Source: Armatimonadota bacterium
GTDB lineage: Bacteria > Armatimonadota > UBA10988
Assembly: GCA_016235455.1 (NCBI GenBank)
Contig: JACRKZ010000021.1
Span: 1 to 64,000 of the forward strand
Direction: 5' to 3'
DNA: 64,000 nt
Part shown: piece after piece, positions 1 to 64,000 of the stretch
Layout: every line of letters begins with the position of its first letter
Position numbering within the stretch: position 1 is the stretch's first letter
Notes under the pieces: generated by a model
Told to the model about the DNA's origin: nothing
Databases searched by the model: none
The model's input: the letters and a program-made list of their open reading frames with translations, nothing else
Made by a program: the position numbers and the translations under genes

Positions 1-41
1 ACGAGAAGCACGACCTCGTGCGCATCGCCTGGCCGCGCTGA
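1..41 (+). CDS. 3' end of an unidentified plus-strand gene
   Basis: An open frame entering from the left edge reads EKHDLVRIAWPR and stops at TGA 39-41. It is convergent with the PEGA-protein gene, whose stop lies 7 bases further on. Twelve residues are not enough to name a family. It is reported only because the frame, the stop and the tight convergent spacing fit the gene density of the rest of the window. It could be chance. Confidence 0.3.
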   Translation, partial: EKHDLVRIAWPR

Positions 42-47
42 CCCGCC

Positions 48-1928
48 CTACCCCACCGGCACGGGCTTGGTCTCCAAGATGAAGCGCAGGCGCTCGGGCG
101 CCGAGGTCTCGTGCATGCGCGCGACCGCGCCAGGCCGGAGCACCAGGCGCACGCGGAAGCCGCCCTTGGCGTTGGTCAGCGGCTCGACGGTCACGCCCAC
201 GACATGCGGGTGCTTGGGCACCTCCCAGGCCGCGGGCTTGGCCAGCCCCTTGACGCCGGGGAAGTCGATGGCCAGCCCGTCGGGCAGCGCGGTGAGCAGC
301 GACGGCCGGCTGGGCGAGACCACCACGCTGAAGGCCTGGTGACCGTTGTTGAGCTGCGCCAGCACCACGTGCAGACCGGCATCGCGGCCCAGCGGCAGCT
401 TCTGCTGCCAGAGGATCTTGTCCAGCACGAAGGTCAGCGTCGACGTCGAGACATCGTTGGGCGACGGCGCCGGCTTGGCGCCCACCTCGACCTTGGCGGT
501 CTGGCCGGCGGCCAGCACCAGTCGGCGCGCCGTGGGCTCGCCCTTGGCCGGTACCACGACCACCTCATGCTCGCCCGGCGGCACGTTGCTCAGCTCGATG
601 GGCGTGACGCCCATGTCCTTGCCGTTGAGCAGCACCTTGGCGCCCGGCGGCTCCGACGTGACCCGGATGACGCCGGCCAACGCCTCCAGCGTGGCCTTCA
701 GGTTCATCGCCTGGGCCATGGTGACCTTGGTCGACCAGGGCCGGTAGCCCGCGCGGCGCACGGCCACCTCGACGTCGCCGCTGAGGCCCGGCACGTCCAG
801 CGGCGTGCGGCCCTTGACCTCGCCGTTGATGACCACCTCGGCCTCGGCCGGCTCGGACTCGACGCGCAGCGTGGCGGCCGTCTGCACCGCCGTCGGCGCG
901 ACGGGCTGAGAGAGTTGCAGGGGTACGGTGAAGAGCCCAGCGCCCCGGTCGACCGCGGTCACCACGCGCCGCCAGGGCAGGGCCAGCGGATGGCTGGCAC
1001 CGATTTCGCGGTCGCCCGCGGGCAGCATGAGGCGGGTCGGCGTGAGGCCGCGCACCTCGCTGTCGACGGTGACCAGCGCACCCCAGGGCCGGCTGGTGAC
1101 GACCAGCGGCGAGCCCTCGCCGCGCGGCAGCGCGCCGTCGGCCGGCAGCAGGCGCAGCCGGGCGCCCGGCGCGAGCGGAATGCGATCGCCCACCGTGAGC
1201 GCGACGATGTCGCCCTCGGCCGCGCCGAGCACGGCGCGGCCCAGCGGCTGACCTTCGGCCACGAAACGCTCAGCCGTGGTCTCGCTGACCAGCGACGGGC
1301 CGAGCCGTTCGGCGTCGTAACCAGCGGCGTTGGCCGGCAGCGGGCCATCGACGCGACAGCGAATCTCCTGGCGCGGCGCGCTGGCCCGCACGTCGAGCAC
1401 TTCAGCGGTGGGATAGGCCGCCAGCCGCAGCCAGCGCGCCCACAAGCCGGCCACCGACCGCTCGAAGGCGGTGGTCAAGCCCGATTCATCAAGCGTGGCA
1501 CGCAGCGTGGGCGGCAGGTCGATCTCGTTGCGGCGCGCGTCGAACGCGGCCAGCCCGGCGATGAGCACTCGCGCCGGCGCCAGTTCCTCGGCCAAGGTGA
1601 TGATCAGCACCACATCGGCCTCGGTGGCGACAGCGACGCGCCGGCCCAACTCACCCGCACACAGCCCGCGGGCCACGCCGGCCAGCTCGGCGGTGGGTCG
1701 CACCTGGCTGACGGCGGCGCTGCCCGACTGCCCAAGCAACTCGACCACGGAGGCGCCGAGCGTTTCGGAAAGCTGGGTCAGGTCGCCCTCGCGAGCCGGG
1801 GCCACATAGACCGCCACCTTGCGGATGGGCGGCAGACCGGCGGCGCGAAGCGGCGACAGCCCGCCACACAGCGCCACGAACGCCAGCCCTACGCAGAGCC
1901 GAGCCAGCTTGGCCAAGGCCATCATCAA
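48..1928 (-). CDS. Secreted PEGA-domain protein with three PEGA repeats and an AMIN-like C-terminus
   Basis: The 626-residue product starts with a signal peptide (about residues 1-30, hydrophobic core then LRAAG). Residues about 35-260 form an unassigned globular region. Three PEGA-type repeats follow at roughly 274-335, 352-415 and 419-483, recognisable by patterns such as SEPAEAEVVINGEVKGRTPL and SEPPGAKVLLNGKDMGVTPI. PEGA domains are beta-sandwiches usually found in surface or periplasmic proteins. The last 125 residues are beta-rich and resemble an AMIN-type domain, which is an inference from pattern only. The gene starts 20 bases after the stop of the secreted Ig-like protein gene and shares its promoter, so the two probably work together at the cell surface. 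There is no enzymatic motif. Confidence 0.75.
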   Translation of the reverse strand: MMMALAKLARLCVGLAFVALCGGLSPLRAAGLPPIRKVAVYVAPAREGDLTQLSETLGASVVELLGQSGSAAVSQVRPTAELAGVARGLCAGELGRRVAVATEADVVLIITLAEELAPARVLIAGLAAFDARRNEIDLPPTLRATLDESGLTTAFERSVAGLWARWLRLAAYPTAEVLDVRASAPRQEIRCRVDGPLPANAAGYDAERLGPSLVSETTAERFVAEGQPLGRAVLGAAEGDIVALTVGDRIPLAPGARLRLLPADGALPRGEGSPLVVTSRPWGALVTVDSEVRGLTPTRLMLPAGDREIGASHPLALPWRRVVTAVDRGAGLFTVPLQLSQPVAPTAVQTAATLRVESEPAEAEVVINGEVKGRTPLDVPGLSGDVEVAVRRAGYRPWSTKVTMAQAMNLKATLEALAGVIRVTSEPPGAKVLLNGKDMGVTPIELSNVPPGEHEVVVVPAKGEPTARRLVLAAGQTAKVEVGAKPAPSPNDVSTSTLTFVLDKILWQQKLPLGRDAGLHVVLAQLNNGHQAFSVVVSPSRPSLLTALPDGLAIDFPGVKGLAKPAAWEVPKHPHVVGVTVEPLTNAKGGFRVRLVLRPGAVARMHETSAPERLRFILETKPVPVG

Positions 1929-1948
1929 CGTCGCCTTCCCCGGCCCGA

Positions 1949-3415
1949 TCAGTGCTTGATGGGTGCCGCCACGTTGACCGGCACGGATTCGTTGACCAGA
2001 CCGCAGGTCACCTGCACCAGGCCCGCCAGGGCGCCGGGCTTCGGTGACAGCTTGACCTCGGCCAGCCCGCCCTTGGTCTGCACCAGGGCGCGCACGCCGG
2101 GCGGCACAGCGCCGTCGATGGCCCAGCCGTCGGGCGCCGCCACGAGCACGGGCGTGCCGTCGGCCACATGCTGGCGCCAGGCGTCGATGACCTCGATGCC
2201 CAGTGTGATGCTCTCGCTCGGATCGACCGCGCGCACCGACGGGCTCAGCGCCACGTGGCGCGGGAAGCCCGGCAGATGGAAGCGACGCACGACCGCCGAG
2301 CGCCGCTCACCCGAGGGCGACACGGCCGTGACGGCCAACTCGTAGGGACCCGGCTCCAGCGGCCCGGCATCGACCACCGAGGTGGCGCGCGGCACGGCGA
2401 AGGTGCCGGTCACGGACTGCGTGCCGGTCACCGGCTGGCTGCGCCCGTTGAGCGTGGCGGTAACCGTGACGCCGGCCTCGTGGGTCAGAGCCAGGTCGAC
2501 CGACTTGGTGCTCTGCCAGCCCTCGGCCGGCGAGGCGACCTCCAGCAGGGGATTGCTGATGCGGCCCCAGATGGTGACCGGCGTGGTGCGCTGGTTGCCC
2601 AGGTCGTCGGTCAGCGTCATCGTGTAGCGGTTGATGCCGTCGACCACGGGAATGGTGGTCAGATCGAAGAAGCCTTGTGCATTGGCCACGGCGGAGATGG
2701 CGGGGCCACCCTCTTGGGTCAGCTTGATGGTCGCGCCGGGCTCACTGCGCCCGCCGATGGCGAACGGATTGCGCTCGACGTACTCGATGGGACCTGGCGT
2801 GACCAACTGCAGCAGCGGCGCCTCGCGGTCGATCTCGAGCCGGCGCAGGCCAGCGCCACCGGGCTCCAGGTTGAGCGAGACCACCCAGCCGCCGTCGGCC
2901 AGGTCGAGCGGCAGCCGCCACTGGCCATCGAGCCCGGCCTTGGCCGAGCCGACGAGCACCTCGCCGCGCATCACCGTGACCTGGGAGTCGGGGCTGGCCG
3001 TGCCGACAATCTCCACGCTCGGCCCGCCGGCCAGCAGGGCATCGGGGTTGGCCGAACGCACGGCCCCACCGGCCGACTCCGGCGCGGTCACCTGGCGCTC
3101 GATGGCCGTCTGGCGGCCGGCCGCGTCGACGGCGGTCAGCGCGATCTGATTGGCGCCGGCGCGCAGCGTCACGTCGGCAAACTGGAAGACGCCCTTGTCG
3201 TCGGCCTTGGCGGTGCGCGTGTCACCGTTGATCTTGAGCGTGACCACGGCGCCCGGCGCGGTGGCGCCGCGCAGTACGATGCGCGCGCCCGCGGCAGCCT
3301 GCGCCAGAGGCTGATCCTGCAGGGTCAACGGCGGGGTCACCGGGGCTTCGCCCGCGGCCCAGACCACCGTCGCCCCTAGCAACGCCACACCTGCCCATCG
3401 TCGTGCGATACCCAC
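1949..3415 (-). CDS. Secreted multi-domain bacterial Ig-like protein
   Basis: The 488-residue product has a signal peptide (basic MGIARRW, then a hydrophobic stretch ending near AAGEA) followed by at least three beta-sandwich repeats of the bacterial Ig/Glucodextranase-B type. The repeats are visible as recurring G(A/S)xVTLxxNG, GxFxF and GxNxIxLTAxDxxGxxT patterns around residues 45-110, 130-195 and 205-285. Such repeats are adhesive or structural. The start is a GTG with GGGAG about 8 bases upstream. It is the first gene of a two-gene operon with the PEGA protein and lies directly behind a strong-looking promoter at 3451-3479. No catalytic residues are seen. Confidence 0.7.
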   Translation of the reverse strand: MGIARRWAGVALLGATVVWAAGEAPVTPPLTLQDQPLAQAAAGARIVLRGATAPGAVVTLKINGDTRTAKADDKGVFQFADVTLRAGANQIALTAVDAAGRQTAIERQVTAPESAGGAVRSANPDALLAGGPSVEIVGTASPDSQVTVMRGEVLVGSAKAGLDGQWRLPLDLADGGWVVSLNLEPGGAGLRRLEIDREAPLLQLVTPGPIEYVERNPFAIGGRSEPGATIKLTQEGGPAISAVANAQGFFDLTTIPVVDGINRYTMTLTDDLGNQRTTPVTIWGRISNPLLEVASPAEGWQSTKSVDLALTHEAGVTVTATLNGRSQPVTGTQSVTGTFAVPRATSVVDAGPLEPGPYELAVTAVSPSGERRSAVVRRFHLPGFPRHVALSPSVRAVDPSESITLGIEVIDAWRQHVADGTPVLVAAPDGWAIDGAVPPGVRALVQTKGGLAEVKLSPKPGALAGLVQVTCGLVNESVPVNVAAPIKH

Positions 3416-3440
3416 CTGCCGTCTCCCTGTACTGTTGGGA

Positions 3441-4691
3441 TTACGACGCGATTCTAGGTCCCCGGGTCGCTGCCGTCAAGGCGACCTCAAGCCCAGCGGC
3501 CAGGTCCTCGAGCGTTTCCGCCGGCAGGAGGTGGTCGATGGCCGGCGAGTAGGCCCGCAGAGCGGAGTCAGCCGTGTACCAGCGGCCGGCGCGCTCGGGG
3601 TTGAGCCAGACCACGCGCGCACAGCGCCGGGCGATGTCCTCCAGCGCCCAGACACCGGGATCGAACCGGTTGCACCGCGCATCGCCCAGCACCACCAGGC
3701 AGGTGCGCGGGCCCAACAGGTCGGCGTGGTCGCTCAGCAGTTTGGCGAAGACGTGGCCGAAATCGCTCAGCGCCTGGCGGTCGAGGCCGGCCAGGTCGTC
3801 CAGCGCGGCCAGCGCGTCGTCGAAGTCGGCACAGCGAAACAGCGGCGTCGCGTCCACCGGCCGGTCAACGAAGACGAAGCCCGCCGGCCGGTCCGAGATG
3901 CGGCCCAGTTGGTGCACCATGCGCAGCAGCAGTTCCGAACTGCGGCGTACGCTGCCGCTTACGTCGCACAGCAGCAGCAGGCGGGGCCGCGCGATGCGCC
4001 GCCGCCGCCGCACCAGCCGCCAGGGCACGCCGCCGGTGCGCGCGGCGCGCGCCACGGTGGCGCGCAGGTCGACCCTCCCGTGCTCGGCATGGCGCCAGCG
4101 GCGCGAGTAGCGCGTGCGCAGCAGCCGGCCCAGTCGTTCCGCCTCACGTGCCAGGGCCGCCTCGTCCACCGGGTCGGGCCGCTGCCAGAGCGGCCGCCGG
4201 CCGAGGCGCCGACCCTCGGCTTCACGCAGTTCAGCGGCCGACCGCGCCACCGCCTGCTGGCGTTGCGCCTCGTCGACCGGCTCGAGGGCCGCGGCGGTGG
4301 GGCTGGGCCGGTCGGCTTCGCTCGGCTTGGGCTCGGCCGCGGGCTTGCCCTGCGCGGCCGGTGTCTGCCCGGCGCGCTGACCGCGGCCCGCCGGCCGCTG
4401 GCCGGGACGCTGCCCGGCCTGCCGTTTGGCCGAGCCACGGCCCTCGCCAGGCCAAGGCACACTGAAGAACGCGTCGAAAAGTCGGTCGAAGGCGGTACAA
4501 TGCTGGGGCGATTTGGACAGGCAGGCCCGCAACGCGAGCCGGAACCGGTCTCGGTCGTCGATGCCTGCCGCGCGCACCGCGGCCGCCGCGTCGATCAATT
4601 CCGCCGGTGAAACCGGCAGGCCGGCTTTACGCAGCGCATGAGCGAATTCGAGCAATCTATCGGTCAAAACGGGCCATCCGGCGGCGAGCAT
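3441..4691 (-). CDS. CoxE-like VWA domain protein
   Basis: The product (416 residues with this start) has an alpha-helical N-terminus of about 80 residues, a low-complexity Arg/Gly/Pro/Ala linker (about 82-135) and a C-terminal von Willebrand A domain. DVSGS at about 243-247 is the DxSxS MIDAS metal motif. The overall pattern matches the CoxE/VWA family, whose members usually act with a MoxR-type AAA+ ATPase in metalloenzyme or complex maturation. No MoxR gene is present in the window, so the partner is elsewhere or outside the window. The assigned start overlaps the divergent acyltransferase gene by 54 bases, so one of the two starts is probably further inside. Confidence 0.75.
   Translation of the reverse strand: MLAAGWPVLTDRLLEFAHALRKAGLPVSPAELIDAAAAVRAAGIDDRDRFRLALRACLSKSPQHCTAFDRLFDAFFSVPWPGEGRGSAKRQAGQRPGQRPAGRGQRAGQTPAAQGKPAAEPKPSEADRPSPTAAALEPVDEAQRQQAVARSAAELREAEGRRLGRRPLWQRPDPVDEAALAREAERLGRLLRTRYSRRWRHAEHGRVDLRATVARAARTGGVPWRLVRRRRRIARPRLLLLCDVSGSVRRSSELLLRMVHQLGRISDRPAGFVFVDRPVDATPLFRCADFDDALAALDDLAGLDRQALSDFGHVFAKLLSDHADLLGPRTCLVVLGDARCNRFDPGVWALEDIARRCARVVWLNPERAGRWYTADSALRAYSPAIDHLLPAETLEDLAAGLEVALTAATRGPRIAS
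3451..3479 (-). promoter_or_regulatory. Sigma70-type promoter for the Ig-like/PEGA operon
   Basis: On the minus strand TTGACG (3479-3474), a 17-base spacer and TAGAAT (3456-3451) lie inside the 3' end of the VWA gene. Transcription would start near 3444, about 30 bases before the GTG start at 3415. The hexamers and spacing are identical to those of the metal-efflux operon promoter at 13045-13073. Confidence 0.7.
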
Positions 4692-5633
4692 GACTCGCGG
4701 CGGGCGCCCGCGTCAAGGTCCAGCCACCTGGGCCGCGCGCTGCTGCGCTGGTTCGTGGCCTATGTGGTCTGGTTCCTGTTCCAACTGCTGTGGCACTTCC
4801 CGGCACTGGATCGCATCACCGCGACCATCGTCCTGTTCCTCGTGCGCCTGCTCAACCCCAGCCTGCACCACCGCATGTTGGACAACCTGCGCCTCGTCTA
4901 CGGCCGGCAGATGACCCCCGAGCAGCGTCGTCAACTGGCCGAGCGGGTCTGGGCCAATGAGTCCGCCACCTTCATCGAGTTCATCCACGGCCGCCGCCTG
5001 TCGCCCCACGAGGTGCGGCGGGTGACGGTCTTCCGGGGCCTGCGCCGCCTGGGCCAGGCCACCGCCGGCGGTCACGGCGTCATTGTGCTCACCGGCCACT
5101 TCGGCAACTTCGAGTGGCTGGGCATGGCCCTGGCCTCGTTTGGCCTGCCCGCGGCGGCCATCGCCCGCGCCAACCGCAGCGTGGCCGAGCAGGTGGTGGC
5201 CGAAGTACGCGAGACCCACGGCCTGGAGATCGTCTACGACACCGACTGGCGGCGCGCCATCTCGCTGCTGAAGCAGGGCGTCAGCGTGGGTATCGTCGCC
5301 GACCAGGCCGTCCGCCGGGGCGGCATCATGGCCGAGTTCCTGGGTCAGCAGGCTACCACGCCGCTGGGACCGTTCATCCTGGCACGCTTTGGCAATGCGC
5401 CGCTGATACCCGTGTTCATCACGCGCGACGCCAATGGCCGCCACATCATCGAGGCCCATCCGGCGCTGGAGATGCCCCGTACCCGTGACCGCGATGCCGA
5501 CTTCCGCGCCGCCGCGCAGACCATGAACGACCACTTCTCGGCGCAGATCCACTCCCGTCCCGAGCAGTGGCACTGGCTGCACCGACGCTTCAAGCCGCCC
5601 CTCAGCCTGCACGGCGAGAAGGGCGACTTGTAG
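4638..5633 (+). CDS. LpxL/HtrB-family lipid A acyltransferase-like protein
   Basis: The 331-residue product matches the bacterial lysophospholipid/lauroyl acyltransferase family. It has an N-terminal hydrophobic anchor (about 33-60), the catalytic HxxxxxE motif in LTGHFGNFEW (His153, Glu159), the conserved DQ at about 222, NAPLIPVF, and the C-terminal SRPEQWHWLHRR stretch. These enzymes add a secondary acyl chain to lipid A at the inner face of the cytoplasmic membrane, so this gene supports a diderm envelope. The N-terminal 30 residues are atypical and overlap the divergent VWA gene, so the true start may be later. The acyl donor and exact acceptor cannot be told from sequence. Confidence 0.85.
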   Translation: MSEFEQSIGQNGPSGGEHDSRRAPASRSSHLGRALLRWFVAYVVWFLFQLLWHFPALDRITATIVLFLVRLLNPSLHHRMLDNLRLVYGRQMTPEQRRQLAERVWANESATFIEFIHGRRLSPHEVRRVTVFRGLRRLGQATAGGHGVIVLTGHFGNFEWLGMALASFGLPAAAIARANRSVAEQVVAEVRETHGLEIVYDTDWRRAISLLKQGVSVGIVADQAVRRGGIMAEFLGQQATTPLGPFILARFGNAPLIPVFITRDANGRHIIEAHPALEMPRTRDRDADFRAAAQTMNDHFSAQIHSRPEQWHWLHRRFKPPLSLHGEKGDL

Positions 5634-5650
5634 CGTCAGCACTCACCGCG

Positions 5651-8600
5651 TCAGACCTCGGCGTCCGCGGCCCGGCGCGACTCGAAGGTGCGGTAGAGCA
5701 CCGGCAGCACGAACAGCGTGAGCAGCGTGCAGGTGACTAGCCCGCCGATGACGACGGTCGCCAGTGGTCGCTGCACTTCCGCCCCCGCGGTGTGCGAGAA
5801 GGCCATCGGGAAGAACCCGATCATGTCGCACAGCGCCGTCATCAGGATCGGTCGCAAGCGCACGTCGGCACCGCGCCGCAGCACCTGCTCGATGGGCTCA
5901 CCGGCCCCGCGCAGGCTGTTGAAGTAGGCCACCATCACCACGCCGTTGAGCACCGCGATGCCGGCCAGCACGATGAACCCGACCCCGGCCGAGATGGAGA
6001 ACGGCAGGCCCCGCAGCCACAGCGCCATGATGCCGCCCGAGATGGCGAACGGCACGTTGGTGTAGATCAGCAACGCGCTCCGCAGCGAGCCGAAGGTCAG
6101 GTAGAGCAGCACCAGGATGAGCGCCAGGGCCATGGGCACCACCAGCAGCAGGCGCTCGCGGGCACGGCGCAGATTCTCGAACTGGCCGCCCCAGTCCAGG
6201 CTGTAGCCCGGCGGCAGCTTCACGCCAGCATCGATGCGGCGCTGCGCCTCGGCCACGAACGAGCCGATATCGCGGCCGCGCACGTTCAGTTCCACCACCT
6301 TCCGGCGCGAGGCGCCTTCGCGGCTGATCTGAGCCGGGCCTTCGGTCAGGTCCAGCCGCGCCACTTCCCGCAGCGGCACGCGTTCGCCGGTGCGTGACTG
6401 CAGCAGCAGGTTGCCGATGGCTTCCGGCGTAGCCCGGTCCTCCGGCCTGAGGCGTGCCACGATGCGGTAGCGGGCATCGCCTTCGAGCACCTCGCCGGCG
6501 TCGGCGCCACCGATGCCGATGGCGATCAGATCGCGCACGTCCTCGACATTGAGGCCGTGGCGCGAAAGCCTGGCGCGGTCCATCTCGATGTTGAGCTGCG
6601 GCAAGCCCTCGGTCTGCTCCACCTGCACGTCAGCCGCGCCTCGCGTGGCCTTGAGCAGACCCTCGATCTGCTCGGCCAGCCGGTCGAGCTCGTCGAACTC
6701 GGGACCGAACACCTTGACCGCCACGTCGCTGCGCACACCCGACACCAGCTCGTTGACGCGCAACTCGATCGGCTGGCCGTAGCCCACGCTGATGCCGGGC
6801 AAGGTGTTCAGCCGCCGCTCGATCTCGGCGCGAATGCCCTCCTTGGTCATGCCCGCCCGCCAGGTCTCGGGCGGCTGAAGGGTGACGAAGGTGTCCGTGA
6901 TTTCCGGGCCGGCCGGGTCCACCGCGATTTCGGCGCGGCCCGCCCGGCCCACCACCGAGCGTACCTCGGGAATGCCCTTCATCAGCCGCTCGGCCACCAG
7001 ATCCACGGCGACCGACTGGGTCAGCGACGTCGAGGGCAGCTTGACGATCTGTAGCGCCAGCGAGCCCTCGTCGAGCCGCGGGATGAACACACTGCCCAGG
7101 CGACCGAACAGCACCAGGCTGACCAGCAGCACGGCCACGGCGGCCACCAACACGGGCGCCGGCCGACGCAGGGCAGAGTCCAGTGCCGGCCGGTAGATGC
7201 GGCGCAGGAAGCCCATGAGGCGCGTGTCCTCGGCCGCCGGGTCCTCGCCGTCGTGCGCGGTGGGCGACGGCTTGAGCACGTAGGAGGCGAGCACCGGCAC
7301 CACCGTCAGCGCGACCAGCAGGGCCCCGACCAGCGCGAAGCAGACGGTCAGCGCCAGTGGTCGGAAGAGCTTGCCCTCCATGCCCTGCAAGGTCAGGATG
7401 GGCAGGTAGACGATGAGGATGATGAGCATCCCGAAGCCCACCGGCCGCGCCACCTCCAACGAGGATTCCAGCACGGTCTGCAGGCGGTTCCGGCCAGGAC
7501 GCTGCGCCATGAGGCGCATCGCGTTCTCGACCATGACCACGCCGCCGTCGATCAGGATGCCGAAGTCGATGGCGCCCAGGCTCATCAGGTTGCCGCTGAG
7601 CCGGGCCTGCATCATCAGCAGCACGGCCACGACCATGGCCAGCGGCATGACCGTGGCGATGACCAGCGAGCCGCGCAGGTTGCCCAGCAGCAGGTACAGC
7701 ACGATGATCACCAGCAGGCCGCCCTCGATCAGGTTGCGTAGCGCGGTCCACACGGTGCGATCGACCAGCTCCTGGCGGTCGTAATACGGATCGATGATCA
7801 CCCCGGCGGGCAGCGACTTCTGGACCTTGGGCAGCGCGTCCTTGATGGCGGTCACCGTGGTCCGCGCGTTGGCGTCCTTGAGCATCATGACGATGCCGGC
7901 CACCTGCTCGCCCTCGCCGTCGCGCGTGGTGGCACCCATGCGCACTTCGCCCTCGAACACGACCTCGGCCACCTCGCTCACGCGCAGCGGCGTGCCGTGC
8001 GCTGCTTTGAGCACGATGTTCTCAATATCCGCCACGTTGCGCACCAGGCCGATGCCGCGGACCAGGGCATACTCGCCGGTCCGTTCGATGAACGCGCCGC
8101 CGGCATTGCCGTTGTTGCGCTCGATGGCCTCGACCACATCGACCGCCGTCAGATCGTGGGCCAGCAGCCGGCGCGGGTCCATCCACACCTGGTACTGGCG
8201 CACCTCGCCGCCGAAGGCATTGACCTCGGCCACGCCCGGCACGCGCAGCAACTGCCGCCGCACAATCCAGTCCTGGACCGAGCGCAAGGCCTGCAGTTCG
8301 GCGCGCGCCAGCGTCGCCGGGTCGTCCGGCTGGCTGGCGTCGTAGCCCGGCACATGCTGCTGCACGGCGCGGATCATGTCGGCCGGCGGCACCTGCGGAT
8401 CGCGCCGCAGGGTGTACTGATAGACCTCGCCCAGCCCGGTGGACACTGGGCCCATGGTCGGGTTCAGGCCCATCTGCTGGGGCAGCTCGTCGCGCGCCGC
8501 CTGCAGCCGCTCGCCCACCAACTGGCGGGCGAAGAAGATGCTCACGCGGTCGTCGAAGACCACGGTGATCTGCGACAGACCGTACTTGCTCAGCGAGCGC

Positions 8601-8845
8601 ACTTCCTCCACTTCGGGCAGACCGGACAGCGCCGTTTCCAGCGGCACGGTAACCAGCTTCTCCACCTCGACCGGCGCGGTGCCGGGCACCTCGGTGTTGA
8701 TCTGCACCTGCACATTGGTGACATCCGGCACGGCGTCCAGCGGCAGCCGGCGTACAGCCCAGCCACCCGCCAGCAGCAGGAGCACCGCCACGACCAGAAC
8801 CACTCCCCGGTTGGCCAGGGAGAGGCGTACCACTCGTTCCATCAT
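5651..8845 (-). CDS. czcA: Heavy-metal efflux RND pump, CzcA/CusA family inner-membrane subunit
   Basis: At 1064 residues this is full length for an RND permease. It has an N-terminal membrane helix, porter domains, a second helix group from about 365, and DFG-x3-DG-x3-VEN in helix 4 (about 427-441). Among heavy-metal RND pumps that motif marks the divalent-cation type (Co/Zn/Cd/Ni) rather than the Cu/Ag type. The pump takes cations from periplasm or cytoplasm and, with adaptor and channel, exports them using the proton gradient. It is the last gene of the operon, 11 bases after the adaptor stop. The exact metal cannot be fixed, and the symbol denotes the family. Confidence 0.9.
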   Translation of the reverse strand: MMERVVRLSLANRGVVLVVAVLLLLAGGWAVRRLPLDAVPDVTNVQVQINTEVPGTAPVEVEKLVTVPLETALSGLPEVEEVRSLSKYGLSQITVVFDDRVSIFFARQLVGERLQAARDELPQQMGLNPTMGPVSTGLGEVYQYTLRRDPQVPPADMIRAVQQHVPGYDASQPDDPATLARAELQALRSVQDWIVRRQLLRVPGVAEVNAFGGEVRQYQVWMDPRRLLAHDLTAVDVVEAIERNNGNAGGAFIERTGEYALVRGIGLVRNVADIENIVLKAAHGTPLRVSEVAEVVFEGEVRMGATTRDGEGEQVAGIVMMLKDANARTTVTAIKDALPKVQKSLPAGVIIDPYYDRQELVDRTVWTALRNLIEGGLLVIIVLYLLLGNLRGSLVIATVMPLAMVVAVLLMMQARLSGNLMSLGAIDFGILIDGGVVMVENAMRLMAQRPGRNRLQTVLESSLEVARPVGFGMLIILIVYLPILTLQGMEGKLFRPLALTVCFALVGALLVALTVVPVLASYVLKPSPTAHDGEDPAAEDTRLMGFLRRIYRPALDSALRRPAPVLVAAVAVLLVSLVLFGRLGSVFIPRLDEGSLALQIVKLPSTSLTQSVAVDLVAERLMKGIPEVRSVVGRAGRAEIAVDPAGPEITDTFVTLQPPETWRAGMTKEGIRAEIERRLNTLPGISVGYGQPIELRVNELVSGVRSDVAVKVFGPEFDELDRLAEQIEGLLKATRGAADVQVEQTEGLPQLNIEMDRARLSRHGLNVEDVRDLIAIGIGGADAGEVLEGDARYRIVARLRPEDRATPEAIGNLLLQSRTGERVPLREVARLDLTEGPAQISREGASRRKVVELNVRGRDIGSFVAEAQRRIDAGVKLPPGYSLDWGGQFENLRRARERLLLVVPMALALILVLLYLTFGSLRSALLIYTNVPFAISGGIMALWLRGLPFSISAGVGFIVLAGIAVLNGVVMVAYFNSLRGAGEPIEQVLRRGADVRLRPILMTALCDMIGFFPMAFSHTAGAEVQRPLATVVIGGLVTCTLLTLFVLPVLYRTFESRRAADAEV

Positions 8846-8856
8846 GGTCGGTTCAC

Positions 8857-11211
8857 CTAGTCCTGCAGTTGGCCGTTGCCTTCACCGAGTTGGTCGCGCT
8901 GTTGCTGCGACTTGAGCAGGTAGCTGCCGTTCGTGACCACCGCGGCGCCGGCCGACAGGCCGCCCACCACCTCCACTCGGCCGCCGGCCGCGCGGCCCAG
9001 CGTCACGGCCCGCATTTCGTATTGCGTGGGCGTGCGTTGGATGAAGACCACCTTCTTGCCGCCGACCTCCTGCACCGCCTCCGACGGCACGGTCAGCACA
9101 CGGTTGCCGCGGTCGGTGATGAACGCCACGGTGGCGAACATCTCGGGCCGCAACGGCCAACTGGGATTGGGCAGCAGCGCGCGCACATGGGCGGCGCGAG
9201 TCTGCGCGTCCAGCTCGCCGCTGATGCTGACCACCGCGCCAACGAAGGTCTGGCCGGGACACGAGCGCACGGAGATGCGCACCAACTGACCGGTGGCGAC
9301 CCGCGGCAGATCGCGCTCGTAGACGTCGGCCTCGACGTACACCTCGGACAGGTCGACCACGGTCATCAGGTCTTTCTCGGGGCTGACCGCCTCGCCCACA
9401 CTGGCCGCCACCGTCGTCACCAGCCCGGCAATGGGCGCGCGCACCGGCACCTGGACCGGGCCGCGCGCACCCGCCGTCGCGCTCGTGGCGCCCAGCAGCG
9501 CCAGCACCTCGGCCGCGTTGTCGCGGGCGATGCGCGACGCGCGCACCTCGCGCTCGGACTCCAGCAACTGCTCGCGACTGCGCACCCGAGTCGTGGCCAA
9601 GCGCTCCTCGCGCTGCGCGGCGGCGCCGGCCACCTGCGCCTTGCGCGCGGACTCGGTGTCCTCGCCCTGCTTGCCGGCGACCACTCGCTCGGCCTGCGCC
9701 ACGCGCAGCCGAGCGGCCTCCAGCACCGTCGTGGCACGCGTCTTGTCGCCGGCCAGCTCCTTCTCGCGGGCCAGAGCGGCCGCCGCGGCGTCCACCGCGG
9801 CCTGGGCGGGCGCCATGCCACCGGCCACCACCTTGACCCGTGACGCCGCCTTGGCCACCCGGGCCTCGGCCGCGGCCAGTTCGCGCCGGGCCTCGTCCAG
9901 CGTGTTGCGCGCCTCCTGCTCGGCGCGGCCGCTGGTCATGCGTTCGGCGCTGATCTTCTGCTGACGGGCCAGCGCCGACTGCGCGTTGGCGGCGGCCGAG
10001 GCGGCCTCGGACCGCTGCGCCTCGCGCTCACGCACCAGGGTGCGGCGCGCTTCGAGATCGTTGAGCGAGACCAGTTCGGCGCGGTACAGATCCTCGCCGC
10101 GCTGGGCTTGGCGCCTGGCCTGCTCCAGCCCAGCCTCAGCCTGGCTGAGCCGCGACCGGGCCTCGGCCACCAGCGTCTCCGCCTGCTCCAGCGGGGCGCG
10201 GTCCATCTCGCCCGTGGCGGCCAGCCGCGAGGTGCGATCCAGCAGCGCCTGGGCGCTGTTGACCTTGCTCTGCGCCACCCGGAGCGCACCCTCGGCCTCG
10301 ATCTGGGCGGCCTCCGCCTCGGCATCGGCCGACCGGGCCTGGGCCAGACCGCGCTCCGCCTCGGCCAGCTTCTGGCGCGCGTCCTCCACCGCCGCGGCGG
10401 TGTAGGAGCCGCTGGCCACCATCCGCTCGGTGCGCGTGAACTCGGCGCGGGCGCTGTCCAGCTCGTTGCGCGCCTGCGCCAGTTCCGAGCCGACCTGCGC
10501 CTGCGCCACGCGGGCCTCGGCCAGGTTGCGGCGGGCTTCCTCCAGCGGCGCCTCGGTGAAAGCACCACTGGCCACCAGCTCGCGCCGTGTGGCCAGGTGA
10601 CGCTCGGCGGCGCTGACCCGCGCCGTCGCGTCGCGGTACGCCGCCGCCGCCTGCGCCGCGTCGACACTGTCGAGCGTGGCCACTACCTGCCCGGCGGACA
10701 CACGGTCGCCCACACGTACATGCACTCCGGTCAACCGGCCCGAGATACGCGCACCCAGATGCGCCTGCCGTGCTTCCACGGGCACGATGCGGCCGGTCGC
10801 CTCCAGGGTGGTAACCATGTCGCGCGGCGACAGCATCTCGGTCTTGATGCCCAGTTGGCGTGCCGCCTCGGCGTCTACCTCGATGAACGGGCTGGCCGGC
10901 GCGGCGGGCGTGGCGGCGCCACGCTCCTCGCTGGCGGCCGCGGTAGTCAATGAGCCGCCGACGACAACCACGGCCGAACCAGCCAACAAGCCACACGCCA
11001 GCCGCCAGGCCCGCGCGCCGCGGCGCCGCGCGGCCACCGCCACGCCCACGGCGCCCGCGCACAGTAGCAGCGCCAGAACGAAGACCCACACCGGTCGGCC
11101 GGTCGGCCGAGCGGCACCGACCTGCGCCAGGGCCACCGCCGGCAGGCCGCACACCGCGCAGGCCAGCAGCCCGGCGGAGCGCCGGGCAGAGGAGGAAGTC
11201 AAATGGTTCAT
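8857..11211 (-). CDS. RND efflux periplasmic adaptor with an exceptionally long repeated coiled-coil region
   Basis: The 784-residue membrane-fusion protein is about twice the usual 350-450. Residues 1-90 hold two hydrophobic segments. A split lipoyl/barrel-sandwich domain flanks the coil (about 130-183 and 585-625, with PIAGLVTTV), followed by beta-barrel and membrane-proximal parts ending near 765. Between about 185 and 575 lies a continuous Ala/Glu/Arg-rich coiled coil. The hairpin-turn pattern ASGxxxxAxLExAxxxLAEA recurs at about 213, 265 and 331, with weaker copies near 378 and 425. Typical adaptors have one hairpin. The stop is 11 bases before the pump gene, and the start overlaps the TolC-like gene by 4 bases, so translation is coupled. 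Confidence 0.85.
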   Translation of the reverse strand: MNHLTSSSARRSAGLLACAVCGLPAVALAQVGAARPTGRPVWVFVLALLLCAGAVGVAVAARRRGARAWRLACGLLAGSAVVVVGGSLTTAAASEERGAATPAAPASPFIEVDAEAARQLGIKTEMLSPRDMVTTLEATGRIVPVEARQAHLGARISGRLTGVHVRVGDRVSAGQVVATLDSVDAAQAAAAYRDATARVSAAERHLATRRELVASGAFTEAPLEEARRNLAEARVAQAQVGSELAQARNELDSARAEFTRTERMVASGSYTAAAVEDARQKLAEAERGLAQARSADAEAEAAQIEAEGALRVAQSKVNSAQALLDRTSRLAATGEMDRAPLEQAETLVAEARSRLSQAEAGLEQARRQAQRGEDLYRAELVSLNDLEARRTLVREREAQRSEAASAAANAQSALARQQKISAERMTSGRAEQEARNTLDEARRELAAAEARVAKAASRVKVVAGGMAPAQAAVDAAAAALAREKELAGDKTRATTVLEAARLRVAQAERVVAGKQGEDTESARKAQVAGAAAQREERLATTRVRSREQLLESEREVRASRIARDNAAEVLALLGATSATAGARGPVQVPVRAPIAGLVTTVAASVGEAVSPEKDLMTVVDLSEVYVEADVYERDLPRVATGQLVRISVRSCPGQTFVGAVVSISGELDAQTRAAHVRALLPNPSWPLRPEMFATVAFITDRGNRVLTVPSEAVQEVGGKKVVFIQRTPTQYEMRAVTLGRAAGGRVEVVGGLSAGAAVVTNGSYLLKSQQQRDQLGEGNGQLQD

Positions 11212-12542
11212 GGGGCACCTGCTACAGTCGGGCGAAGGGCTTGGGGAACGAGCGTCTGCGCCGGCACGGGCGGACCGAGCCGGCCCGGTTCGGCGTCCGC
11301 CGTCGGCACAGCGGCGGGGAGCACGGGCGGCGTCTCGGGCAGGTCGGCGCCGACGGCGGTGCGTAGCGCCAGCAGCGCCGTGGCCACCGCGGTGTCGAGC
11401 GCCACCGAGGCAACTCGGGCCTCGGCCAGGCGACGCCTGGCATCGAGCACCTCCAGCAGGCTCAACTCGCCTGACTGGTAGCCCTCGCGCGTCAGATCGG
11501 TCAGCCGCTGAGCGCGCGCCACCACACTCGACGCATGGCTGGCGCGACGGCGCAGGGCGGACTCAGCCGTCAGCCACGCGCTGTCTACGGCAAGCGCCAC
11601 TTCGCGCTGCGCGGCCGTCAGAAGCTGTTCGGCCTCGGCGACGCTCGCCTCAGCCGCCCGCACTTGCGCTCCGAGCCGGCCGTAGTCGAGCAGCGGCAGG
11701 TCGATCGCGATGCGCAGGCCGTGCTCCTCATCCTCGCGGAAGCCCTCGACGGCCACGCCTGGCGCGCGACCGGCCTTGGCCAGCGCCACCAGGCCACGCG
11801 CCTCATCGACGCGCAGGCGCGCCGCCTTGACCCGCGGCCGTTGCACGGCCAGCGCCTGGAGCGCCGACCGGTCCAAGGCCGGCCAGGTCGGCTCGGCCGT
11901 CGCCGCCGACAGCGGCTCGGCCAGGTCGCGACCGAGCAGACCGGCCAGCACGCCGCGCGCCAGCACCAGGGCCGCATCGGCGTCGGCCTGCGCCTGCTCG
12001 GTCAGGCCAACTTCCAACTCGGCGCGCAGGACATCCACGCCCGGCCGTTCGCCGACCTCGCGGGCCTTGGCCGCCGCGTCACGCAGCGCGCGGGCCAACT
12101 CGACATCCTGACTGGTCGCGGCCGCCTGGCGCTGCGCCGCCGCCAGGCCGTACCACGCCGCGCTGGCCTGAGCGGTGACCTCGAGCCGCGTCTCCGCCAC
12201 GTCGCAAAGCGCCGCCGCCAGCGCAGCGCGCGCGGCTCGCGCCGCGGGGCGGAGCGTGGCGTCGTACAGCGGCTGGGCCAACACCACCTCGATGTCCAGG
12301 CCGCGCTGGTCGCTGATCAGCGGTGTGGCCAGCAGGCGTGCCGCCGGCAGGACGCCGGCCGCCTCGGCCATGGCGCGGGCGCGGGCCGCGGCCTGTTCGG
12401 CACCGCGCAGCGAGGCGCTGCGGGCCAGCGCCTCGGTCACCACCTGGCCGAGTGGCAACTCGGTCTGAGCCCACGCACCGCTCAGGCAGCAGGCCAGCAG
12501 GGCCAACCACCCGGCGCGCGAGCCGCGGGGATGCAAACACAT
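11208..12542 (-). CDS. TolC-family outer-membrane efflux channel (CzcC/CusC type)
   Basis: The 444-residue product starts with a signal peptide (AGWLALLACCLSGAWA). It shows the two-fold repeated helical pattern of TolC-family outer-membrane factors, for example LARSASLRGAEQAAARARAM in the first half and the GYQSGELSLLEVLDARRRL stretch near residue 365. It would form the outer-membrane exit duct for the adjacent RND pump. GGAGA lies upstream of the ATG. The 3' end overlaps the adaptor ATG by 4 bases. A 112-base gap separates it from the small secreted protein gene in front of it. Confidence 0.88.
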   Translation of the reverse strand: MCLHPRGSRAGWLALLACCLSGAWAQTELPLGQVVTEALARSASLRGAEQAAARARAMAEAAGVLPAARLLATPLISDQRGLDIEVVLAQPLYDATLRPAARAARAALAAALCDVAETRLEVTAQASAAWYGLAAAQRQAAATSQDVELARALRDAAAKAREVGERPGVDVLRAELEVGLTEQAQADADAALVLARGVLAGLLGRDLAEPLSAATAEPTWPALDRSALQALAVQRPRVKAARLRVDEARGLVALAKAGRAPGVAVEGFREDEEHGLRIAIDLPLLDYGRLGAQVRAAEASVAEAEQLLTAAQREVALAVDSAWLTAESALRRRASHASSVVARAQRLTDLTREGYQSGELSLLEVLDARRRLAEARVASVALDTAVATALLALRTAVGADLPETPPVLPAAVPTADAEPGRLGPPVPAQTLVPQALRPTVAGAP

Positions 12543-12654
12543 GGGTGTCTCCAGACGAACAGCGCGCGGGCCAGGCCGGGCGGCGTTCGGAGCAGGGGAG
12601 GATCTCGCCGCGACCCGCGGACGGGCCGTGCGGACGAGAGGTCAGGGCAGGTGA

Positions 12655-13035
12655 TCAGGCCCTGGGCGGCGCGCGATCAGGAACCGCCCGCAGGGCGGAT
12701 CCGCTATCGGTGGGCCAGGTCGGCTCGTGGAGACAGGGGCGCACCCGCTCGACAGGCGGAGCAGGCAGCGGTGATTCGCAGTGGTTGGCCGGCAGGTCAT
12801 GCACGGCCGATTGGCGGGCGACGACCACGCAGGCGTCGAGCACATGATGCGCATCGCAGGGATCGAACGGCTGGGCGTGTTCGCCGGCATGGTTGGCGGC
12901 CATGCCGGACAGCGCCGTCGCGGCGTGGCTGACGCCGGCCTGCGCGTAGCAGTCGGTATGGACAAGCGAGACACAACCCGCGGCCAGCAGAAGGGCCGCG
13001 AGCCAGTCTCGGCCCAGACTGTGCCAGCGTTTCAT
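12655..13035 (-). CDS. Small secreted His/Cys-containing protein at the head of the metal-efflux operon
   Basis: The 126-residue product has a basic N-terminus, a hydrophobic signal segment (about 10-30) and a mature part with scattered His and Cys residues (HAGEHAQPFDPCDAHH, DACVV, HDLPANHCE). I recognise no family. Position as first gene of a divalent-cation efflux operon and residues able to bind metals suggest a periplasmic metal-binding or sensing accessory; this is inference. Its ATG lies 10 bases from the -10 hexamer, so the transcript would be leaderless or nearly so. The C-terminal 25 residues are low complexity. An alternative is a leader-type peptide used only for regulation. Confidence 0.55.
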   Translation of the reverse strand: MKRWHSLGRDWLAALLLAAGCVSLVHTDCYAQAGVSHAATALSGMAANHAGEHAQPFDPCDAHHVLDACVVVARQSAVHDLPANHCESPLPAPPVERVRPCLHEPTWPTDSGSALRAVPDRAPPRA

Positions 13036-13044
13036 GGTCGCGCC

Positions 13045-13073
13045 ATTCTACGGGTGGGACCCACCTGCGTCAA
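13045..13073 (-). promoter_or_regulatory. Promoter of the metal-efflux operon with a palindrome in the spacer
   Basis: On the minus strand TTGACG (13073-13068), a 17-base spacer and TAGAAT (13050-13045) precede the small secreted protein and the efflux genes. The spacer contains a perfect 13-base dyad, GGTGGG-A-CCCACC on the plus strand, at 13053-13065. A dyad exactly between -35 and -10 is the usual place for a metal-responsive regulator to bind. The regulator gene is not in the window. Transcription would begin near 13038, about three bases before the ATG. Confidence 0.65.
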
Positions 13074-13244
13074 TGCGTTCCGCCAAGGCGCACGGATGCT
13101 ACACGGATCCGTGAGACGAGCTCGCGCCGAACCCAACCCGCCCAGATCCTCCATGGGCCTTGGGCCTGCCGTCCACGGTCCGCCGAGCAGCGCTGGCAGG
13201 CACCGCCGTAGCCGCCCATGCGTACCAACGCCCGACAGCCGTGC

Positions 13245-13250
13245 TACACT
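13245..13250 (+). promoter_or_regulatory. Extended -10 element before the 646-residue acidic protein
   Basis: TGCTACACT gives an extended -10 (TG at 13242-13243, TACACT at 13245-13250). Transcription would start near 13257, about 22 bases before the ATG. No convincing -35 is present, as expected for an extended -10 promoter. The same TGCTAC core precedes several other genes in the window. Confidence 0.5.
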
Positions 13251-13278
13251 GATCTCATCTCAAGATCGGGGTCGCACC

Positions 13279-15219
13279 ATGGACAACACGACTATTGGAC
13301 CAGCCAGCACCCATGCGCTGGAAGCTTTTGAGGCCCATGCCGAAGTGGCCCGCCTGCTGGGCGATCTGACCGACTTCGGTCTGATACCGGCTGGCACTTA
13401 TGAGATCGAGCCGCCGGCTGGTCCCCCCGTGGTCGCCCGGCCCCTGGTCGACCCGGCCAGCGCGTTCTACGCCGCCGTGCTGTGGTCGCCCATCGAAGGC
13501 GTCTATGTGCAGGTCACCACGCGCTTCGACGACGGCTCGGCACTGACCAGCACCTCGCCCACCAGCGAAGATCTGGCCGAGGTGGGTGAGTTCATCGACG
13601 CGCTGGCGCTGATCACCGTGCACCATGGCGACTCGTCCACCGAACTGGCCGAGTCGGGCTCGACCGCACTCAAGGTCGACCTCGACGGCATCGCCGAGGC
13701 GTTCGGCGAGGACCAGAGCCGACTCATTGAGACCGCGTTCGAGGCCGCGCCGGAAATGGCCGCGTCGGGCTACCTGCAGGAAGCCCTGAGCGAGCAGAGC
13801 GACGAAGACGTCGAGCCGGCCACGCGCCTGACCGCCTACACCGACGCTGACATCGTCCACCGCGAGTTCGTGCAGAGCGTGATCGACTGGCTCGCCGGCC
13901 ACGGCCTCGTGACCGAGGAGATCAGCGGCTACGAGATGGACGAACTCGACGACGATGCCTGGTCGGAGATCATGGCCGACGGCGAAGTGGTCATCGACGG
14001 CAGCGGCCCGGTGCCGTGGCAGGCGGTGGTCGACATCGCCGTACTGGCCGAGGCGCAGGTCGATATGGACTCGGTGGAGGACGAGGTCTCGCCGTTCGAG
14101 GTCAGCCTGGCGCTGGACGACCCCGAGGGCAGTTGGATCACGCCCGATCTGCTGCGGCAGTTGACCCAGGAGTTGGCCGCCCTGTCGCAGGCCATCATCA
14201 CCTACTGCGAGCCGTTCGATTTTGGCGCCAACCTCTACTGCGACGGGCTCGAGGCCGGCGCCTGGCTGCAGATCCACAGCCCGCGCTGCATTGAGCATTT
14301 CGGCGCTGATCGCTTCGTGGAAGCCACGCCCGCGGCGTCGATCACCGACCTGGGCGAGCTGGGCCTGCTGGTGCAGTTGACCCCCGAGCCGGCCTCCACG
14401 GGCGACCTGGAAGACCTGGGCATCGCCTGGGCCGAGCACCTGGGCGAGATCGACCTGCCCGAGTGGGACAACTCGCTGCGGCTGACCGCGGGCGACGTCT
14501 ACACCGAGCCCGACGGCGAACCTTGGGCCGCCGATGACGACGACGACGCGGAGGAACTGGCAGACCGGCGCGGGGTGGAAGGCTTCAACCAGACCTACCA
14601 CGCCATGTTCGTGCTGGCCGACCCGCCGCTGGTGGCCGAGGCGCTGGCGCGCGGCCGCGGCACGGCCACGCGTTCCGAGGTGCTGGGCACCGCCCAGGAC
14701 GTCACCGCCGAGCACCTGCTGGTCTACCGCATCGGTGGCCACGCCTGGACCGGTGTGGTGGACTGTTCCGCCGCCGAGCGGGCGCTGGGTGTGGCCGAGG
14801 CCAAGGCCCTGTCGGCCGAGCTGGCCACGCGCGCCATCCTGCATTTTGTCGACCCCGCCGTAGAGGCCATCGCCTTCGAGCTGTGGGAAGAGGGTGAGCT
14901 GGTCGAGCAGTTCGGTTTCGGGCTGCACGAAGCGGCGCCCGGCCCGTTCGCCGGCACGCACGGCCACGGTCTGGCCGCCGAATGCGGCATCGCCCCCGGC
15001 CAGCCCGGCCTGAGCTTCGCCTCGGCGCTGCGCGATGTCGACCCCGACAGCATCAACGACCCGTATGCGTTCGTCGACCACTGCTTCCGCATCCAGGACT
15101 GCTACGACCCGAGCTGGACGTTCGAGGAACTGCTGTCGCTGGTCACCGGCGACCCGATCGACCCGGCCGACGTGCCCATCGATCCGGCCGATGTGGAGGC
15201 GCTGCTGATCGTCGAGTAG
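13279..15219 (+). CDS. Acidic protein of unknown function, 646 residues
   Basis: I do not recognise a family. The ATG at 13279 is the first start after an extended -10 and begins MDNTTIGPASTHALEAF. The protein is very acidic, with Asp/Glu-rich tracts (DDDDDAEE near residue 420), no signal peptide and no membrane segment, so it is probably cytoplasmic. Helical stretches alternate with short beta segments, and several WxxxL/EHxGEIDLPEW-like patches suggest two or three repeated alpha/beta domains. The C-terminus has a short repeat (DPIDPADVPIDPADVEALL). It is a single-gene unit between the efflux operon and the higBA operon. A loose resemblance to immunity or regulatory proteins is only impressionistic. 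Confidence 0.6.
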   Translation: MDNTTIGPASTHALEAFEAHAEVARLLGDLTDFGLIPAGTYEIEPPAGPPVVARPLVDPASAFYAAVLWSPIEGVYVQVTTRFDDGSALTSTSPTSEDLAEVGEFIDALALITVHHGDSSTELAESGSTALKVDLDGIAEAFGEDQSRLIETAFEAAPEMAASGYLQEALSEQSDEDVEPATRLTAYTDADIVHREFVQSVIDWLAGHGLVTEEISGYEMDELDDDAWSEIMADGEVVIDGSGPVPWQAVVDIAVLAEAQVDMDSVEDEVSPFEVSLALDDPEGSWITPDLLRQLTQELAALSQAIITYCEPFDFGANLYCDGLEAGAWLQIHSPRCIEHFGADRFVEATPAASITDLGELGLLVQLTPEPASTGDLEDLGIAWAEHLGEIDLPEWDNSLRLTAGDVYTEPDGEPWAADDDDDAEELADRRGVEGFNQTYHAMFVLADPPLVAEALARGRGTATRSEVLGTAQDVTAEHLLVYRIGGHAWTGVVDCSAAERALGVAEAKALSAELATRAILHFVDPAVEAIAFELWEEGELVEQFGFGLHEAAPGPFAGTHGHGLAAECGIAPGQPGLSFASALRDVDPDSINDPYAFVDHCFRIQDCYDPSWTFEELLSLVTGDPIDPADVPIDPADVEALLIVE

Positions 15220-15234
15220 CGGCTGGCGTGTTCA

Positions 15235-15279
15235 ACCGCAAGAGGCGCAGAGGCACGCGTTCCTTGCGCCTCTTGCGGT
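15235..15279. repeat. 15-bp perfect inverted repeat downstream of the acidic protein gene
   Basis: Arms 15235-15249 and 15265-15279 are perfectly complementary (ACCGCAAGAGGCGCA) around a 15-base loop. It lies 15 bases after the stop codon and could end transcription, but there is no T-run. The arm sequence looks like dispersed intergenic repeats of the CGCAAGAGGCGCAGAGG kind. Confidence 0.6.
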
Positions 15280-15324
15280 CCAGGGCCTGCCCGGACGGCG
15301 GCCGCCACGGAAGGCCTAGGAGCC

Positions 15325-15615
15325 TTACTCCGGCATGGGATCGGCGAAGTTGCGCGCGCGCACCAGCGTACGGTCGACCACGTCGTATTCCGCTTCGACG
15401 ATGACATCGCGCCAGTCGATGGCCAGGTCGCGGCGGATGACGCGCAGGCGGTCGAGGCTGCCGCGCGCCGACCAGGCCGCGCAGCGCAGCAGCCGGTCGC
15501 CCACCGGCTCGCCGCGCTCGTCGACCGCGGATTCGAGCAGGGCCGTGGCCTCGGCCAGGTCGGCTGGCGCGAAGGTGTCGGCCAACCAGCGGGTCACGTC
15601 GGGTGGGAAGGGCAT
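15325..15615 (-). CDS. Small protein of unknown function in the higBA operon
   Basis: The 96-residue product (MPFPPDVTRWLADTF...) has no recognised domain, no signal peptide and a helical N-terminal half followed by a beta-rich half. The chosen ATG at 15615 has GGAG seven bases upstream. An in-frame ATG at 15627 would add four residues but has its ribosome-binding sequence too close. It starts within 20 bases of the higA stop, so it is probably co-transcribed as a third gene of the toxin-antitoxin operon. Whether it takes part in toxin control is unknown. Confidence 0.55.
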   Translation of the reverse strand: MPFPPDVTRWLADTFAPADLAEATALLESAVDERGEPVGDRLLRCAAWSARGSLDRLRVIRRDLAIDWRDVIVEAEYDVVDRTLVRARNFADPMPE

Positions 15616-15631
15616 GGTGCGCTCCATTCCC

Positions 15632-15937
15632 TCAGGCAGCTACGCCGGGCCACGGCCTGATGCGGGCCAACTCGTCCGCCAGAAGCCGCGATGCCACCTC
15701 GATATCGTGCGCGGCTTGCGCGCGTAGCCAGTAGCCGTCGGACAAGCCGAAGAAGCGACAGAGTCGCAGGTCAGTATCGGCGGTAATGCTCCGGCGACCG
15801 GCGACGATCTCGCCGATGCGCTGCGGCGGAACACCCGTCTCCTTGGCCAGCCGGTACCGCGTGATGCCCATCGGCACCAGAAACTCCTCCATCAGCAACG
15901 CGCCCGGAGTGATCGGATCCAAATGCTCAACCATCAT
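15632..15937 (-). CDS. higA: HigA-type antitoxin, XRE-family helix-turn-helix
   Basis: The 101-residue product fits the HigA/VapI family: LDPITPGALLMEEFLVPMGITRYRLAKETGVPPQRIGEIVAGRRSI carries the typical PG-x-LL-x-EF opening and a helix-turn-helix. HigA proteins bind the paired HigB toxin and repress their own promoter. The start is placed at 15937, where the conserved family sequence begins; ATGs at 15967 and 15934 are alternatives. It follows higB, as usual for higBA operons (toxin first). Confidence 0.88.
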   Translation of the reverse strand: MMVEHLDPITPGALLMEEFLVPMGITRYRLAKETGVPPQRIGEIVAGRRSITADTDLRLCRFFGLSDGYWLRAQAAHDIEVASRLLADELARIRPWPGVAA

Positions 15938-15976
15938 TCCATCCCGCTGTCGGCCACCCATGGCCACACCGGCAGC

Positions 15977-16255
15977 CTAGTGGTAGTCAACGATCTCCAC
16001 CTCGGCCGCACCAGCCTCCGTCCACCGAAAACACACGCGGTACTGGTCGTTGATGCGGACGCTATGCTGCCCAGCCCGGTCGCCCTTGAGCGCCTCCAGT
16101 CGGTTGCCCGGAGGCACGCGCAAGTCGTCCAGCCGACCGGCGACCTGCAACTGGCGCAACTTGAGGCGCGCCGCGCGCTCAAACGACGTGAACCGCGCCA
16201 CGCGTCGCCCTCCGGCCAGCGCCTCCGTGTCCGCATCCCGGTAGGAGACCACCAT
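15977..16255 (-). CDS. higB: HigB/RelE-family toxin
   Basis: The 92-residue product matches the HigB branch of the RelE/ParE toxin superfamily: RxxARFTSFERAARLKLRQL, the LRVPPGNRLEALKGDRAGQHSVRINDQYRVCFRW core and a terminal VEIVDYH. HigB toxins are ribosome-dependent mRNA endonucleases neutralised by HigA. Stop and antitoxin start are separated by only tens of bases, so the pair is co-transcribed. The ATG at 16255 lies about five bases beyond the predicted -10 hexamer. Confidence 0.9.
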   Translation of the reverse strand: MVVSYRDADTEALAGGRRVARFTSFERAARLKLRQLQVAGRLDDLRVPPGNRLEALKGDRAGQHSVRINDQYRVCFRWTEAGAAEVEIVDYH

Positions 16256-16260
16256 GACCC

Positions 16261-16290
16261 ATTAATGACGTCGCGCGTGCATAACGTCAA
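16261..16290 (-). promoter_or_regulatory. higBA promoter and probable operator
   Basis: Reading the minus strand, TTGACG (16290-16285), 18 bases and ATTAAT (16266-16261) form a likely promoter in the only AT-rich patch nearby. A second TTGACG occurs 7 bases upstream (16297-16292), and a GACGTC palindrome sits at 16267-16272 next to the -10. Repeated ACGTC units around the hexamers are plausible HigA or HigBA binding sites. Initiation would fall at or next to the higB ATG. Confidence 0.5.
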
Positions 16291-16335
16291 GCGTCAATAA
16301 GGAGTCGTGGCTGACGTGACGCCGCGGTGATGTGC

Positions 16336-16341
16336 TACCAT
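16336..16341 (+). promoter_or_regulatory. Extended -10 before the Gfo/Idh/MocA gene
   Basis: TGTGCTACCAT places TACCAT at 16336-16341 with an upstream TG, about 20 bases before the ATG at 16361. A weak CTGACG at 16311-16316 could be a -35 with a long 19-base spacer. Confidence 0.45.
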
Positions 16342-16360
16342 CCCCACCACGGAGACCGCC

Positions 16361-17383
16361 ATGCTACGGATCGGCGTCGTGGGCGCGGGCTGGTTCGCTT
16401 CGCGCCGCCATCTGCCCGACTTGGCCGCGCATCCCGAGGTTGAGTTGGCCGCGCTCTGCCGCCGCTCGCCCGAGCCGTTGGCCAGGCTCGCGAAGCACTT
16501 TGGCGTGCGCGAGACCTACACCGACCTCGACACCATGCTCGACCAGGCCCGGCTGGACGCGGTGGTCATCTGTTCGCCGCACAACCTGCACCATCCGCAG
16601 GCCAAGGCGTGCCTGGCCGCCGGCTGCCATGTGCTCATGGAGAAGCCGCTGGCGCTGACCGGCGCCGAGGCGCGCGATCTCGTGGCGCAGGCCGCGTCTG
16701 CCGGCCGCATCCTGGAGGTGGCCTACAACCCGCCCTACTGGAAGCACGCCCGCTGGCTCAGAGAACGGGTGCAAGCCGGCGACATGGGCGCTGTCGAGAC
16801 GGTCGACCTGCGCTGGAGCGGCAACGCGCTGGCGCTGTTTGGTGACGAGCCGCTGCCGGATTCGATGCCTGGGCTGGTGCAGCCGACACTCTATCGCGGC
16901 GACGCCGTGGCCAACGGCGGCGGACATCTGGCCGATGCCGGCTGCCATCCCGTGGCCGAGGTGCTGTTCGTCACCGGCGAGCAGCCCGTGTCGCTGAACG
17001 CCGAGGTGGACCGCCTGCCCGACGACCGGCGCTACGGCGTGTCCATGGTGTTGTCTGGCGGCGGCTATGCGGCCATCGGCTCCGTGGCCGACAGCCCACG
17101 CACCGACCGCGTCAACATGGGCCTGTGGAGCGGCAGCCGCGCCAGCGCGCTGGTGGTCGGCCGGCCCGGTCCGTTCGACGTGCTGTGGATGCCCAGCGAC
17201 GGCGAGCCGCGCTGGATCCGCGATGCCGAGCTGCCCGCTGCGCCGCAGCCAGTGGGCAGTTTCGTCGACGCCATCCTGGGCCGCGGCGAGCCGCAATGCC
17301 CGGCCAGCGTCGCCACCGCCTACGTGGATGTCATCGAAGCGGCCTACCAGAGCGCGGCCAGTGGCCTGCGTATGACGTTCTGA
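16361..17383 (+). CDS. Gfo/Idh/MocA-family NAD(P)-dependent oxidoreductase
   Basis: The 340-residue product has the Rossmann fold opening LRIGVVGAGWFASRRHLPDL (GxGxxA) and the EKPLALT motif of the family, whose Lys helps catalysis. A C-terminal alpha/beta substrate domain follows. These enzymes oxidise or reduce sugars, inositols or related polyols using NAD(P). The substrate cannot be named. GGAGA lies just before the ATG. It is followed by ccmC after 50 bases, but ccmC has its own promoter-like sequence, so a functional tie to the cytochrome and haem genes is doubtful. Confidence 0.85.
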   Translation: MLRIGVVGAGWFASRRHLPDLAAHPEVELAALCRRSPEPLARLAKHFGVRETYTDLDTMLDQARLDAVVICSPHNLHHPQAKACLAAGCHVLMEKPLALTGAEARDLVAQAASAGRILEVAYNPPYWKHARWLRERVQAGDMGAVETVDLRWSGNALALFGDEPLPDSMPGLVQPTLYRGDAVANGGGHLADAGCHPVAEVLFVTGEQPVSLNAEVDRLPDDRRYGVSMVLSGGGYAAIGSVADSPRTDRVNMGLWSGSRASALVVGRPGPFDVLWMPSDGEPRWIRDAELPAAPQPVGSFVDAILGRGEPQCPASVATAYVDVIEAAYQSAASGLRMTF

Positions 17384-17386
17384 ACC

Positions 17387-17414
17387 TTGACCAACCCGCC
17401 ACGGACGTCATACT
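17387..17414 (+). promoter_or_regulatory. Promoter of the ccm-sirC-hemA operon
   Basis: TTGACC (17387-17392), a 16-base spacer and CATACT (17409-17414) lie between the oxidoreductase stop and ccmC. AAGG at about 17420 provides a ribosome-binding sequence for the ATG at 17434. Confidence 0.5.
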
Positions 17415-17433
17415 GAGCGAAGGTAATCGGACC

Positions 17434-18105
17434 ATGCGATCCACTTGGAAACTGATCCTGGGCGCGGGCATGCTGGCCGTCGGCGCGGTGCTGGGCCTGA
17501 CCGTCGCCATGGACACCCAAGCCCTACCCAACCCTTGGCTGCGCGAGGCGTACCGCGTGGTCTTCTTCCACATGCCATTTGCCTTCGCGGGCACCGTCTA
17601 CTTCATGGTCGGGGCAGCCCACGCGGGGCGCTACCTGGTCACGCGCAACCTGCGCGCCGACCGCGCGGCGCTGGGCTCGGCCGAGTTGGGGCTCATCCTG
17701 CTGGGACTGGCCACGGTGACCGGCATGATCTTCGCCCGCTGCCAGTGGGGCATGTGGTGGAACTGGGACCCGCGCGAGACCTCGGTGTTCTTCGTGCTGC
17801 TCATCTACGCCGCCTACCTCATGCTGCGCCAGGCGCTGCCGCAGGACGAGGCACTGCGCGCGCGGGTCAGCGCGGCCTACCTGCTGCTGGCCGTGGCGCC
17901 GATGATCTGGCTGGTGGCCATCTTCCCGCGTACCGCGGCCCAGGTCAGCACCAGCCTGCACCCGGTGCGGCCACCGCTTGGGCCCGCGCAGTGGCGCATC
18001 ATCTTCTGGGACTTCGCCGGCCTGCTCATCCTCGGCGCCTGGCTGCGTGACCTGCAGAACAAGGTGACCGAGAAGCAGTTTGCCCTGTGGGAGAGCGGTC
18101 GATGA
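17434..18105 (+). CDS. ccmC: CcmC-type cytochrome c biogenesis membrane protein
   Basis: The 223-residue polytopic protein has six hydrophobic segments and the tryptophan-rich WWD motif WGMWWNWDPRETS at about 105-117. Conserved His residues are present near residues 46 (FFHMP) and 176 (SLHP). CcmC handles haem at the outer face of the inner membrane and loads it on CcmE. The start is the ATG at 17434; an upstream in-frame extension has no family similarity. Its TGA overlaps the next ATG (ATGA), showing translational coupling with the ccmD-like gene. CcmA, CcmB, CcmF and CcmH are not in the window. Confidence 0.88.
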   Translation: MRSTWKLILGAGMLAVGAVLGLTVAMDTQALPNPWLREAYRVVFFHMPFAFAGTVYFMVGAAHAGRYLVTRNLRADRAALGSAELGLILLGLATVTGMIFARCQWGMWWNWDPRETSVFFVLLIYAAYLMLRQALPQDEALRARVSAAYLLLAVAPMIWLVAIFPRTAAQVSTSLHPVRPPLGPAQWRIIFWDFAGLLILGAWLRDLQNKVTEKQFALWESGR

Positions 18106-18260
18106 ACAGCGGAACCTACGTGGCCCTGGGCGCCTGCCTGCTGGGCTGGGCCAGCCTGGGTGTGTATGCGTCCATGCTCATCAGCCGCGCCCGGCAACTG
18201 CCCTCGCCGGAGGAGCACGCGCCGGACGACGCACCGACAGTGACCGTACGCGACGCCTGA
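18102..18260 (+). CDS. CcmD-like small membrane protein
   Basis: This 52-residue frame starts at the ATG that overlaps the ccmC stop by 4 bases and ends at TGA 18258-18260. It has one membrane helix (about residues 5-27) followed by a charged tail beginning SRARQLPSPEE. That topology, size and position between ccmC and ccmE are those of CcmD, which helps release holo-CcmE from CcmC. Sequence conservation in CcmD is low everywhere, so the call rests on context. Confidence 0.7.
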   Translation: MNSGTYVALGACLLGWASLGVYASMLISRARQLPSPEEHAPDDAPTVTVRDA

Positions 18261-18295
18261 GCACTGCCCGCAGTGCAGGCTCCGAGGAGATACCC

Positions 18296-18700
18296 GTGGA
18301 GGGACAGCGCAAGAAGTTCGTGCTCGGCTTGGTGTTCATCGTGCTCCTGGCCTTGGTGGCCATCAAGGGCATGAGTGGCTCCATGGCCGCCTACCAGAAC
18401 AGCTATGAGACCGTGAAGAGTCAGCCGGGCCGCGTCTTCCAGGTGCCCGGCGTGGTGGATAAGTCGGTGGCCGAGCAGGTCGACCGCCAGGCCGGCTCCT
18501 TCCAGTTCACCATGCGCGACGTGGAGACACGGGCGCAGAGCATGGTCGTGCGCTCAAAGCGCATCAAGCCCGGCAACTTCGACACGGCGACCCAGGTGGT
18601 CTGCATCGGGCGCTACAAGGACGGCGTCTTCGAGGCCGACAACATCCTGGTCAAATGCCCCTCCAAGGAGCAGGAGAAGCTCAAGGCCGCCGGCGGCTAG
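18296..18700 (+). CDS. ccmE: CcmE haem chaperone, Cys-type variant
   Basis: The 134-residue product has an N-terminal membrane anchor (about 8-25) and the OB-fold CcmE core (GRVFQVPGVVDKSV... VVCIGRYKDGVFEADNILVKC). In the usual CcmE the haem is held covalently by His in an LxKHxxxY motif. Here the aligned residue is Cys121 (LVKCPSKEQ), and the Tyr is also absent. Cys-type CcmE is known from some sulfate reducers and archaea. The start is GTG 18296 with GAGGAGA upstream. It follows the ccmD-like gene by 35 bases and precedes sirC by 35 bases. Confidence 0.85.
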   Translation: MEGQRKKFVLGLVFIVLLALVAIKGMSGSMAAYQNSYETVKSQPGRVFQVPGVVDKSVAEQVDRQAGSFQFTMRDVETRAQSMVVRSKRIKPGNFDTATQVVCIGRYKDGVFEADNILVKCPSKEQEKLKAAGG

Positions 18701-18735
18701 CGCTCCGTGCTGGTCCGCGACCCTAACGAGGCACC

Positions 18736-19383
18736 ATGTCCGAGTCCCGTCTGCCCGTGGCGCTGGAACTGCGAGGCCGCCGCGTCGTGGTCATCGGCGG
18801 CGGTCAGGTGGCGCGGCGCAAGGTGCTGAGCCTGCTCGACGCCGAAGCCGTGGTCACAGTCGTGGCGCCACGACTGTGCGCGGAGCTGGCCGAGCTCGTG
18901 GCCGCCGGTCGCATCGGCCAACACGCGCGCGGCTATGCCGAAGGCGACCTGGCCGACGCTTGGCTGGCCTTTGCGGCCACGGACGACCAGGCCATCAACC
19001 AGGCCGTCGCCGCCGAGGCGGAGGTCCGGCGCATCTGGTGCAACTGCGCCGCGCCACCCGAAGCCGGCAACTGCCACGTACTGGCGGCGGTGCGGCGCGA
19101 GGGCGTCACCGTGGCGCTGGGCACCGACGGCGCCAGCCCGTTCGCCGCGCGCCGCCTGCGCGAACGCGTGGAACAGGTCATCAGCCCCGAGGTGGCCCAA
19201 CTGGTGAGCCTGCTGGGCGAGCTGCGCAGCGAGGTGCAAGCCCGCGTGGCCACGGAATCGGCACGGCGCGCCTGCTATGAGACAATGTGGGACAGCGCGG
19301 CGCTCGACCGGCTGGCGGCCGGAGACCCCGACGGGGCGCGTGCGGTGCTACAGGCCATTCTGGATGAGGCGGCGAACGGGTGA
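18736..19383 (+). CDS. sirC: Precorrin-2 dehydrogenase / sirohydrochlorin ferrochelatase-like protein
   Basis: The 215-residue protein matches the N-terminal half of CysG and the Met8/SirC family: a Rossmann motif VVVIGGGQVARRKVLSLL, the NCAAPPEAGNCHVLAAV region and the GTDGASPFAARRLRERVE stretch. It oxidises precorrin-2 to sirohydrochlorin with NAD and may also insert iron. It lacks the CysG methyltransferase half. The stop overlaps the hemA GTG by 4 bases, linking sirohaem and haem branches in one operon. Confidence 0.88.
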   Translation: MSESRLPVALELRGRRVVVIGGGQVARRKVLSLLDAEAVVTVVAPRLCAELAELVAAGRIGQHARGYAEGDLADAWLAFAATDDQAINQAVAAEAEVRRIWCNCAAPPEAGNCHVLAAVRREGVTVALGTDGASPFAARRLRERVEQVISPEVAQLVSLLGELRSEVQARVATESARRACYETMWDSAALDRLAAGDPDGARAVLQAILDEAANG

Positions 19384-20693
19384 ACAACGAGCTCCACATC
19401 GTGGCGGCAGGCCTCAACCACCGCACCGCACCCATCGAGGTGCGGGAGCAGGTGGCTTTCGGCAACGGACGCTTGGAGGCCGCGCTGATCCAGATCACCG
19501 ACCAGCCCGCGCTGGGCGAAGCGGTGATCCTGTCGACCTGCAATCGCGCCGAGCTGTACGCGGCCGCGTCCAGCGCGCCAGAGGCACTCGATGCGCTGGC
19601 GCGCTTCCTCAGCGAGTTCCACGGCGTGGAGCAGGCAGCGGTCTCGCCTCACCTGTACCGCTACGAGGACGAGGAGGCGGTGCGGCACCTGTTCACCGTG
19701 GCCGTCGGGCTCGACTCCATGGTGCTGGGTGAAGGGCAGATCCTGGCCCAAGTGAAGCAGGCGCTGCTCTCGGCCAGCGAGGCCGGTTCGGCGCGCACCT
19801 GCCTGCAGGAGCTGTTTCAGCGCGCACTCAGCCTGGGCAAGCGGGCCCGTACCGAAACTGCCATCGCCCGCGGCGCGGTGTCCATCAGTTCCGCCGCGGT
19901 GGACCTGGCCAAGACCACCTTCGGCGACCTCAAGGGCCGCGAGGTGCTGGTCGTGGGCGCGGGCGAGATGAGCCGGCAGACGCTCACCCACCTGGTGGAC
20001 AGCGGCGTCAAGTCGGTCATCGTCGCCAATCGCACCTTCGAGAACGCCGACGAGCTGGCCGGCGAGTTCGGCGGCAGCGCCATCCGTTTCGACGAGTTCC
20101 CCCAGCATCTCGACCGCGCCGACATCATCGTCTCGTCCAGCTCGGCGCCGCACGCCATCATCACCGTGGAGAAGCTGCGACCCCACCTGGCCACGCGGCG
20201 TGGCCGGCCCTTGTTCATCGTCGACATCGCCGTGCCACGCGACGTCGAGCCGGCGGTGGCCGACCTCGAGGATGTCTACCTGTTCGATATCGACGACCTG
20301 CAGACCGTCTGCGACCGCTATCGCGCCGAACGCGCCAAGGAGGCCGAGGCGGTGGCGGTGATGGTCGATGAGGAGACGCGGCGGTTCGAGCACTGGCTGG
20401 GCAGCCGGGCCGTGACGCCGCTCCTGGTCGAACTGCGCACGCGCACCGAAGCGCTGCGCGATACCGAACTTGAGCGCTGGATGCGGCGTCTGCCCAATCT
20501 GGAGCCCGAAGAGCGTGAGTTGGTGGGTCAGATGATGCGCAGCTTCGCCAACAAGCTGCTGCACGGCCCGACCACGCACCTGCGCGCCATGGCGGGCCGA
20601 GAGCAAGGGGCCGAGTGGGTGCCCTTCGTGCGGTCGCTCTTTGAGCTGCACGAGCACATCGACGCTCAGAGCGACGAGGAGGACGTACGATGA
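19380..20693 (+). CDS. hemA: Glutamyl-tRNA reductase
   Basis: The 437-residue enzyme reduces glutamyl-tRNA to glutamate-1-semialdehyde, the first step of C5 tetrapyrrole synthesis. It carries GLNHRTAPIEVRE, the catalytic Cys54 in STCNRAELY, the LDSMVLGEGQILAQVK stretch, an NADPH Rossmann motif VLVVGAGEMSRQTL at about 189, and the C-terminal dimerisation helices. The start is GTG 19380, overlapping the sirC stop, and the stop overlaps the next ATG. A haem-limited operon with cytochrome c maturation genes is the evident logic. Confidence 0.95.
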   Translation: MNNELHIVAAGLNHRTAPIEVREQVAFGNGRLEAALIQITDQPALGEAVILSTCNRAELYAAASSAPEALDALARFLSEFHGVEQAAVSPHLYRYEDEEAVRHLFTVAVGLDSMVLGEGQILAQVKQALLSASEAGSARTCLQELFQRALSLGKRARTETAIARGAVSISSAAVDLAKTTFGDLKGREVLVVGAGEMSRQTLTHLVDSGVKSVIVANRTFENADELAGEFGGSAIRFDEFPQHLDRADIIVSSSSAPHAIITVEKLRPHLATRRGRPLFIVDIAVPRDVEPAVADLEDVYLFDIDDLQTVCDRYRAERAKEAEAVAVMVDEETRRFEHWLGSRAVTPLLVELRTRTEALRDTELERWMRRLPNLEPEERELVGQMMRSFANKLLHGPTTHLRAMAGREQGAEWVPFVRSLFELHEHIDAQSDEEDVR

Positions 20694-21520
20694 CCGCGCT
20701 GTGCGTGCTGGCTGAGACGGTGGCGCTGTTGGGCCTGTTGGCCGCGGCGGTCACGTTCCCACTACGGCTGCTGCGGCCGGACCGCGACTACACGCGCTGG
20801 GGGCAGCGCGGCATGTTGCTGGGAGCCGGGTTGCTGGGCATGGGGCTCATGGCGCATTTCGTGCGCCGCGGCGAGGGTCCGCTCGGTGATTGGGCCAACA
20901 TCTCGTTCCTGCTCGTGCTGCTGCTGGCGCTGGCGGTGCTGTGCGTGGAACGGTTCGCCAAACGGCCCGCCCTGGCCGCGTTCATCACGCCGCTCATGTT
21001 CGGCACCGCGTTGCTGGGTCTGTTGCGCGCGGCCAAGGCGCTGCCCGCCATCAGCAACCACTGGCTGGTCGTGCACATCCTGCTGTCACTGGTGGCCTAT
21101 GTCTGCTTCACACTGGCTTTTGCCATGGCCGCCTCGTACCTGATCTCCGACCACCTGCTCAAGCGCAAGCAGCTCGAACGGCTGCCGCTGCTGCCGCCAT
21201 TGGCCTCGGCCGACCGTGTCGGGCATGGCGCGGTGATGGTCGGGCTGGCATTGTTCACCATCGGCCTGCTGGTCGGCGCGCTGACCTTTTGGGACTTCGG
21301 CGTGGGTATGGATCCCAAGATCCCGGCGGCTATGGTGACCTGGCTGATCTACGCTGGCTACCTGGGCCTGCGCCACCTCGCCGGCTGGCGCGGCCGGCGG
21401 CTGCAGTGGGTGCTCGTGGCCGGGTTCGCCATGGTGGTCATCACCTTTGCCTTCTTCGGGCACAATGCCGTGCGGCTCAAGGCGCCCGACGCGGCTCCGG
21501 TGACGACCGAGCGGGCCTAG
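20690..21520 (+). CDS. hemX: HemX/CcsA-like cytochrome assembly membrane protein
   Basis: The 276-residue protein has about eight membrane segments and the cytochrome c assembly pattern of the CcsA/CcmC/HemX group, with conserved His in SNHWLVVHILLSLVAYVCFTLAF and a reduced Trp motif (LTFWDFGVGMDPKI). HemX-type genes are commonly next to hemA, where they affect HemA level or haem export. Here it directly follows hemA with an ATGA overlap. Its TAG is shared with the TAG of the convergent metallo-beta-lactamase gene through a CTAG at 21517-21520. It could instead be a true CcsA lacking its CcsB partner. Confidence 0.75.
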   Translation: MTALCVLAETVALLGLLAAAVTFPLRLLRPDRDYTRWGQRGMLLGAGLLGMGLMAHFVRRGEGPLGDWANISFLLVLLLALAVLCVERFAKRPALAAFITPLMFGTALLGLLRAAKALPAISNHWLVVHILLSLVAYVCFTLAFAMAASYLISDHLLKRKQLERLPLLPPLASADRVGHGAVMVGLALFTIGLLVGALTFWDFGVGMDPKIPAAMVTWLIYAGYLGLRHLAGWRGRRLQWVLVAGFAMVVITFAFFGHNAVRLKAPDAAPVTTERA

Positions 21521-23265
21521 CCAGGCCCGCGCAGGTAGCACTCCGTCGACTGCCCCCAGTGCTCGCCGTTGACCACCACGTCGAAGGTGACCATAAGCAC
21601 ACCGCTCAGGTGCGCGCAGTCGACCGGCCAGGTCAAGCGCGTCTGCTCGCCAGGCGCGATGGTCACGGTCTGGGTGACGCCGCGGATGCCCACCGGCGTC
21701 ACCGTCAGCGCCATCGGCCCGTCACTGGGGTTGCGACAGATCAGCGCCACCTCGCGCGCCGTGGCGGCCGGCTGCACATACGGTCGCGCCTCGATCAGGT
21801 GCGGGTTGTGGTGCCGACCCAGAGCGTCGTCGGGCGACAGATCGGCCAGTAGGGCCTCTGCCTCGTAGCTCCACGCCACCACTTCCTCGAAGTCCTCGCG
21901 CCGGAACGGATACGGCTGGCGATGGCTGGCCAGAATCCAGTCGGGCGCCAGCGACAGCACCAGCTCGGCCGAGCGCCGCCAGAGTCGCGGCTGCCCGCCA
22001 TTGAAGGCGCTCAGGCCGCCCGTACCACCCCATTGCTGCGCGGGATAGAAGTTGTCGCCCGCGAACAGCGCGCGGTGGCCATCGATGATCAGGCTGTAAG
22101 CGGCATGCAGATCCGTCTGCGCCGGGAACCAGTAGGGCGTCAGTTCATACTCGCGCCAGCGCACGGGCACGGCCTCGGCCAGCGGGCGGTCGACCTTCGT
22201 CGGGCTGTCGTGCATCCACGGCCGCGCAAAGGCGTAGGGCTGCTCGATCACGTCGAGCAGCGACTCATGCGCCCAGCATGCCAGCGGGTGCGCAGCGCGC
22301 AGCGGTTCGATGCCCATGACGTGGTCGCAGTGGGCATGGCTCACCAGCACCACCTCGATGGGCTGCTCACCGAACACCTCGCGGTAGCCAGCCTGCCAGC
22401 GCTCGGGGCTCACGTCGGCATCCACAAGCAGCACCGGCCCGTCGTCGCTGCGCAGGAAGTAGCTGTTGTCGCACAGCCACAGGTGGTCCGAGACCTGCAC
22501 AAACTGGCCGGGCCGCGAGCGCACCAGCCGCCGGACGGCAGGCCGGCCGGCTAGGTTGGTATCGCGCAGGTCAGCCAGTCGGTACAACCGGGCAATGGTC
22601 ACCGTGAGCGCACAGTCGACCTCGCGGCAGGTCACCGGGCCGTGGCTCGGACAGAGCCAGTCGGCCCGCAGGTTGCGCAGCGCGCAGAGCGTGTCGGCGG
22701 CCAGACGCGTGCCCGCGCCGGTGTAGTGGTCGTTCTCCAGGTGGTAGCCTTCGTGCACGCAGCCCAGCGAGTGGATGGCATCGCCGCACAGCAACGCGAT
22801 GCCGGCCGGCCCTTCGGCCAGGATGGCGATCTGGTGGTCGCAATGGCCGGGCGCGGCCACGATGGCCAGATCGAACGGGCCGAAGGCCACCTCGCGGCCG
22901 GGACTCAGGTCGTACACCGCGCCCGGAATGGGCGGCGAGATGCGGAACGGCCACGGATAGCGGATGTGGCAGGGCGACGGCAGCGCGTAGTCGAGCCGCT
23001 GGGCGCGATCGAGGTGCGCCGCGGCGGCCGGCGCGAAGTGCAGGGGGATGCCGGCGGCCTGTGCCCAGCCCTGGCATTGGTCGGCATGGGCGTGGGTGAA
23101 CCAGACCGCCTCCACCGTCTCGACGCCGATGTCGGGCAAACGGGCCAATCCGGCACCGCTGCCCAGGTCGATGAGCAGCGCGCGCGTGCCGTCAACGAGC
23201 GCGTAGACGTTGACACAGTCCTCAAACCGCCACAGGCCCTCGGCGATGGGTTGCCACGCGCGCAC
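21517..23265 (-). CDS. Tandem two-domain metallo-beta-lactamase fold hydrolase
   Basis: The 582-residue protein has two successive MBL domains. The first shows THAHADQ (about 57-63), GHCDHQ (140), a CGDAIH Asp site and PSHGPV. The second shows SHAHCDH (309-315), FPAQTDLHAAYS, FAGDNFYP and ASHRQP. A C-terminal beta domain of about 90 residues ends the protein. The first HxHxDH motif has Gln in place of the final His, so that site may be altered, while the second is complete. MBL enzymes hydrolyse esters, thioesters, phosphodiesters and similar bonds; the substrate here is unknown. It is 8 bases upstream of nothing conserved except the adjacent cold-shock gene, with which it may share transcription. 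Confidence 0.8.
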   Translation of the reverse strand: MRAWQPIAEGLWRFEDCVNVYALVDGTRALLIDLGSGAGLARLPDIGVETVEAVWFTHAHADQCQGWAQAAGIPLHFAPAAAAHLDRAQRLDYALPSPCHIRYPWPFRISPPIPGAVYDLSPGREVAFGPFDLAIVAAPGHCDHQIAILAEGPAGIALLCGDAIHSLGCVHEGYHLENDHYTGAGTRLAADTLCALRNLRADWLCPSHGPVTCREVDCALTVTIARLYRLADLRDTNLAGRPAVRRLVRSRPGQFVQVSDHLWLCDNSYFLRSDDGPVLLVDADVSPERWQAGYREVFGEQPIEVVLVSHAHCDHVMGIEPLRAAHPLACWAHESLLDVIEQPYAFARPWMHDSPTKVDRPLAEAVPVRWREYELTPYWFPAQTDLHAAYSLIIDGHRALFAGDNFYPAQQWGGTGGLSAFNGGQPRLWRRSAELVLSLAPDWILASHRQPYPFRREDFEEVVAWSYEAEALLADLSPDDALGRHHNPHLIEARPYVQPAATAREVALICRNPSDGPMALTVTPVGIRGVTQTVTIAPGEQTRLTWPVDCAHLSGVLMVTFDVVVNGEHWGQSTECYLRGPG

Positions 23266-23273
23266 GGTTCACC

Positions 23274-23477
23274 TCAGATCGGCTTGACGATGGTCGCCTT
23301 GGGTCCCTTGGCGCCGGGCTCAGCTTCATAGGCCACGCGCTGGCCCTCGAGCAGCGTGCGGTAGCCGCCGGTCTGAATGACCGAGTGGTGCACGAACACG
23401 TCGGGGCCGCCGTCATCGGCCTGGATGAAGCCGAAGCCCTTCTCTTCGCTGAACCACTTCACGATGCCCTCGGCCAC
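23274..23477 (-). CDS. cspA: Cold-shock domain protein
   Basis: The 67-residue OB-fold protein has the RNA-binding motifs KGFGFI (RNP1) and DVFVHHS (RNP2) and is full length for the CspA family. It binds single-stranded RNA and prevents secondary structure. GGAGGAGAG precedes the ATG. It has its own promoter at 23494-23523 and ends 8 bases before the start of the tandem MBL gene, so read-through is likely. Confidence 0.95.
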
Positions 23478-23493
23478 AGCACTCTCCTCCTAC

Positions 23494-23523
23494 CAGATAG
23501 CCTTGCCGCGCCGAGGTTGTCAA
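23494..23523 (-). promoter_or_regulatory. Promoter of the cold-shock gene
   Basis: On the minus strand a perfect TTGACA (23523-23518), an 18-base spacer and TATCTG (23499-23494) precede the gene. Initiation would be near 23487, leaving a very short 5' leader that is mostly the ribosome-binding sequence, unlike the long structured leaders of enterobacterial cspA. Confidence 0.6.
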
Positions 23524-23552
23524 GTGCCCCCACCACAGCCAAGCCCGTCTGC

Positions 23553-23558
23553 TACAAT
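23553..23558 (+). promoter_or_regulatory. Extended -10 before the nucleotide-sugar epimerase gene
   Basis: TCTGCTACAAT places TACAAT at 23553-23558 with the extended TG, 20 bases before the chosen ATG. No -35 at proper spacing was found. Confidence 0.55.
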
Positions 23559-23577
23559 GGGTCCGAAGGTAGGGCAC

Positions 23578-24585
23578 ATGGAGACCAAGCGGGCAATCGT
23601 GTTGACGGGTGCGGCTGGGTTCGTAGGCTTCCACACCGCGCAGGCGCTGCTGGCCGCGGGTCACGAGGTGGTGGCCATCGACGCCGTCGTCGACTATTAC
23701 CCCACCATCATCAAGCGCCGCCGCCTGGCCATCCTCGCCGAACAGCCCGGCTTCCGCTTCGTCGAAGGCGATCTGGCCGACCAGAGCACGGTCGACGCAC
23801 TGTTCGAGGACGTGCGGCCCGAGCTCGTCTGCCATCTGGCCGCGCAGGCCGGCGTGCGCCATTCGCTGCGCCATCCGCGCGACTACCTCCGGGCCAACAT
23901 CGACGGTACGCTCAACATCCTCGAAGGCTGCCGCCACAACGGTGTGCGCCGCCTGGTCTATGCCTCGTCGTCCAGTGTCTACGGCGGCAATACCAAGGTG
24001 CCCTTCAGCGAGGAGGACCGGGTCGACTCGCCGATCAGCCTGTATGCCGCCACCAAGCGGTCCAACGAGCTGATGGCCCACGCCTACACGCACCTGTTCG
24101 GCTTCGAGACCGTCGGTCTGCGCTTCTTCACGGTGTACGGTCGCTGGGGCCGGCCCGACATGGCACTGTGGGAGTTCACCGAGCGGATCCTGGCCGGCGA
24201 GCCGATCCGCGTGTTCAACTACGGCGAGATGCAGCGCGATTTCACGCACGTCAGCGACATCGTTAAAGGTGTGGTGGGAAGCCTGTTCGCGGAGGGGCTG
24301 GACGCCTGGGAGGTGTTCAACCTGGGAAATCATCGTAGCGAGAAGCTAGGCGACATGATAGACTGCATCGAACAGGCGTGCGGCCGCGAAGCCCAGCGCG
24401 AGCTCCTGCCGATGCAGGCAGGCGATGTCCCGGCAACGTATGCAGACATCGATCGCGCTCAGGCCAAGCTGGGCTTTGTGCCCACCATGCCCATCGCCGA
24501 AGGCATCCCGGATTTCGTCGCGTGGTATCGCTCGGAGCCCGAGATCGCCGAGGCGGCTCGGCAGTGGCGGCTGCGGCTCGATTAG
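23578..24585 (+). CDS. NAD-dependent nucleotide-sugar epimerase, UDP-glucuronate 4-epimerase type
   Basis: The 335-residue extended SDR has TGAAGFVGFHTAQAL (GxxGxxG NAD site), the catalytic SSSSVYGG Ser and YAATK (Tyr-x3-Lys), and RFFTVYGRWGRPDMA, which is characteristic of UDP-glucuronate/UDP-galacturonate 4-epimerases. It supplies sugar nucleotides for surface glycans. ATG 23578 is preferred because AGG sits upstream; an in-frame ATG at 23557 lies within the promoter -10 region. It is a single-gene unit divergent from cspA. Confidence 0.85.
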   Translation: METKRAIVLTGAAGFVGFHTAQALLAAGHEVVAIDAVVDYYPTIIKRRRLAILAEQPGFRFVEGDLADQSTVDALFEDVRPELVCHLAAQAGVRHSLRHPRDYLRANIDGTLNILEGCRHNGVRRLVYASSSSVYGGNTKVPFSEEDRVDSPISLYAATKRSNELMAHAYTHLFGFETVGLRFFTVYGRWGRPDMALWEFTERILAGEPIRVFNYGEMQRDFTHVSDIVKGVVGSLFAEGLDAWEVFNLGNHRSEKLGDMIDCIEQACGREAQRELLPMQAGDVPATYADIDRAQAKLGFVPTMPIAEGIPDFVAWYRSEPEIAEAARQWRLRLD

Positions 24586-24601
24586 GTTCGAGGCCCATGA
24601 A

Positions 24602-24745
24602 CGGAGGACACGAAGGGGCACACTAACGGCGTCCAACTGGGACCAGATCGTAACATGCTCATGAGCAGCCCCCAGCCACGGCATGCCAGGCGACCTGGTC
24701 CTCCTTCCTCCCGTCGTCGTTTCCCGTGCCCCTTCGTGTCCTCCG
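24602..24745. repeat. Long-loop inverted repeat with perfect 20-bp arms
   Basis: Arms 24602-24621 and 24726-24745 are perfect reverse complements of the CGGAGGACACGAAGGGGCAC type. Inside the loop a further 7-bp pairing exists between 24640-24646 and 24695-24701, so the whole 144-bp segment can fold. It lies between the convergent epimerase and glmM genes. The arm sequence resembles dispersed intergenic repeats of other bacteria. No open frame or T-run is associated. Confidence 0.7.
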
Positions 24746-24776
24746 CGGGCTTCCTCCCGTGCTGATTCTCTAGACC

Positions 24777-24814
24777 GCGCCTTGCTCAGGCGGCAGCGCC
24801 TTGCTCAGGCGGCC
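24777..24814. repeat. Tandem 19-bp repeat across the glmM stop codon
   Basis: Two units, 24777-24795 and 24796-24814, differ only in the last base. The second contains the glmM TGA. Each unit holds a small imperfect hairpin (GCCTTGCTCAGGC). A closely related sequence spans the stop codon of the P-type ATPase-like gene at 39131-39160. Confidence 0.6.
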
Positions 24815-26151
24815 GCGGTGGCCAGCCCCGCCACGCCGAACGCGGTCTCCACGAACCCGACCACCTGGCCAAGCAGGCCGGCGTCGGGCCCTTCGGCCAT
24901 GATGCGGGCCAGGTTCTCCGTGCCGCTGTAGCGCACGATCAACCTGCCATGCCCGTTGAGCAACGCGCGCCCGGCGGCAATCGCCTCGCTGACCGGAGAC
25001 AGACCTTCCAATTCCGGCTTGGCCAGCACACGCACGTTCTTCACGGCCTGGGGCACCAGGGCCACCTGCTGCGCCAGTTCGCACAGCGGTCGACCCGATT
25101 CGGCCACCACGGCCAGTAGCTGCATTGCCGTCAGCAGTGCGTCATCGGTGGAGAGGAGCCGCCGGAAGATCAGATGCCCCGACGGCTCACCACCAATGAC
25201 AGCCCCCAGCTCAAGCATTTTCAGCCACACATTGCGGTCGCCAACACGCGACCGGTGCAGGGCGATGCCCTGCTCACGCAACCACAGCTCTAATCCGATG
25301 TTGCTCAGCACCGTGCCGACCACGGCCTGTCCATCGAGCTCGCCGCGCCGGGCCATGGCCTGCGCCGTCAACCCGATGATGCGGTCGCCATCGACCGTCG
25401 CGCGCTGTTCGTCGACGAACACGACCCGGTCGCCGTCGCCGTCGTGGGCCAGGCCCAGCGCGGCGCCACAGCGGTCAGCCGCCTCGCGCACGGCTGCCGG
25501 ATGCTGAGACCCGCAACTCGCGTTGATCAACTCGCCCTGGTCGTCGGCGTTGATCGCCACCACGTCGACGCCCAGCCGCGCCAGCGCGGTCGGCGTGGTG
25601 TAGGCCGTGGCGCCGTGGCCACAGTCCACCGCCACCTTCAGCCCACGCAGCGACAGGCCGGCGGGCATGGTGCCCACGGCGAAATCCACATACTCGTCGG
25701 CGGCGTGCGGCCGCGGGCTCAGCGTGCCACGGGCCGCGCCGACGGGCTCGTTGGCCCAGAACAGCGTCTCGATAGCGCGCTCACAGGCCGCGGTGACCTT
25801 CTCGCCACCCGGGCCGAACAGCTTGAACCCGTTGTCTGGCGCCGCGTTGTGCGAGGCCGACAACGCCACCGCCGCGGCGCCACCATGGGCCGCTAGAGCC
25901 TGCGCGATGCCCGGCGTGGGCAGCACGCCCAGGTCGATCACGTCGCAGCCGGCCGCCATGATGCCTTCGGCCACGGCGGCGCTGAGCGCCGGTCCGCTGG
26001 GCCGGGTGTCACGGCCGAGGTAGACCGCGCCGCCGCCGCGCGCCATGTGCCGCGCCGTGGCCAGGCCAAAGCGCCAGGCGCCTTCCTCATCAATCGGGAA
26101 CTGACCAGCCGGACCACGAATGCCGTCGGTACCGAACAGTTCAGACTTCAC
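24805..26151 (-). CDS. glmM: Phosphoglucosamine mutase-like phosphohexomutase
   Basis: The 448-residue protein is full length for the alpha-D-phosphohexomutase family: FGTDGIRG opening, phosphoserine site ALSASHNAAPDNG (Ser100), metal-binding HDGDGDR (237-242), sugar-binding GGEPSGHL and phosphate-binding RYSGTENLARIM. The GTDGIRG opening and SASHN site favour GlmM, which converts glucosamine-6-P to glucosamine-1-P for UDP-GlcNAc. It overlaps the beta-helix acyltransferase start by 4 bases, which fits the same pathway. A phosphomannomutase role is the alternative. Confidence 0.88.
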   Translation of the reverse strand: MKSELFGTDGIRGPAGQFPIDEEGAWRFGLATARHMARGGGAVYLGRDTRPSGPALSAAVAEGIMAAGCDVIDLGVLPTPGIAQALAAHGGAAAVALSASHNAAPDNGFKLFGPGGEKVTAACERAIETLFWANEPVGAARGTLSPRPHAADEYVDFAVGTMPAGLSLRGLKVAVDCGHGATAYTTPTALARLGVDVVAINADDQGELINASCGSQHPAAVREAADRCGAALGLAHDGDGDRVVFVDEQRATVDGDRIIGLTAQAMARRGELDGQAVVGTVLSNIGLELWLREQGIALHRSRVGDRNVWLKMLELGAVIGGEPSGHLIFRRLLSTDDALLTAMQLLAVVAESGRPLCELAQQVALVPQAVKNVRVLAKPELEGLSPVSEAIAAGRALLNGHGRLIVRYSGTENLARIMAEGPDAGLLGQVVGFVETAFGVAGLATAAA

Positions 26152-26867
26152 GGTGCGCTCCCCTCACTGCCGCGCCGGCCAGCAGGCCGGGCCATCGGCG
26201 CCACCACCGTGGACCCGGCCGCATAGCAGCCGACCACGTTGGCCATCGGGTAAAACCGGCATCCACGCCCGGCCACCGTGCCGGGGTTCAAAACCACATT
26301 GCAGCCCGTCTGCGAACGGTCGCCCAGCACCGCGCCAAACTTGCGCAGACCGCTGTTGAGCGGGCCGTCGCTGGTCGACACCATCACCGGGCCCCGACTC
26401 AGGGTCACGTTGGAACAGATGGTGCCCGCGCCCAGGTTCACGTCGCGCCCAATCAGGCTGTCGCCCACGTAGTTGAAGTGCGGCACCTTGGCGCCAGGCA
26501 GCAACACCACGTTCTTCAGCTCGCTGCAATGCCCAACCACGGCGCCCGCGCCAACCAAGACGTTGCCGCGCACATAGCAGCCCTGCCGCAGCTCGGCACC
26601 CGCCTCGATCACCGCCGGCCCCTTGATGTAGGCGCCCGGCTCGATGACCACACCCTCGCCCAGCAGCACCGAGCCGCTGATGAAGACGCCCTCGGGCACC
26701 TCCGGCGCGGCCGCGTCGGCCGTCAGCTCCGCGAGGTAGGTGCCGAGACGACCCAAGGCCGTCCAGACCGGCTCATCGGCCACGAACAACCCGGCATGGT
26801 CCCAGCCTGCCAGATCGAAGAACGACTCGGCCGCCAATCCCAGATCACTCGCCACAGATCGCCTCAT
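26148..26867 (-). CDS. Left-handed beta-helix (hexapeptide repeat) acyltransferase-like protein
   Basis: The 239-residue product has repeated hexapeptide turns (VFISGSVLLGEGVVIEPGAYIKGPAVI and onward) typical of the GlmU C-terminal acetyltransferase domain and relatives, but no pyrophosphorylase domain. Context with glmM suggests a role in UDP-GlcNAc supply or modification of a nucleotide sugar, which is inference. The ATG at 26867 is chosen because AAGAGGG sits just upstream; a longer frame to 26954 would run into the promoter. It is the first gene of a two-gene operon with glmM. Confidence 0.75.
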   Translation of the reverse strand: MRRSVASDLGLAAESFFDLAGWDHAGLFVADEPVWTALGRLGTYLAELTADAAAPEVPEGVFISGSVLLGEGVVIEPGAYIKGPAVIEAGAELRQGCYVRGNVLVGAGAVVGHCSELKNVVLLPGAKVPHFNYVGDSLIGRDVNLGAGTICSNVTLSRGPVMVSTSDGPLNSGLRKFGAVLGDRSQTGCNVVLNPGTVAGRGCRFYPMANVVGCYAAGSTVVAPMARPAGRRGSEGSAP

Positions 26868-26931
26868 ACCCTCTTGCGACCAGCCGCTGCGCCATTTGTT
26901 GCAGCAGCGCTCGCTTCGCATCAACACGACC

Positions 26932-26961
26932 AGTATATCGACCATATGCGGCAATTGTCAA
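26932..26961 (-). promoter_or_regulatory. Strong sigma70-type promoter for the beta-helix protein-glmM operon
   Basis: On the minus strand TTGACA (26961-26956), an 18-base spacer and TATACT (26937-26932) match the consensus at 11 of 12 positions. Initiation near 26925 leaves a leader of about 58 bases before the ATG. Confidence 0.75.
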
Positions 26962-27131
26962 GCTGGTGAGAAAATGTTCGCGTTGCACGGAATCGGCGCG
27001 GCGGCGCCGGGCCCCGCCGCCATTCCGGGGTGTAGCCCCGGCCACTCCGCGGGTACAGACTGGCAAGGCGCGCTGGAATAGCCGCGCAACTGGGCGGGCT
27101 CGCGCGTATAGAAGTGGGAGGGTGTGTCCGC

Positions 27132-28877
27132 GTGAAGGGGGCCGACGAGGCCAGGAAGATCCGTTTGCGAGCCGCCGAGGCTCTACTGCCTGCGTTTGCC
27201 TGGGTGCTAGGCGGCCAGGCGTGGCGTCTGGCCGTCGGCTCGCTGGCCCATGCCACGCTCACGCCGTGGCTGGTCGTGGGTGTGGCGGCGGTGTTCCTGC
27301 CGGTCCTGGCCGCGCCCAGTCTGACGCGGCACCATACCGCGCCGCGCGCGGCGGCGGGTGCGGCGCTGGTGCTGGGCGGGCTGCGGCTGACGGCGGCGCT
27401 GGTCGGCCCGGCGCTGGCTGGCGCTTACGGCTGGCTTGGTCTGGCGGCATTCGCCCTCTACCTGGCCCTGTGGCCGGCGGCCTGCCCGTCGCGCCGACAG
27501 GCGGGCCATGCCCTGATGCTCGGTCTGAGCCTGCAGCTGGTGGACCGCATCCTCACTGCCACGCTCGACCTGGCCTGGCGCCCTGGCTGGTGGGCCATGG
27601 TCAGTGCGCTGCTGCTCACCGCGCCGGCACTGATCGTGGCCCGCGATGGGCTGCGCGCCGAGCCGGGCGAGCCGCGCCGCTCCCCGCTGCCGCTGGCCAT
27701 GCCACTGGTGCTCCTGGCCTGCTCCGTGGCGGTCAGCCATCCCACCCGACTGAGCGAGCCCCTGGGGTTGAGCCTGCCCACCACCTTCTGGGTCATGGCG
27801 CTAAGCATCGTCGTCGGCATGGCCGTGGCCGGCCTGACTGACCAGTTCCTCAAGAGCCTGGCCGCGCGCAGCCGCACGCGGCCGGCGCGGCTGCGCGCGG
27901 CCTATCAGGCCTGGCGGACGACTCTGACGGTGATCGCCGTGGTCGGTCTGCTGAGCGGCGCGCAGTGGGCCTTGCGCGCGGCCGTGGTGGTCGGACCGAC
28001 GGTGGTGGCCATCAACCTGGCAGCCCTGCTGCGCGCGCGGCCGATCGGGCGCGACCGGCTCATCGGCGGCGTGCTGCCGCTCCTGAGCTGGTGGCTGACG
28101 ATCGCTCTGGCCGCGCAGTCGAACGATCATTTCTGGCCAGCGGCCGTGGCCCTGGCGCTGCTCTATGGTTATGCCACAGTGTCGCTGCTCAACCAGGAGC
28201 GCGTCGACCCGACACACGAGCGCGTGGAGCACTGGACGCTGCTGGGCCACGCCCTGCTGCTCGTTGTGGCCGCCTGGCCGGCTCTGGCGCGCGTGGCACC
28301 GCCGGCCGCGCATGTGCTGGCGGGCGATCGGCTCACCGTCGCCGTGGTCGACGCCGCCGGCACGCCGCGCTCGGTGGCACGGCGTCTGGCGGCGGTCAGC
28401 GCGGCCCGGCCTGACCTGGTCATGCTGCTGGGCGACCGGCGCGGCTCAGGCTTGCGCTTCGATGATTCCGCCTGGTGGTTGAGCCGCAGTCTGGGACTGA
28501 CCGTGCGCCTGCAGAGCCGCGGCGACCTCGCGCTGCTGGCCCGCGTGGCCCCGCTGGAGACCAGCGTCGTGGGGGCCAATGCCATGGCCGGTCTGTGGCC
28601 CCTGTCCGGCGACAACGGTCTGGCTGCCGCAGTCCTCGATGCGCCCGAACGCGAGAGCACGACGATCGAGCAGGTGCTGCCCTCGCTGGCGCCTTGGCCG
28701 CGCCGACTGCTGGCCGGCCGGGTGGCCGACGGTACGCCGCCGCCGCCAGGCTACGACGACCTGCTCGCGGGTGAGCCGTGCGAGTTGGTCCTGTGGGGCG
28801 CCGGCGGCGTCGCCGCCAATGTCGTGGCCCGCCCGGAGCTGGGCGTAGTGTGCGTGGAAGTGGTGGTCGAACCCTAG
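27132..28877 (+). CDS. Polytopic membrane protein with a C-terminal soluble domain
   Basis: The 581-residue product has about ten to twelve membrane helices up to residue 400, rich in Ala/Leu/Trp, followed by a soluble domain of about 180 residues. The soluble part (ARPDLVMLLGDRRGSG, LSRSLGLTVRLQSRGDLALLARVAPL) resembles the order of elements in endonuclease/exonuclease/phosphatase-fold proteins but lacks their catalytic Glu, Asp and His, so any such relation is structural at best. The GTG at 27132 is preferred because GGGAGGG lies upstream. The gene is alone between divergent and convergent neighbours, and its TAG is shared with the histidine kinase stop through CTAG. Function unknown. Confidence 0.55.
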   Translation: MKGADEARKIRLRAAEALLPAFAWVLGGQAWRLAVGSLAHATLTPWLVVGVAAVFLPVLAAPSLTRHHTAPRAAAGAALVLGGLRLTAALVGPALAGAYGWLGLAAFALYLALWPAACPSRRQAGHALMLGLSLQLVDRILTATLDLAWRPGWWAMVSALLLTAPALIVARDGLRAEPGEPRRSPLPLAMPLVLLACSVAVSHPTRLSEPLGLSLPTTFWVMALSIVVGMAVAGLTDQFLKSLAARSRTRPARLRAAYQAWRTTLTVIAVVGLLSGAQWALRAAVVVGPTVVAINLAALLRARPIGRDRLIGGVLPLLSWWLTIALAAQSNDHFWPAAVALALLYGYATVSLLNQERVDPTHERVEHWTLLGHALLLVVAAWPALARVAPPAAHVLAGDRLTVAVVDAAGTPRSVARRLAAVSAARPDLVMLLGDRRGSGLRFDDSAWWLSRSLGLTVRLQSRGDLALLARVAPLETSVVGANAMAGLWPLSGDNGLAAAVLDAPERESTTIEQVLPSLAPWPRRLLAGRVADGTPPPPGYDDLLAGEPCELVLWGAGGVAANVVARPELGVVCVEVVVEP

Positions 28878-31800
28878 CTCACGGGCTGCCCATCCATGAC
28901 GCCGCTGACTGCGCCACGCAGTTCCTCGAGTGTGAACGGCTTGCCCAGCACCCGGTCCACCCCGAGCGGCTGTTCGCCGCCGGCGTCCATGAGCGCGCCG
29001 AACCCCGTGAGCATGAGGACGGGCGTGGCCGGCGACTGCTCCTTCACCGCGCGCGCCAACTGGTCTCCGTTGACCACCGGCATGGCCCGGTCGGTGATGA
29101 CCAGGTCGAACGTCTCCGAGGCGAAGGCCTCCAGCGCCACGCGCCCGTTGGGCGCCAGTACCACGCTATGGCCGTCATACTGCAGGAACTCGCTGAGCAG
29201 GTCGCGCAGGTCAGGCTCATCGTCGGCCACCAGCACGCGCAGCGAGCCGCCCGCGGGGCCGGCGGAGGCGCGGGACACCACATCCGGCGCGGCGTCCGCG
29301 TGGTAGGGTAGCCGGAGCACGACGGTCGTGCCCTGGCCCGGCTGGCTCATGACGTCGATGGCACCAGCATGGCGCCGCACGATGGTCAGCACGGCGACCA
29401 GGCCGAGTCCGCAGCCGGGCTCGTCCTTGGTCGAGTAGAGCGGTTCAAAGCACAGCCGCTGCGCCGCGGCGTCCATGCCGACCCCATCATCACCGACCGA
29501 CAGGCGCACCTCGTTGCCCACGCGGCGGCAGCCGGCGACAATGCGCCCCGTGGGTCCGCCGCGCGATTCGATGGCGTCGGTGGCGTTGAGCAACAGGTTC
29601 AGCAGCGCCTCGTGCAGCTCGGCAGCGTGCGCCGGCAGCGGCTCCACGGGGTCGAACTCGGTGACGACCTCGATGGTGATCCCGGCGGCCAGAGCCTGGT
29701 CCCGCCAGCGCGGCTGGGCCAGGGCGATGGCATGTCGGAAGGCCTCGACCGGGTCGACCATGCCGGCCTCTTCGCCGTCGGGCCGCTGGCGGTAGAGCTC
29801 GCGCAGGCGGCGTACCACGTCGCTCGCCTCGTGGGCGCCCTTGAGGATCAACCCAAGATAGCGCCGCACCCGCGCGCGATCGTCGAGCACGCCGTCGGTC
29901 AGCATGATCTCGGCGAAGCCCATGACCGGCGAGAGGGCGTTGTTGATGTCGTGGGCAATGCCACTGGCCATGGTGCCCAGGGCGCGTAGCCGTTCCTGGG
30001 CGATGACCTGGCTCTGGGTAACGCGCAGGTCCTCATAGGCCTGCTGCAACTCGCGCGTGCGGTCGGCGACGGCCGCTTCGAGCGTCTCCTGCGACCGATG
30101 CAACGCCGCCTCGGCCTGCTTGCGCGCGGTGTTGTCGAAGAAGCTCTCCACCAGGTAGCGGCGCCCCTCGAGCTCGACTGGCACGACGGTCTTGACCACT
30201 GGCACCGACAGGCCCGCTGCCGTGAGCACGGTGCGCTCCGCGGCATCGACCGCCTGGCCCAGGTCGGTCACCGGGCAACGGCCCTGCGCGCTGGGGCAGA
30301 TGAAGCGATGGCAGACCTGCCCGACAATGCGTGAGGCTTCCGCGCCAAACATGGCCAGCGCCACGGGGTTGGCGTCGGCGATGGTGTGCGTCTCGGCATC
30401 GATGACGACGATGCCGGCGGGCACCTGCTCGAAGATGGTGCGGTTCCAGGCCTCGCTGGCCTGCAGTTGGTCGATGGCGGCCTCGCGCGAGATGGCGGCG
30501 CCCAGGACGTTGGCCGCCGCCTTGAGCGCGTCGAGCTCGGCGCGCGAGAACTCGCGGTCGGCCATGAGGTCGTCGAAACCCAGACAGCCCCACAGCTCAT
30601 CGGCCACGAAGACCGGCACCAGGGCCATGGCGCGGATGCCATGCGCGCTGAGTTGGGCGCGCTGCTCGGCCGGGAACTCCGCGAGCCGGCCACACACCGA
30701 CTCGCCGGCCAACAGTCGCGCCTGCCACCAGACCAGGAAGTCGGCGGCCATGGCCCGGTCGAGTTCGGCGCCGGGGCTGCGCGACCAGGTCCAGCCTGGC
30801 TGCGCCTCGCTCGTGGACACCGGCATCAGATGGACGCGACTCACCGCGCACGCCGCGCCGAGCTCGGCCAGCAGACTGTCGACGCGATCGATCCAGCGCC
30901 GACCAGTGAGCAGTCGTTCGGCGAACTCGGCCACCACGCCCAGCAACTGGTCGCGCGCCAGCAACTGCACCATGGCCCGTGAGCGCCGACCCATCTCACG
31001 GTCGGTGGCCTCGCGTAGGCGCCGCTCTTCGGCGGCGCTCAAGCCTTGGCGCAGCGCCACCAGCGACACCACCACGACCACGCCCGCCGCGGCTACGCCG
31101 CCGGCGAGTTCCGGCGCCAGGTGGGGCGCCAAAGCCAACGCCGCCATGGCCAGACAGACGAAGGCGTAGGGCAACAACTCGAACCAGGCGAACGCCGGCG
31201 GCTCGGCTTCGCTCCGGCTCGGCCCGCGCAGCCGCCACCAAGCGGCGGCGATAAACAGCGTCTGCGCCAGGGGATAAATGACCGTGGCCGCGCGCACCCA
31301 CTGCGCCTGCATGCTCGCCTCGCCCTGGGCAAAGACCATGTCAGCGGCGCCCTGGCACAGCGTGGCCGCCGCCAGCGCCATCATCGCCAGCCGCGGCTCG
31401 CCAGGACGAGCGGGCTGCACAAGCAGCAGCAGGGCGCTCTGGATGAGCAACAGATCGAGCAGCGGGTAGAGCAGGCCCAGGACGGTGGGCATCTGGTTGC
31501 CCGCCGCGCCGTTCAGCGAGGGGTACACGTAGACCACGCCAACCAGCAAGAAGCCGGAGATGGTCATGATGGCGCCGTCCACCGTACGCCTGACGCGGGC
31601 CGAGCCGGTGGGGGGCGCCTGCCGCATGGCCGCCAAGGCGATGAGCGCGGGCACGAACTGCAGTACATAGAACACATCGGCGACCGAGGGGAACGGCGAC
31701 CGGCGCGCCACGACCTCGATCCACAGCCAGCAGGCATCGCCCACGGCCCACACGAACTGCGAGCCCGCCAACCACCGCCACGCGCGCCGGCTGGCGGGGT

Positions 31801-32005
31801 CATCGAGGGCGTTGGCGGCAAGCCACAGGGCGGTGGCCGCCACCCAGGGCGAGAGCGACTGCAAGACGGCGGTGACCGACGGAGCGGCGCCAGCCAGGGC
31901 GCACGCCAACATCACCACAAACAGCCCGGCATTGGCCGCCAGCGCTGTCGTTACCGCCTTGGGTTGCTCGCCTGAGAAGTCCGCCATCATTTGTGTCGCT
32001 GCCAC
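28874..32005 (-). CDS. Membrane-bound hybrid histidine kinase (7TM-like, GAF, PAS, HisKA, HATPase, REC)
   Basis: The 1043-residue protein has eight or so membrane helices (about 20-330), a GAF-like domain (about 350-510), a PAS domain (about 515-640), a HisKA domain with the phospho-accepting His in GIAHDINNALSPV (about 683), an HATPase_c domain (N box LLNLLLNATDAI, G boxes DDGVGMD and GCGLGLVAV) and a C-terminal receiver with Asp in ITDRAMPV (about 971). The PAS contains CHRFICPSAQGRCP, a two-Cys pattern common in such sensors. The signal is unknown. The start could be GTG 32005 or ATG 31990. No cognate regulator is adjacent. Confidence 0.9.
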   Translation of the reverse strand: MAATQMMADFSGEQPKAVTTALAANAGLFVVMLACALAGAAPSVTAVLQSLSPWVAATALWLAANALDDPASRRAWRWLAGSQFVWAVGDACWLWIEVVARRSPFPSVADVFYVLQFVPALIALAAMRQAPPTGSARVRRTVDGAIMTISGFLLVGVVYVYPSLNGAAGNQMPTVLGLLYPLLDLLLIQSALLLLVQPARPGEPRLAMMALAAATLCQGAADMVFAQGEASMQAQWVRAATVIYPLAQTLFIAAAWWRLRGPSRSEAEPPAFAWFELLPYAFVCLAMAALALAPHLAPELAGGVAAAGVVVVVSLVALRQGLSAAEERRLREATDREMGRRSRAMVQLLARDQLLGVVAEFAERLLTGRRWIDRVDSLLAELGAACAVSRVHLMPVSTSEAQPGWTWSRSPGAELDRAMAADFLVWWQARLLAGESVCGRLAEFPAEQRAQLSAHGIRAMALVPVFVADELWGCLGFDDLMADREFSRAELDALKAAANVLGAAISREAAIDQLQASEAWNRTIFEQVPAGIVVIDAETHTIADANPVALAMFGAEASRIVGQVCHRFICPSAQGRCPVTDLGQAVDAAERTVLTAAGLSVPVVKTVVPVELEGRRYLVESFFDNTARKQAEAALHRSQETLEAAVADRTRELQQAYEDLRVTQSQVIAQERLRALGTMASGIAHDINNALSPVMGFAEIMLTDGVLDDRARVRRYLGLILKGAHEASDVVRRLRELYRQRPDGEEAGMVDPVEAFRHAIALAQPRWRDQALAAGITIEVVTEFDPVEPLPAHAAELHEALLNLLLNATDAIESRGGPTGRIVAGCRRVGNEVRLSVGDDGVGMDAAAQRLCFEPLYSTKDEPGCGLGLVAVLTIVRRHAGAIDVMSQPGQGTTVVLRLPYHADAAPDVVSRASAGPAGGSLRVLVADDEPDLRDLLSEFLQYDGHSVVLAPNGRVALEAFASETFDLVITDRAMPVVNGDQLARAVKEQSPATPVLMLTGFGALMDAGGEQPLGVDRVLGKPFTLEELRGAVSGVMDGQPVS

Positions 32006-32054
32006 AGTATGCGCCTTTGGCGGCTCCGAGACCAGCCCTCACCGCGACACGTGG

Positions 32055-32060
32055 TAGAAT
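32055..32060 (+). promoter_or_regulatory. Extended -10 before the PH-like membrane protein gene
   Basis: TGGTAGAAT gives TAGAAT at 32055-32060 with TG two bases upstream, 24 bases before the GTG start at 32084. No good -35. Confidence 0.45.
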
Positions 32061-32083
32061 CGACCGCGCAGCGGGAGACCGAC

Positions 32084-32752
32084 GTGCCGCGGCCGTACCA
32101 GGAGCACTTACGGCGAGCACCGACGATATGTGGCCGGCAGGCCGTGCTGGCCAGCGTCACCGTTGCGCCGGCGGCCGCATTGATCGCGCTGCTCACCACG
32201 CCGCAGGCGTTCGTCTTCATCTGGCTGACGCTGTTTCTGGGCTGGCAACTCCAGTTCGGCATTCTGGCGGGCAATCGCGCCCTGCGCAACGCGGTGGCCG
32301 AGCGGCTGGCCTCGTTTGGCCATGCTGTCGAGACCGGACACGACCGCTTCGTGGGCCTGGCCTATCCCTGCTACTTCGGACACGAGCGCCGCGCGGTGGA
32401 GACCGATGATGACGTCGGCTTCCTCACCGTCGATGCGCGCGGGCTGGTCTTTTTGGGGGACGGCCTTGACTTCGTGGTTCCCGCCGAGCAGATCGCCGAC
32501 GTGCGGCTGGTGCGCGACGCCAACACGTTCTTCCTCTCCAACCGGGTCGAGGTCGAGACACGAGACGGCGAGCCGCAGGACACGATCGTTTTCGACTCGC
32601 GCGACCATGCCGCGCACAGCGCCTGCAATCGCGACAACAGGCGCTTGGCCAGCGAGATACGCGCGATCATGCCACGGGCGCAGCGCGCGCGACTGACGGC
32701 TACGGCCGAGGCCACCTTGGCGGAGGACGACTGCGTGACAAGCACGCGGTGA
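32084..32752 (+). CDS. Membrane protein with a bacterial PH-like domain
   Basis: The 222-residue product has two close membrane helices (about 20-62) and a cytoplasmic beta-rich segment (DDDVGFLTVDARGLVFLGDGLDFVVPAEQIADVRLVRD... TRDGEPQDTIVFDSRD) that looks like a bacterial PH/GRAM-type fold. Function unknown. The start GTG 32084 has GGGAG eight bases upstream. Its TGA overlaps a possible GTG of the next frame (GTGA), but the HD-GYP gene more likely starts at 32824. Confidence 0.55.
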   Translation: MPRPYQEHLRRAPTICGRQAVLASVTVAPAAALIALLTTPQAFVFIWLTLFLGWQLQFGILAGNRALRNAVAERLASFGHAVETGHDRFVGLAYPCYFGHERRAVETDDDVGFLTVDARGLVFLGDGLDFVVPAEQIADVRLVRDANTFFLSNRVEVETRDGEPQDTIVFDSRDHAAHSACNRDNRRLASEIRAIMPRAQRARLTATAEATLAEDDCVTSTR

Positions 32753-32780
32753 CCTTCCTTTACAAGCATCCGTGGGGTGC

Positions 32781-32786
32781 TATGCT
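32781..32786 (+). promoter_or_regulatory. Extended -10 before the HD-GYP gene
   Basis: GGTGCTATGCT places TATGCT at 32781-32786 with extended TG, 37 bases before the GTG at 32824. AAGGAGG at 32808-32814 then provides a strong ribosome-binding site, which decides that start. Confidence 0.5.
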
Positions 32787-32823
32787 GAACCTGGGAACGC
32801 ATTTGGCAAGGAGGCGAACCGAC

Positions 32824-34827
32824 GTGGCCGGAGATGCAACATCGCGCCTGACGCTGTACCTGTCGCCGGGCGCCCATGTGGCGCTTCCCGCCGAGACCCT
32901 GGGCGACCTGCGGCAGGTGGCCCTGGCACCTGGCGAGCAGCCGCCTGTGTCCAACGGCGCCGGCGTCTGGCTGGTCGGTGCTGGTCAGTTCGGCGGCGAC
33001 GCAGCGGGCGTTTCGCAGGCGCTCGAGGCGCTCGACGTCTCGGACCATTTCGCCATCGTGCTGGCCGCCAACGCCGAGCAGACGCTGCTGACCCGCGCCG
33101 CCGACGAGCGCGTCTTCGCCTTCCTCGATCCATCGGCGCCCCAGCATCTGCAGGCCAAGGTGCTGCGGTCGGCGCTCAACTCCGTGCGCATCACCGCGCA
33201 ACACGAGGATCTGGCCGGCGGGCTGCAAAGCCGCGACCGGCAACTGCGCGAACTCAATCAGATCGGTGTGGCGCTCTCGGCCGAACGCAACGTCGACTCC
33301 TTGCTGGCCATGATCCTGTCCAAGGCTCGCGAAATCACCTGCGCCGATGCCGGCAGCCTCTATCTGCTCGAGCCCGGCGCGCCCGGCGAGTTCCACCTAC
33401 GCTTCAAGCTGAGTCAGAACGACAGCTTCGACCTGAACTACACCGAGTTCACCATGCCGCTGGACACCCAGAGCCTGGCCGGCTACACCGGCACGACGGG
33501 CGAGGTGCTGCGGCTGGAGGATGTCTATCACCTGCCCGCGGACGTACCGTACTCGTTCTCGCGCTCGTGGGACGAGGAGCATGGCTACCGCACCCGCAGC
33601 ATGTTGGTCGTGCCCATGGCCAACAACAAGGGCGAAGTGCGCGGCGTGCTGCAACTGATCAACCGCAAGCCCGCGCGCGAGGTGAAGCTGGCGCAGCCGG
33701 CGGACTTCGAAGAGCAGGTCATCGGCTTCGACCTGCTGAGTGAGCAATTGGTGGGCTCGCTGGCCAGCCAGGCCGCGGTGGCGCTGGAGAACCAGATCCT
33801 CCTGCGCAACATCTCGGGCATCTTCGAAGGCGTGCTGATGAGCTGGGTGAAGGCGGTTGAAGACCGCGATCCAGCCACCGCCGGCCATAGCCACCGCGTC
33901 ACCACGCTGACTCTGGCCCTGGCGCGTCAGGTCAACCGCACGACCACTGGCCCGTATGCCGACGCCCACTTCACCCAGCAGCAACTCGAGGAATTGCGTT
34001 ACGCCGGTCTGCTGCACGATATCGGCAAGATCTACGTGCGCGCCGAAGTCTTCCTCAAGGCCAAGAAGCTCTATGGCCACCACCTCAAGCTCATTGAGGA
34101 GCGCTTTGACTTCGTCCGGCGCACGCTGGAGGCCGAGTACAACCGGCGCAAGCTCGACCTGATGCTGGTCCATCCCGGCATGGACATGAGCCAGCGCTTC
34201 AGCGAGATCGATACGGCCCACCGCCGCGAACTCGACGTGCTCAACGACTATTTCGACACGATCCTGACCGCCAACGAGCCTTCGGTGCTGGCCGAGGGCG
34301 GGTTCGACCGCCTGGCCGAGGTATCAGCGCGCACCTATGAGGACATCTACGGCAACAACCGCAAGCTGCTCTCGCCAGAGGAGCTGCAACTGCTGAGCAT
34401 TCGTCGAGGCAACCTGGACGAAGAGGAGCGGCGCGAGATCGAGTCGCACGTGGAGTGGAGCTACCGCATCCTGTCGCGCATCCCGTGGAGCCCGGAGCTG
34501 CAGAACATCCCGTTCATCGCCTGGGCGCACCACGAGAAGCTCGATGGCTCGGGCTACCCGCAAGGCCTGCGCAGCGAGCAGATCCCGCTCGGCGCCAAGA
34601 TGATGACCATCGCCGACATTTACGACGCGCTGACCGCGGCCGACCGGCCCTACAAGAAGGCGCAGTCCATTGAGAGTGCGCTGCGCATTCTGGAGTACGA
34701 ACGCAACGACGGGCACATCGACAGCGATCTCTTCGCCATGTTCGTCGACAATCAGATCTACCGGCTGGCCCATGTTCAGGGAGCGGAGCAACTGGCGGAT
34801 CGTCTGGTCTATGAGGACGTTACATGA
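32824..34827 (+). CDS. GAF/HD-GYP domain protein, cyclic-di-GMP phosphodiesterase type
   Basis: The 667-residue protein has an unassigned N-terminal region (1-135), a GAF domain (about 150-320, ending SMLVVPMANNKGEVRGVLQLINR) and an HD-GYP domain with HSHRVTTLT, LLHDIGKIY (about 397), HHEKLDGSGYPQGL (about 569) and KMMTIADIYDALTAADRPYK. HD-GYP enzymes hydrolyse cyclic dinucleotides. About 170 residues separate the HD and GYP motifs, longer than in compact HD-GYP domains, with a helical insertion. GTG 32824 is chosen for its AAGGAGG. It overlaps map by 4 bases. Confidence 0.85.
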   Translation: MAGDATSRLTLYLSPGAHVALPAETLGDLRQVALAPGEQPPVSNGAGVWLVGAGQFGGDAAGVSQALEALDVSDHFAIVLAANAEQTLLTRAADERVFAFLDPSAPQHLQAKVLRSALNSVRITAQHEDLAGGLQSRDRQLRELNQIGVALSAERNVDSLLAMILSKAREITCADAGSLYLLEPGAPGEFHLRFKLSQNDSFDLNYTEFTMPLDTQSLAGYTGTTGEVLRLEDVYHLPADVPYSFSRSWDEEHGYRTRSMLVVPMANNKGEVRGVLQLINRKPAREVKLAQPADFEEQVIGFDLLSEQLVGSLASQAAVALENQILLRNISGIFEGVLMSWVKAVEDRDPATAGHSHRVTTLTLALARQVNRTTTGPYADAHFTQQQLEELRYAGLLHDIGKIYVRAEVFLKAKKLYGHHLKLIEERFDFVRRTLEAEYNRRKLDLMLVHPGMDMSQRFSEIDTAHRRELDVLNDYFDTILTANEPSVLAEGGFDRLAEVSARTYEDIYGNNRKLLSPEELQLLSIRRGNLDEEERREIESHVEWSYRILSRIPWSPELQNIPFIAWAHHEKLDGSGYPQGLRSEQIPLGAKMMTIADIYDALTAADRPYKKAQSIESALRILEYERNDGHIDSDLFAMFVDNQIYRLAHVQGAEQLADRLVYEDVT

Positions 34828-35615
34828 GGGTGAGGACCGAGCCGAGGCCGATCATCAAGACCGCTGAGGAACTGGACAAGATGCGCGCCGCCAACCGCCT
34901 GGCGCGCGCCGTGCTGGCCGAGATGGGCCGCCGCATCCTGCCCGGTGCGACCACCATGGACCTGGAGACCGAGGCCCGGCGTATGACCGAGGAGGCCGGC
35001 GCCAAGGGCGCGTTCTACCAGTATCGCGTGGGCGACAAGGTCTACCCGTACTACCTGTGCACGTCGGTCAACGACTGTGTCGTCCACGGCTTCCCCGACG
35101 ACCGTCCGCTGCAGGCCGGCGACCTGGTCAGCGTCGACTACGGGTGCGTGCTCGACGGCTTCGTTGGCGACACCGCCTGGACCTGGTGCGTGGGCGAGCC
35201 GAGCCCCGACGCCAAACACCTCATGGACGTGACACGCGAGGCGCTCTACCGCGGCATCGCCATGGCCCAGCCGGGCCGCCGCGTGTTCGACGTGGCCCGT
35301 GAGATCCAGACCTGGTGCGAGTCCAACGGCTGCGGCGTGGTGCGCGCCCTGGTCGGCCACGGCGTCGGCCGCCGCATGCACGAGCCGCCGCAGGTGCCCA
35401 ACTACGCCGCGCCCGAGAGCCGCCGCGACCGCCTGCGCGCGGGCATGACCATCTGCATCGAGCCCATGATCACCGCCGGCACCCACGAAGTCTATGAGCC
35501 GGCGGGCAAATGGGATGTGCTCACCCGCGACGGCTCGTTGGCCGCGCACTATGAGCACTGCATCGCGATCCTCGACGATGGGCCCGAGATCCTGAGCGTG
35601 CCCGAAGACATCTAG
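34824..35615 (+). CDS. map: Methionine aminopeptidase type I
   Basis: The 263-residue enzyme removes N-terminal Met from nascent proteins. It has TSVNDCVVHGFP and the five metal ligands in order: Asp in SVDYGC, Asp in VGDTAWT, His in GHGVGRRMHEPP, Glu in IEPMI and Glu in HYEHCIAIL. It is full length. The ATG overlaps the HD-GYP stop (ATGA), so the two are co-translated. There is no N-terminal zinc-binding extension. Confidence 0.95.
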   Translation: MRVRTEPRPIIKTAEELDKMRAANRLARAVLAEMGRRILPGATTMDLETEARRMTEEAGAKGAFYQYRVGDKVYPYYLCTSVNDCVVHGFPDDRPLQAGDLVSVDYGCVLDGFVGDTAWTWCVGEPSPDAKHLMDVTREALYRGIAMAQPGRRVFDVAREIQTWCESNGCGVVRALVGHGVGRRMHEPPQVPNYAAPESRRDRLRAGMTICIEPMITAGTHEVYEPAGKWDVLTRDGSLAAHYEHCIAILDDGPEILSVPEDI

Positions 35616-35684
35616 AGTCATTGAGCACCTTGAAGGACGCCGTTGCCTGGCGTCGAACCTCGATGGTAGAGGGGAGACAAAACA

Positions 35685-36125
35685 ATGTACCAGGCGCAAT
35701 CCGGCGTAGACGCCCAGCGCGTCGTCAGTATCGCTCGGGCCCTGCGGATGCTGCTCTGCTGGTTTGGCGTCCGCATGCTGGTCGCCATCACCGTCGGTGT
35801 GACGGTCGCCTCGGCGGCGCAGTCGTCCGACACGGTCGGTGCTCTGCCGCGGGTGCTCTCGCTGGTCTCGTGGGTACTCCTGCTGGTCGTGCTCTACTGG
35901 ACCTACCGCCTGGCGCAGGCCCTGGACAAGCCCGGCGTGGTGTGGGTCCTCCTGATGTTCGTGCCGTTGGTCAACCTGATCTGCCTGCTCGTCCTCAACG
36001 ACAACGCCTGCAAGGCGATGCGCGCGGCAGGTCTGAGCGTCGGGCTGCTGGGACCGAACAAGGCCGAACTCGACCGCTACGAGCGCACCCATCGGGCCGA
36101 GAGGCCGGCCGAGCCCGGTCTCTGA
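35685..36125 (+). CDS. Small integral membrane protein of unknown function
   Basis: The 146-residue product has three membrane helices (about 20-45, 57-77 and 83-105) and a charged C-terminal tail. I recognise no family with certainty; the layout resembles small DUF-type membrane proteins. GAGGGGAG lies about 8 bases before the ATG. It follows map by 69 bases on the same strand and is convergent with the cytidylate kinase-like gene. Confidence 0.55.
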   Translation: MYQAQSGVDAQRVVSIARALRMLLCWFGVRMLVAITVGVTVASAAQSSDTVGALPRVLSLVSWVLLLVVLYWTYRLAQALDKPGVVWVLLMFVPLVNLICLLVLNDNACKAMRAAGLSVGLLGPNKAELDRYERTHRAERPAEPGL

Positions 36126-36141
36126 CTGTCGTCTACAGGCC

Positions 36142-36891
36142 CTATTTCGCCATGACCGGCTCAGCGCTGACCGAGCGCGCCACCGGGCACTTGGCGTAGA
36201 GCGCCTCGACCACCAGATCAGCGCACGCTGGCACACCAAGTGTCGCCGTATTGACCTCCAAGTCGAACGGGCAGTTCTCGCCTGGGCGGGCCGGGAAGGT
36301 GCGGTGCAGCCAGCCCTCGCTGGCCTTGTCGAGCTTGTCGAGCTTGGCGTGCGCCAGATGACGCGGCAGGCCCTCGGCCTCTGCCAGCCAGGCCACGCGT
36401 TGCTCCATGGGTGCGAAGACCCGTACGCGCAGGCCTTGCTCGGCGGGCAGCACGCGGTGCGCGCCACGGCCCACCACGACCACGCGACCCATCTTTCCCA
36501 GCCCAGACAGCACGCGCAACAGCGAGCGGGTGTACTCGTGGACCTCGGCCGCGCCGTGGCCCATCAGGCCGGCCACCCACTCATCGATCTGGCCCAGTGC
36601 ACGCTCGTCGAAACGCTGCAAGATGCGGCTCTGCAGATGCGCGTCGGCGGCCACGGCCTCGAGCAACTCACGGTCATAGAGCGCCCACTCGAGGCGCTTG
36701 GCGACCGCCTCCGCCACGGCCGAGCCCTGCGAACCATGCTGGCGCGAAATGGCTACGTACGGCGCCGACGAGTGGGCAGGCTGGTCGTCGGGGCGTGTCT
36801 CGGCCCCACGGGCCGCGGCCTGCAGAGCGTTGTACATGCGCATATGGCGATCGACCAGATGCGCGGCTTGGCCGCCGGTGAGCTTGGGCAT
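36142..36891 (-). CDS. Cytidylate kinase-like family protein
   Basis: The 249-residue product matches the cytidylate kinase-like family: YVAISRQHGSQGSAVAEAVAKRLEWALYDRELLEAVA, RFDERALGQIDEW, RVVVVGRGAHRVLP and RVRVFAPMEQRV. The P-loop is the relaxed form of this family (GSQGS). It would phosphorylate a nucleotide or similar small molecule; the substrate is not established. The ATG at 36891 has AGGAGG upstream, so a much longer frame to 37317 is not used. It is the last gene of the minus-strand run and is separated from the LOG gene by 89 bases. Confidence 0.75.
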   Translation of the reverse strand: MPKLTGGQAAHLVDRHMRMYNALQAAARGAETRPDDQPAHSSAPYVAISRQHGSQGSAVAEAVAKRLEWALYDRELLEAVAADAHLQSRILQRFDERALGQIDEWVAGLMGHGAAEVHEYTRSLLRVLSGLGKMGRVVVVGRGAHRVLPAEQGLRVRVFAPMEQRVAWLAEAEGLPRHLAHAKLDKLDKASEGWLHRTFPARPGENCPFDLEVNTATLGVPACADLVVEALYAKCPVARSVSAEPVMAK

Positions 36892-36980
36892 CGGAGTCCT
36901 CCTACGTAGCAGTAGAGACTCGGATGGCCAGGACTGGCTACATGCCGATCTTGCGTGTTCGTTGCAGGCGACGGCCGCGC

Positions 36981-37709
36981 TCAGACACCGAGCATGCCGC
37001 TCAGGCCGTCCAGCACCAACTGCACAGCTTCGGCCGGGTCGTCCGTGACTCGGAACAGACCCATGTCGGCCGGCGCGATGCAGCCGGCGCCGGCCACTGA
37101 CGTGCGCAGCCAGTCGAGCAGGCCGGCCCAATAGGCACTGCCGAACAGCACCACGGGGAAGTGGCGGATGGTGTCCGTCTGCACCAGCGTCAGCGACTCG
37201 AACAACTCGTCGACCGTACCGAACCCGCCGGGGAAGACCACGAAGCCCGACGAGTACTTGACGAACATGGTCTTGCGCACGAAGAAGTAGTGGAAGCGCA
37301 GGCTGAGGTGCTGCCAATGGTTCGCCGTCTGCTCGAACGGCAGATGGATGTTGAGGCCGACGCTCTTGCCGCCGGCCTCAAAGGCGCCCTTGTTGCCGGC
37401 CTCCATGATGCCCGGTCCCCCCCCGGTAATGACGGTGAAGCCGGCCTGCGCCAGCAGCGCGGCGGTCTGCTCGGCGGCCTGGTAGTATTCGTGGCCGGGC
37501 GCCAGGCGCGCCGAACCGAACAGGCTGATCGCCGGCCGGACCCGGCACAACTGCTCGAATCCCGTGACGAACTCGCTCATGATGCGGAACACACGCCAGG
37601 TGTCTTCCTGCACGAAGTCGGCGCTCTGGCGCTCGGTACCGAGCAGTTCGGCGTCGCCGCTGTCGGTGCGGCGCGGTCGGTAGCTCGTGGTCCTCTCGAT
37701 CTCGCTCAT
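36981..37709 (-). CDS. LOG-family protein (cytokinin-activating phosphoribohydrolase type)
   Basis: The 242-residue protein has the family motifs GGGPGIMEAGNKGA and PGGFGTVDELFE. LOG enzymes cleave nucleoside 5'-monophosphates to base and ribose 5-phosphate. The neighbouring 5'-nucleotidase-like and cytidylate kinase-like genes suggest nucleotide salvage or hygiene as a theme. The start overlaps the phosphoesterase stop by 4 bases. Confidence 0.9.
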   Translation of the reverse strand: MSEIERTTSYRPRRTDSGDAELLGTERQSADFVQEDTWRVFRIMSEFVTGFEQLCRVRPAISLFGSARLAPGHEYYQAAEQTAALLAQAGFTVITGGGPGIMEAGNKGAFEAGGKSVGLNIHLPFEQTANHWQHLSLRFHYFFVRKTMFVKYSSGFVVFPGGFGTVDELFESLTLVQTDTIRHFPVVLFGSAYWAGLLDWLRTSVAGAGCIAPADMGLFRVTDDPAEAVQLVLDGLSGMLGV

Positions 37710-38521
37710 TCGGCACGTCCTGTCTCGAGCGCCAGCGGCTCGGCTTCCACGGCCTCTAGTCGGCCGTCCTCGAAATCCAGCGTGACCCGCATGACGGTCC
37801 GGCCGTGGGCCTCATTCTGACAGATCAGTGTCTGGCCCACGCGCTCGATCATGGGTGTGTGACTGTGACCGCCCAGAATGAGCCGCAGTGCGGGGCAGGA
37901 CTCGGCCAGGCGGCGGTCGGTGCGTTCGCCCAGGTGGGTCAGGGCGATGGGCAGGACGCCGCCGGCGGCGGGCCCCCACCCCAGCCCTCCCCGCGCGCGG
38001 GGAGGGGGCGAACTGTCCGTCCCCCCGCTCGCGGGGGGACTACAGGGGGGGCTGAGCAGGTCTCGCGCCGCCGCCAGCGGATCATCGAACCGCGATGCCG
38101 TGAGATGCCGCGCCCACATGGCTTCGGTGACCATGGGCGTGAGCAACCCGAAAACGACCACGCGCGGCAGGCCCGGCAGGGCGAACTCGGCCTGGGGCAC
38201 GGACCCGCCCCAGCCGGTCGGCCGCAGATTGGCGCACAGCACCGGGCACGGCGCCAGCCGCAACTTGGCGGCCTGCGGCCCGGGCCGGAAATGGTATTCG
38301 CGGTTGCCCATGGCCAGCGCGTCGTAGCCGGCCAGCGCCATGAGCCGGTGCATGGCCTCGCCGCCACGGTGCCAGCCGATGTTGCCGCAGGTCACCGCGT
38401 CGCCGCTGTCGAACAGCAGGCACGGCCCGCTGTCGGCCTTCAGCCGGGCGAGCCGCTCGGCGGTCGCCACGGACATGTGCCCGTGCAGGTCGTTGGTATG
38501 CAGCAGCGTGAGCCGGGTCAC
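37706..38521 (-). CDS. Calcineurin-like metallophosphoesterase, 5'-nucleotidase type, with an in-frame repeat insertion
   Basis: The 271-residue product has LLHTNDLHGH, FDSGDAVTCGN, AMGNREYHF, ALTHLGERTD and GGHSHTP, the metal and substrate motifs of the family. The usual GNHE is GNRE here, as seen in a branch of the family. The C-terminal nucleotide-binding domain of classical 5'-nucleotidases is missing. Residues about 157-184 (SPPCSPPASGGTDSSPPP...) are encoded by a palindromic repeat that interrupts the fold but keeps the frame. It is in an operon with LOG (4-base overlap) and follows the KdsC-like gene by 6 bases. Confidence 0.8.
   Translation of the reverse strand: MTRLTLLHTNDLHGHMSVATAERLARLKADSGPCLLFDSGDAVTCGNIGWHRGGEAMHRLMALAGYDALAMGNREYHFRPGPQAAKLRLAPCPVLCANLRPTGWGGSVPQAEFALPGLPRVVVFGLLTPMVTEAMWARHLTASRFDDPLAAARDLLSPPCSPPASGGTDSSPPPRARGGLGWGPAAGGVLPIALTHLGERTDRRLAESCPALRLILGGHSHTPMIERVGQTLICQNEAHGRTVMRVTLDFEDGRLEAVEAEPLALETGRAE
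37971..38053. repeat. Double-hairpin GC-rich palindromic repeat inside a coding sequence
   Basis: Two perfect hairpins lie in tandem: a 22-base uninterrupted palindrome at 37985-38006 and a 10-bp stem with a 2-base loop at 38019-38040. They are framed by CCCACCCC and GGGGGGG tracts. The segment is within the metallophosphoesterase gene and is translated in frame on the minus strand. Base composition is sharply different from the surrounding gene. Confidence 0.8.
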
Positions 38522-38527
38522 ATTACC

Positions 38528-39118
38528 CTACCGGCGGAAGCCAATCTTGCTCAGGGAGCCGCCGGCCTCGGCCTCGAGTTCGTTCAGCCAGCCACCTTCG
38601 GTGCTCATGCCCTGCGCGGTGTACCACGCCTTGAGCACGTCGCAGAAGCGGCCTTGGACGGTCAGCAGTCGTTCGACGAGTTCGCGCACGGCGCCGCGGC
38701 CGCCGGGAGTTTCGAGAATCAGGTCGGCGCGCTTGCGCACCAGCAGTACGCCGTCGCGCGGGGTCACGCTCAGCCGGCAGGTGAGCATGGCCGGCAGGTC
38801 GGCCAGGTCACTGCCCAGGTAGGCCACCTGGCCCAGATCGACCCAGTCCATCACGGCCTGACCACGGCTGGCCAGCACCTCCACGCCTTCCACGCGACTG
38901 GTGATGGGCGCCAGCGCCTCGGCTGACTGATCGGACACGAGAGCCACCCGCCAACCGGCGGTGAGCGCCAGTTCCATGCCGAGCAGGTCGACCCGACTGT
39001 AGAGCCCGCCGCAATCTCCGCCCAGCGACCGCAGCCCGTCGATCAGTCCGCCTTCAACACCTATCACCAACGCCGAAACGGCTTTCATCCGTTCGGCAGC
39101 TTCCAAAGTCTCGCGCAT
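38528..39118 (-). CDS. KdsC-like HAD protein lacking the catalytic aspartates
   Basis: The 196-residue product aligns with 3-deoxy-manno-octulosonate-8-phosphate phosphatase (KdsC) over most of its length, including the late GGRGAVRELVERLL and DLADLPAML segments. The nucleophile motif DxDG is replaced by GVEG (Gly20, Glu22), the SSR-type motif II by VSDQ, and GDD by GSD (102-104). It should therefore not form the phosphoaspartate. ATG 39118 has GAGAGG upstream; the longer frame is not used. It lies 26 bases after the P-type ATPase-like gene and 6 bases before the phosphoesterase gene. Confidence 0.75.
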   Translation of the reverse strand: MRETLEAAERMKAVSALVIGVEGGLIDGLRSLGGDCGGLYSRVDLLGMELALTAGWRVALVSDQSAEALAPITSRVEGVEVLASRGQAVMDWVDLGQVAYLGSDLADLPAMLTCRLSVTPRDGVLLVRKRADLILETPGGRGAVRELVERLLTVQGRFCDVLKAWYTAQGMSTEGGWLNELEAEAGGSLSKIGFRR

Positions 39119-39144
39119 GGCTAACCTCTCAGGCGGCGCCTTGA

Positions 39145-40578
39145 TCAGGCAGCAGCTGCCTGGGCCATCGCCTCGTTGCCGGCGCAACTCGGGGCGCTCA
39201 ACGCGCGCACCGCGTCCACGCTCGCATCGTGACGCACGGCGGCCATGACCAGCAGGAGTAGCAACTCGTCGGCCAGCACCAGCGTGCCCAGCGGCACAGC
39301 CAGCAACGCCGTCGCGCACAGCAAAGCGCGCGACCAGCCAACCATACGCGCCAGCCGTTGCTGCTTGGCGCGCTGGCGCCGAGCCAGACCGTAGACCATC
39401 GGCAACACCGAGAGTCGTTCGGCCGGCAATGCGGCCAGCGCTTGCTCCGGCAGCTCCTCGTCGCCTTCGGTGACGACCAGGAGCAGACCGTGGCCCGCCA
39501 ACAGCGCGGCGTCGCGCGCGGCGACCACCACTACCTGCTCATGAGGCAGCCGACCCACACCCGCATCTTCGGGTTGGGCCGCCGGTGCCAAGGGTATCAC
39601 GGTTTCGAATGCCACGTCCGCCAAGCGGCTGCCGATCTCGTCACAATCGACCTCGGCCACCAGCGTCAGCGGCTCCACGCCGCTCGACAGCAGCGCCGGC
39701 ACCAGACCCATGCCGCTGTGCCGCGGCGCATCCTCGATCACCAACCAGCCGAGCACCTGCTGGTCGGCCATGACCAGCAACACGCGCCGACACGGCACCG
39801 GCGTGGCCAGGAATGGCGTCAGCGCGTCGGGCAAGGCGACTTCCAGCCGGCGCGCCAGGCTCGGCCCGCCGACCGCATGCGGCTGACCGGCGATGTGGCC
39901 CAGCAGACCCTCGCCCGGCAGCGCCAGCAGGTCGTCGACCTTGGGCAAGGCCAGGCGATAGGTGCGCGCCGCTTCGAGCACGGCCTCGGTGAGCGCCGCC
40001 GACCGCGGGCGCAGCAGCGCCGCCGCCGCGCGCAGCACGTCCACCGCGCGCAACTCGCCATGCGCCACCACTTCGGTCACGCGCGGCTTGCCGCGGGTCA
40101 GCACGCCCGATTCACACAGCGCCAGGCCGCGACCGCGCAGCAGACGCGCCAGCGCCGAGGAGGGGAGGTTCGTGTCCCAGGCGCGCGCCACCTTGGCGGC
40201 CAGCGCGGTGGGCAGGAGGTGGGCCAACACCGCGGACGAGGTGTCGTGCGCCAGCACCAGCAGTCCGGCGCCAAGCGCAGCCAGCCGCCCCAGCCCAAAG
40301 CCCAGGTCGACGCCGCACATGGCCAGCAGCACCGCCAGGCCGCCCAGGCCGGCGATAGCGCAGGTGGCCGCCGACGGCCGGCATCGCCGATCACGCAGGA
40401 CCTCGTCGACATCGATGCCGCGCACGCGCGCCAGGTCGTCAAGCGCGCGCCACTCGAGCACCCAGCCGACGGCCGCCACGCTCAACGCCAGCAGCGCCGA
40501 ACCGCGATCGCCCAGTCGCCAACACAACGCCGCGGCAAAGGCGACGCCCACGAGCCGGTGTACTTGAAAGATAGCCAT
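39145..40578 (-). CDS. Degenerate heavy-metal P-type ATPase homologue (pseudoenzyme)
   Basis: The 477-residue product follows the second half of a P1B-type ATPase: membrane helices (about 8-45, 68-118), a P-domain entry LCESGVLTRGKPRVTEV (154-170), an N-domain with PGEGLLGHIAGQPHAVGG (221-238), the GWLVIEDAPR segment and C-terminal helices (415-450). The phosphorylated DKTGT is CESGV (Cys155), TGD is lost and GDGxND is AARDA. The transmembrane CPC is absent. It cannot work as an ATPase by the known mechanism. The ATG at 40578 is one base after the sfsA stop. A regulatory or scaffold role is inference. Confidence 0.65.
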   Translation of the reverse strand: MAIFQVHRLVGVAFAAALCWRLGDRGSALLALSVAAVGWVLEWRALDDLARVRGIDVDEVLRDRRCRPSAATCAIAGLGGLAVLLAMCGVDLGFGLGRLAALGAGLLVLAHDTSSAVLAHLLPTALAAKVARAWDTNLPSSALARLLRGRGLALCESGVLTRGKPRVTEVVAHGELRAVDVLRAAAALLRPRSAALTEAVLEAARTYRLALPKVDDLLALPGEGLLGHIAGQPHAVGGPSLARRLEVALPDALTPFLATPVPCRRVLLVMADQQVLGWLVIEDAPRHSGMGLVPALLSSGVEPLTLVAEVDCDEIGSRLADVAFETVIPLAPAAQPEDAGVGRLPHEQVVVVAARDAALLAGHGLLLVVTEGDEELPEQALAALPAERLSVLPMVYGLARRQRAKQQRLARMVGWSRALLCATALLAVPLGTLVLADELLLLLVMAAVRHDASVDAVRALSAPSCAGNEAMAQAAAA

Positions 40579-40579
40579 C

Positions 40580-41287
40580 CTAGGTAAAGACCGGGATGGC
40601 GCCCCGAAGTTGCAGACCGGCAACCGACCAGCCGCAGCGCACCGCCAGCAACATCACCCCCGCCGCCTCCGCCGCGCGCAACGCCTCGCCGAAGTCGGGA
40701 TCGGTCCCATCGTTGGGTCCCACCGAGCGCACATCGTCGCGCTGCACGACGAACAACGCCGCCGCGCGCTGGCCCTCGCCCACCAACGCCGTCAACTCGC
40801 CCAGGTGCCGCCGGCCGCGCACCGTCGGCGCGTCGGGGAAGCGGCCGTGCCCGTCGTCGACCAGCGTGCACGACTTGACCTCGACCCACACCGCCGGCTC
40901 CGCCTCCAGCCGGAAGTCGAGCCGGCTGGCGCCCCAGCGCACCTCGGGCCGCACCGCGTCGTACGCACCCAGTTCGGGGATCGAACGCTGTTCGAGCGCA
41001 GCGCGGGCCAGCTTGCCGCCCAGGCGGTTGTCGATGCAGACCGGCACCACGCCGGCCTCGGTCTCGTGCAGCACACCCAGCAGATCCCACGCGGTCTTGC
41101 GGTCGGGGTTGGTCGCCGGCCGCAGATGCACGGTGCGGCCGGCGATCATCAACTCGGTCATGCGGCCAGGGTTGGGCACATGGGCGAACTGCTCACGACC
41201 ATCTATGTCGACCCGCGCCAGGTAGCGGTTCGGCCGTTCGAGCAGACGACCCTCGACTACACCTTCACCCGCGGAAATAGCGACCAT
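40580..41287 (-). CDS. sfsA: SfsA-family DNA/RNA nuclease-like protein
   Basis: The 235-residue product matches SfsA: RYLARVDIDGREQFAHVPNPGRMTELM, KTAWDLLGV, VCIDNRLGGKLARAAL, RLDFRLEAEPAVWVEVKSCTLV and FPDAPTVRGRRHLGEL. The EVK segment belongs to the restriction-endonuclease-like core. The cellular role is not well established. It sits between glmS (35-base gap) and the ATPase-like gene (1-base gap). Confidence 0.92.
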   Translation of the reverse strand: MVAISAGEGVVEGRLLERPNRYLARVDIDGREQFAHVPNPGRMTELMIAGRTVHLRPATNPDRKTAWDLLGVLHETEAGVVPVCIDNRLGGKLARAALEQRSIPELGAYDAVRPEVRWGASRLDFRLEAEPAVWVEVKSCTLVDDGHGRFPDAPTVRGRRHLGELTALVGEGQRAAALFVVQRDDVRSVGPNDGTDPDFGEALRAAEAAGVMLLAVRCGWSVAGLQLRGAIPVFT

Positions 41288-41322
41288 GCACGGTCCTCGG
41301 GGCCGTTGGCCCTATACGCATG

Positions 41323-43161
41323 TCATTCCACCGTGACGGACTTGGCCAGGTTGCGCGGCTGGTCGATCTCGCGGCCCAGCGCGGCCGACAGGTAGTAGGT
41401 GAACAGGTAGGCCGGCACCACCGTGAGGAACGGCATCAGCAGATCGTCGGCATCGGGCACCCTGATCACCTCGTCCACCTGGCCCGTTACCACGTTGTCG
41501 CCAGCGCGCACCACGCCGATGACCCGCGCGCCGCGGGCGGCGACTTCCTGCAGGTTGCTCAGCGTCTTGTCCACCAGCTCGCGTTGGGTGGCCAGCCCGA
41601 AGACCAGCACCTCGGGTGTCATCAGCGCCAGCGGACCGTGCTTGAGCTCACCCGCGGCGTAGGCCTCGGCGCGCTTGTAGCTAATCTCCTTGAGCTTGAG
41701 CGCGCATTCCAGGCTGCTGGCGGCGTCGAGCCCGCGGCCCAGGTAGAAGAAGTGCTCCCAGTGGGCATAGCGACGGCCCATGTCCGCGATCTGCTCGCGC
41801 TCGGCCAGGATCTGCTCGAGCAGCGCCGGCACCGTGCTCAGCGCCGTGGTCACCTCGGCCACGCCGGCGTCGTCCAGCGCCCCGTTGAGCCGCGCCAGGT
41901 GCAGCGCCAGCAGGTAGAGCGCCACGAGTTGCGTGACGTAGGCCTTGGTCGAGGCCACGCAGATCTCGGGCCCGGCCCAGGTCGGCCAGTTGGCGTCGGC
42001 CTCGCGGCTCAGGCTCGAGCCGATGACATTGACCACGCCCAGCGTGAGCACGCCGCGGCGCTTGGCCTCACGCAGCGCGGCCAGCGTGTCGGCCGTCTCG
42101 CCGCTCTGGCTGACGGCGATGACCATCTGGTCGTCGCTCAGGATGGGCGAGCGGTACCGAAACTCGCTGGCCAGATCGACTTCGACCGGCAGCCGCGCCA
42201 GCTTCTCGATGACGGCCTTGCCCACCATGGCCGCGTAGTAGCTGGTGCCGCAGGCGACGATGGAGAGTCGGCGCACGGCGCGCAGCCGTTCGTCGCTCAG
42301 GCCCAGTTCCGCGGCCACCACCTGGCCCGCCGGATCGATGCGGCCGCGCAGCGTCTGCGCCACGGCCGCGGGGATCTCCTCGATCTCCTTGAGCATAAAA
42401 TGCTCGTAGCCGCCCTTCTCCGCGGCGTGGATGTCCCAGTCGATGTGCCGCGCCGGCCGCTCGACGCTCTCGCCGGCCAGGTTGGACAGCATCACCGAGC
42501 CCGCGCGCACGCAGGCCACGTCGCCGTCTTCGAGGACGATGACCGACCGCGTGTAGGGCAGCACGGCGGGGATGTCCGAGGCGATGAAGGTCTCGCCCTC
42601 ACCCAGCCCGATGACCAGCGGCGACTGCTGGCGCACGACATACAGGCAGTCGGGCGCCGCCTCCGCCACCACCGCCACGGCGAACGCGCCACGCAGCTCG
42701 GCGGCGGCCAGCAGCAAGGCGCGACCCACGTCGCCCGCGGCCGGGCCGGCCAGCTTGGCGGCCAGCAGATGGGCGATGACCTCGGTGTCGGTCTCACTGA
42801 CGAACACCGCGCCGCCCGCGGTCAATCGCGCGCGCAGCTCGGCGTGGTTCTCAATGATGCCGTTGTGCACCACGGCCAGATCACCCGCGGTGGAGACATG
42901 AGGATGAGCGTTGGGCGTGGAGGGCCGACCGTGCGTGGCCCAGCGGGTATGGCCGATGCCGAGATGCACATCCAGCGGGTCGCGTTCGACCAGCGCCGCC
43001 AGGGCACGCACCTTGCCCACGGTCTTGACCACGCGCAGGCGCCCGCGGTCGAGTACGGCCAGGCCCGCGGAATCGTAGCCGCGGTACTCCAGCCGAGAGA
43101 GTTCGTCGAGCAGCACTCCGGTGGCGCTACGGGGTCCCAAATAGCCGACGATGCCGCACAT
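41323..43161 (-). CDS. glmS: Glutamine-fructose-6-phosphate aminotransferase (isomerising)
   Basis: The 612-residue enzyme makes glucosamine-6-phosphate from fructose-6-phosphate and glutamine. It begins MCGIVGYLG with the catalytic Cys2 of the class II glutaminase domain, has RLEYRGYDSAG and two SIS isomerase domains (CGTSYYAAMVGK, SQSGETADTL, CASTKAYVTQL), and ends with PRNLAKSVTVE. ATG 43161 has AGGAGGT upstream; the longer frame is rejected because Cys must be residue 2. It heads the minus-strand run. The leader is too short for a glmS ribozyme. Confidence 0.97.
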   Translation of the reverse strand: MCGIVGYLGPRSATGVLLDELSRLEYRGYDSAGLAVLDRGRLRVVKTVGKVRALAALVERDPLDVHLGIGHTRWATHGRPSTPNAHPHVSTAGDLAVVHNGIIENHAELRARLTAGGAVFVSETDTEVIAHLLAAKLAGPAAGDVGRALLLAAAELRGAFAVAVVAEAAPDCLYVVRQQSPLVIGLGEGETFIASDIPAVLPYTRSVIVLEDGDVACVRAGSVMLSNLAGESVERPARHIDWDIHAAEKGGYEHFMLKEIEEIPAAVAQTLRGRIDPAGQVVAAELGLSDERLRAVRRLSIVACGTSYYAAMVGKAVIEKLARLPVEVDLASEFRYRSPILSDDQMVIAVSQSGETADTLAALREAKRRGVLTLGVVNVIGSSLSREADANWPTWAGPEICVASTKAYVTQLVALYLLALHLARLNGALDDAGVAEVTTALSTVPALLEQILAEREQIADMGRRYAHWEHFFYLGRGLDAASSLECALKLKEISYKRAEAYAAGELKHGPLALMTPEVLVFGLATQRELVDKTLSNLQEVAARGARVIGVVRAGDNVVTGQVDEVIRVPDADDLLMPFLTVVPAYLFTYYLSAALGREIDQPRNLAKSVTVE

Positions 43162-43225
43162 ACAAGACCTCCTGTCTTTCCTCAGCCGGCCAAATGGGGG
43201 GCTTGCCGGCGGCGACGTCAGACTC

Positions 43226-43254
43226 ATTGTAGTACGCTGGCGGTCAGCGTCCAG
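43226..43254 (-). promoter_or_regulatory. Probable promoter of the glmS operon
   Basis: On the minus strand TACAAT (43231-43226) has CTACAAT context, with a weak CTGGAC 17 bases upstream (43254-43249). Initiation near 43219 gives a leader of about 58 bases. Confidence 0.5.
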
Positions 43255-43321
43255 GGAAGTTGGGTGCCGGACTCGTGGCGACCGCCGCCAGCCGGCGACG
43301 CACCGGCGCTGATGACGGCCT

Positions 43322-43350
43322 TTGACACTAAGTGATCAGGGTGCTACCAT
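43322..43350 (+). promoter_or_regulatory. Strong promoter of rpsO-pnp
   Basis: A perfect TTGACA (43322-43327), exactly 17 bases and TACCAT (43345-43350) with extended TG (43342-43343). Initiation near 43357 gives a leader of about 26 bases to rpsO. Confidence 0.75.
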
Positions 43351-43382
43351 GCAGGGGTAGGCAATCGAGAGGAGCTCAAGGG

Positions 43383-43649
43383 ATGCTGGATGCGGCCGAC
43401 AAGACGGCCATTATGGCCCCGTTCCAGCGGGACGAGAAAGACACCGGTTCCGCCGAGGTGCAGGTAGCCATCCTGACCGCGCGGATCCAACAGATGACCA
43501 AACATCTGGTGACCTTCCCGAAGGACTTTCATTCGCGTCGAGGCCTGTATGGCCTCGTGGCGTCGCGCAAGCGGATGCTCCGCTATCTCGCGCGAACCAA
43601 GCCAGAGACGCATCGCCGAGTACTGACAGAACTCGGTATTCGCGGTTGA
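43383..43649 (+). CDS. rpsO: 30S ribosomal protein S15
   Basis: The 88-residue product has the S15 signature: DTGSAEVQVAILTARIQQMTKHL, KDFHSRRGLYGLVASRKRMLRYL and the C-terminal LTELGIRG. S15 binds 16S rRNA helices 20-22 early in 30S assembly. The start ATG 43383 has GAGG/AAGGG upstream. It precedes pnp, the common bacterial order, with a terminator-like hairpin between them. Confidence 0.97.
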   Translation: MLDAADKTAIMAPFQRDEKDTGSAEVQVAILTARIQQMTKHLVTFPKDFHSRRGLYGLVASRKRMLRYLARTKPETHRRVLTELGIRG

Positions 43650-43652
43650 GCG

Positions 43653-43679
43653 AAAGCCCGCGCCTTGTGCGCGGGCTTT
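43653..43679 (+). terminator. Intrinsic-terminator-like hairpin after rpsO
   Basis: AAAGCCCGCGC (43653-43663) and GCGCGGGCTTT (43669-43679) form a perfect 11-bp stem with a 5-base loop, followed by CTGCATTTG. The T-tract is short, so termination is probably partial, leaving some read-through into pnp. Confidence 0.75.
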
Positions 43680-43894
43680 CTGCATTTGAGCATCTCCCCA
43701 CAGGACCATCCACGCCCGCCCGTAGGGACGCGTGGTGGCCCGTTGTCCGTCATCCTCGCCCGGCTGTGAGGCCTGCCGCAGGTAGAGATGACACAGCGAC
43801 ACTCCTCACTGCCTGGTTGGGTCGACTTTGGCGTCGGCTCCTCACCGGAGCACGCCATCGCGGCTCAGGGGGCCTCACGGAAGACGAGTAAGTG

Positions 43895-46477
43895 ATGAAA
43901 GCAACCACTGTGACCACCCGCGTGGGTGATCTGGACCTCTCGATCGAGACCGGCAAGATGGCCAAACAGGCCGGCGGCTCGGTGGTGGTCCGCTACGGCG
44001 ACCTGACGCTGCTGGCGACGGCAACGATGGGTAATGTGCGGGAAGGCGACTTCTTTCCGCTGACCGTGGATGTTGAGGCGAAGACGTATGCCGCCGGCCG
44101 CATCCCAGTCACCTTCTTCCGCCGCGAGGGCCGACCGGGCGACCGCTCGACGCTCATCGCGCGGATGACCGACCGACCTCTGCGCCCGCTGTTCCCCAGC
44201 GGCATGCGCAACGAGGTGCAGGTGGTCCTGACCATCCTGTCCACCGATGAGCACGGCATTCCCGACACGCTCTGCGGCCTGGGTGCTTCGGCGGCCTTGA
44301 CCATCTCCGAAATCCCCTTTGGCGGCCCGGTTGGTTCGGTGCGCGTGGGTTGGCTCGAAGGCGCCCCGATCATCAACCCGACCTATGAGCAGTTGGCCGA
44401 GAGCCAGCTCGACCTGCTGGTGGCCGGCACCGCCGACGCCATCACCATGGTCGAGGCCGGCGCTGGCGAGCTGTCGCGCGCCGACATGCTGACCGCGCTT
44501 GAGGCCGGTCACGCGGCCATCAAGGCCATCTGCGCCATCCAGGAAGAGCTTCGCTCGCTGGTGGGCAAGGCCAAGGTCGAGGTGCCCCTGCCCCAGACCG
44601 ACGAAGAGCTCAAGGCCAAGGTGCGGGAGCTGTTCGCCCCGCGCTGGCGCGCCGAGCTCGGCTCGCCCGGCAAGGAGCGCCACTACAACACGCTCAAGCA
44701 GTACGGCAAGGAAACCGCCGCCACGCTGCTGGAAGACCCCGCCAACGAAGGCCGGGAAGCCGAGATCAAGCGCTACGTGCACGAGATCGAAGGCGAGGTC
44801 GTCCGGCGCATGATCCTCGACGAGGGCATCCGCTCCGATGGTCGCGACATGGTCACCGTGCGCCCCATCGACGTCGAAGTGACGGCGCTGCCGCGCGTTC
44901 ACGGCTCGGCTCTGTTCACCCGCGGTGAAACGCAGGTGCTGAGCGTGGCCACCCTGGGTACCGTCGGCGACCGCAAGGCCACCGACTGGCTGTTCGAGCA
45001 GTACCAGGAGCGCTACTTCCACCAGTACAACTTCCCGCCGTACAGCGTGGGCGAGTGCAAGCGCATGGGCAGCCCCGGTCGGCGTGAAGTCGGCCACGGC
45101 ATGTTGGCCCAGCGCGCGCTGGTGCCCGTGCTGCCCACCGAGGAAGACTTCCCGTATACCATTCGCGTGGTGTCCGAGGTCATGGAGAGCAACGGCAGCT
45201 CCTCGATGGCCAGCGTCTGCGGCAGCACCATGTCGCTGATGGACGCCGGCGTGCCGATCAAGTCGCCGGTCTCCGGCGTGGCCATGGGCCTGTTGCAGGA
45301 GGGTGACCGCTTCCTGGTCATCACCGACATCCTGGGCCTGGAAGACCACTGCGGGGATATGGACTTCAAGGTCTGTGGTACCGAGAACGGCATCACCGCC
45401 CTGCAGATGGACATCAAGTGCGACGGTCTGTCGCGCGAGGTCATGGAGCAGGCGCTCGAGCAGGCCGAGTCGGCTCTGGCGCACATCCGCGGCAAGATGG
45501 CCGAGGCTCTGGCCGAGCCGCGTGCCGAGATCTCGCCGTATGCCCCCAAGATCGAAGTGCTGCAGATCAACCCCGAGAAGATCGGCACGCTCATCGGCCC
45601 CGGTGGCAAGACCATCAAGAAGATCCAGGAAGAGTCCGGCGCCCGCCTCGATATCGAGCAGGACGGCCGCGTCTTCATCGCCGCGCCCAACGGCGAGTCG
45701 GGCAAGATTGCTCGCGACTGGATCATCGGCCTGACCCACGAGGCGACCGTTGGTGAAGAGTACGAAGGTCCGGTCACCCGCATCTTCGGCTTCGGCGCCA
45801 TGGTTGAGATTCTCCCTGGCAAGGAAGGCCTGGTGCACATCTCGCGCCTGGCCGCCGAGCGCATCGCGCGGGTTGAGGATGCCGTCAACATTGGCGACAA
45901 GCTCAAGGTCCGGGTGAGCGAAGTCGACGATCAGGGCCGCATCAACCTCGAGCGGACGGACATCCCCATCATCGTGAACCTCGGTGGTGGCGGCGGTGGC
46001 GACGACGAAGGTCGGCGCAATCCGGCTCCGCGCGGCGGCGGTGACCGCGGCGGCGACCGCGGTGGCCGTGGTGGCGACCGTGGCGGTCGAGGTGGCGACC
46101 GTGGTGGCCGAGGTGGCTACGGCGGTGGCGGCGGCGGTGGTGACCGTGGCCCGCGCCGCGATGGTGGCGGGGGCGCTCCGGGCGCTCCGGGCGCCTCGGC
46201 TGGTCCCGGTGGTGGCGGCGAGCGCCGCGACGACCGCGGCCCGCGCCGTGACGACCGTGGCCCGCGCCGCGACGACCGCGACCGACCGCGACCGATGGGC
46301 GAAGGCCGCCGCGAGGATAACGGCCCCGTCATCGACGATCCGGATCGGCCGGCGCCGCGCGGTATGCGCGACCGTGGCGATATCGCTCCCGACAATGCGC
46401 CCGACAACGGCCCGAACGTTGCGCCTGACACCCAGGACAACGGTCCCGAGCCCGGTAACGAGCGCTACGACGACTAG
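43895..46477 (+). CDS. pnp: Polyribonucleotide nucleotidyltransferase with an Arg/Gly/Asp-rich C-terminal tail
   Basis: The 860-residue enzyme carries two RNase PH domains (AGRIPVTFFRREGRPGDRSTLIARMTDRPLRPLF in the first, FNFPPYSVGE and RREVGHGMLAQRAL in the second), a KH domain (IGTLIGPGGKTIKKIQEESG, about 562-582) and an S1 domain (about 622-690). It degrades RNA 3' to 5' by phosphorolysis. Residues about 693-860 are an extra low-complexity tail with GGDRGGRGG-type and RRDDRGP-type repeats and an acidic end. Normal PNPase ends near 700. ATG 43895 is preferred over the GTG before it. A 245-base region separates it from rpsO. Confidence 0.95.
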   Translation: MKATTVTTRVGDLDLSIETGKMAKQAGGSVVVRYGDLTLLATATMGNVREGDFFPLTVDVEAKTYAAGRIPVTFFRREGRPGDRSTLIARMTDRPLRPLFPSGMRNEVQVVLTILSTDEHGIPDTLCGLGASAALTISEIPFGGPVGSVRVGWLEGAPIINPTYEQLAESQLDLLVAGTADAITMVEAGAGELSRADMLTALEAGHAAIKAICAIQEELRSLVGKAKVEVPLPQTDEELKAKVRELFAPRWRAELGSPGKERHYNTLKQYGKETAATLLEDPANEGREAEIKRYVHEIEGEVVRRMILDEGIRSDGRDMVTVRPIDVEVTALPRVHGSALFTRGETQVLSVATLGTVGDRKATDWLFEQYQERYFHQYNFPPYSVGECKRMGSPGRREVGHGMLAQRALVPVLPTEEDFPYTIRVVSEVMESNGSSSMASVCGSTMSLMDAGVPIKSPVSGVAMGLLQEGDRFLVITDILGLEDHCGDMDFKVCGTENGITALQMDIKCDGLSREVMEQALEQAESALAHIRGKMAEALAEPRAEISPYAPKIEVLQINPEKIGTLIGPGGKTIKKIQEESGARLDIEQDGRVFIAAPNGESGKIARDWIIGLTHEATVGEEYEGPVTRIFGFGAMVEILPGKEGLVHISRLAAERIARVEDAVNIGDKLKVRVSEVDDQGRINLERTDIPIIVNLGGGGGGDDEGRRNPAPRGGGDRGGDRGGRGGDRGGRGGDRGGRGGYGGGGGGGDRGPRRDGGGGAPGAPGASAGPGGGGERRDDRGPRRDDRGPRRDDRDRPRPMGEGRREDNGPVIDDPDRPAPRGMRDRGDIAPDNAPDNGPNVAPDTQDNGPEPGNERYDD

Positions 46478-46523
46478 AGGCATCGGTTCGTAGCACCGCC
46501 TTTGGGCGGATCTACTGACCCTT

Positions 46524-46559
46524 CACGACGGTCCGGCCCTTGGTGGTCGGGCCGTCGTG
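46524..46559 (+). terminator. Hairpin after pnp
   Basis: Arms 46524-46534 and 46549-46559 pair over 11 bp with one G-T pair. There is no T-run, so it may act as a weak or Rho-assisted terminator or an RNA-stabilising stem. Confidence 0.45.
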
Positions 46560-46594
46560 GTATCTTGGGGGCTATCCTTCGCACGGGCGGACCA

Positions 46595-47881
46595 ATGGGC
46601 ATGGTGTTCGACAACAATCAGGTGACCACGAGGCGGCTCAGCCGCGGCGCGCGCGTGGCCGTGCTGACGCTGCCGTGGGCCCGCAGTGTGTCCATCGGCG
46701 CGTGGGTGCGCTCGGGCACGCGCGATGAGCCGGCCGAGCTCGGCGGCATCGCCCACTTCCTCGAGCACATGGTGTTCAAGGGCTCGCGTCGCTACGACAC
46801 GTTGGGCCTGGCCCGCGCCTTCGAGACGCTCGGCGGCACCATGGACGCTTACACCACGCACGAGACGACCGTCTACAGCGTTCAGGTGCTGCCCGAGCAT
46901 GTCGGCGCCGGGCTGGAGCTGCTGTCCGAGTTGCTGGTCTACCCCACCCTCTCTAGCGACGACATCGAGCTGGAAAAGCAGGTCGTCGACGAAGAGATCC
47001 AGGAGTCCGAGGACAGTCCCAGTGACATCGTCCTGGAGATCTGCGCCCGGCAGGCCTGGGGCGAGCATCCGCTGGCACGCCCGGTGCTGGGCACGCGGGC
47101 CACGGTGGGCCCGCTCGACGAGGCCACGCTGCGCACCTGGCAGCGCGGGCAGTATGCCGGCGACCGCCTGTTGCTGGCGGCGGCCGGTGCCATCGAGCCC
47201 GAGGCCTTCATCGATGCCGCCGAGCGCGCCTTTGGCGAACTGCCCGAGCAGCCCGCGCCGCTGGAGCGCCGCCAACCCGAGTTCACGCCCGGCCTGGTCG
47301 TCAAGCGCGAGCCGGCCGACCAGATCCACCTCTGCCTGGCCACCCGTGCGCCCGCGGCGGTCGATGCCGAGCGCCACGCGCTGTGGGTCATCGACATGCT
47401 GCTGGGCGCGACCATGTCCAGCCGGCTGTTCCAGGAGGTGCGCGAGAAACGTGGCCTGGCCTACCAGGTGAGCAGTTCGTGGCAGGCGCAGCAGGACGTG
47501 GGCATGTTGACCATCGATGCCATCGCCAGCCCGGCCAAGGTGCCCGAACTGCTGGAGGTGGTGCTGGCCGAAGCCGAGGCCATGGCCGCCGCCCCGTTGG
47601 CCGAGGACGACCTGGCCTGGGTCAAGGAGTACGCGCGCACGACGCTGCGGCTGGGCTCGGAATCGGTCTCGGCGCAGATGTCGCGGCTGGCGCGCGGATA
47701 CTTCCACGAAGATCGCTACGTGACATTGGACGAGACGCTGACGGCCATCGAGGAGCTGTCGGGCGAGGAGATCCAGGCAACGGCCGAGCGTCTGTTTGGC
47801 GACCGACGCTGGGTGTTGGCCGCGGCGGGGCCGGTGACCCCCAAGCGCGCCGACCGTTGGGGAAAGGTGATACTGCCATGA
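46595..47881 (+). CDS. M16-family zinc metalloprotease
   Basis: The 428-residue product has the inverted zinc motif HFLEH with the downstream Glu in VVDEEIQESED, and the family stretch REKRGLAYQVSSSW in the second half. M16 peptidases act as homo- or heterodimers on peptides. The pnp-M16-dapB order is common in bacteria. The start is ATG 46595 (ATG 46601 is possible). The stop overlaps dapB by 4 bases. Confidence 0.92.
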   Translation: MGMVFDNNQVTTRRLSRGARVAVLTLPWARSVSIGAWVRSGTRDEPAELGGIAHFLEHMVFKGSRRYDTLGLARAFETLGGTMDAYTTHETTVYSVQVLPEHVGAGLELLSELLVYPTLSSDDIELEKQVVDEEIQESEDSPSDIVLEICARQAWGEHPLARPVLGTRATVGPLDEATLRTWQRGQYAGDRLLLAAAGAIEPEAFIDAAERAFGELPEQPAPLERRQPEFTPGLVVKREPADQIHLCLATRAPAAVDAERHALWVIDMLLGATMSSRLFQEVREKRGLAYQVSSSWQAQQDVGMLTIDAIASPAKVPELLEVVLAEAEAMAAAPLAEDDLAWVKEYARTTLRLGSESVSAQMSRLARGYFHEDRYVTLDETLTAIEELSGEEIQATAERLFGDRRWVLAAAGPVTPKRADRWGKVILP

Positions 47882-48657
47882 GTGAGCCGATTCGAGTACT
47901 GGTGTTGGGCGCGGCCGGGCGCATGGGCCGCATGGTGACCGCGGCGGTCGAGGCCGCCGACGGGCTGGAAGCCGTGGGCGCGGTGGACCTGCCGCAACTG
48001 GCCGACGGGCTGAGCCTGCCCTGCTTCGGCACGGTGGCCGAAGCCGTGGCCGCGGTGCAGCCGCAGGTGGCCATCGACTTCACCCATGCCGAGCCCGCGC
48101 GGCTCAACCTGCCCGCGCTCATCGAGCACGGTGTGTCGCCGGTGATCGGCACCACTGGCCTCAGCGCGGCCGAGGTTGAGGCGCTCGGCGGCACCGCCAA
48201 GCACCGCGGCATCCCCGCCTTCCTGGCGCCCAACTTCGCTATCGGCGCGGTGCTCATGATGCGCTTCGCCGGCGAGGCCGCGAAGTACTTCGACTATGCC
48301 GACGTGATCGAGTATCACCACGAGAACAAGCGCGACGCGCCCAGCGGCACCGCCGCCAAGACCCTCGAGATGATGCTCACGGCGCGCGGCGGCGACTTCG
48401 CCGACACGCCGGTGGACGAGTTCGAGACCATCGACGGCGCGCGCGGCGGCGGCCGCGGTTTTGCCCATGTGCACAGCGTGCGCATGCCCGGCTTCGTGGC
48501 CGATCAGGACGTGCTGCTGGGCGGGCCGGGCGAGAACCTGCGCATCTCGCACCGCAGCCTGGACCGCGGGTGCTTCATGCCGGGCGTGGTGCTGGCGGCG
48601 AAGCGTGTGCTGGGGCTGCCGGCGGGGTTGACGGTGGGGCTGGACGCGATTCTGTAG
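47878..48657 (+). CDS. dapB: 4-hydroxy-tetrahydrodipicolinate reductase
   Basis: The 259-residue enzyme reduces hydroxy-tetrahydrodipicolinate in lysine and diaminopimelate synthesis. It has the NAD(P) motif VLGAAGRMGRMV, DFTHAEP, VIGTTGLS, APNFAIGAVLMM and the catalytic YHHENKRDAPSGTAAKT. The ATG overlaps the M16 stop. It is the last gene of the rpsO-pnp series. Confidence 0.96.
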   Translation: MSEPIRVLVLGAAGRMGRMVTAAVEAADGLEAVGAVDLPQLADGLSLPCFGTVAEAVAAVQPQVAIDFTHAEPARLNLPALIEHGVSPVIGTTGLSAAEVEALGGTAKHRGIPAFLAPNFAIGAVLMMRFAGEAAKYFDYADVIEYHHENKRDAPSGTAAKTLEMMLTARGGDFADTPVDEFETIDGARGGGRGFAHVHSVRMPGFVADQDVLLGGPGENLRISHRSLDRGCFMPGVVLAAKRVLGLPAGLTVGLDAIL

Positions 48658-48964
48658 AGTGGCACGACCGGAGTGGCAGGGCTACGGCGCGCCGACCAGC
48701 CTGGACCAGTGCCGGAGCGCCAGGCTCCTGCGTGGCATCGGCCGTTGGCCGACACCAAAGGCGACGCGGACCCGCATTGGGTGCCGCGCAGGAGCGCGGC
48801 GCTCCCAGGCTCGGTAGGGGGCGGTTGGCAATCGGCTCAGCCACCTGCCCACACGGTCTACCGCGGCGGGCCCCAGAGCACCGAAGCGGCGCCTACCTCC
48901 GACTTGGCGACCGATCAGGGCCTGGATGGCGGCCATCGCCAGCGGCTCACTCCGCTCCGCGGCC
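48658..48964. other. 307-base intergenic region between convergent dapB and the flavoprotein gene
   Basis: No supported gene was found on either strand. The segment contains a repeat element at 48712-48811, then a GC-rich stretch with a second TTGGCAATCGG-like fragment near 48825-48836 and no T-runs. Short open frames here show no start signals. Confidence 0.7.
48712..48811. repeat. Variable-stem inverted repeat element, copy 1
   Basis: Arm 48714-48737 and arm 48782-48805 are imperfect reverse complements. The right arm is itself a hairpin (GCCGCGC-AGGA-GCGCGGC) followed by the conserved end GCTCCCAGG. The left arm continues into TCGGCCGTTGGCCGA, which also occurs in the element at 60833-60962. 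The shared ends and unlike stem cores show a repeat family in which the core co-varies. Confidence 0.65.
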
Positions 48965-50425
48965 TCACTTGCCCCGCTTCACCTCATTCACCCGCGCCCG
49001 CTCCGGCAGCCGCTTGTAGTGCTCATCCAGCGGATAGCACCCCGAGATCATGCCGTTGCGCGGCGCGGTGGTGCAGTCGGAGAAGGTGCGGCAGATGCGC
49101 TTCTTGGCCATCGGCCGCCCGGCCAGCGTGTCGGCCGGCAACTCGGGGTAGCTGAGCACCATGCGGCCCAGGCCCACCGAGTCCACCCAGCCCTGACGCA
49201 CCACGGCCTGCGCCACGTTGGGGATCCACTCCTGCAGATACGTGTAGCCCGTGCCGACGATGACGTGCTGCGGGAACGCCGCCTTGAGGTCGCGCACCGC
49301 CGCCACCTGCCGCGCCACGCCGATGAGCGGGTCCTCGGGCGGCTGATAGCCGTCGCTCGGCGGGTAGTAGGCCGGGCGCTGGATGTGGGGGTTGTAGTAC
49401 GGGCTGCCCGCGGTCAGGTTGACCCAGTGGATGCCAAGCCGGTCGAGCAGCGCCAGGAAGGCGTGCGTCTCGGTCAGGTCGACGGCCAGCGGGTGCTGCC
49501 GGTCGCAGCCGAAGGCCGGGTACGGCAGCGCGTCGGCGAACGGCTCGGGCACGCCGCGGCCGAGCTTGCCGTCGGCGCCGTCATGGTCAGGGTCGGGCCG
49601 GTAGGCCACGAAGTCGAAGGCGCTCAGCCGCACGCCCAGGCCCAGTCCCGGCGCCGCCGCGCGCACCGCCTCGGTCAGCTCGACCAGGTAGCGCGTGCGG
49701 CCCTCGAAGTCACCGCCGAATTCGCCCGGCCGATCATAGGCTGAGAGCAGTTCATGGCCCAGATAGCCGTGGCAGTGCTTCAGGTCGACAAACTGGTAGC
49801 CAAGCTCGTAAGCCGCCTTGGCCGCGACCGCGTAGTCGGCGATGTACTCGCGGATCTGCGCGTCGGTCAGCACCGGGTAGTCGGGCGCGATGCCGAACTT
49901 ACGGTCGAGGATCGGATGGTGATAGGCGATCCTTGGCTCCAGCTTCTTCTTGTCGTTCGGTCGGGAAAAGCGGCCTGAGTGGGTCAGTTGCAGGCCGACG
50001 AGCAGGTCGTCGGTGTTGCCATAGAGCTCGCGGTGCACCTCGACCAACCGCGCGCGCAGCGCGCCGATGGCCTCGTGGGTGTGGGGCGCGAGCAGGAGCT
50101 GGTTGGGATTGGCGCGGCCATCATGCCGCACGGCGACCGCCTCGCCACCCCAGATGAGCTTGGCACCGCTCTGGCCGAAGCGCTCCCAGCGGCGCATGGT
50201 GTACTCGGTGGGCAGCCCGTCGGGCGTGCCGTCCCAGCCCTCCATGGGGTGGATGCAGAAGCGGTTGCCCGCGGTCAGGCCGTCGGCCGACAGCGGCTGA
50301 GCCAGCGGCGACGCGGGGCCGGACTCGACAGTGTCGTCGCTCGGCAGGTCCAACTCCAGCGTAGCGAGGTGCGCGCGGAGGGCGGCGATATCGGGCAGCG
50401 TGCCCAGACGCGGGTATTCAGCCAT
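48965..50425 (-). CDS. NADH:flavin oxidoreductase / Old Yellow Enzyme family protein
   Basis: The 486-residue protein has a TIM-barrel FMN-binding fold: [39 protein letters not shown], the [28 protein letters not shown] block and [14 protein letters not shown]. Near the C-terminus, [24 protein letters not shown] has three Cys that may be part of an Fe-S or structural site. The substrate is unknown. ATG 50425 has AAAGGA upstream and a TTGACA promoter beyond it; longer frames are rejected. Divergent from the serine ammonia-lyase gene. Confidence 0.88.
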
Positions 50426-50454
50426 GGCGGTCGTCCTTTGCTGACGGTAGCCCC

Positions 50455-50484
50455 AAGGTAGCGGCCGAGGGCGGCTTGTGTCAA
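50455..50484 (-). promoter_or_regulatory. Promoter of the flavoprotein gene
   Basis: On the minus strand TTGACA (50484-50479), an 18-base spacer and TACCTT (50460-50455). Initiation near 50448 leaves a leader of about 23 bases. Confidence 0.55.
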
Positions 50485-50524
50485 TCCGGCAGGAGCCGCG
50501 CCCGTCACGGCCAACACCGCCGGC

Positions 50525-52051
50525 ATGAAGCGCATCAGCATCCTCAACGACGTGCTCGGCCCCATCATGCGTGGGCCGTCCAGCTCCCATACCGCCGGCT
50601 CGTACCACCTCGGCGCGCTCGGCCGGTCGCTGCTCGGCGGGCGTCCGACGCGCGCGGTAATCACCTTCGATGCCGACGGCTCGTTTGCCCCGTGCTATCG
50701 CGCCCAGGGGTCCGATCTGGCCTTTGCCGCGGCGCTGCTGGGCTGGTCCATCACCGACGACCGCGTGCCCATGGCGCTGCTGGAGGCGCCTGCCTCGGGC
50801 CTGGAGATCCGTTTCGAGACCGCGGCGTTGCGTGACGCCGACCACCCAAACCGCGTGCACCTCGACCTGACCGCCGCCGGCGGCCACACGATGCACCTCT
50901 CCGGCCGCTCGGTCGGTGGTGGTGCCGTGGAGATCACCGAGGTCGACGGCTGGCCCGTGCTGCTCACCGGCGCGAGCCACACGCTGCTGGTCGAAGTCGA
51001 CCGCGAAGACGCCGAGTCCGCCGCCGCCGAGTTGGCCTGTCTGCCGCTGCTGAAACCTGTCAGCCAGCAACGTGACGGGACCGCGGTGCTGTTGACGGCC
51101 GAGCTGGCCGAGCCGGCGACGGCAGTGCCCACGACGGCGAAGCAGGTCTGGCGGGCCGAGCCGCTGATGTTCACCAAGCGCGGCTCCGAGCTGTTTGCCG
51201 GCACGCGGGAGATGCTCGCTTACGCGTCAGCGCAGTCCTGCGGGCTGGCCGCCGCGGCCCTGGCTTACGAGGCCGCCCTGCTGGGCATCGACGAAGCTGA
51301 GGCCAACGCCGCCATGGGCCGGCGCCTGGCGGTGATGCTTGGCTCGGCGCGCGGAGGGCTGGAGCCCGGACTGCCGCTGATGCAACTGCTGCGCCCCACG
51401 GCCGGCAGCATCTTCGCCGCCGAGCAGGCCGGCCAGGTGGCCGTCGGCGGGCTGCACACCCGCGCCGCGGCGCGAGCCATGGCGGCCATGCACATCAACT
51501 GCGGCATGGGCGTGGTCTGCGCCGCGCCAACCGCGGGTTCCGCGGGCGTGCTGCCCGGTGTGCTGACCACCCTGGCCGACGACCGCGAACTGAGCGAGGC
51601 GGCGCTGATCGCCACGTTGTGGGCGGCCGGCGCGGTGGGGCTGGTGGTCGCTGAGCGCGCCACCTTCGCGGCCGAAGTGGGCGGCTGCCAGGTGGAGATC
51701 GGCGCGGCCGGCGCCATGGCCGCCGCGGCGGTGGTGGAGATGGCCGGCGGCACGGCGCAGCAGGCCTGCGATGCCGCTGCGGTCTGCTTCCAGAACACCA
51801 TGGGCTCGGTCTGCGATCTGGTGCAGGGCATCGTGGAGATCCCCTGCCACACGCGCAACGCGGTGGCGGCGTCGTCAGCGTTCGTCGTGGCCGACCTGGT
51901 GCTCGGCGGGTATGAGAACCCCGTTGGCCTCGATGAGACCGTGGACGCCGTGTTGGCCGTGGGCCGCATGTTGCCCCCCGAGCTGCGCGTCACCTCGCGT
52001 GGCGGGCTGGCCGTCTGCCCGTCGGCCCTGGCCCTGCCGCGCCTGAGCTGA
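50525..52051 (+). CDS. sdaA: L-serine ammonia-lyase, Fe-S dependent, single-chain (beta plus alpha)
   Basis: The 508-residue enzyme deaminates L-serine to pyruvate. The N-terminal beta part has [14 protein letters not shown] and an ACT-like segment ([21 protein letters not shown]). The C-terminal alpha part has the Cys ligands of the oxygen-sensitive 4Fe-4S cluster in [22 protein letters not shown], plus [20 protein letters not shown]. The next gene starts 18 bases later, suggesting amino-acid catabolism as a joint task. Confidence 0.93.
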
Positions 52052-52069
52052 GATACCGGAGAACCCACC

Positions 52070-53050
52070 GTGTCGAGCCTGCTCTTCCTGTCCGCATCAT
52101 CCCTACGCCAGGCGCTACCCATGGCCGACGCCGTGGCCGCGATGAAAGACGCCTTCGTGGCGGTCTCCGCTGGCCGCGTGGCCATGCCCGCGCGCTCGCA
52201 CCTGGACATCGGTGAGCCGGGCGACAAGAGCCTGGTCATGCCGGCCTTCTGCCCGGATCTGGGCGGCCTGGGCGTCAAGGTGGTCAACCTGGTCGGCGGC
52301 AACCTGGCGCGAGGCCTGCCGCGCATCCAGGCGCTGGTGGCGCTGTTCGACGGCGACACCGGCCAGCCACTGGCCGTCCTCGACGGCGCCGCCCTGACCG
52401 CCCAGCGCACCGGCGCGGCGGCCGGCGCGGCGACGGATGTCCTGGCCCGCGCCGACGCGCGCACGACGGCCATCTTCGGCGCCGGTGTGCAGGCGCGCAC
52501 CCAACTCGCCGCCGTGCACTGCGTGCGGCCCCTGGCCCGTGCCTGGGTGGTCGACGCCGACCCAGCGCGCGCGGCGGCCTTCGCCACCGAAATGAGCGAC
52601 GCGCTGGGCCTGCCGGTGACGCCGGCCAGCGCGGCCGAGGCGCTGTCGGCGGCCGACATCGTCTGCACGGTGACCACCTCGGCCAGCCCGGTGTTCGACG
52701 ATGCCGACCTGCGGCCGGGCACGCACGTCAACGCGGTTGGCGTCTATCAACTCCACATGCACGAGGTCCCGCCGGCCACCGTGGCTCGTGCCAGCCTGTT
52801 CGTCGACCAACGCGAAGCAGCCCTGGACGAGGCCGGTGACCTGGTCATCCCGCTGCGTGCGGGCCTGCTGACCGACAACAACTGGCCCGAACTGGGCGAG
52901 GTCATCGTCGGCGGCCGACCCGGCCGGACATGGGACGACGAGGTAACGCTGTTCAAGTCGGTGGGCCTGGCCGCCCAGGACCTGGCGGCGGCGGCGCGCG
53001 CCGTGGCCACGGCGCGGCGGCTGGGGCTGGGTTGCGAGGTCGAGATGTGA
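52070..53050 (+). CDS. Ornithine cyclodeaminase / mu-crystallin family protein
   Basis: The 326-residue protein has the family pattern: [51 protein letters not shown], the Rossmann motif [14 protein letters not shown] and [17 protein letters not shown]. Members include ornithine cyclodeaminase, alanine dehydrogenase and ketimine reductases. Adjacent to sdaA, an alanine or imino acid dehydrogenase role is reasonable but not proven. The start is GTG 52070 with GGAGA upstream. Confidence 0.88.
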
Positions 53051-53065
53051 GCGGCGCCCGCGCGC

Positions 53066-53094
53066 CTTACACCCAGGCCCGCAGGTGGTACAAT
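53066..53094 (+). promoter_or_regulatory. Promoter of the tandem nuoB genes
   Basis: CTTACA (53066-53071), 17 bases and TACAAT (53089-53094) with extended TG. Initiation near 53101 leaves a 15-base leader before ATG 53116. Confidence 0.6.
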
Positions 53095-53115
53095 ACCCTC
53101 ACGGAGGCCACGGTC

Positions 53116-53754
53116 ATGCCCGACCAGGACGTGCTGTCGATGGAAGAGAATGTGCTGCTGGCGCAGACCAGTACGGTCTTCGACTGGGCGCAGTCGCAGA
53201 AAGACAAGCTCAAGGGCGTGGTGGACAACGTGGTTGCCGCCGATCACCTCATCGGCCGCACCGTGCGCGATGTGGAGCGCTGGGCCCAGCGCAACGCCGT
53301 GTGGCCCGCGCTGTTTGGCCTGGCCTGCTGCGCCATCGAGATGATGGCCGTGGGCGGCAGCCATTTCGACCTGTCGCGCTTCGGCTCCGAAGTGTTCCGC
53401 GCCTCGCCGCGCCAGGCCGACCTGATGATCGTCGCCGGCCGCGTGAGCCACAAGATGGCGCCGGTCCTCAAGCAGATCTACGACCAGATGGCCGAGCCCA
53501 AATGGGTGCTGGCCATGGGCGCCTGCGCCTCCAGCGGTGGCGTGTTCAACAACTACGCCATCGTGCAGGGCGTCGACAACGTCGTGCCCGTGGACATCTA
53601 CGTGCCCGGCTGCCCGCCGCGACCGGAACTGCTGCTCGAGGGCATCTTCCTGCTGCAGGAGAAGATCGGCCGCGGTGAGCCCAGCCGTGCCATCCAACTG
53701 GCCCAAGCCGCTGCCGCGGGCGCCGCGGGTGCCACCGCTGACGTAACTGCCTAG
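53116..53754 (+). CDS. nuoB: NuoB-type NADH-quinone oxidoreductase subunit, copy 1
   Basis: The 212-residue protein has all cluster N2 ligands: the adjacent Cys pair in [10 protein letters not shown], Cys in MGACASSGG and Cys in PGCPPRPE. The middle region [20 protein letters not shown] is of a branch found in several non-proteobacterial phyla. N2 passes electrons to quinone at the peripheral arm of complex I. No other nuo gene is adjacent. A 9-base gap leads to the second nuoB. The last 20 residues are Ala-rich. Confidence 0.92.
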
Positions 53755-53763
53755 GGAGCCATC

Positions 53764-54396
53764 GTGAGCGAGCCCACCGGAACCCCCAGCCCAGCCACCG
53801 TGGCCGACCTGGCCAACAGTTCGTTGCCCTCGTCGGTCGGCTTTGAGGCGCTGCCCGATGGCGGCGTGCTGATGGCCAACACCGACCATCTGAGCGATCT
53901 GATCAACACGGCGCGCGCCAACTCGCTGTGGTACATGACCTTCGGCCTGGCCTGCTGCGCCATCGAGATGATGGCCACCGCCGGCCCGCGCTACGACCTG
54001 GACCGCTTCGGCATGATCCCGCGGCCCACGCCGCGCCAGAGCGACCTGATGATCGTCGCGGGCACCGTGGTCAAGAAGATGGCCCCGCGGGTCAAGCGCC
54101 TCTATGACCAGATGGCCGAGCCGCGCTACGTCCTTGCCATGGGCTCTTGCGCCACCTGCGGCGGACCCTTCCAGGACAGCTACAGCGTGCTCATGGGCGT
54201 CGACCAGATCATCCCCGTGGACGTCTACGTGCCCTTCTGCCCGCCGCGACCCGAGTCGCTCCTACACGGTCTGCTCATGCTGCAGCGCAAGATCCGCCAC
54301 GAGCAGTACCACCGCGCGCGCAGCCTGTCGCCGCTCGGCCGTGTGCTGGCCGGCATCTTCGACCGGGGTGAGGATGCGCCGGTCGAGCAGGCGTAG
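53764..54396 (+). CDS. nuoB: NuoB-type subunit, copy 2 (divergent paralogue)
   Basis: The 210-residue protein keeps the four N2 Cys ([26 protein letters not shown]) but differs from copy 1 elsewhere. It has an additional Cys in GSCATCGG, Phe in place of Gly before the last Cys ligand, and a longer N-terminus. The start is GTG 53764 with GGGAG upstream. Two unlike nuoB genes in one operon without nuoA, C or D suggest alternative complexes or exchange of the N2 subunit. Confidence 0.9.
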
Positions 54397-54455
54397 GCCG
54401 GCTGCCTGGCAGACGCGCATGGGGCACAGCCACCCCTCGGGCCCGACGTACGGTG

Positions 54456-55415
54456 CTAGATGAACGTGCCGATCATGCCCGCGCCCAGGAAGGTGCTGAC
54501 GAAGCCCAGGATGTAGATGTCGCGCCACTCAAGCTCCATCACGCGTCTGTAGATGATGACCGTGACAATGAGCTGGGCCAGCATTCCGGCACCGGCGGTG
54601 CCCGTGATCAACGCCAGCAGATCCGCGATGACGCCGCCCAGGAAGGCCGTGGGCACCACGCGGATCATCAGGACGAGTGTCTCCCAGGCACTGAGCCCAG
54701 GACTGTCGTCGGTGATCAGCCATGTCACCTGGAGCGCGAGCGACATGGCGATGCTCTGCATCGGCCAGATGGCAAACGGCACCACCACGCCGATGATGGC
54801 GAACGGCGCGGTTTCGGGGTCGGCGGACAGCGTGCCCCACAGGATGAGGCCGGCCACGAACAACAGCAGTGGCGCCATCCATAGCGGCATCCCGCAGACG
54901 AACCATGACGCCCACGGCTGACCATCGAGGCGTTCGGGCCAGAGCCCCAGCGGTCCGTAGCCGTTCGCCTCGCGCAGCTCCGCGTCGTCCACCTCTTCCT
55001 CGGCCGCCGCCGCGGCAACCTCGGCCTGCTCCTCGACCGCCTGGGCCCAGCGCGGCTTGAGCAAGTCCGGCGCCACGGCCGCCTGCAGGGCGTCGGCCTG
55101 GCCGTCGCGCAGCCAGACCAGCTTGCACTTGCCGCAGGTGTACATGGGCAGGTCGGGCGCCTTGGGGAACGAGCGCTCCTTCATCGGCTCATGGCAACGG
55201 CCGCACTGGGGCACCTGGCCCGCGCGTGAGCCGGCCAGCAGCGTGGCGTTGTAACGATGCTCCAACTCGCCCAGTGCCTGAGGCTGGTGCTTGGCCAGCG
55301 CCGCCAGGTCGCCCGCGTCGAAAAGGAGGCCGCCGCACTCACGGCACCCCTGGACGTTGCGTCCCTCGGTGCTCGTGGTCTCCAGAAGCAGTCCGCATGT
55401 TGGGCAGCGATCCAT
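54456..55415 (-). CDS. Membrane protein with TFIIB-like zinc ribbons
   Basis: The 319-residue product begins MDRCPTCGLLLETTSTEG and has CxxC pairs CPTC, CREC, CGRC and CGKC, forming two zf-TFIIB-type ribbons in the first 100 residues. A helical acidic linker (residues about 120-150) and four or five membrane helices in the last 150 residues follow. Function unknown. ATG 55415 has GGGGAGGG upstream. It is divergent from the DUF3160 lipoprotein and convergent with nuoB. Confidence 0.65.
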   Translation of the reverse strand: MDRCPTCGLLLETTSTEGRNVQGCRECGGLLFDAGDLAALAKHQPQALGELEHRYNATLLAGSRAGQVPQCGRCHEPMKERSFPKAPDLPMYTCGKCKLVWLRDGQADALQAAVAPDLLKPRWAQAVEEQAEVAAAAAEEEVDDAELREANGYGPLGLWPERLDGQPWASWFVCGMPLWMAPLLLFVAGLILWGTLSADPETAPFAIIGVVVPFAIWPMQSIAMSLALQVTWLITDDSPGLSAWETLVLMIRVVPTAFLGGVIADLLALITGTAGAGMLAQLIVTVIIYRRVMELEWRDIYILGFVSTFLGAGMIGTFI

Positions 55416-55502
55416 GAGTGCCCTCCCCTGCCAGCCGTAACGCCGGCCACCCGCTGTCAGTTCCGAGCAGGACTTGTACCCCGGCTCGCCAATGCTTACC
55501 AC

Positions 55503-57614
55503 ATGAGGCGGCGCGTCGTCCAGTCCATGTTACTCCTGCTGCCGCTGGCGCTGGCCGCGGGCTGCCATCGCGCGTCTCCGCCGCCGCCGGCCAGCGTCGA
55601 CCCGGCCAGCACCGCGCCGGAAGCGCCGAACCAGGCCGCTGAGCCCGTGATCATCACCGAGCCCGGCCAACCGCGCTATGTCGGCGCGAGCACCTTCGAG
55701 CCGGCGCGCGCGGCGGCCACCATCCCCGTCTTCGCCGCCAAGGCCGATCTGTCCAACCTGGTGAACCGCGAGGCGTTGAGCGGGTTCGGTGCCAAGCACC
55801 GCGACCTGCTGGCCGCCAACGGTTTTGTGGCCATGCCGGTGGCCGATGAGACGCTGGAGAGCGTCTACCTGCGCAACGCCGCCGACAAGCTGCCCAGCCT
55901 GCTCACCAGCGACGCGCTGCTCTGCGCGTTCGACCGGCTGGCCGACAGCGTGCGCGCGCGCCTGGAGCAGGCCGACCTGCCGGCGCTGCTCACCGCCACG
56001 GTGCTGACTCTGACCGAGCGCTGCACGGCCCAGCTCGCCGCGGCGCCCAGCCCCAACCTCAAGGACGCCGCGCGCCGCAACACCGCCTGCTTCGCGGTGG
56101 CCGCCAGCCTGCTCGGCGTGCCGGTGCGCGTGGAGGCCGGCGCGGGCGCCATGGCCCAGGCCGAGCTGGCGTTGCTCAAAGCGGGCGCCAGAGCGCACAG
56201 CGAGGTGTTTGGCGAGGAGATCGACTACGCCCTCTACCGGCCCGGCACCGGCGACAGCCGTCAGGTACGCTACGACGCCGCCTGCCAGTGGCTCGGCCTG
56301 GCCGGCTGGCACGCCGATGCCGAGCAGCCGCGCGCCACGCGCATGTTGCTGCTGCTCATCCACGCCCTCGGCACCCCGCCCGACCGGGCGCTACGCCAGA
56401 TGGAGGCGTTGGCCGATACGCGCCACTACCTGGTCGGCGCCGAGCCGGCGCGGCTGGCACCGGCTTTCTCCGCTGCCGCCGCGGTCTACAGCGCCAAGCG
56501 CCGGCTGGCCGACTACGACGACATGGACCGCCTGCGTGCCGTGGCCAAGCGGCTACGCCAGCCGCTGGTGCTGCTGCCACGCCCGGCCCGATTGGACGAC
56601 CGGGTGCTGACCGCGTTGTCACCCGCCTCGCCGAGCGGGCTGCCCTCGGGCCTGCTGGTCATGCAGGCGCTGGGCCAGTCGCGCGCCGAATGGCTGGCGG
56701 GCACTGGCTACGCCGTCGGGGCCAAGCTGCCAGCCTACGCCGAGGCGCTGCGCCGGCTGCGCGACGAACTGGCCGCGGTGGACCCGCGGCGCTGGGAATC
56801 CGACCTGGCGCATGGCCGGCTGTGGGCCTCGGCGCCGCTGGACCGCCGCCCGACCGCCGGCTGGCCGGCCTGGCAGCAATCCGCCGCCTGGGCCGACAAG
56901 TCGCTGCTGACCATGCTGGCGGTCTGGTCAGCCAGCCGCCACCGGCCCGACGGCGCCGAGCCGGGCGTGACCGTGACCGCGAGCACCCCGTCGACCAACG
57001 TGCCGCCGAGTTACGTGGAGCCGGCGCCGGACGTCTATGCACGACTGGCACAGCTAGCGCAAGCGCTGTCCATCGGCCTGCGCGGCCACGGCCTGCTGGA
57101 TGCCGACGCCGAGACCCAGACCGACCGCTTCACCACCCTCTGCCTGCTGGCCAAGCGCCTGTCGGAAACCGAACTGCGCAACGAGAGCCTCAATGCGGTC
57201 GACCTGAAGCGCCTGGCTGGCATTGGCGCCGAGCTGGCGACCATCGGCGCGGACGAGGATCGCCTGGCGCGGCCCACGATGGCCACGGCCGTGGCCGCCC
57301 TCGGCGGCACGAAGCTGTGGGAGGCGGTGGGGCCAGTGCAGGTGGTCTACGCCGTGGTGCCCGACCGCGGCAAGCTGTATGTGGCGCGTGGCGCGCTGCT
57401 CAGCTACCACGAGTTCACCGCGCCGGCGCTCAACGACACCGCCTGGCGCGGCCTGGTGGCCGACGGCACGGCGCCGGGGCAACCGGAGTGGGCGGCGAGC
57501 TACCTGTTGGCCAACCCGTTCCGGCCGGGCCTGCCGACGGCCAAGGCGGCGCCGTTCCCGCCGCCGGCGTTGGGGGCGCCTACCCCTTCACCCCCGCCGC
57601 CATCCCCTCGATGA
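55503..57614 (+). CDS. DUF3160-family lipoprotein
   Basis: The 703-residue product has a lipoprotein signal (LLPLALAAGC, Cys near residue 21), a Pro/Ala linker and a large alpha-helical domain matching DUF3160 (LSGFGAKHRDLLAANGFVAMP, LPSLLTSDALLCAFDRL, ASTPSTNVPPSYVEP, LYVARGALLSYHEF). The role of the family is not established; it is extracytoplasmic. The Pro-rich C-terminal end overlaps the permease gene by 35 bases on the opposite strand. Confidence 0.78.
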   Translation: MRRRVVQSMLLLLPLALAAGCHRASPPPPASVDPASTAPEAPNQAAEPVIITEPGQPRYVGASTFEPARAAATIPVFAAKADLSNLVNREALSGFGAKHRDLLAANGFVAMPVADETLESVYLRNAADKLPSLLTSDALLCAFDRLADSVRARLEQADLPALLTATVLTLTERCTAQLAAAPSPNLKDAARRNTACFAVAASLLGVPVRVEAGAGAMAQAELALLKAGARAHSEVFGEEIDYALYRPGTGDSRQVRYDAACQWLGLAGWHADAEQPRATRMLLLLIHALGTPPDRALRQMEALADTRHYLVGAEPARLAPAFSAAAAVYSAKRRLADYDDMDRLRAVAKRLRQPLVLLPRPARLDDRVLTALSPASPSGLPSGLLVMQALGQSRAEWLAGTGYAVGAKLPAYAEALRRLRDELAAVDPRRWESDLAHGRLWASAPLDRRPTAGWPAWQQSAAWADKSLLTMLAVWSASRHRPDGAEPGVTVTASTPSTNVPPSYVEPAPDVYARLAQLAQALSIGLRGHGLLDADAETQTDRFTTLCLLAKRLSETELRNESLNAVDLKRLAGIGAELATIGADEDRLARPTMATAVAALGGTKLWEAVGPVQVVYAVVPDRGKLYVARGALLSYHEFTAPALNDTAWRGLVADGTAPGQPEWAASYLLANPFRPGLPTAKAAPFPPPALGAPTPSPPPPSPR

Positions 57615-58404
57615 ACCGCCGCTGCATGGCCACGAACAGCGCTAGCACCGGCAGCAGCGCAATCACCGAGCCGGCCATGACCAGATGCACGTTGCTCGAT
57701 TCGGCCTGGACGAAGCTGCTCAGGCCCATCTCCACCGTGCGCATCCGCTTGTCGTCGGTGACCACCAGCGGCCAGAGCAATGAGTTCCAACTGCCCAGGA
57801 AGGCGAAGATGGCCGACGTGGCCAAGGCCGGGCTGACCAGCGGCGCGGCGATGCGGCGCAGATAGGCCCAGTGGCCGCAGCCATCGAGCATGGCCGCCTC
57901 CTGGAAGTCGCGCGGCAGGCCGCGGAAGGATTGGGTGACCAGGAACACCGAGAACACATTCGCCGCCCAGGGCACGATCAGCGCCCAGAACGTGTTGGTC
58001 CAGTGCAGCTTCAGGACGGTCAGGTAGTTAGGGATGAGGATGACCTCGAACGGCACCATCATCGTGGCCATGTACAGCCCGAACAGCACGCCCTGCCCGC
58101 GCCAGCGCAGCACGCCGAAGGCGTAGCCCGCGCCGAGCGATGAAGTCACCACGCAGAGCGTCACTGCGCTGGAACTGAGCGCCGTGACGAACAGGTAGCG
58201 CCCGAAGGGGATGTCGCGCCACACCGCCGCGTAGTTGCCCCACTGCGGGCTATGCGGCCAAGGCCAGAAATGGACCGTCTCGGCCACCGTCTTGAGCGAC
58301 GTGCCGATCATCCAGAGGAACGGGAACGCCACCAGCAGGCCCAGCGGCAGCAGCACCACATGGGTCAGCAGTTCCTCGCGCCCGCGCCACCCGCCTCGCG
58401 TCAT
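57580..58404 (-). CDS. Carbohydrate ABC transporter permease, MalG type
   Basis: The 274-residue protein has six membrane helices and the EAA loop EAAMLDGCGHWAYLRRIAAP that docks on the ATPase. It ends with RRFIEGMAAGVKG, typical of MalG-type permeases (CUT1). The start at 58404 overlaps the MalF-type stop by 4 bases. The binding protein and ATPase are not in the window. Confidence 0.9.
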   Translation of the reverse strand: MTRGGWRGREELLTHVVLLPLGLLVAFPFLWMIGTSLKTVAETVHFWPWPHSPQWGNYAAVWRDIPFGRYLFVTALSSSAVTLCVVTSSLGAGYAFGVLRWRGQGVLFGLYMATMMVPFEVILIPNYLTVLKLHWTNTFWALIVPWAANVFSVFLVTQSFRGLPRDFQEAAMLDGCGHWAYLRRIAAPLVSPALATSAIFAFLGSWNSLLWPLVVTDDKRMRTVEMGLSSFVQAESSNVHLVMAGSVIALLPVLALFVAMQRRFIEGMAAGVKG

Positions 58405-59357
58405 GCCCGGCCTCCATAGTGGACGCGCTTGCCCAGCACGCGGAACTGCACGAGCGTGAGTGAGACGATGATGCCGAACAGCACCAACGCCACCGCCGAG
58501 CCGTACCCGGCGCCCTTGCCGCCCATCATGAAAGCCGACTCGTAGATGTAGAACGTGACCGTGCCCGTGCGCCCGCTGAGCCCGCCGGGGGTCATGACGT
58601 AGATCGTGTTGAACGCCTGGAAGGCCTTGATGACGAACACGATGAGCAAGAAGAACAGCGTCGGCGAGAGCAGCGGCACGATGATCCGCCGCCGCAACTG
58701 CCAACCGGTGGCGCCGTCGAGCCGGGCCGCCTCAATCACGTCGGCGGGCACCTGCGACATGCCGGCCAGCAACACCACCACGGCGAAGCCCAGCATGGTC
58801 CAGATGGACACCAACATGACGCAGCACAGCGCCACACTCGGCCCGCCGGCCCAGGCCGGCAACTCGCGCCCACAGGCCTCGCCCAGCAACGCGAACAGGC
58901 CGCGCGGCTGCAACAGCCAGTTCTGCTCGGGCACCGGCAGGCCCCAGGCCACCAGCCTGGCATTGACCACCGTGCTGACCTCGAACATCCACTTCCACAC
59001 CGCCGACGCCGCCACGGGCGAGACCACGTACGGGGTGAAGAACAACATGCGGTAGAAGGCGCGTCCCCGGATGTCGCGGTTGAGCAGTTCGGCGACCAGA
59101 TAGCCGACGAACAGCGTGGCCGGCACCGTGCCCAGCACGAACCACATGGTCACGACCAGGCTGGCCCAGAAGGCAGGATCGTGCAGCAGCTCGCGGTAGT
59201 TGGCCAGTCCCACCCAGGCGTCATGGCCGATGGCGCCGGTGTGCAGGCTGACGCCGACGGCACGCAACAGCGGACCCAAATGGAAGCAGCCCAGCACCAA
59301 CGCGCTGGGTAGCAGGCACAACGCCGCGACCAGAGCCTGTTTCCGACGACTTCCCAT
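58401..59357 (-). CDS. Carbohydrate ABC transporter permease, MalF type
   Basis: The 318-residue protein has six helices and the EAA loop EAARLDGATGWQLRRRIIVPLLSP. It pairs with the MalG-type protein to form the CUT1 permease. It is divergent from the sulfatase with only 96 bases between starts, so the two promoters are close and may be co-regulated. Uptake of a sugar released by the sulfatase is an attractive but unproven link. Confidence 0.9.
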   Translation of the reverse strand: MGSRRKQALVAALCLLPSALVLGCFHLGPLLRAVGVSLHTGAIGHDAWVGLANYRELLHDPAFWASLVVTMWFVLGTVPATLFVGYLVAELLNRDIRGRAFYRMLFFTPYVVSPVAASAVWKWMFEVSTVVNARLVAWGLPVPEQNWLLQPRGLFALLGEACGRELPAWAGGPSVALCCVMLVSIWTMLGFAVVVLLAGMSQVPADVIEAARLDGATGWQLRRRIIVPLLSPTLFFLLIVFVIKAFQAFNTIYVMTPGGLSGRTGTVTFYIYESAFMMGGKGAGYGSAVALVLFGIIVSLTLVQFRVLGKRVHYGGRA

Positions 59358-59429
59358 ACCGATCCTTAGTGTCCCAGATGGGCGGTGAGTGTCAACTGCC
59401 GGCACGCTCCGCGCGCGGGCCCGACGCGC

Positions 59430-59435
59430 TATACT
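59430..59435 (+). promoter_or_regulatory. -10 element before the sulfatase gene
   Basis: TATACT at 59430-59435, 18 bases before the ATG; GGAGA precedes the start. No clear -35. Confidence 0.4.
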
Positions 59436-59453
59436 CCCGCCCAGGAGACCCTC

Positions 59454-60824
59454 ATGCGGCGACGTGAGTTCCTCGGCACAGTGGGCGCCGGCCTGGCCCT
59501 GGCCGGCGCGCGCGCTCAGACACCGGCGCGCAAACCCAACATCATCTTCATCCTCTCGGATGATCTGGCCCAGGGCGATGTGGGCTGTTACGGTCAGAAG
59601 CTGATCAGGACGCCGAATCTCGACCGCATGGCCGCGCAAGGCACGCGCTACAACCAGGCCTACTGCGGCACCTCGGTCTGCGCGCCGTCGCGCACCTCGC
59701 TGATGACCGGCCTGGACACCGGCCACAGCCCGGTGCGCGCCAATCGCGAGATCCAGCCCGAGGGCCAACTGCCGTTGCCCGCCGAGACGGTCACCGTGGC
59801 GCAAGTGCTGCGCCAACAAGGCTATGCCACGGCTTGCATGGGCAAGTGGGGCATGGGCATGTTCGACACCACGGGCAGCCCGCTGCGCAAGGGCTTCGAC
59901 CACTTCTTCGGCTACAACTGCCAGCGCCACGCGCACAGCTACTTCCCGACCTACCTCTACCGCGACGACCAACGCTTCGAGCTGCCTGAGAACGTCGGCG
60001 GCGCCAAGAAGACCTACGCGCAGAACCTGATCCAGAAGGACGTGCTCGACTGGGTCCGCGGCCATCGCGATGGGCCGTTCTTCCTGTTCTATGCGGTCAC
60101 GTTGCCACATGGCGACTACGAGATCGACAACCTGGGCGAGTATGCCGACCGTGCAGGCTGGACGCCGCAGCAGAAGACCTACGCGGCCATGGTCTCGCGG
60201 CTGGACAGCGATGTCGGCGCGCTGCTGGCGCAGCTCCGCGAGCTGGGCATAGACGACAACACGCTGGTCATGTTCGCCGGCGACAACGGCTCGTCGTTCG
60301 CCCCGAACTCCGAACTCGGCCGGCGGTTCGACCAGACCATGGGCGGCCGGCTGCGCGGCTTCAAGCGCGGGCTGTATGAGGGCGGCCTACGGCAGGCGGC
60401 GCTGGCGCGCTGGCCGGGCGTGGTGCCCGCCGGGCGCGTAAGCGACGAGCCGTGGGCCTTCTGGGACTTCCTGCCCACCTGCGCCGAGCTGGCCGGCGCC
60501 ACGATGCCCGCCGGCTGTAAGCCCGACGGCCTGTCGCTGGTGCCCTTCCTCAAGGGCGGCGCCGCGCCACAGCGTGAGAGCTTCTACTGGGAGCTGCACG
60601 AGGCCGGCAGCATCCAGGCCATCCGCTTCGGTGACTGGAAAGCCGTCCGCAACTACGCTAACCAGCCGACGGAACTGTATGACCTGGCCAAGGACCCGGG
60701 CGAGACGACCGACCTGGCGGCGGTGCGGCCCGAGTTGGTGGCCAAGGCGGAGAAGCTGATGGCGGCGGCACGGGTGGACGACCCGAACTGGCCGTGGAAG
60801 ATGCGAGCCAGGCCCGGCAAGTAG
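59454..60824 (+). CDS. Secreted sulfatase (formylglycine-dependent)
   Basis: The 456-residue product has a Tat-like signal ([20 protein letters not shown]) and the alkaline-phosphatase-fold sulfatase motifs: [12 protein letters not shown] (metal Asp pair), [11 protein letters not shown] with the CxPxR formylglycine site (Cys76), GKWGMG and FAGDNGSS. It hydrolyses sulfate esters, probably of polysaccharides. An anaerobic- or aerobic-type maturase is needed and is not in the window. It is divergent from the sugar permease pair. Confidence 0.9.
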
Positions 60825-60832
60825 GCCGCGCA

Positions 60833-60962
60833 CTGGGAGCGCCAAGCTCCAGCTTGGCAATCGGCCGTCAGGCCGACAGTCCGGCGCCGGGGCCGGACGC
60901 TCTGGCCCAGCCGACCGCGGGCTGGGGCTCACGTGTGCCAAGCTGGAGCTTGGCGCTCCCAG
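60833..60962. repeat. Variable-stem inverted repeat element, copy 2 (perfect 27-bp arms)
   Basis: Arms 60833-60859 and 60936-60962 are perfect reverse complements and each is itself almost a hairpin (CCAAGCT-GG-AGCTTGG) followed or preceded by CGCTCCCAG. The loop holds smaller stems (TCGGCCGTCAGGCCGA, GTCCGGC...GCCGGAC). It lies between sulfatase and helicase genes and matches the element at 48712-48811 in layout and ends. Confidence 0.75.
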
Positions 60963-60995
60963 ATCCGCAGGGGGTTGACCGGTGAGCCCTGCCGT

Positions 60996-61022
60996 GCGGA
61001 CCTGGAGGTCCGCGCTCCCAGG
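60996..61022. repeat. Solo unit of the variable-stem repeat
   Basis: GCGGACCTGGAGGTCCGC followed by GCTCCCAGG has the same conserved end as the element at 60833-60962, but its stem sequence is different and self-complementary. It ends 6 bases before the -10 of the helicase promoter. Confidence 0.65.
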
Positions 61023-61027
61023 CGGCG

Positions 61028-61033
61028 TACAAT
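61028..61033 (+). promoter_or_regulatory. -10 element immediately before the helicase gene
   Basis: TACAAT at 61028-61033 lies 7 bases from the ATG at 61041, so transcription would begin at or next to the start codon (leaderless). There is no ribosome-binding sequence between them, which supports this. Confidence 0.55.
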
Positions 61034-61040
61034 AGTTCTC

Positions 61041-63353
61041 ATGGACGTCGACCGCTTCCTCGCCGAACTCCAAGCCGACCGCCACTACCGCAAGCAGCTC
61101 GTGGTGCATCACATCCTGCCCCCGCGGCCCGCGCGCACCGCCGAACTCGACCCGCCGATGCCCGGGGAACTGGCCCAGGCACTGGCGCGGGAGGGGATCC
61201 GCCAGCTCTATACCCATCAGGTCGCCGCGGTCGATGCCGCGCGCGCTGGGCGCGATGCCATCGTCGTCACCGGCACCGCCAGCGGCAAGACGCTGGGCTA
61301 CACCATTCCCATCGTCGAGACCATTCTGGCCGACCGGCAGGCGCGGGCGTTGTGCCTGTTTCCGCTCAAGGCGCTGGCCGCCGACCAGCAGCGCAAGCTG
61401 GCCGATCTGGGGCTGTGGCGGTCGGTGCGGGTCGGCACCTACGACGGCGACACGCCCGAGCATGACCGGCGGTCCATCCGGCAGAACGCGCATGTCGTCA
61501 TGACCAACCCCGACATGCTGCACCAGGCCATTCTGCCGCACCACTCGCTGTGGGCCGACTTCCTGGCCAATCTCAAGTATGTCATCGTCGACGAGGTGCA
61601 CACCTACCGCGGCGTGTTCGGCTCCCATGCGGCGCTGGTCTTTCGGCGCCTGCTGCGGCTCTGCGAGCGCTATGGCAGCCGGCCCACGTTCCTCTGCTCC
61701 AGCGCCACCATCGGCAATCCCGTGGAGTTGGCCGAGCGGCTGACCGGGCGCGACGACTGGGTGTTCATCGACGAGAACGGCGCGCCGGCCGGCCAGCGGC
61801 ATGTGGTGGTCTGGAACCCGCCCATCGTCAACGAGGCCGCCGGTCTGCGCCGCAGCGGCGCCGTCGAGGCGACGTACATCCTGGCGGACCTCGTGGAGCA
61901 GGGCACGCGCACACTGGCCTTCACCTTCTCGCGCGAGGAGGCCGAGCTGGTGCTGCGCTACCTGCGCGCCGCGCTCGACTCGCGTGGGCCGGGCCTGGTG
62001 GCCAAGGTGGCCGCCTATCGCGCGGGCTATCTGGCCGCCGAGCGCCGTGAACTCGAACGCCAGATCGGCGAAGGCGAGCTGACGGCGTTGGTCTCCACGG
62101 TGGCCCTGGAGGCGGGCATCGACATCGGCGCGCTGGACGTAGCGGTGGTCATCGGGTATCCCGGCACGCTGGCCGGCTTCTGGCAGCAGGCGGGCCGCGC
62201 CGGCCGCCGCGGCGATGAGTCGCTGGCCATCCTGGTCACGCGCTCCAGCCTCGTCGACCAGTTCTACGCCCAGCACCCCGAGATGCTCTGGAGCCGGCCC
62301 ACCGAGGAGGCGCGCATCGACCCGAGCAACGTCTACATCCTCGGCGGGCATCTGCTCTGCGCGGCGCACGAGCAGCCGCTGACCGACGCCGATCTGGAGC
62401 GCTTCGGGCCGGGCGCGGCCGACCTGCTGCCCATCTTCGTCGACGAGGGCTACCTGACCAAGACGTCGACCGGCTGGATGTTCTGTGCCGACTGCTATCC
62501 CGCGGGCAGCCTCAACCTGCGCTCGGCCACCGACGAGCGCTGGCAACTCGTGGAGGAAGGCACCGGCCGCGTGCTGGAGACCGACGAGGGCACGCGCATC
62601 TGGGACCGCTACTACCCCGGCGCGATTCACCTGCACCAGGGCGAGCAGTATCTGGTCAAGGAGACCTCGGTCGAGCGCCGGCAGGTGGTACTGGAGGCGG
62701 TGGAGGTGCCCTACTTCACCAACCCCGCGCTGCACATCGACGTGGCCGTGCTGGAGACGACGTCCGAGCGCCCGCTCGGCCCGCTGACCATCGGCTTTGG
62801 CGATGTGGTGGTGACCCGGCAGACCATCGGCTTCCAGCAGATCGCCACCAAGGGCCGTGAGATCCTGCAGGCCTTCGACCTGAGCTGCCCGGCGCGCACC
62901 ATGGAGACCGCCGCGCTGTGGATCACCCCCTCGGCGCAGTTGCAGGAACAACTGATGGCCCACGGCCACGACCTGCTGGGCAGTATGCACGCCGTGGAGC
63001 ACGCGCTGGCCGCCGCGCTGCCGTTGGTGGCGCTGTGCGATGTGCGCGATGTGCAGGGCAGCAGCACGCTGGACCACCCGAACCTGGGCCCCGCGGCGAC
63101 GTTCCTCTACGACACCTTCCCCGGCGGCATCGGCCTGGCCGAGCGCGGCTACGAGGCCATCGAGGCGCTGTGGCGGCGGACGCTGGAGGTGGTGGCCAGT
63201 TGCCCCTGCGAGACCGGCTGCCCGGCCTGCGTGCAGGCCAGCTTCTGCGGGTCAGCCAATCAGCCGCTGGACAAGGCCGGGGCGTTGGCGGTGCTGTGGG
63301 CGGGGGCGCGCTCAGAGCACCGATCAACAGATGACGCAGACGGACGCAGATAG
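61041..63353 (+). CDS. DEAD/DEAH-box helicase of the MrfA/YprA (DUF1998-containing) family
   Basis: The 770-residue protein has a Q-like YTHQ, Walker A GTASGKT (78-84), DEVH Walker B (VIVDEVHTYRGVFGSH), SAT (SSATIGNP), motif VI QQAGRAGRRG and a C-terminal four-Cys zinc site (CPCETGCPACVQASFC, about 720-736). MrfA-type helicases act in mitomycin-type DNA damage repair with the exonuclease MrfB, which is not adjacent. The last eight or so residues and the stop codon are inside the inverted repeat at 63321-63396, so its C-terminal end has been supplied by a repeat. Confidence 0.92.
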   Translation: MDVDRFLAELQADRHYRKQLVVHHILPPRPARTAELDPPMPGELAQALAREGIRQLYTHQVAAVDAARAGRDAIVVTGTASGKTLGYTIPIVETILADRQARALCLFPLKALAADQQRKLADLGLWRSVRVGTYDGDTPEHDRRSIRQNAHVVMTNPDMLHQAILPHHSLWADFLANLKYVIVDEVHTYRGVFGSHAALVFRRLLRLCERYGSRPTFLCSSATIGNPVELAERLTGRDDWVFIDENGAPAGQRHVVVWNPPIVNEAAGLRRSGAVEATYILADLVEQGTRTLAFTFSREEAELVLRYLRAALDSRGPGLVAKVAAYRAGYLAAERRELERQIGEGELTALVSTVALEAGIDIGALDVAVVIGYPGTLAGFWQQAGRAGRRGDESLAILVTRSSLVDQFYAQHPEMLWSRPTEEARIDPSNVYILGGHLLCAAHEQPLTDADLERFGPGAADLLPIFVDEGYLTKTSTGWMFCADCYPAGSLNLRSATDERWQLVEEGTGRVLETDEGTRIWDRYYPGAIHLHQGEQYLVKETSVERRQVVLEAVEVPYFTNPALHIDVAVLETTSERPLGPLTIGFGDVVVTRQTIGFQQIATKGREILQAFDLSCPARTMETAALWITPSAQLQEQLMAHGHDLLGSMHAVEHALAAALPLVALCDVRDVQGSSTLDHPNLGPAATFLYDTFPGGIGLAERGYEAIEALWRRTLEVVASCPCETGCPACVQASFCGSANQPLDKAGALAVLWAGARSEHRSTDDADGRR

Positions 63354-63396
63354 CGGGCGGGAATCATCAGCGTCCTTCTGCGTCATCTGTTGATCG
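63321..63396. repeat. 27-bp inverted repeat spanning the helicase stop codon
   Basis: Arms 63321-63347 and 63370-63396 match at 26 of 27 positions around a 22-base loop that carries the helicase TAG. It lies between the convergent helicase and mqnC genes. The arm pattern (GATGACGCAGACGGACGC) resembles dispersed intergenic repeats of other bacteria. Confidence 0.75.
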
Positions 63397-63402
63397 CGAC
63401 AC

Positions 63403-64000
63403 CTACACCAGCCCGTACAGCGTCGTCCGCCGCTGCGCCTGATACCCGGCATCCTCGATCAGCCGCGTCATCTCGGCCAGCGGCATCTCGTCGGTGTGGT
63501 CGGTGCCGGCGGCGGAGACGACGTTCTCCTCGATCATCGTGCTGCCGAAGTCATTCACGCCGAACTGCAGGCTGATCTGGGCGATCTTGGCGCCCTGGGT
63601 GACCCACGAGGCCTGGAAGTTGTCGACGTTGTCGAGCATCAGCCGCGCGACGGCCAGCGTGCGCAGGTAGTCGAACCCGCTGGTGCGGTGGTTGGCCAGC
63701 GTCTCCCCCAACGGCGTGCCGTCGGGCTGGAAGTTCCAGGGGATGAACGCCGTGAAGCCGCCCGTCTCGTCCTGCAGCTCGCGCACACGCAGCAGGTGCG
63801 AGAGTCGCTGGTCGAGCGTCTCCACCGTGCCATACATCATCGTCGCCGAGGTGCGCAGGCTGAGTTGGTGCGCCTCTCGCATGACGTCCAGCCACTCGCC
63901 GGTGGTCTCCTTGTGCGGCGCGATGACCTGGCGCACCTCGTCGTCGAGCAGTTCGGCGCCGGCGCCGGGGATGCTGCCCAGCCCAGCCGCAGCGAGACGC
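63403..64000 (-). CDS. mqnC: Cyclic dehypoxanthinyl futalosine synthase (partial, 3' part)
   Basis: The gene runs off the right edge; about 199 C-terminal residues are visible. SIPGAGAELLDDEVRQVIAPHK, ATMMYGTVET, GGFTAFIPWNFQP, LDNVDNFQASWVTQG and FGVNDFGSTMIEENVV match MqnC. This radical-SAM enzyme forms the cyclic intermediate of the futalosine menaquinone pathway. The CxxxCxxC cluster motif is beyond the window. MqnA, E and D are not seen here. Confidence 0.92.
   Translation of the reverse strand, partial: RLAAAGLGSIPGAGAELLDDEVRQVIAPHKETTGEWLDVMREAHQLSLRTSATMMYGTVETLDQRLSHLLRVRELQDETGGFTAFIPWNFQPDGTPLGETLANHRTSGFDYLRTLAVARLMLDNVDNFQASWVTQGAKIAQISLQFGVNDFGSTMIEENVVSAAGTDHTDEMPLAEMTRLIEDAGYQAQRRTTLYGLV

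Follow-up and report, generated by a model that had tools for sequence, protein, structure and literature searches.

A probable retained, non-catalytic pseudo-P1B-ATPase in one order of Armatimonadota

The window analysed here, a stretch of 64,000 nucleotides from an Armatimonadota bacterium (assembly GCA_016235455.1, contig JACRKZ010000021.1, positions 1 to 64,000), contains an open reading frame whose product is homologous to heavy-metal P-type ATPases while its catalytic residues are lost. Such a gene raises the question of whether it encodes an enzyme with altered chemistry, a pump in slow decay, or a protein that the cell retains for another purpose. We favour the last answer, with a probability of roughly 0.75: a retained pseudo-P1B-ATPase of an order-specific branch, with a non-catalytic role.

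Locus, homology and predicted fold

The source genome assembly (6.5 Mb, 185 contigs) is 93% complete. The original prediction, which had placed the feature at 39145-40578, gave its coordinates correctly, and the gene itself lies on the minus strand, with its ATG at 40578 and its stop codon at 39145-39147. The following parts were assigned:

39145..40578, minus strand: pseudo-P1B-ATPase gene (P0001), 477 aa, assigned by sequence and predicted-fold homology, catalytic residues lost
40429..40557, minus strand: N-terminal hydrophobic helix pair, residues 8-50, from hydropathy, alignment and model helices (of low confidence there)
40177..40371, minus strand: second hydrophobic region, residues 70-134, corresponding to the CPC-bearing helices of active pumps
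39730..40083, minus strand: N-domain, residues 166-283, the best-preserved part, carrying the lineage residues S193, R208, G238 and S240
39232..39423, minus strand: C-terminal helices, residues 386-449, corresponding to the last membrane pair by alignment, model and hydropathy

The open reading frame of 477 codons was confirmed as predicted, and its GC content by codon position (0.80/0.51/0.85) is gene-like and resembles that of the neighbouring genes. By itself, an open frame says little here, because the GC content is 70% and the antisense strand is also open, with a 409-aa ORF across the same bases. In composition-matched random sequence, about 7-9 stops would be expected per 478 codons, and a stop-free run has a probability of about 1e-3 to 1e-4.

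The predicted homology to heavy-metal P-type ATPases was borne out by three kinds of comparison. A phmmer search against solved structures returned CopB (3sky, 2.4e-7), a copper efflux ATPase (3.6e-6) and ZntA (4umv, 5.8e-5), and NCBIfam gave matches to PRK11033 (ZntA, 2.7e-15) and TIGR01525 (heavy-metal ATPase subfamily, 4.8e-11), both far under their curated cut-offs, as is expected for so divergent a copy; a Pfam search of the protein gave no match. An AlphaFold2 model, built from an input alignment of five rows, was weak overall (mean pLDDT 59, pTM 0.44), with low confidence in the membrane part and in the P-domain half past residue 330, and good in the N-domain, where the block pLDDT was mostly 75-92. 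The comparison with CopA and ZntA that had been proposed as a check turned out in favour of the homology: with this model, Foldseek found solely P-type pumps among the matches listed, the best being the zinc pump ZntA (4umw, 2.3e-13), and the CopA N-domain (2voy_J) aligned with a TM-score of 0.87 by target and 2.1 A across 125 columns.

Catalytic motifs and structural residues

Comparison with 54 active pumps, almost all of them Armatimonadota sequences, located the former motifs as follows:

40102..40116, minus strand: former DKTGT, now C155-E-S-G-V159; D/K/T/T are invariant in 54/54 active relatives
39994..39999, minus strand: former nucleotide-binding His-Pro (SEHP), now A194-A195; His is present in 54/54 active relatives
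39649..39657, minus strand: former TGD region, residues 308-310, now A-E-V by alignment with active pumps
39508..39525, minus strand: former GDGxND region, residues 352-357, now V-A-A-R-D-A by alignment with active pumps
40228-40236, minus strand: P-C-A columns of the CPC site, now S115-A-V117 by alignment with active pumps

Replacements affect the D, K and both T of DKTGT, the G and D of TGD, the nucleotide-binding His, the DK-motif Lys and nearly all of GDGxND, the readings of TGD and GDGxND coming from the second, less certain half of the alignment, and the actuator domain with its TGE has been deleted outright. The losses that had been listed from the sequence all stood, namely DKTGT to CESGV with Cys155 at the position of the acceptor Asp, the disappearance of TGD (LTGD to LVAE), GDGxND to AARDA (the region reading VAARDA) and the absent CPC ion site. 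That list was incomplete, as it had missed the deletion of the actuator domain, the loss of the N-domain His-Pro and an eroded HAD protein next door. Kept relative to active pumps are G158, L160, G163, L182, A185, A186, G224, G237 and G277, the first three of which lie around the dead phosphorylation site. Judged by these residues, the protein has lost its chemistry while its structure stays, and we infer that it can neither pump nor hydrolyse ATP.

Hydrophobic regions persist on both sides of the P/N module, residues 8-50 corresponding by alignment to the membrane helices that precede the lost actuator domain, and one could imagine passive transport in which the helices suffice as a channel or carrier and the cytoplasmic remnant is ballast. 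We regard this as improbable, given that the N-domain and not the membrane part is best folded and best conserved, and that neither the CPC site nor the conserved residues close to it remain.

Orthologues, common origin and constraint

An alignment-based search of 291 genomes of the phylum gave three outliers, the window's own copy (734 bits), one in genome G003 (JADZEX010000026, 728 bits) and one in G004 (DTZQ01000581, 334 bits for a gene cut by its contig end), followed by the next hit at 101 bits. High scores of these three are expected, as the same sequences built the model, and the telling point is that no further members appeared. The copies occur in 3/5 genomes of one order, in three genera and two families, all of them MAGs; none was found in G001 (same genus; 80% complete) or G002 (72% complete). 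All other hits in the phylum with sequence examined carry DKTGT. Ten short or odd matches were checked as candidates for more distant pseudo-ATPases and were rejected, with DKTGT present in 10/10. A contig search across genomes with the single protein as query found nothing, and one with the family alignment returned G003, G004, ordinary pumps and one short fragment from another phylum (L076).

All three copies are without DKTGT, and those in G003 and G004 are also without every other catalytic motif visible in them; the case of orthologues that retain DKTGT beside one degraded copy was therefore not encountered. The G003 copy, from the same family as the window genome, has an intact frame of 460 aa, shares 35% identity with the window's copy and has likewise lost the actuator domain. 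The G004 copy, from another family of the order, is at least 607 aa long and open up to the contig end, so that its motif comparison stops short of GDGxND and the C-terminus. Its HMA-like and actuator domains are still recognisable (TIGR01525 2e-52, E1-E2_ATPase 2e-22), and its motifs are eroded, with TGE(S/P) reading KGTS in the eroded actuator, CPC reading AVG and DKTGT reading EGAGV; on this combination, we take it to be a less reduced intermediate. The N-terminal HMA-like domain(s) of this copy (L058/L078, 3410-5230) carry no CxxC metal site. In the P-C-A columns of the CPC site, the three copies read SAV (window), PTA (G003) and VGW (G004).

A cysteine exactly at the acceptor position invites the idea of an active enzyme with altered chemistry, in which Cys155 would accept the phosphate in place of Asp. 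A precedent for activity despite altered motifs is the eukaryotic P-type ATPase-like protein ERMA/TMEM94, a reported Mg2+ transporter that has DKQGI, carries GSSANL where GDGVND would stand and lacks a canonical TGES (PMC13322241). We consider such chemistry very improbable here, because the acceptor position is Cys in the window's copy, Ala in G003 and Glu in G004, which rules out Cys155 as a conserved feature and answers in the negative the earlier question of whether relatives share the Cys155 form. His-Pro, the DK-motif Lys, TGD, most of GDGxND and the actuator domain are all missing as well, while ERMA retains its acceptor Asp, and its D427N exchange abolishes uptake (PMC13322241). The two proteins are alike in combining a P-type fold with changes in most catalytic motifs; they differ in that the present protein has neither the acceptor Asp nor an actuator domain, and they belong to different P-type classes and domains of life.

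A tree constraining the three copies to one clade had a likelihood higher by +6.9 than the free tree, in which the G004 copy was left unresolved amid long branches. S193, R208, G238 and S240 are common to all three copies, each of them occurring in no more than 6% of the active pumps, and none of 2000 triples drawn at random from active pumps at similar distances reached four such shared residues (mean 0.05, maximum 2). On the simplest reading, the four residues were fixed in a common ancestor and kept since, and we conclude from this sequence evidence that the three copies share one origin.

The composition-corrected agreement between the window's copy and that of G003 at codon positions 1/2/3 was 0.25/0.36/0.10, compared with 0.57/0.69/0.25 for glmS and 0.49/0.57/0.18 for sfsA, figures in which the protein-based alignment favours positions 1 and 2. 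Conservation is clearly higher at second than at third positions, which indirectly indicates constraint at the protein level; this constraint appears weaker than in glmS, sfsA and LOG. For the same pair, NG86 gave dN 0.79 and dS 0.96 without codon-composition correction and with synonymous sites near saturation; dN/dS is not reliable at this sole available divergence, since third positions are almost saturated.

Genomic neighbourhood and possible role

Three annotated neighbours on the same strand bear on the interpretation:

41323..43227, minus strand: glmS, upstream of sfsA
40580..41287, minus strand: sfsA, directly upstream, its stop codon separated by one base from the start of the pseudo-P1B-ATPase gene; marks the conserved position
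38528..39118, minus strand: degenerate KdsC (Kdo-8-phosphate phosphatase) homologue P0002, 27 bp downstream

In this order, sfsA was found in four genomes and is linked to glmS in 4/4; no sfsA was found in the G001 assembly (80% complete). The order is glmS-sfsA-pseudo-ATPase in the window and glmS-thiD-sfsA-pseudo-ATPase in G004, and G002 and G003 have glmS-sfsA without the pseudo-ATPase, the G003 copy being located elsewhere. A split pump with its missing half in an adjacent gene was considered and rejected, the neighbours being sfsA and the KdsC homologue. Further P1B-type pumps, at least two in number (C168, C36), are encoded in the source genome. Elsewhere in the window, a long Gly/Arg/Asp-rich C-terminal tail of polynucleotide phosphorylase was noted at 45900-46477 (plus strand).

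The gene might instead be a slowly decaying pseudogene of an unneeded pump, its decay masked by a GC-rich genome in which stops arise rarely. Decay would fit the facts that no motif has survived, that the actuator domain has been deleted, that the copies diverge fast and that neither the G001 nor the G002 assembly yielded one; constraint weaker than in the neighbours and an antisense frame that is likewise long and open would fit it too. Against it stand the reading frames in three genera of two families, two of them complete and the third uninterrupted as far as its contig reaches, the conserved position beside sfsA, and the chance of only about 1e-3 to 1e-4 of staying stop-free at equilibrium. 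Structural residues and the four lineage residues were moreover kept while catalytic ones vary, and the N-domain fold is confidently predicted. We therefore judge the pseudogene reading unlikely, and the original view of a maintained pseudoenzyme instead of a decaying gene is supported by the dead orthologues, their open frames and the sfsA-linked position in G004.

The downstream gene matches a solved KdsC (7t35, 7e-14), and its nucleophile motif DVDG has become GVEG (39050-39061), i.e. DxD to GxE, and changes extend to the region of the catalytic Lys and to the leading Asp of GDDxxD; its sequence marks it as a second dead HAD protein next to the pseudo-P1B-ATPase. The corresponding protein of G001 is likewise dead, with GLEG, and the motif is an intact DVDG in G002, G003 and G004. 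As the source genome has both kdsA and kdsB and no second KdsC was found there, another phosphatase presumably handles the Kdo-8-phosphate step. The adjacency of the two degenerate HAD genes may be due to chance, because they lie on different contigs in G003 and G004.

Several further features of this region were recorded. A C-terminal extension with KIGFR near its end (window 38528-38560, minus strand; L053 7747-8370; L054 8918-9529; end of L052) is common to the KdsC homologues of the window genome's family, whether dead or intact, and missing from the aligned relatives from outside the family. Ahead of the KdsC homologue of G001 lies a murA-like gene in the opposite orientation, and within this homologue a run of N (a scaffold gap) with a repeated flanking end, at about 12020-12200 of L052, prevents its frame from being read through. 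At 37706-38521 (minus strand) lies a small metallophosphoesterase that weakly matches nucleotidases of the UshA/SoxB type, giving the order KdsC-metallophosphoesterase-LOG.

Taken as a retained pseudo-P1B-ATPase, the protein is probably used by the cell as a structural or regulatory membrane protein and not as a pump, because all ATP-burning residues are lost and equally dead versions occur in two related bacteria; we infer that selection maintains it for this non-catalytic role. In an ancestor of the order, a heavy-metal pump would have ceased to be phosphorylated and to bind nucleotide and would have lost its CPC ion site, followed in the window genome's own family by the loss of the actuator domain; what was kept would be the membrane helices and, in the cytoplasm, a folded module of P/N type. 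Its most likely role would be that of a membrane-anchored docking or regulatory protein, which may bind a partner via the N-domain face bearing the conserved S193/R208/GGxS. As a guess, candidate partners may be one of the cell's own active P1B pumps (C168, C36) or an envelope enzyme. A more far-reaching version, which we put forward only tentatively, would see an order-wide stand-alone family with a newly gained non-catalytic membrane function, its defining marks being the residues rare in active pumps; here, the protein would probably be co-transcribed with the dead KdsC-like HAD protein, so that two pseudoenzymes from a single superfamily would make up a regulatory module.

The protein resembles ZntA, CopA and CopB in the order of P- and N-domain elements, the structural Gly/Leu positions and the N-domain fold, but unlike them it has no DKTGT, TGD, His-Pro, CPC or actuator domain, and GDGxND is almost gone. 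Guanylate cyclase beta of Plasmodium, which carries a degenerate P4-ATPase-like domain, offers a eukaryotic parallel (PMC6592433), although that domain is of the P4 class and fused to a guanylate cyclase, whereas the protein described here is a stand-alone bacterial one derived from P1B pumps. We found no bacterial counterpart in the open-access literature searched, which is no proof of novelty. P-type ATPases are unusually strict on DKTGT, which was intact in 99.77% of 9,634 members surveyed, the remainder (17 bacterial and 5 eukaryotic) being single point changes (PMC3896382). Those variants share with the present protein a DKTGT that is not intact, but they carry single mutations, in contrast to a lineage in which all motifs are lost. 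Together with the less reduced intermediate in a sister family, this loss of all motifs would show a stepwise path from a pump to a non-catalytic protein, and the lineage would offer a simple system for asking what a P-type fold does without ATP.
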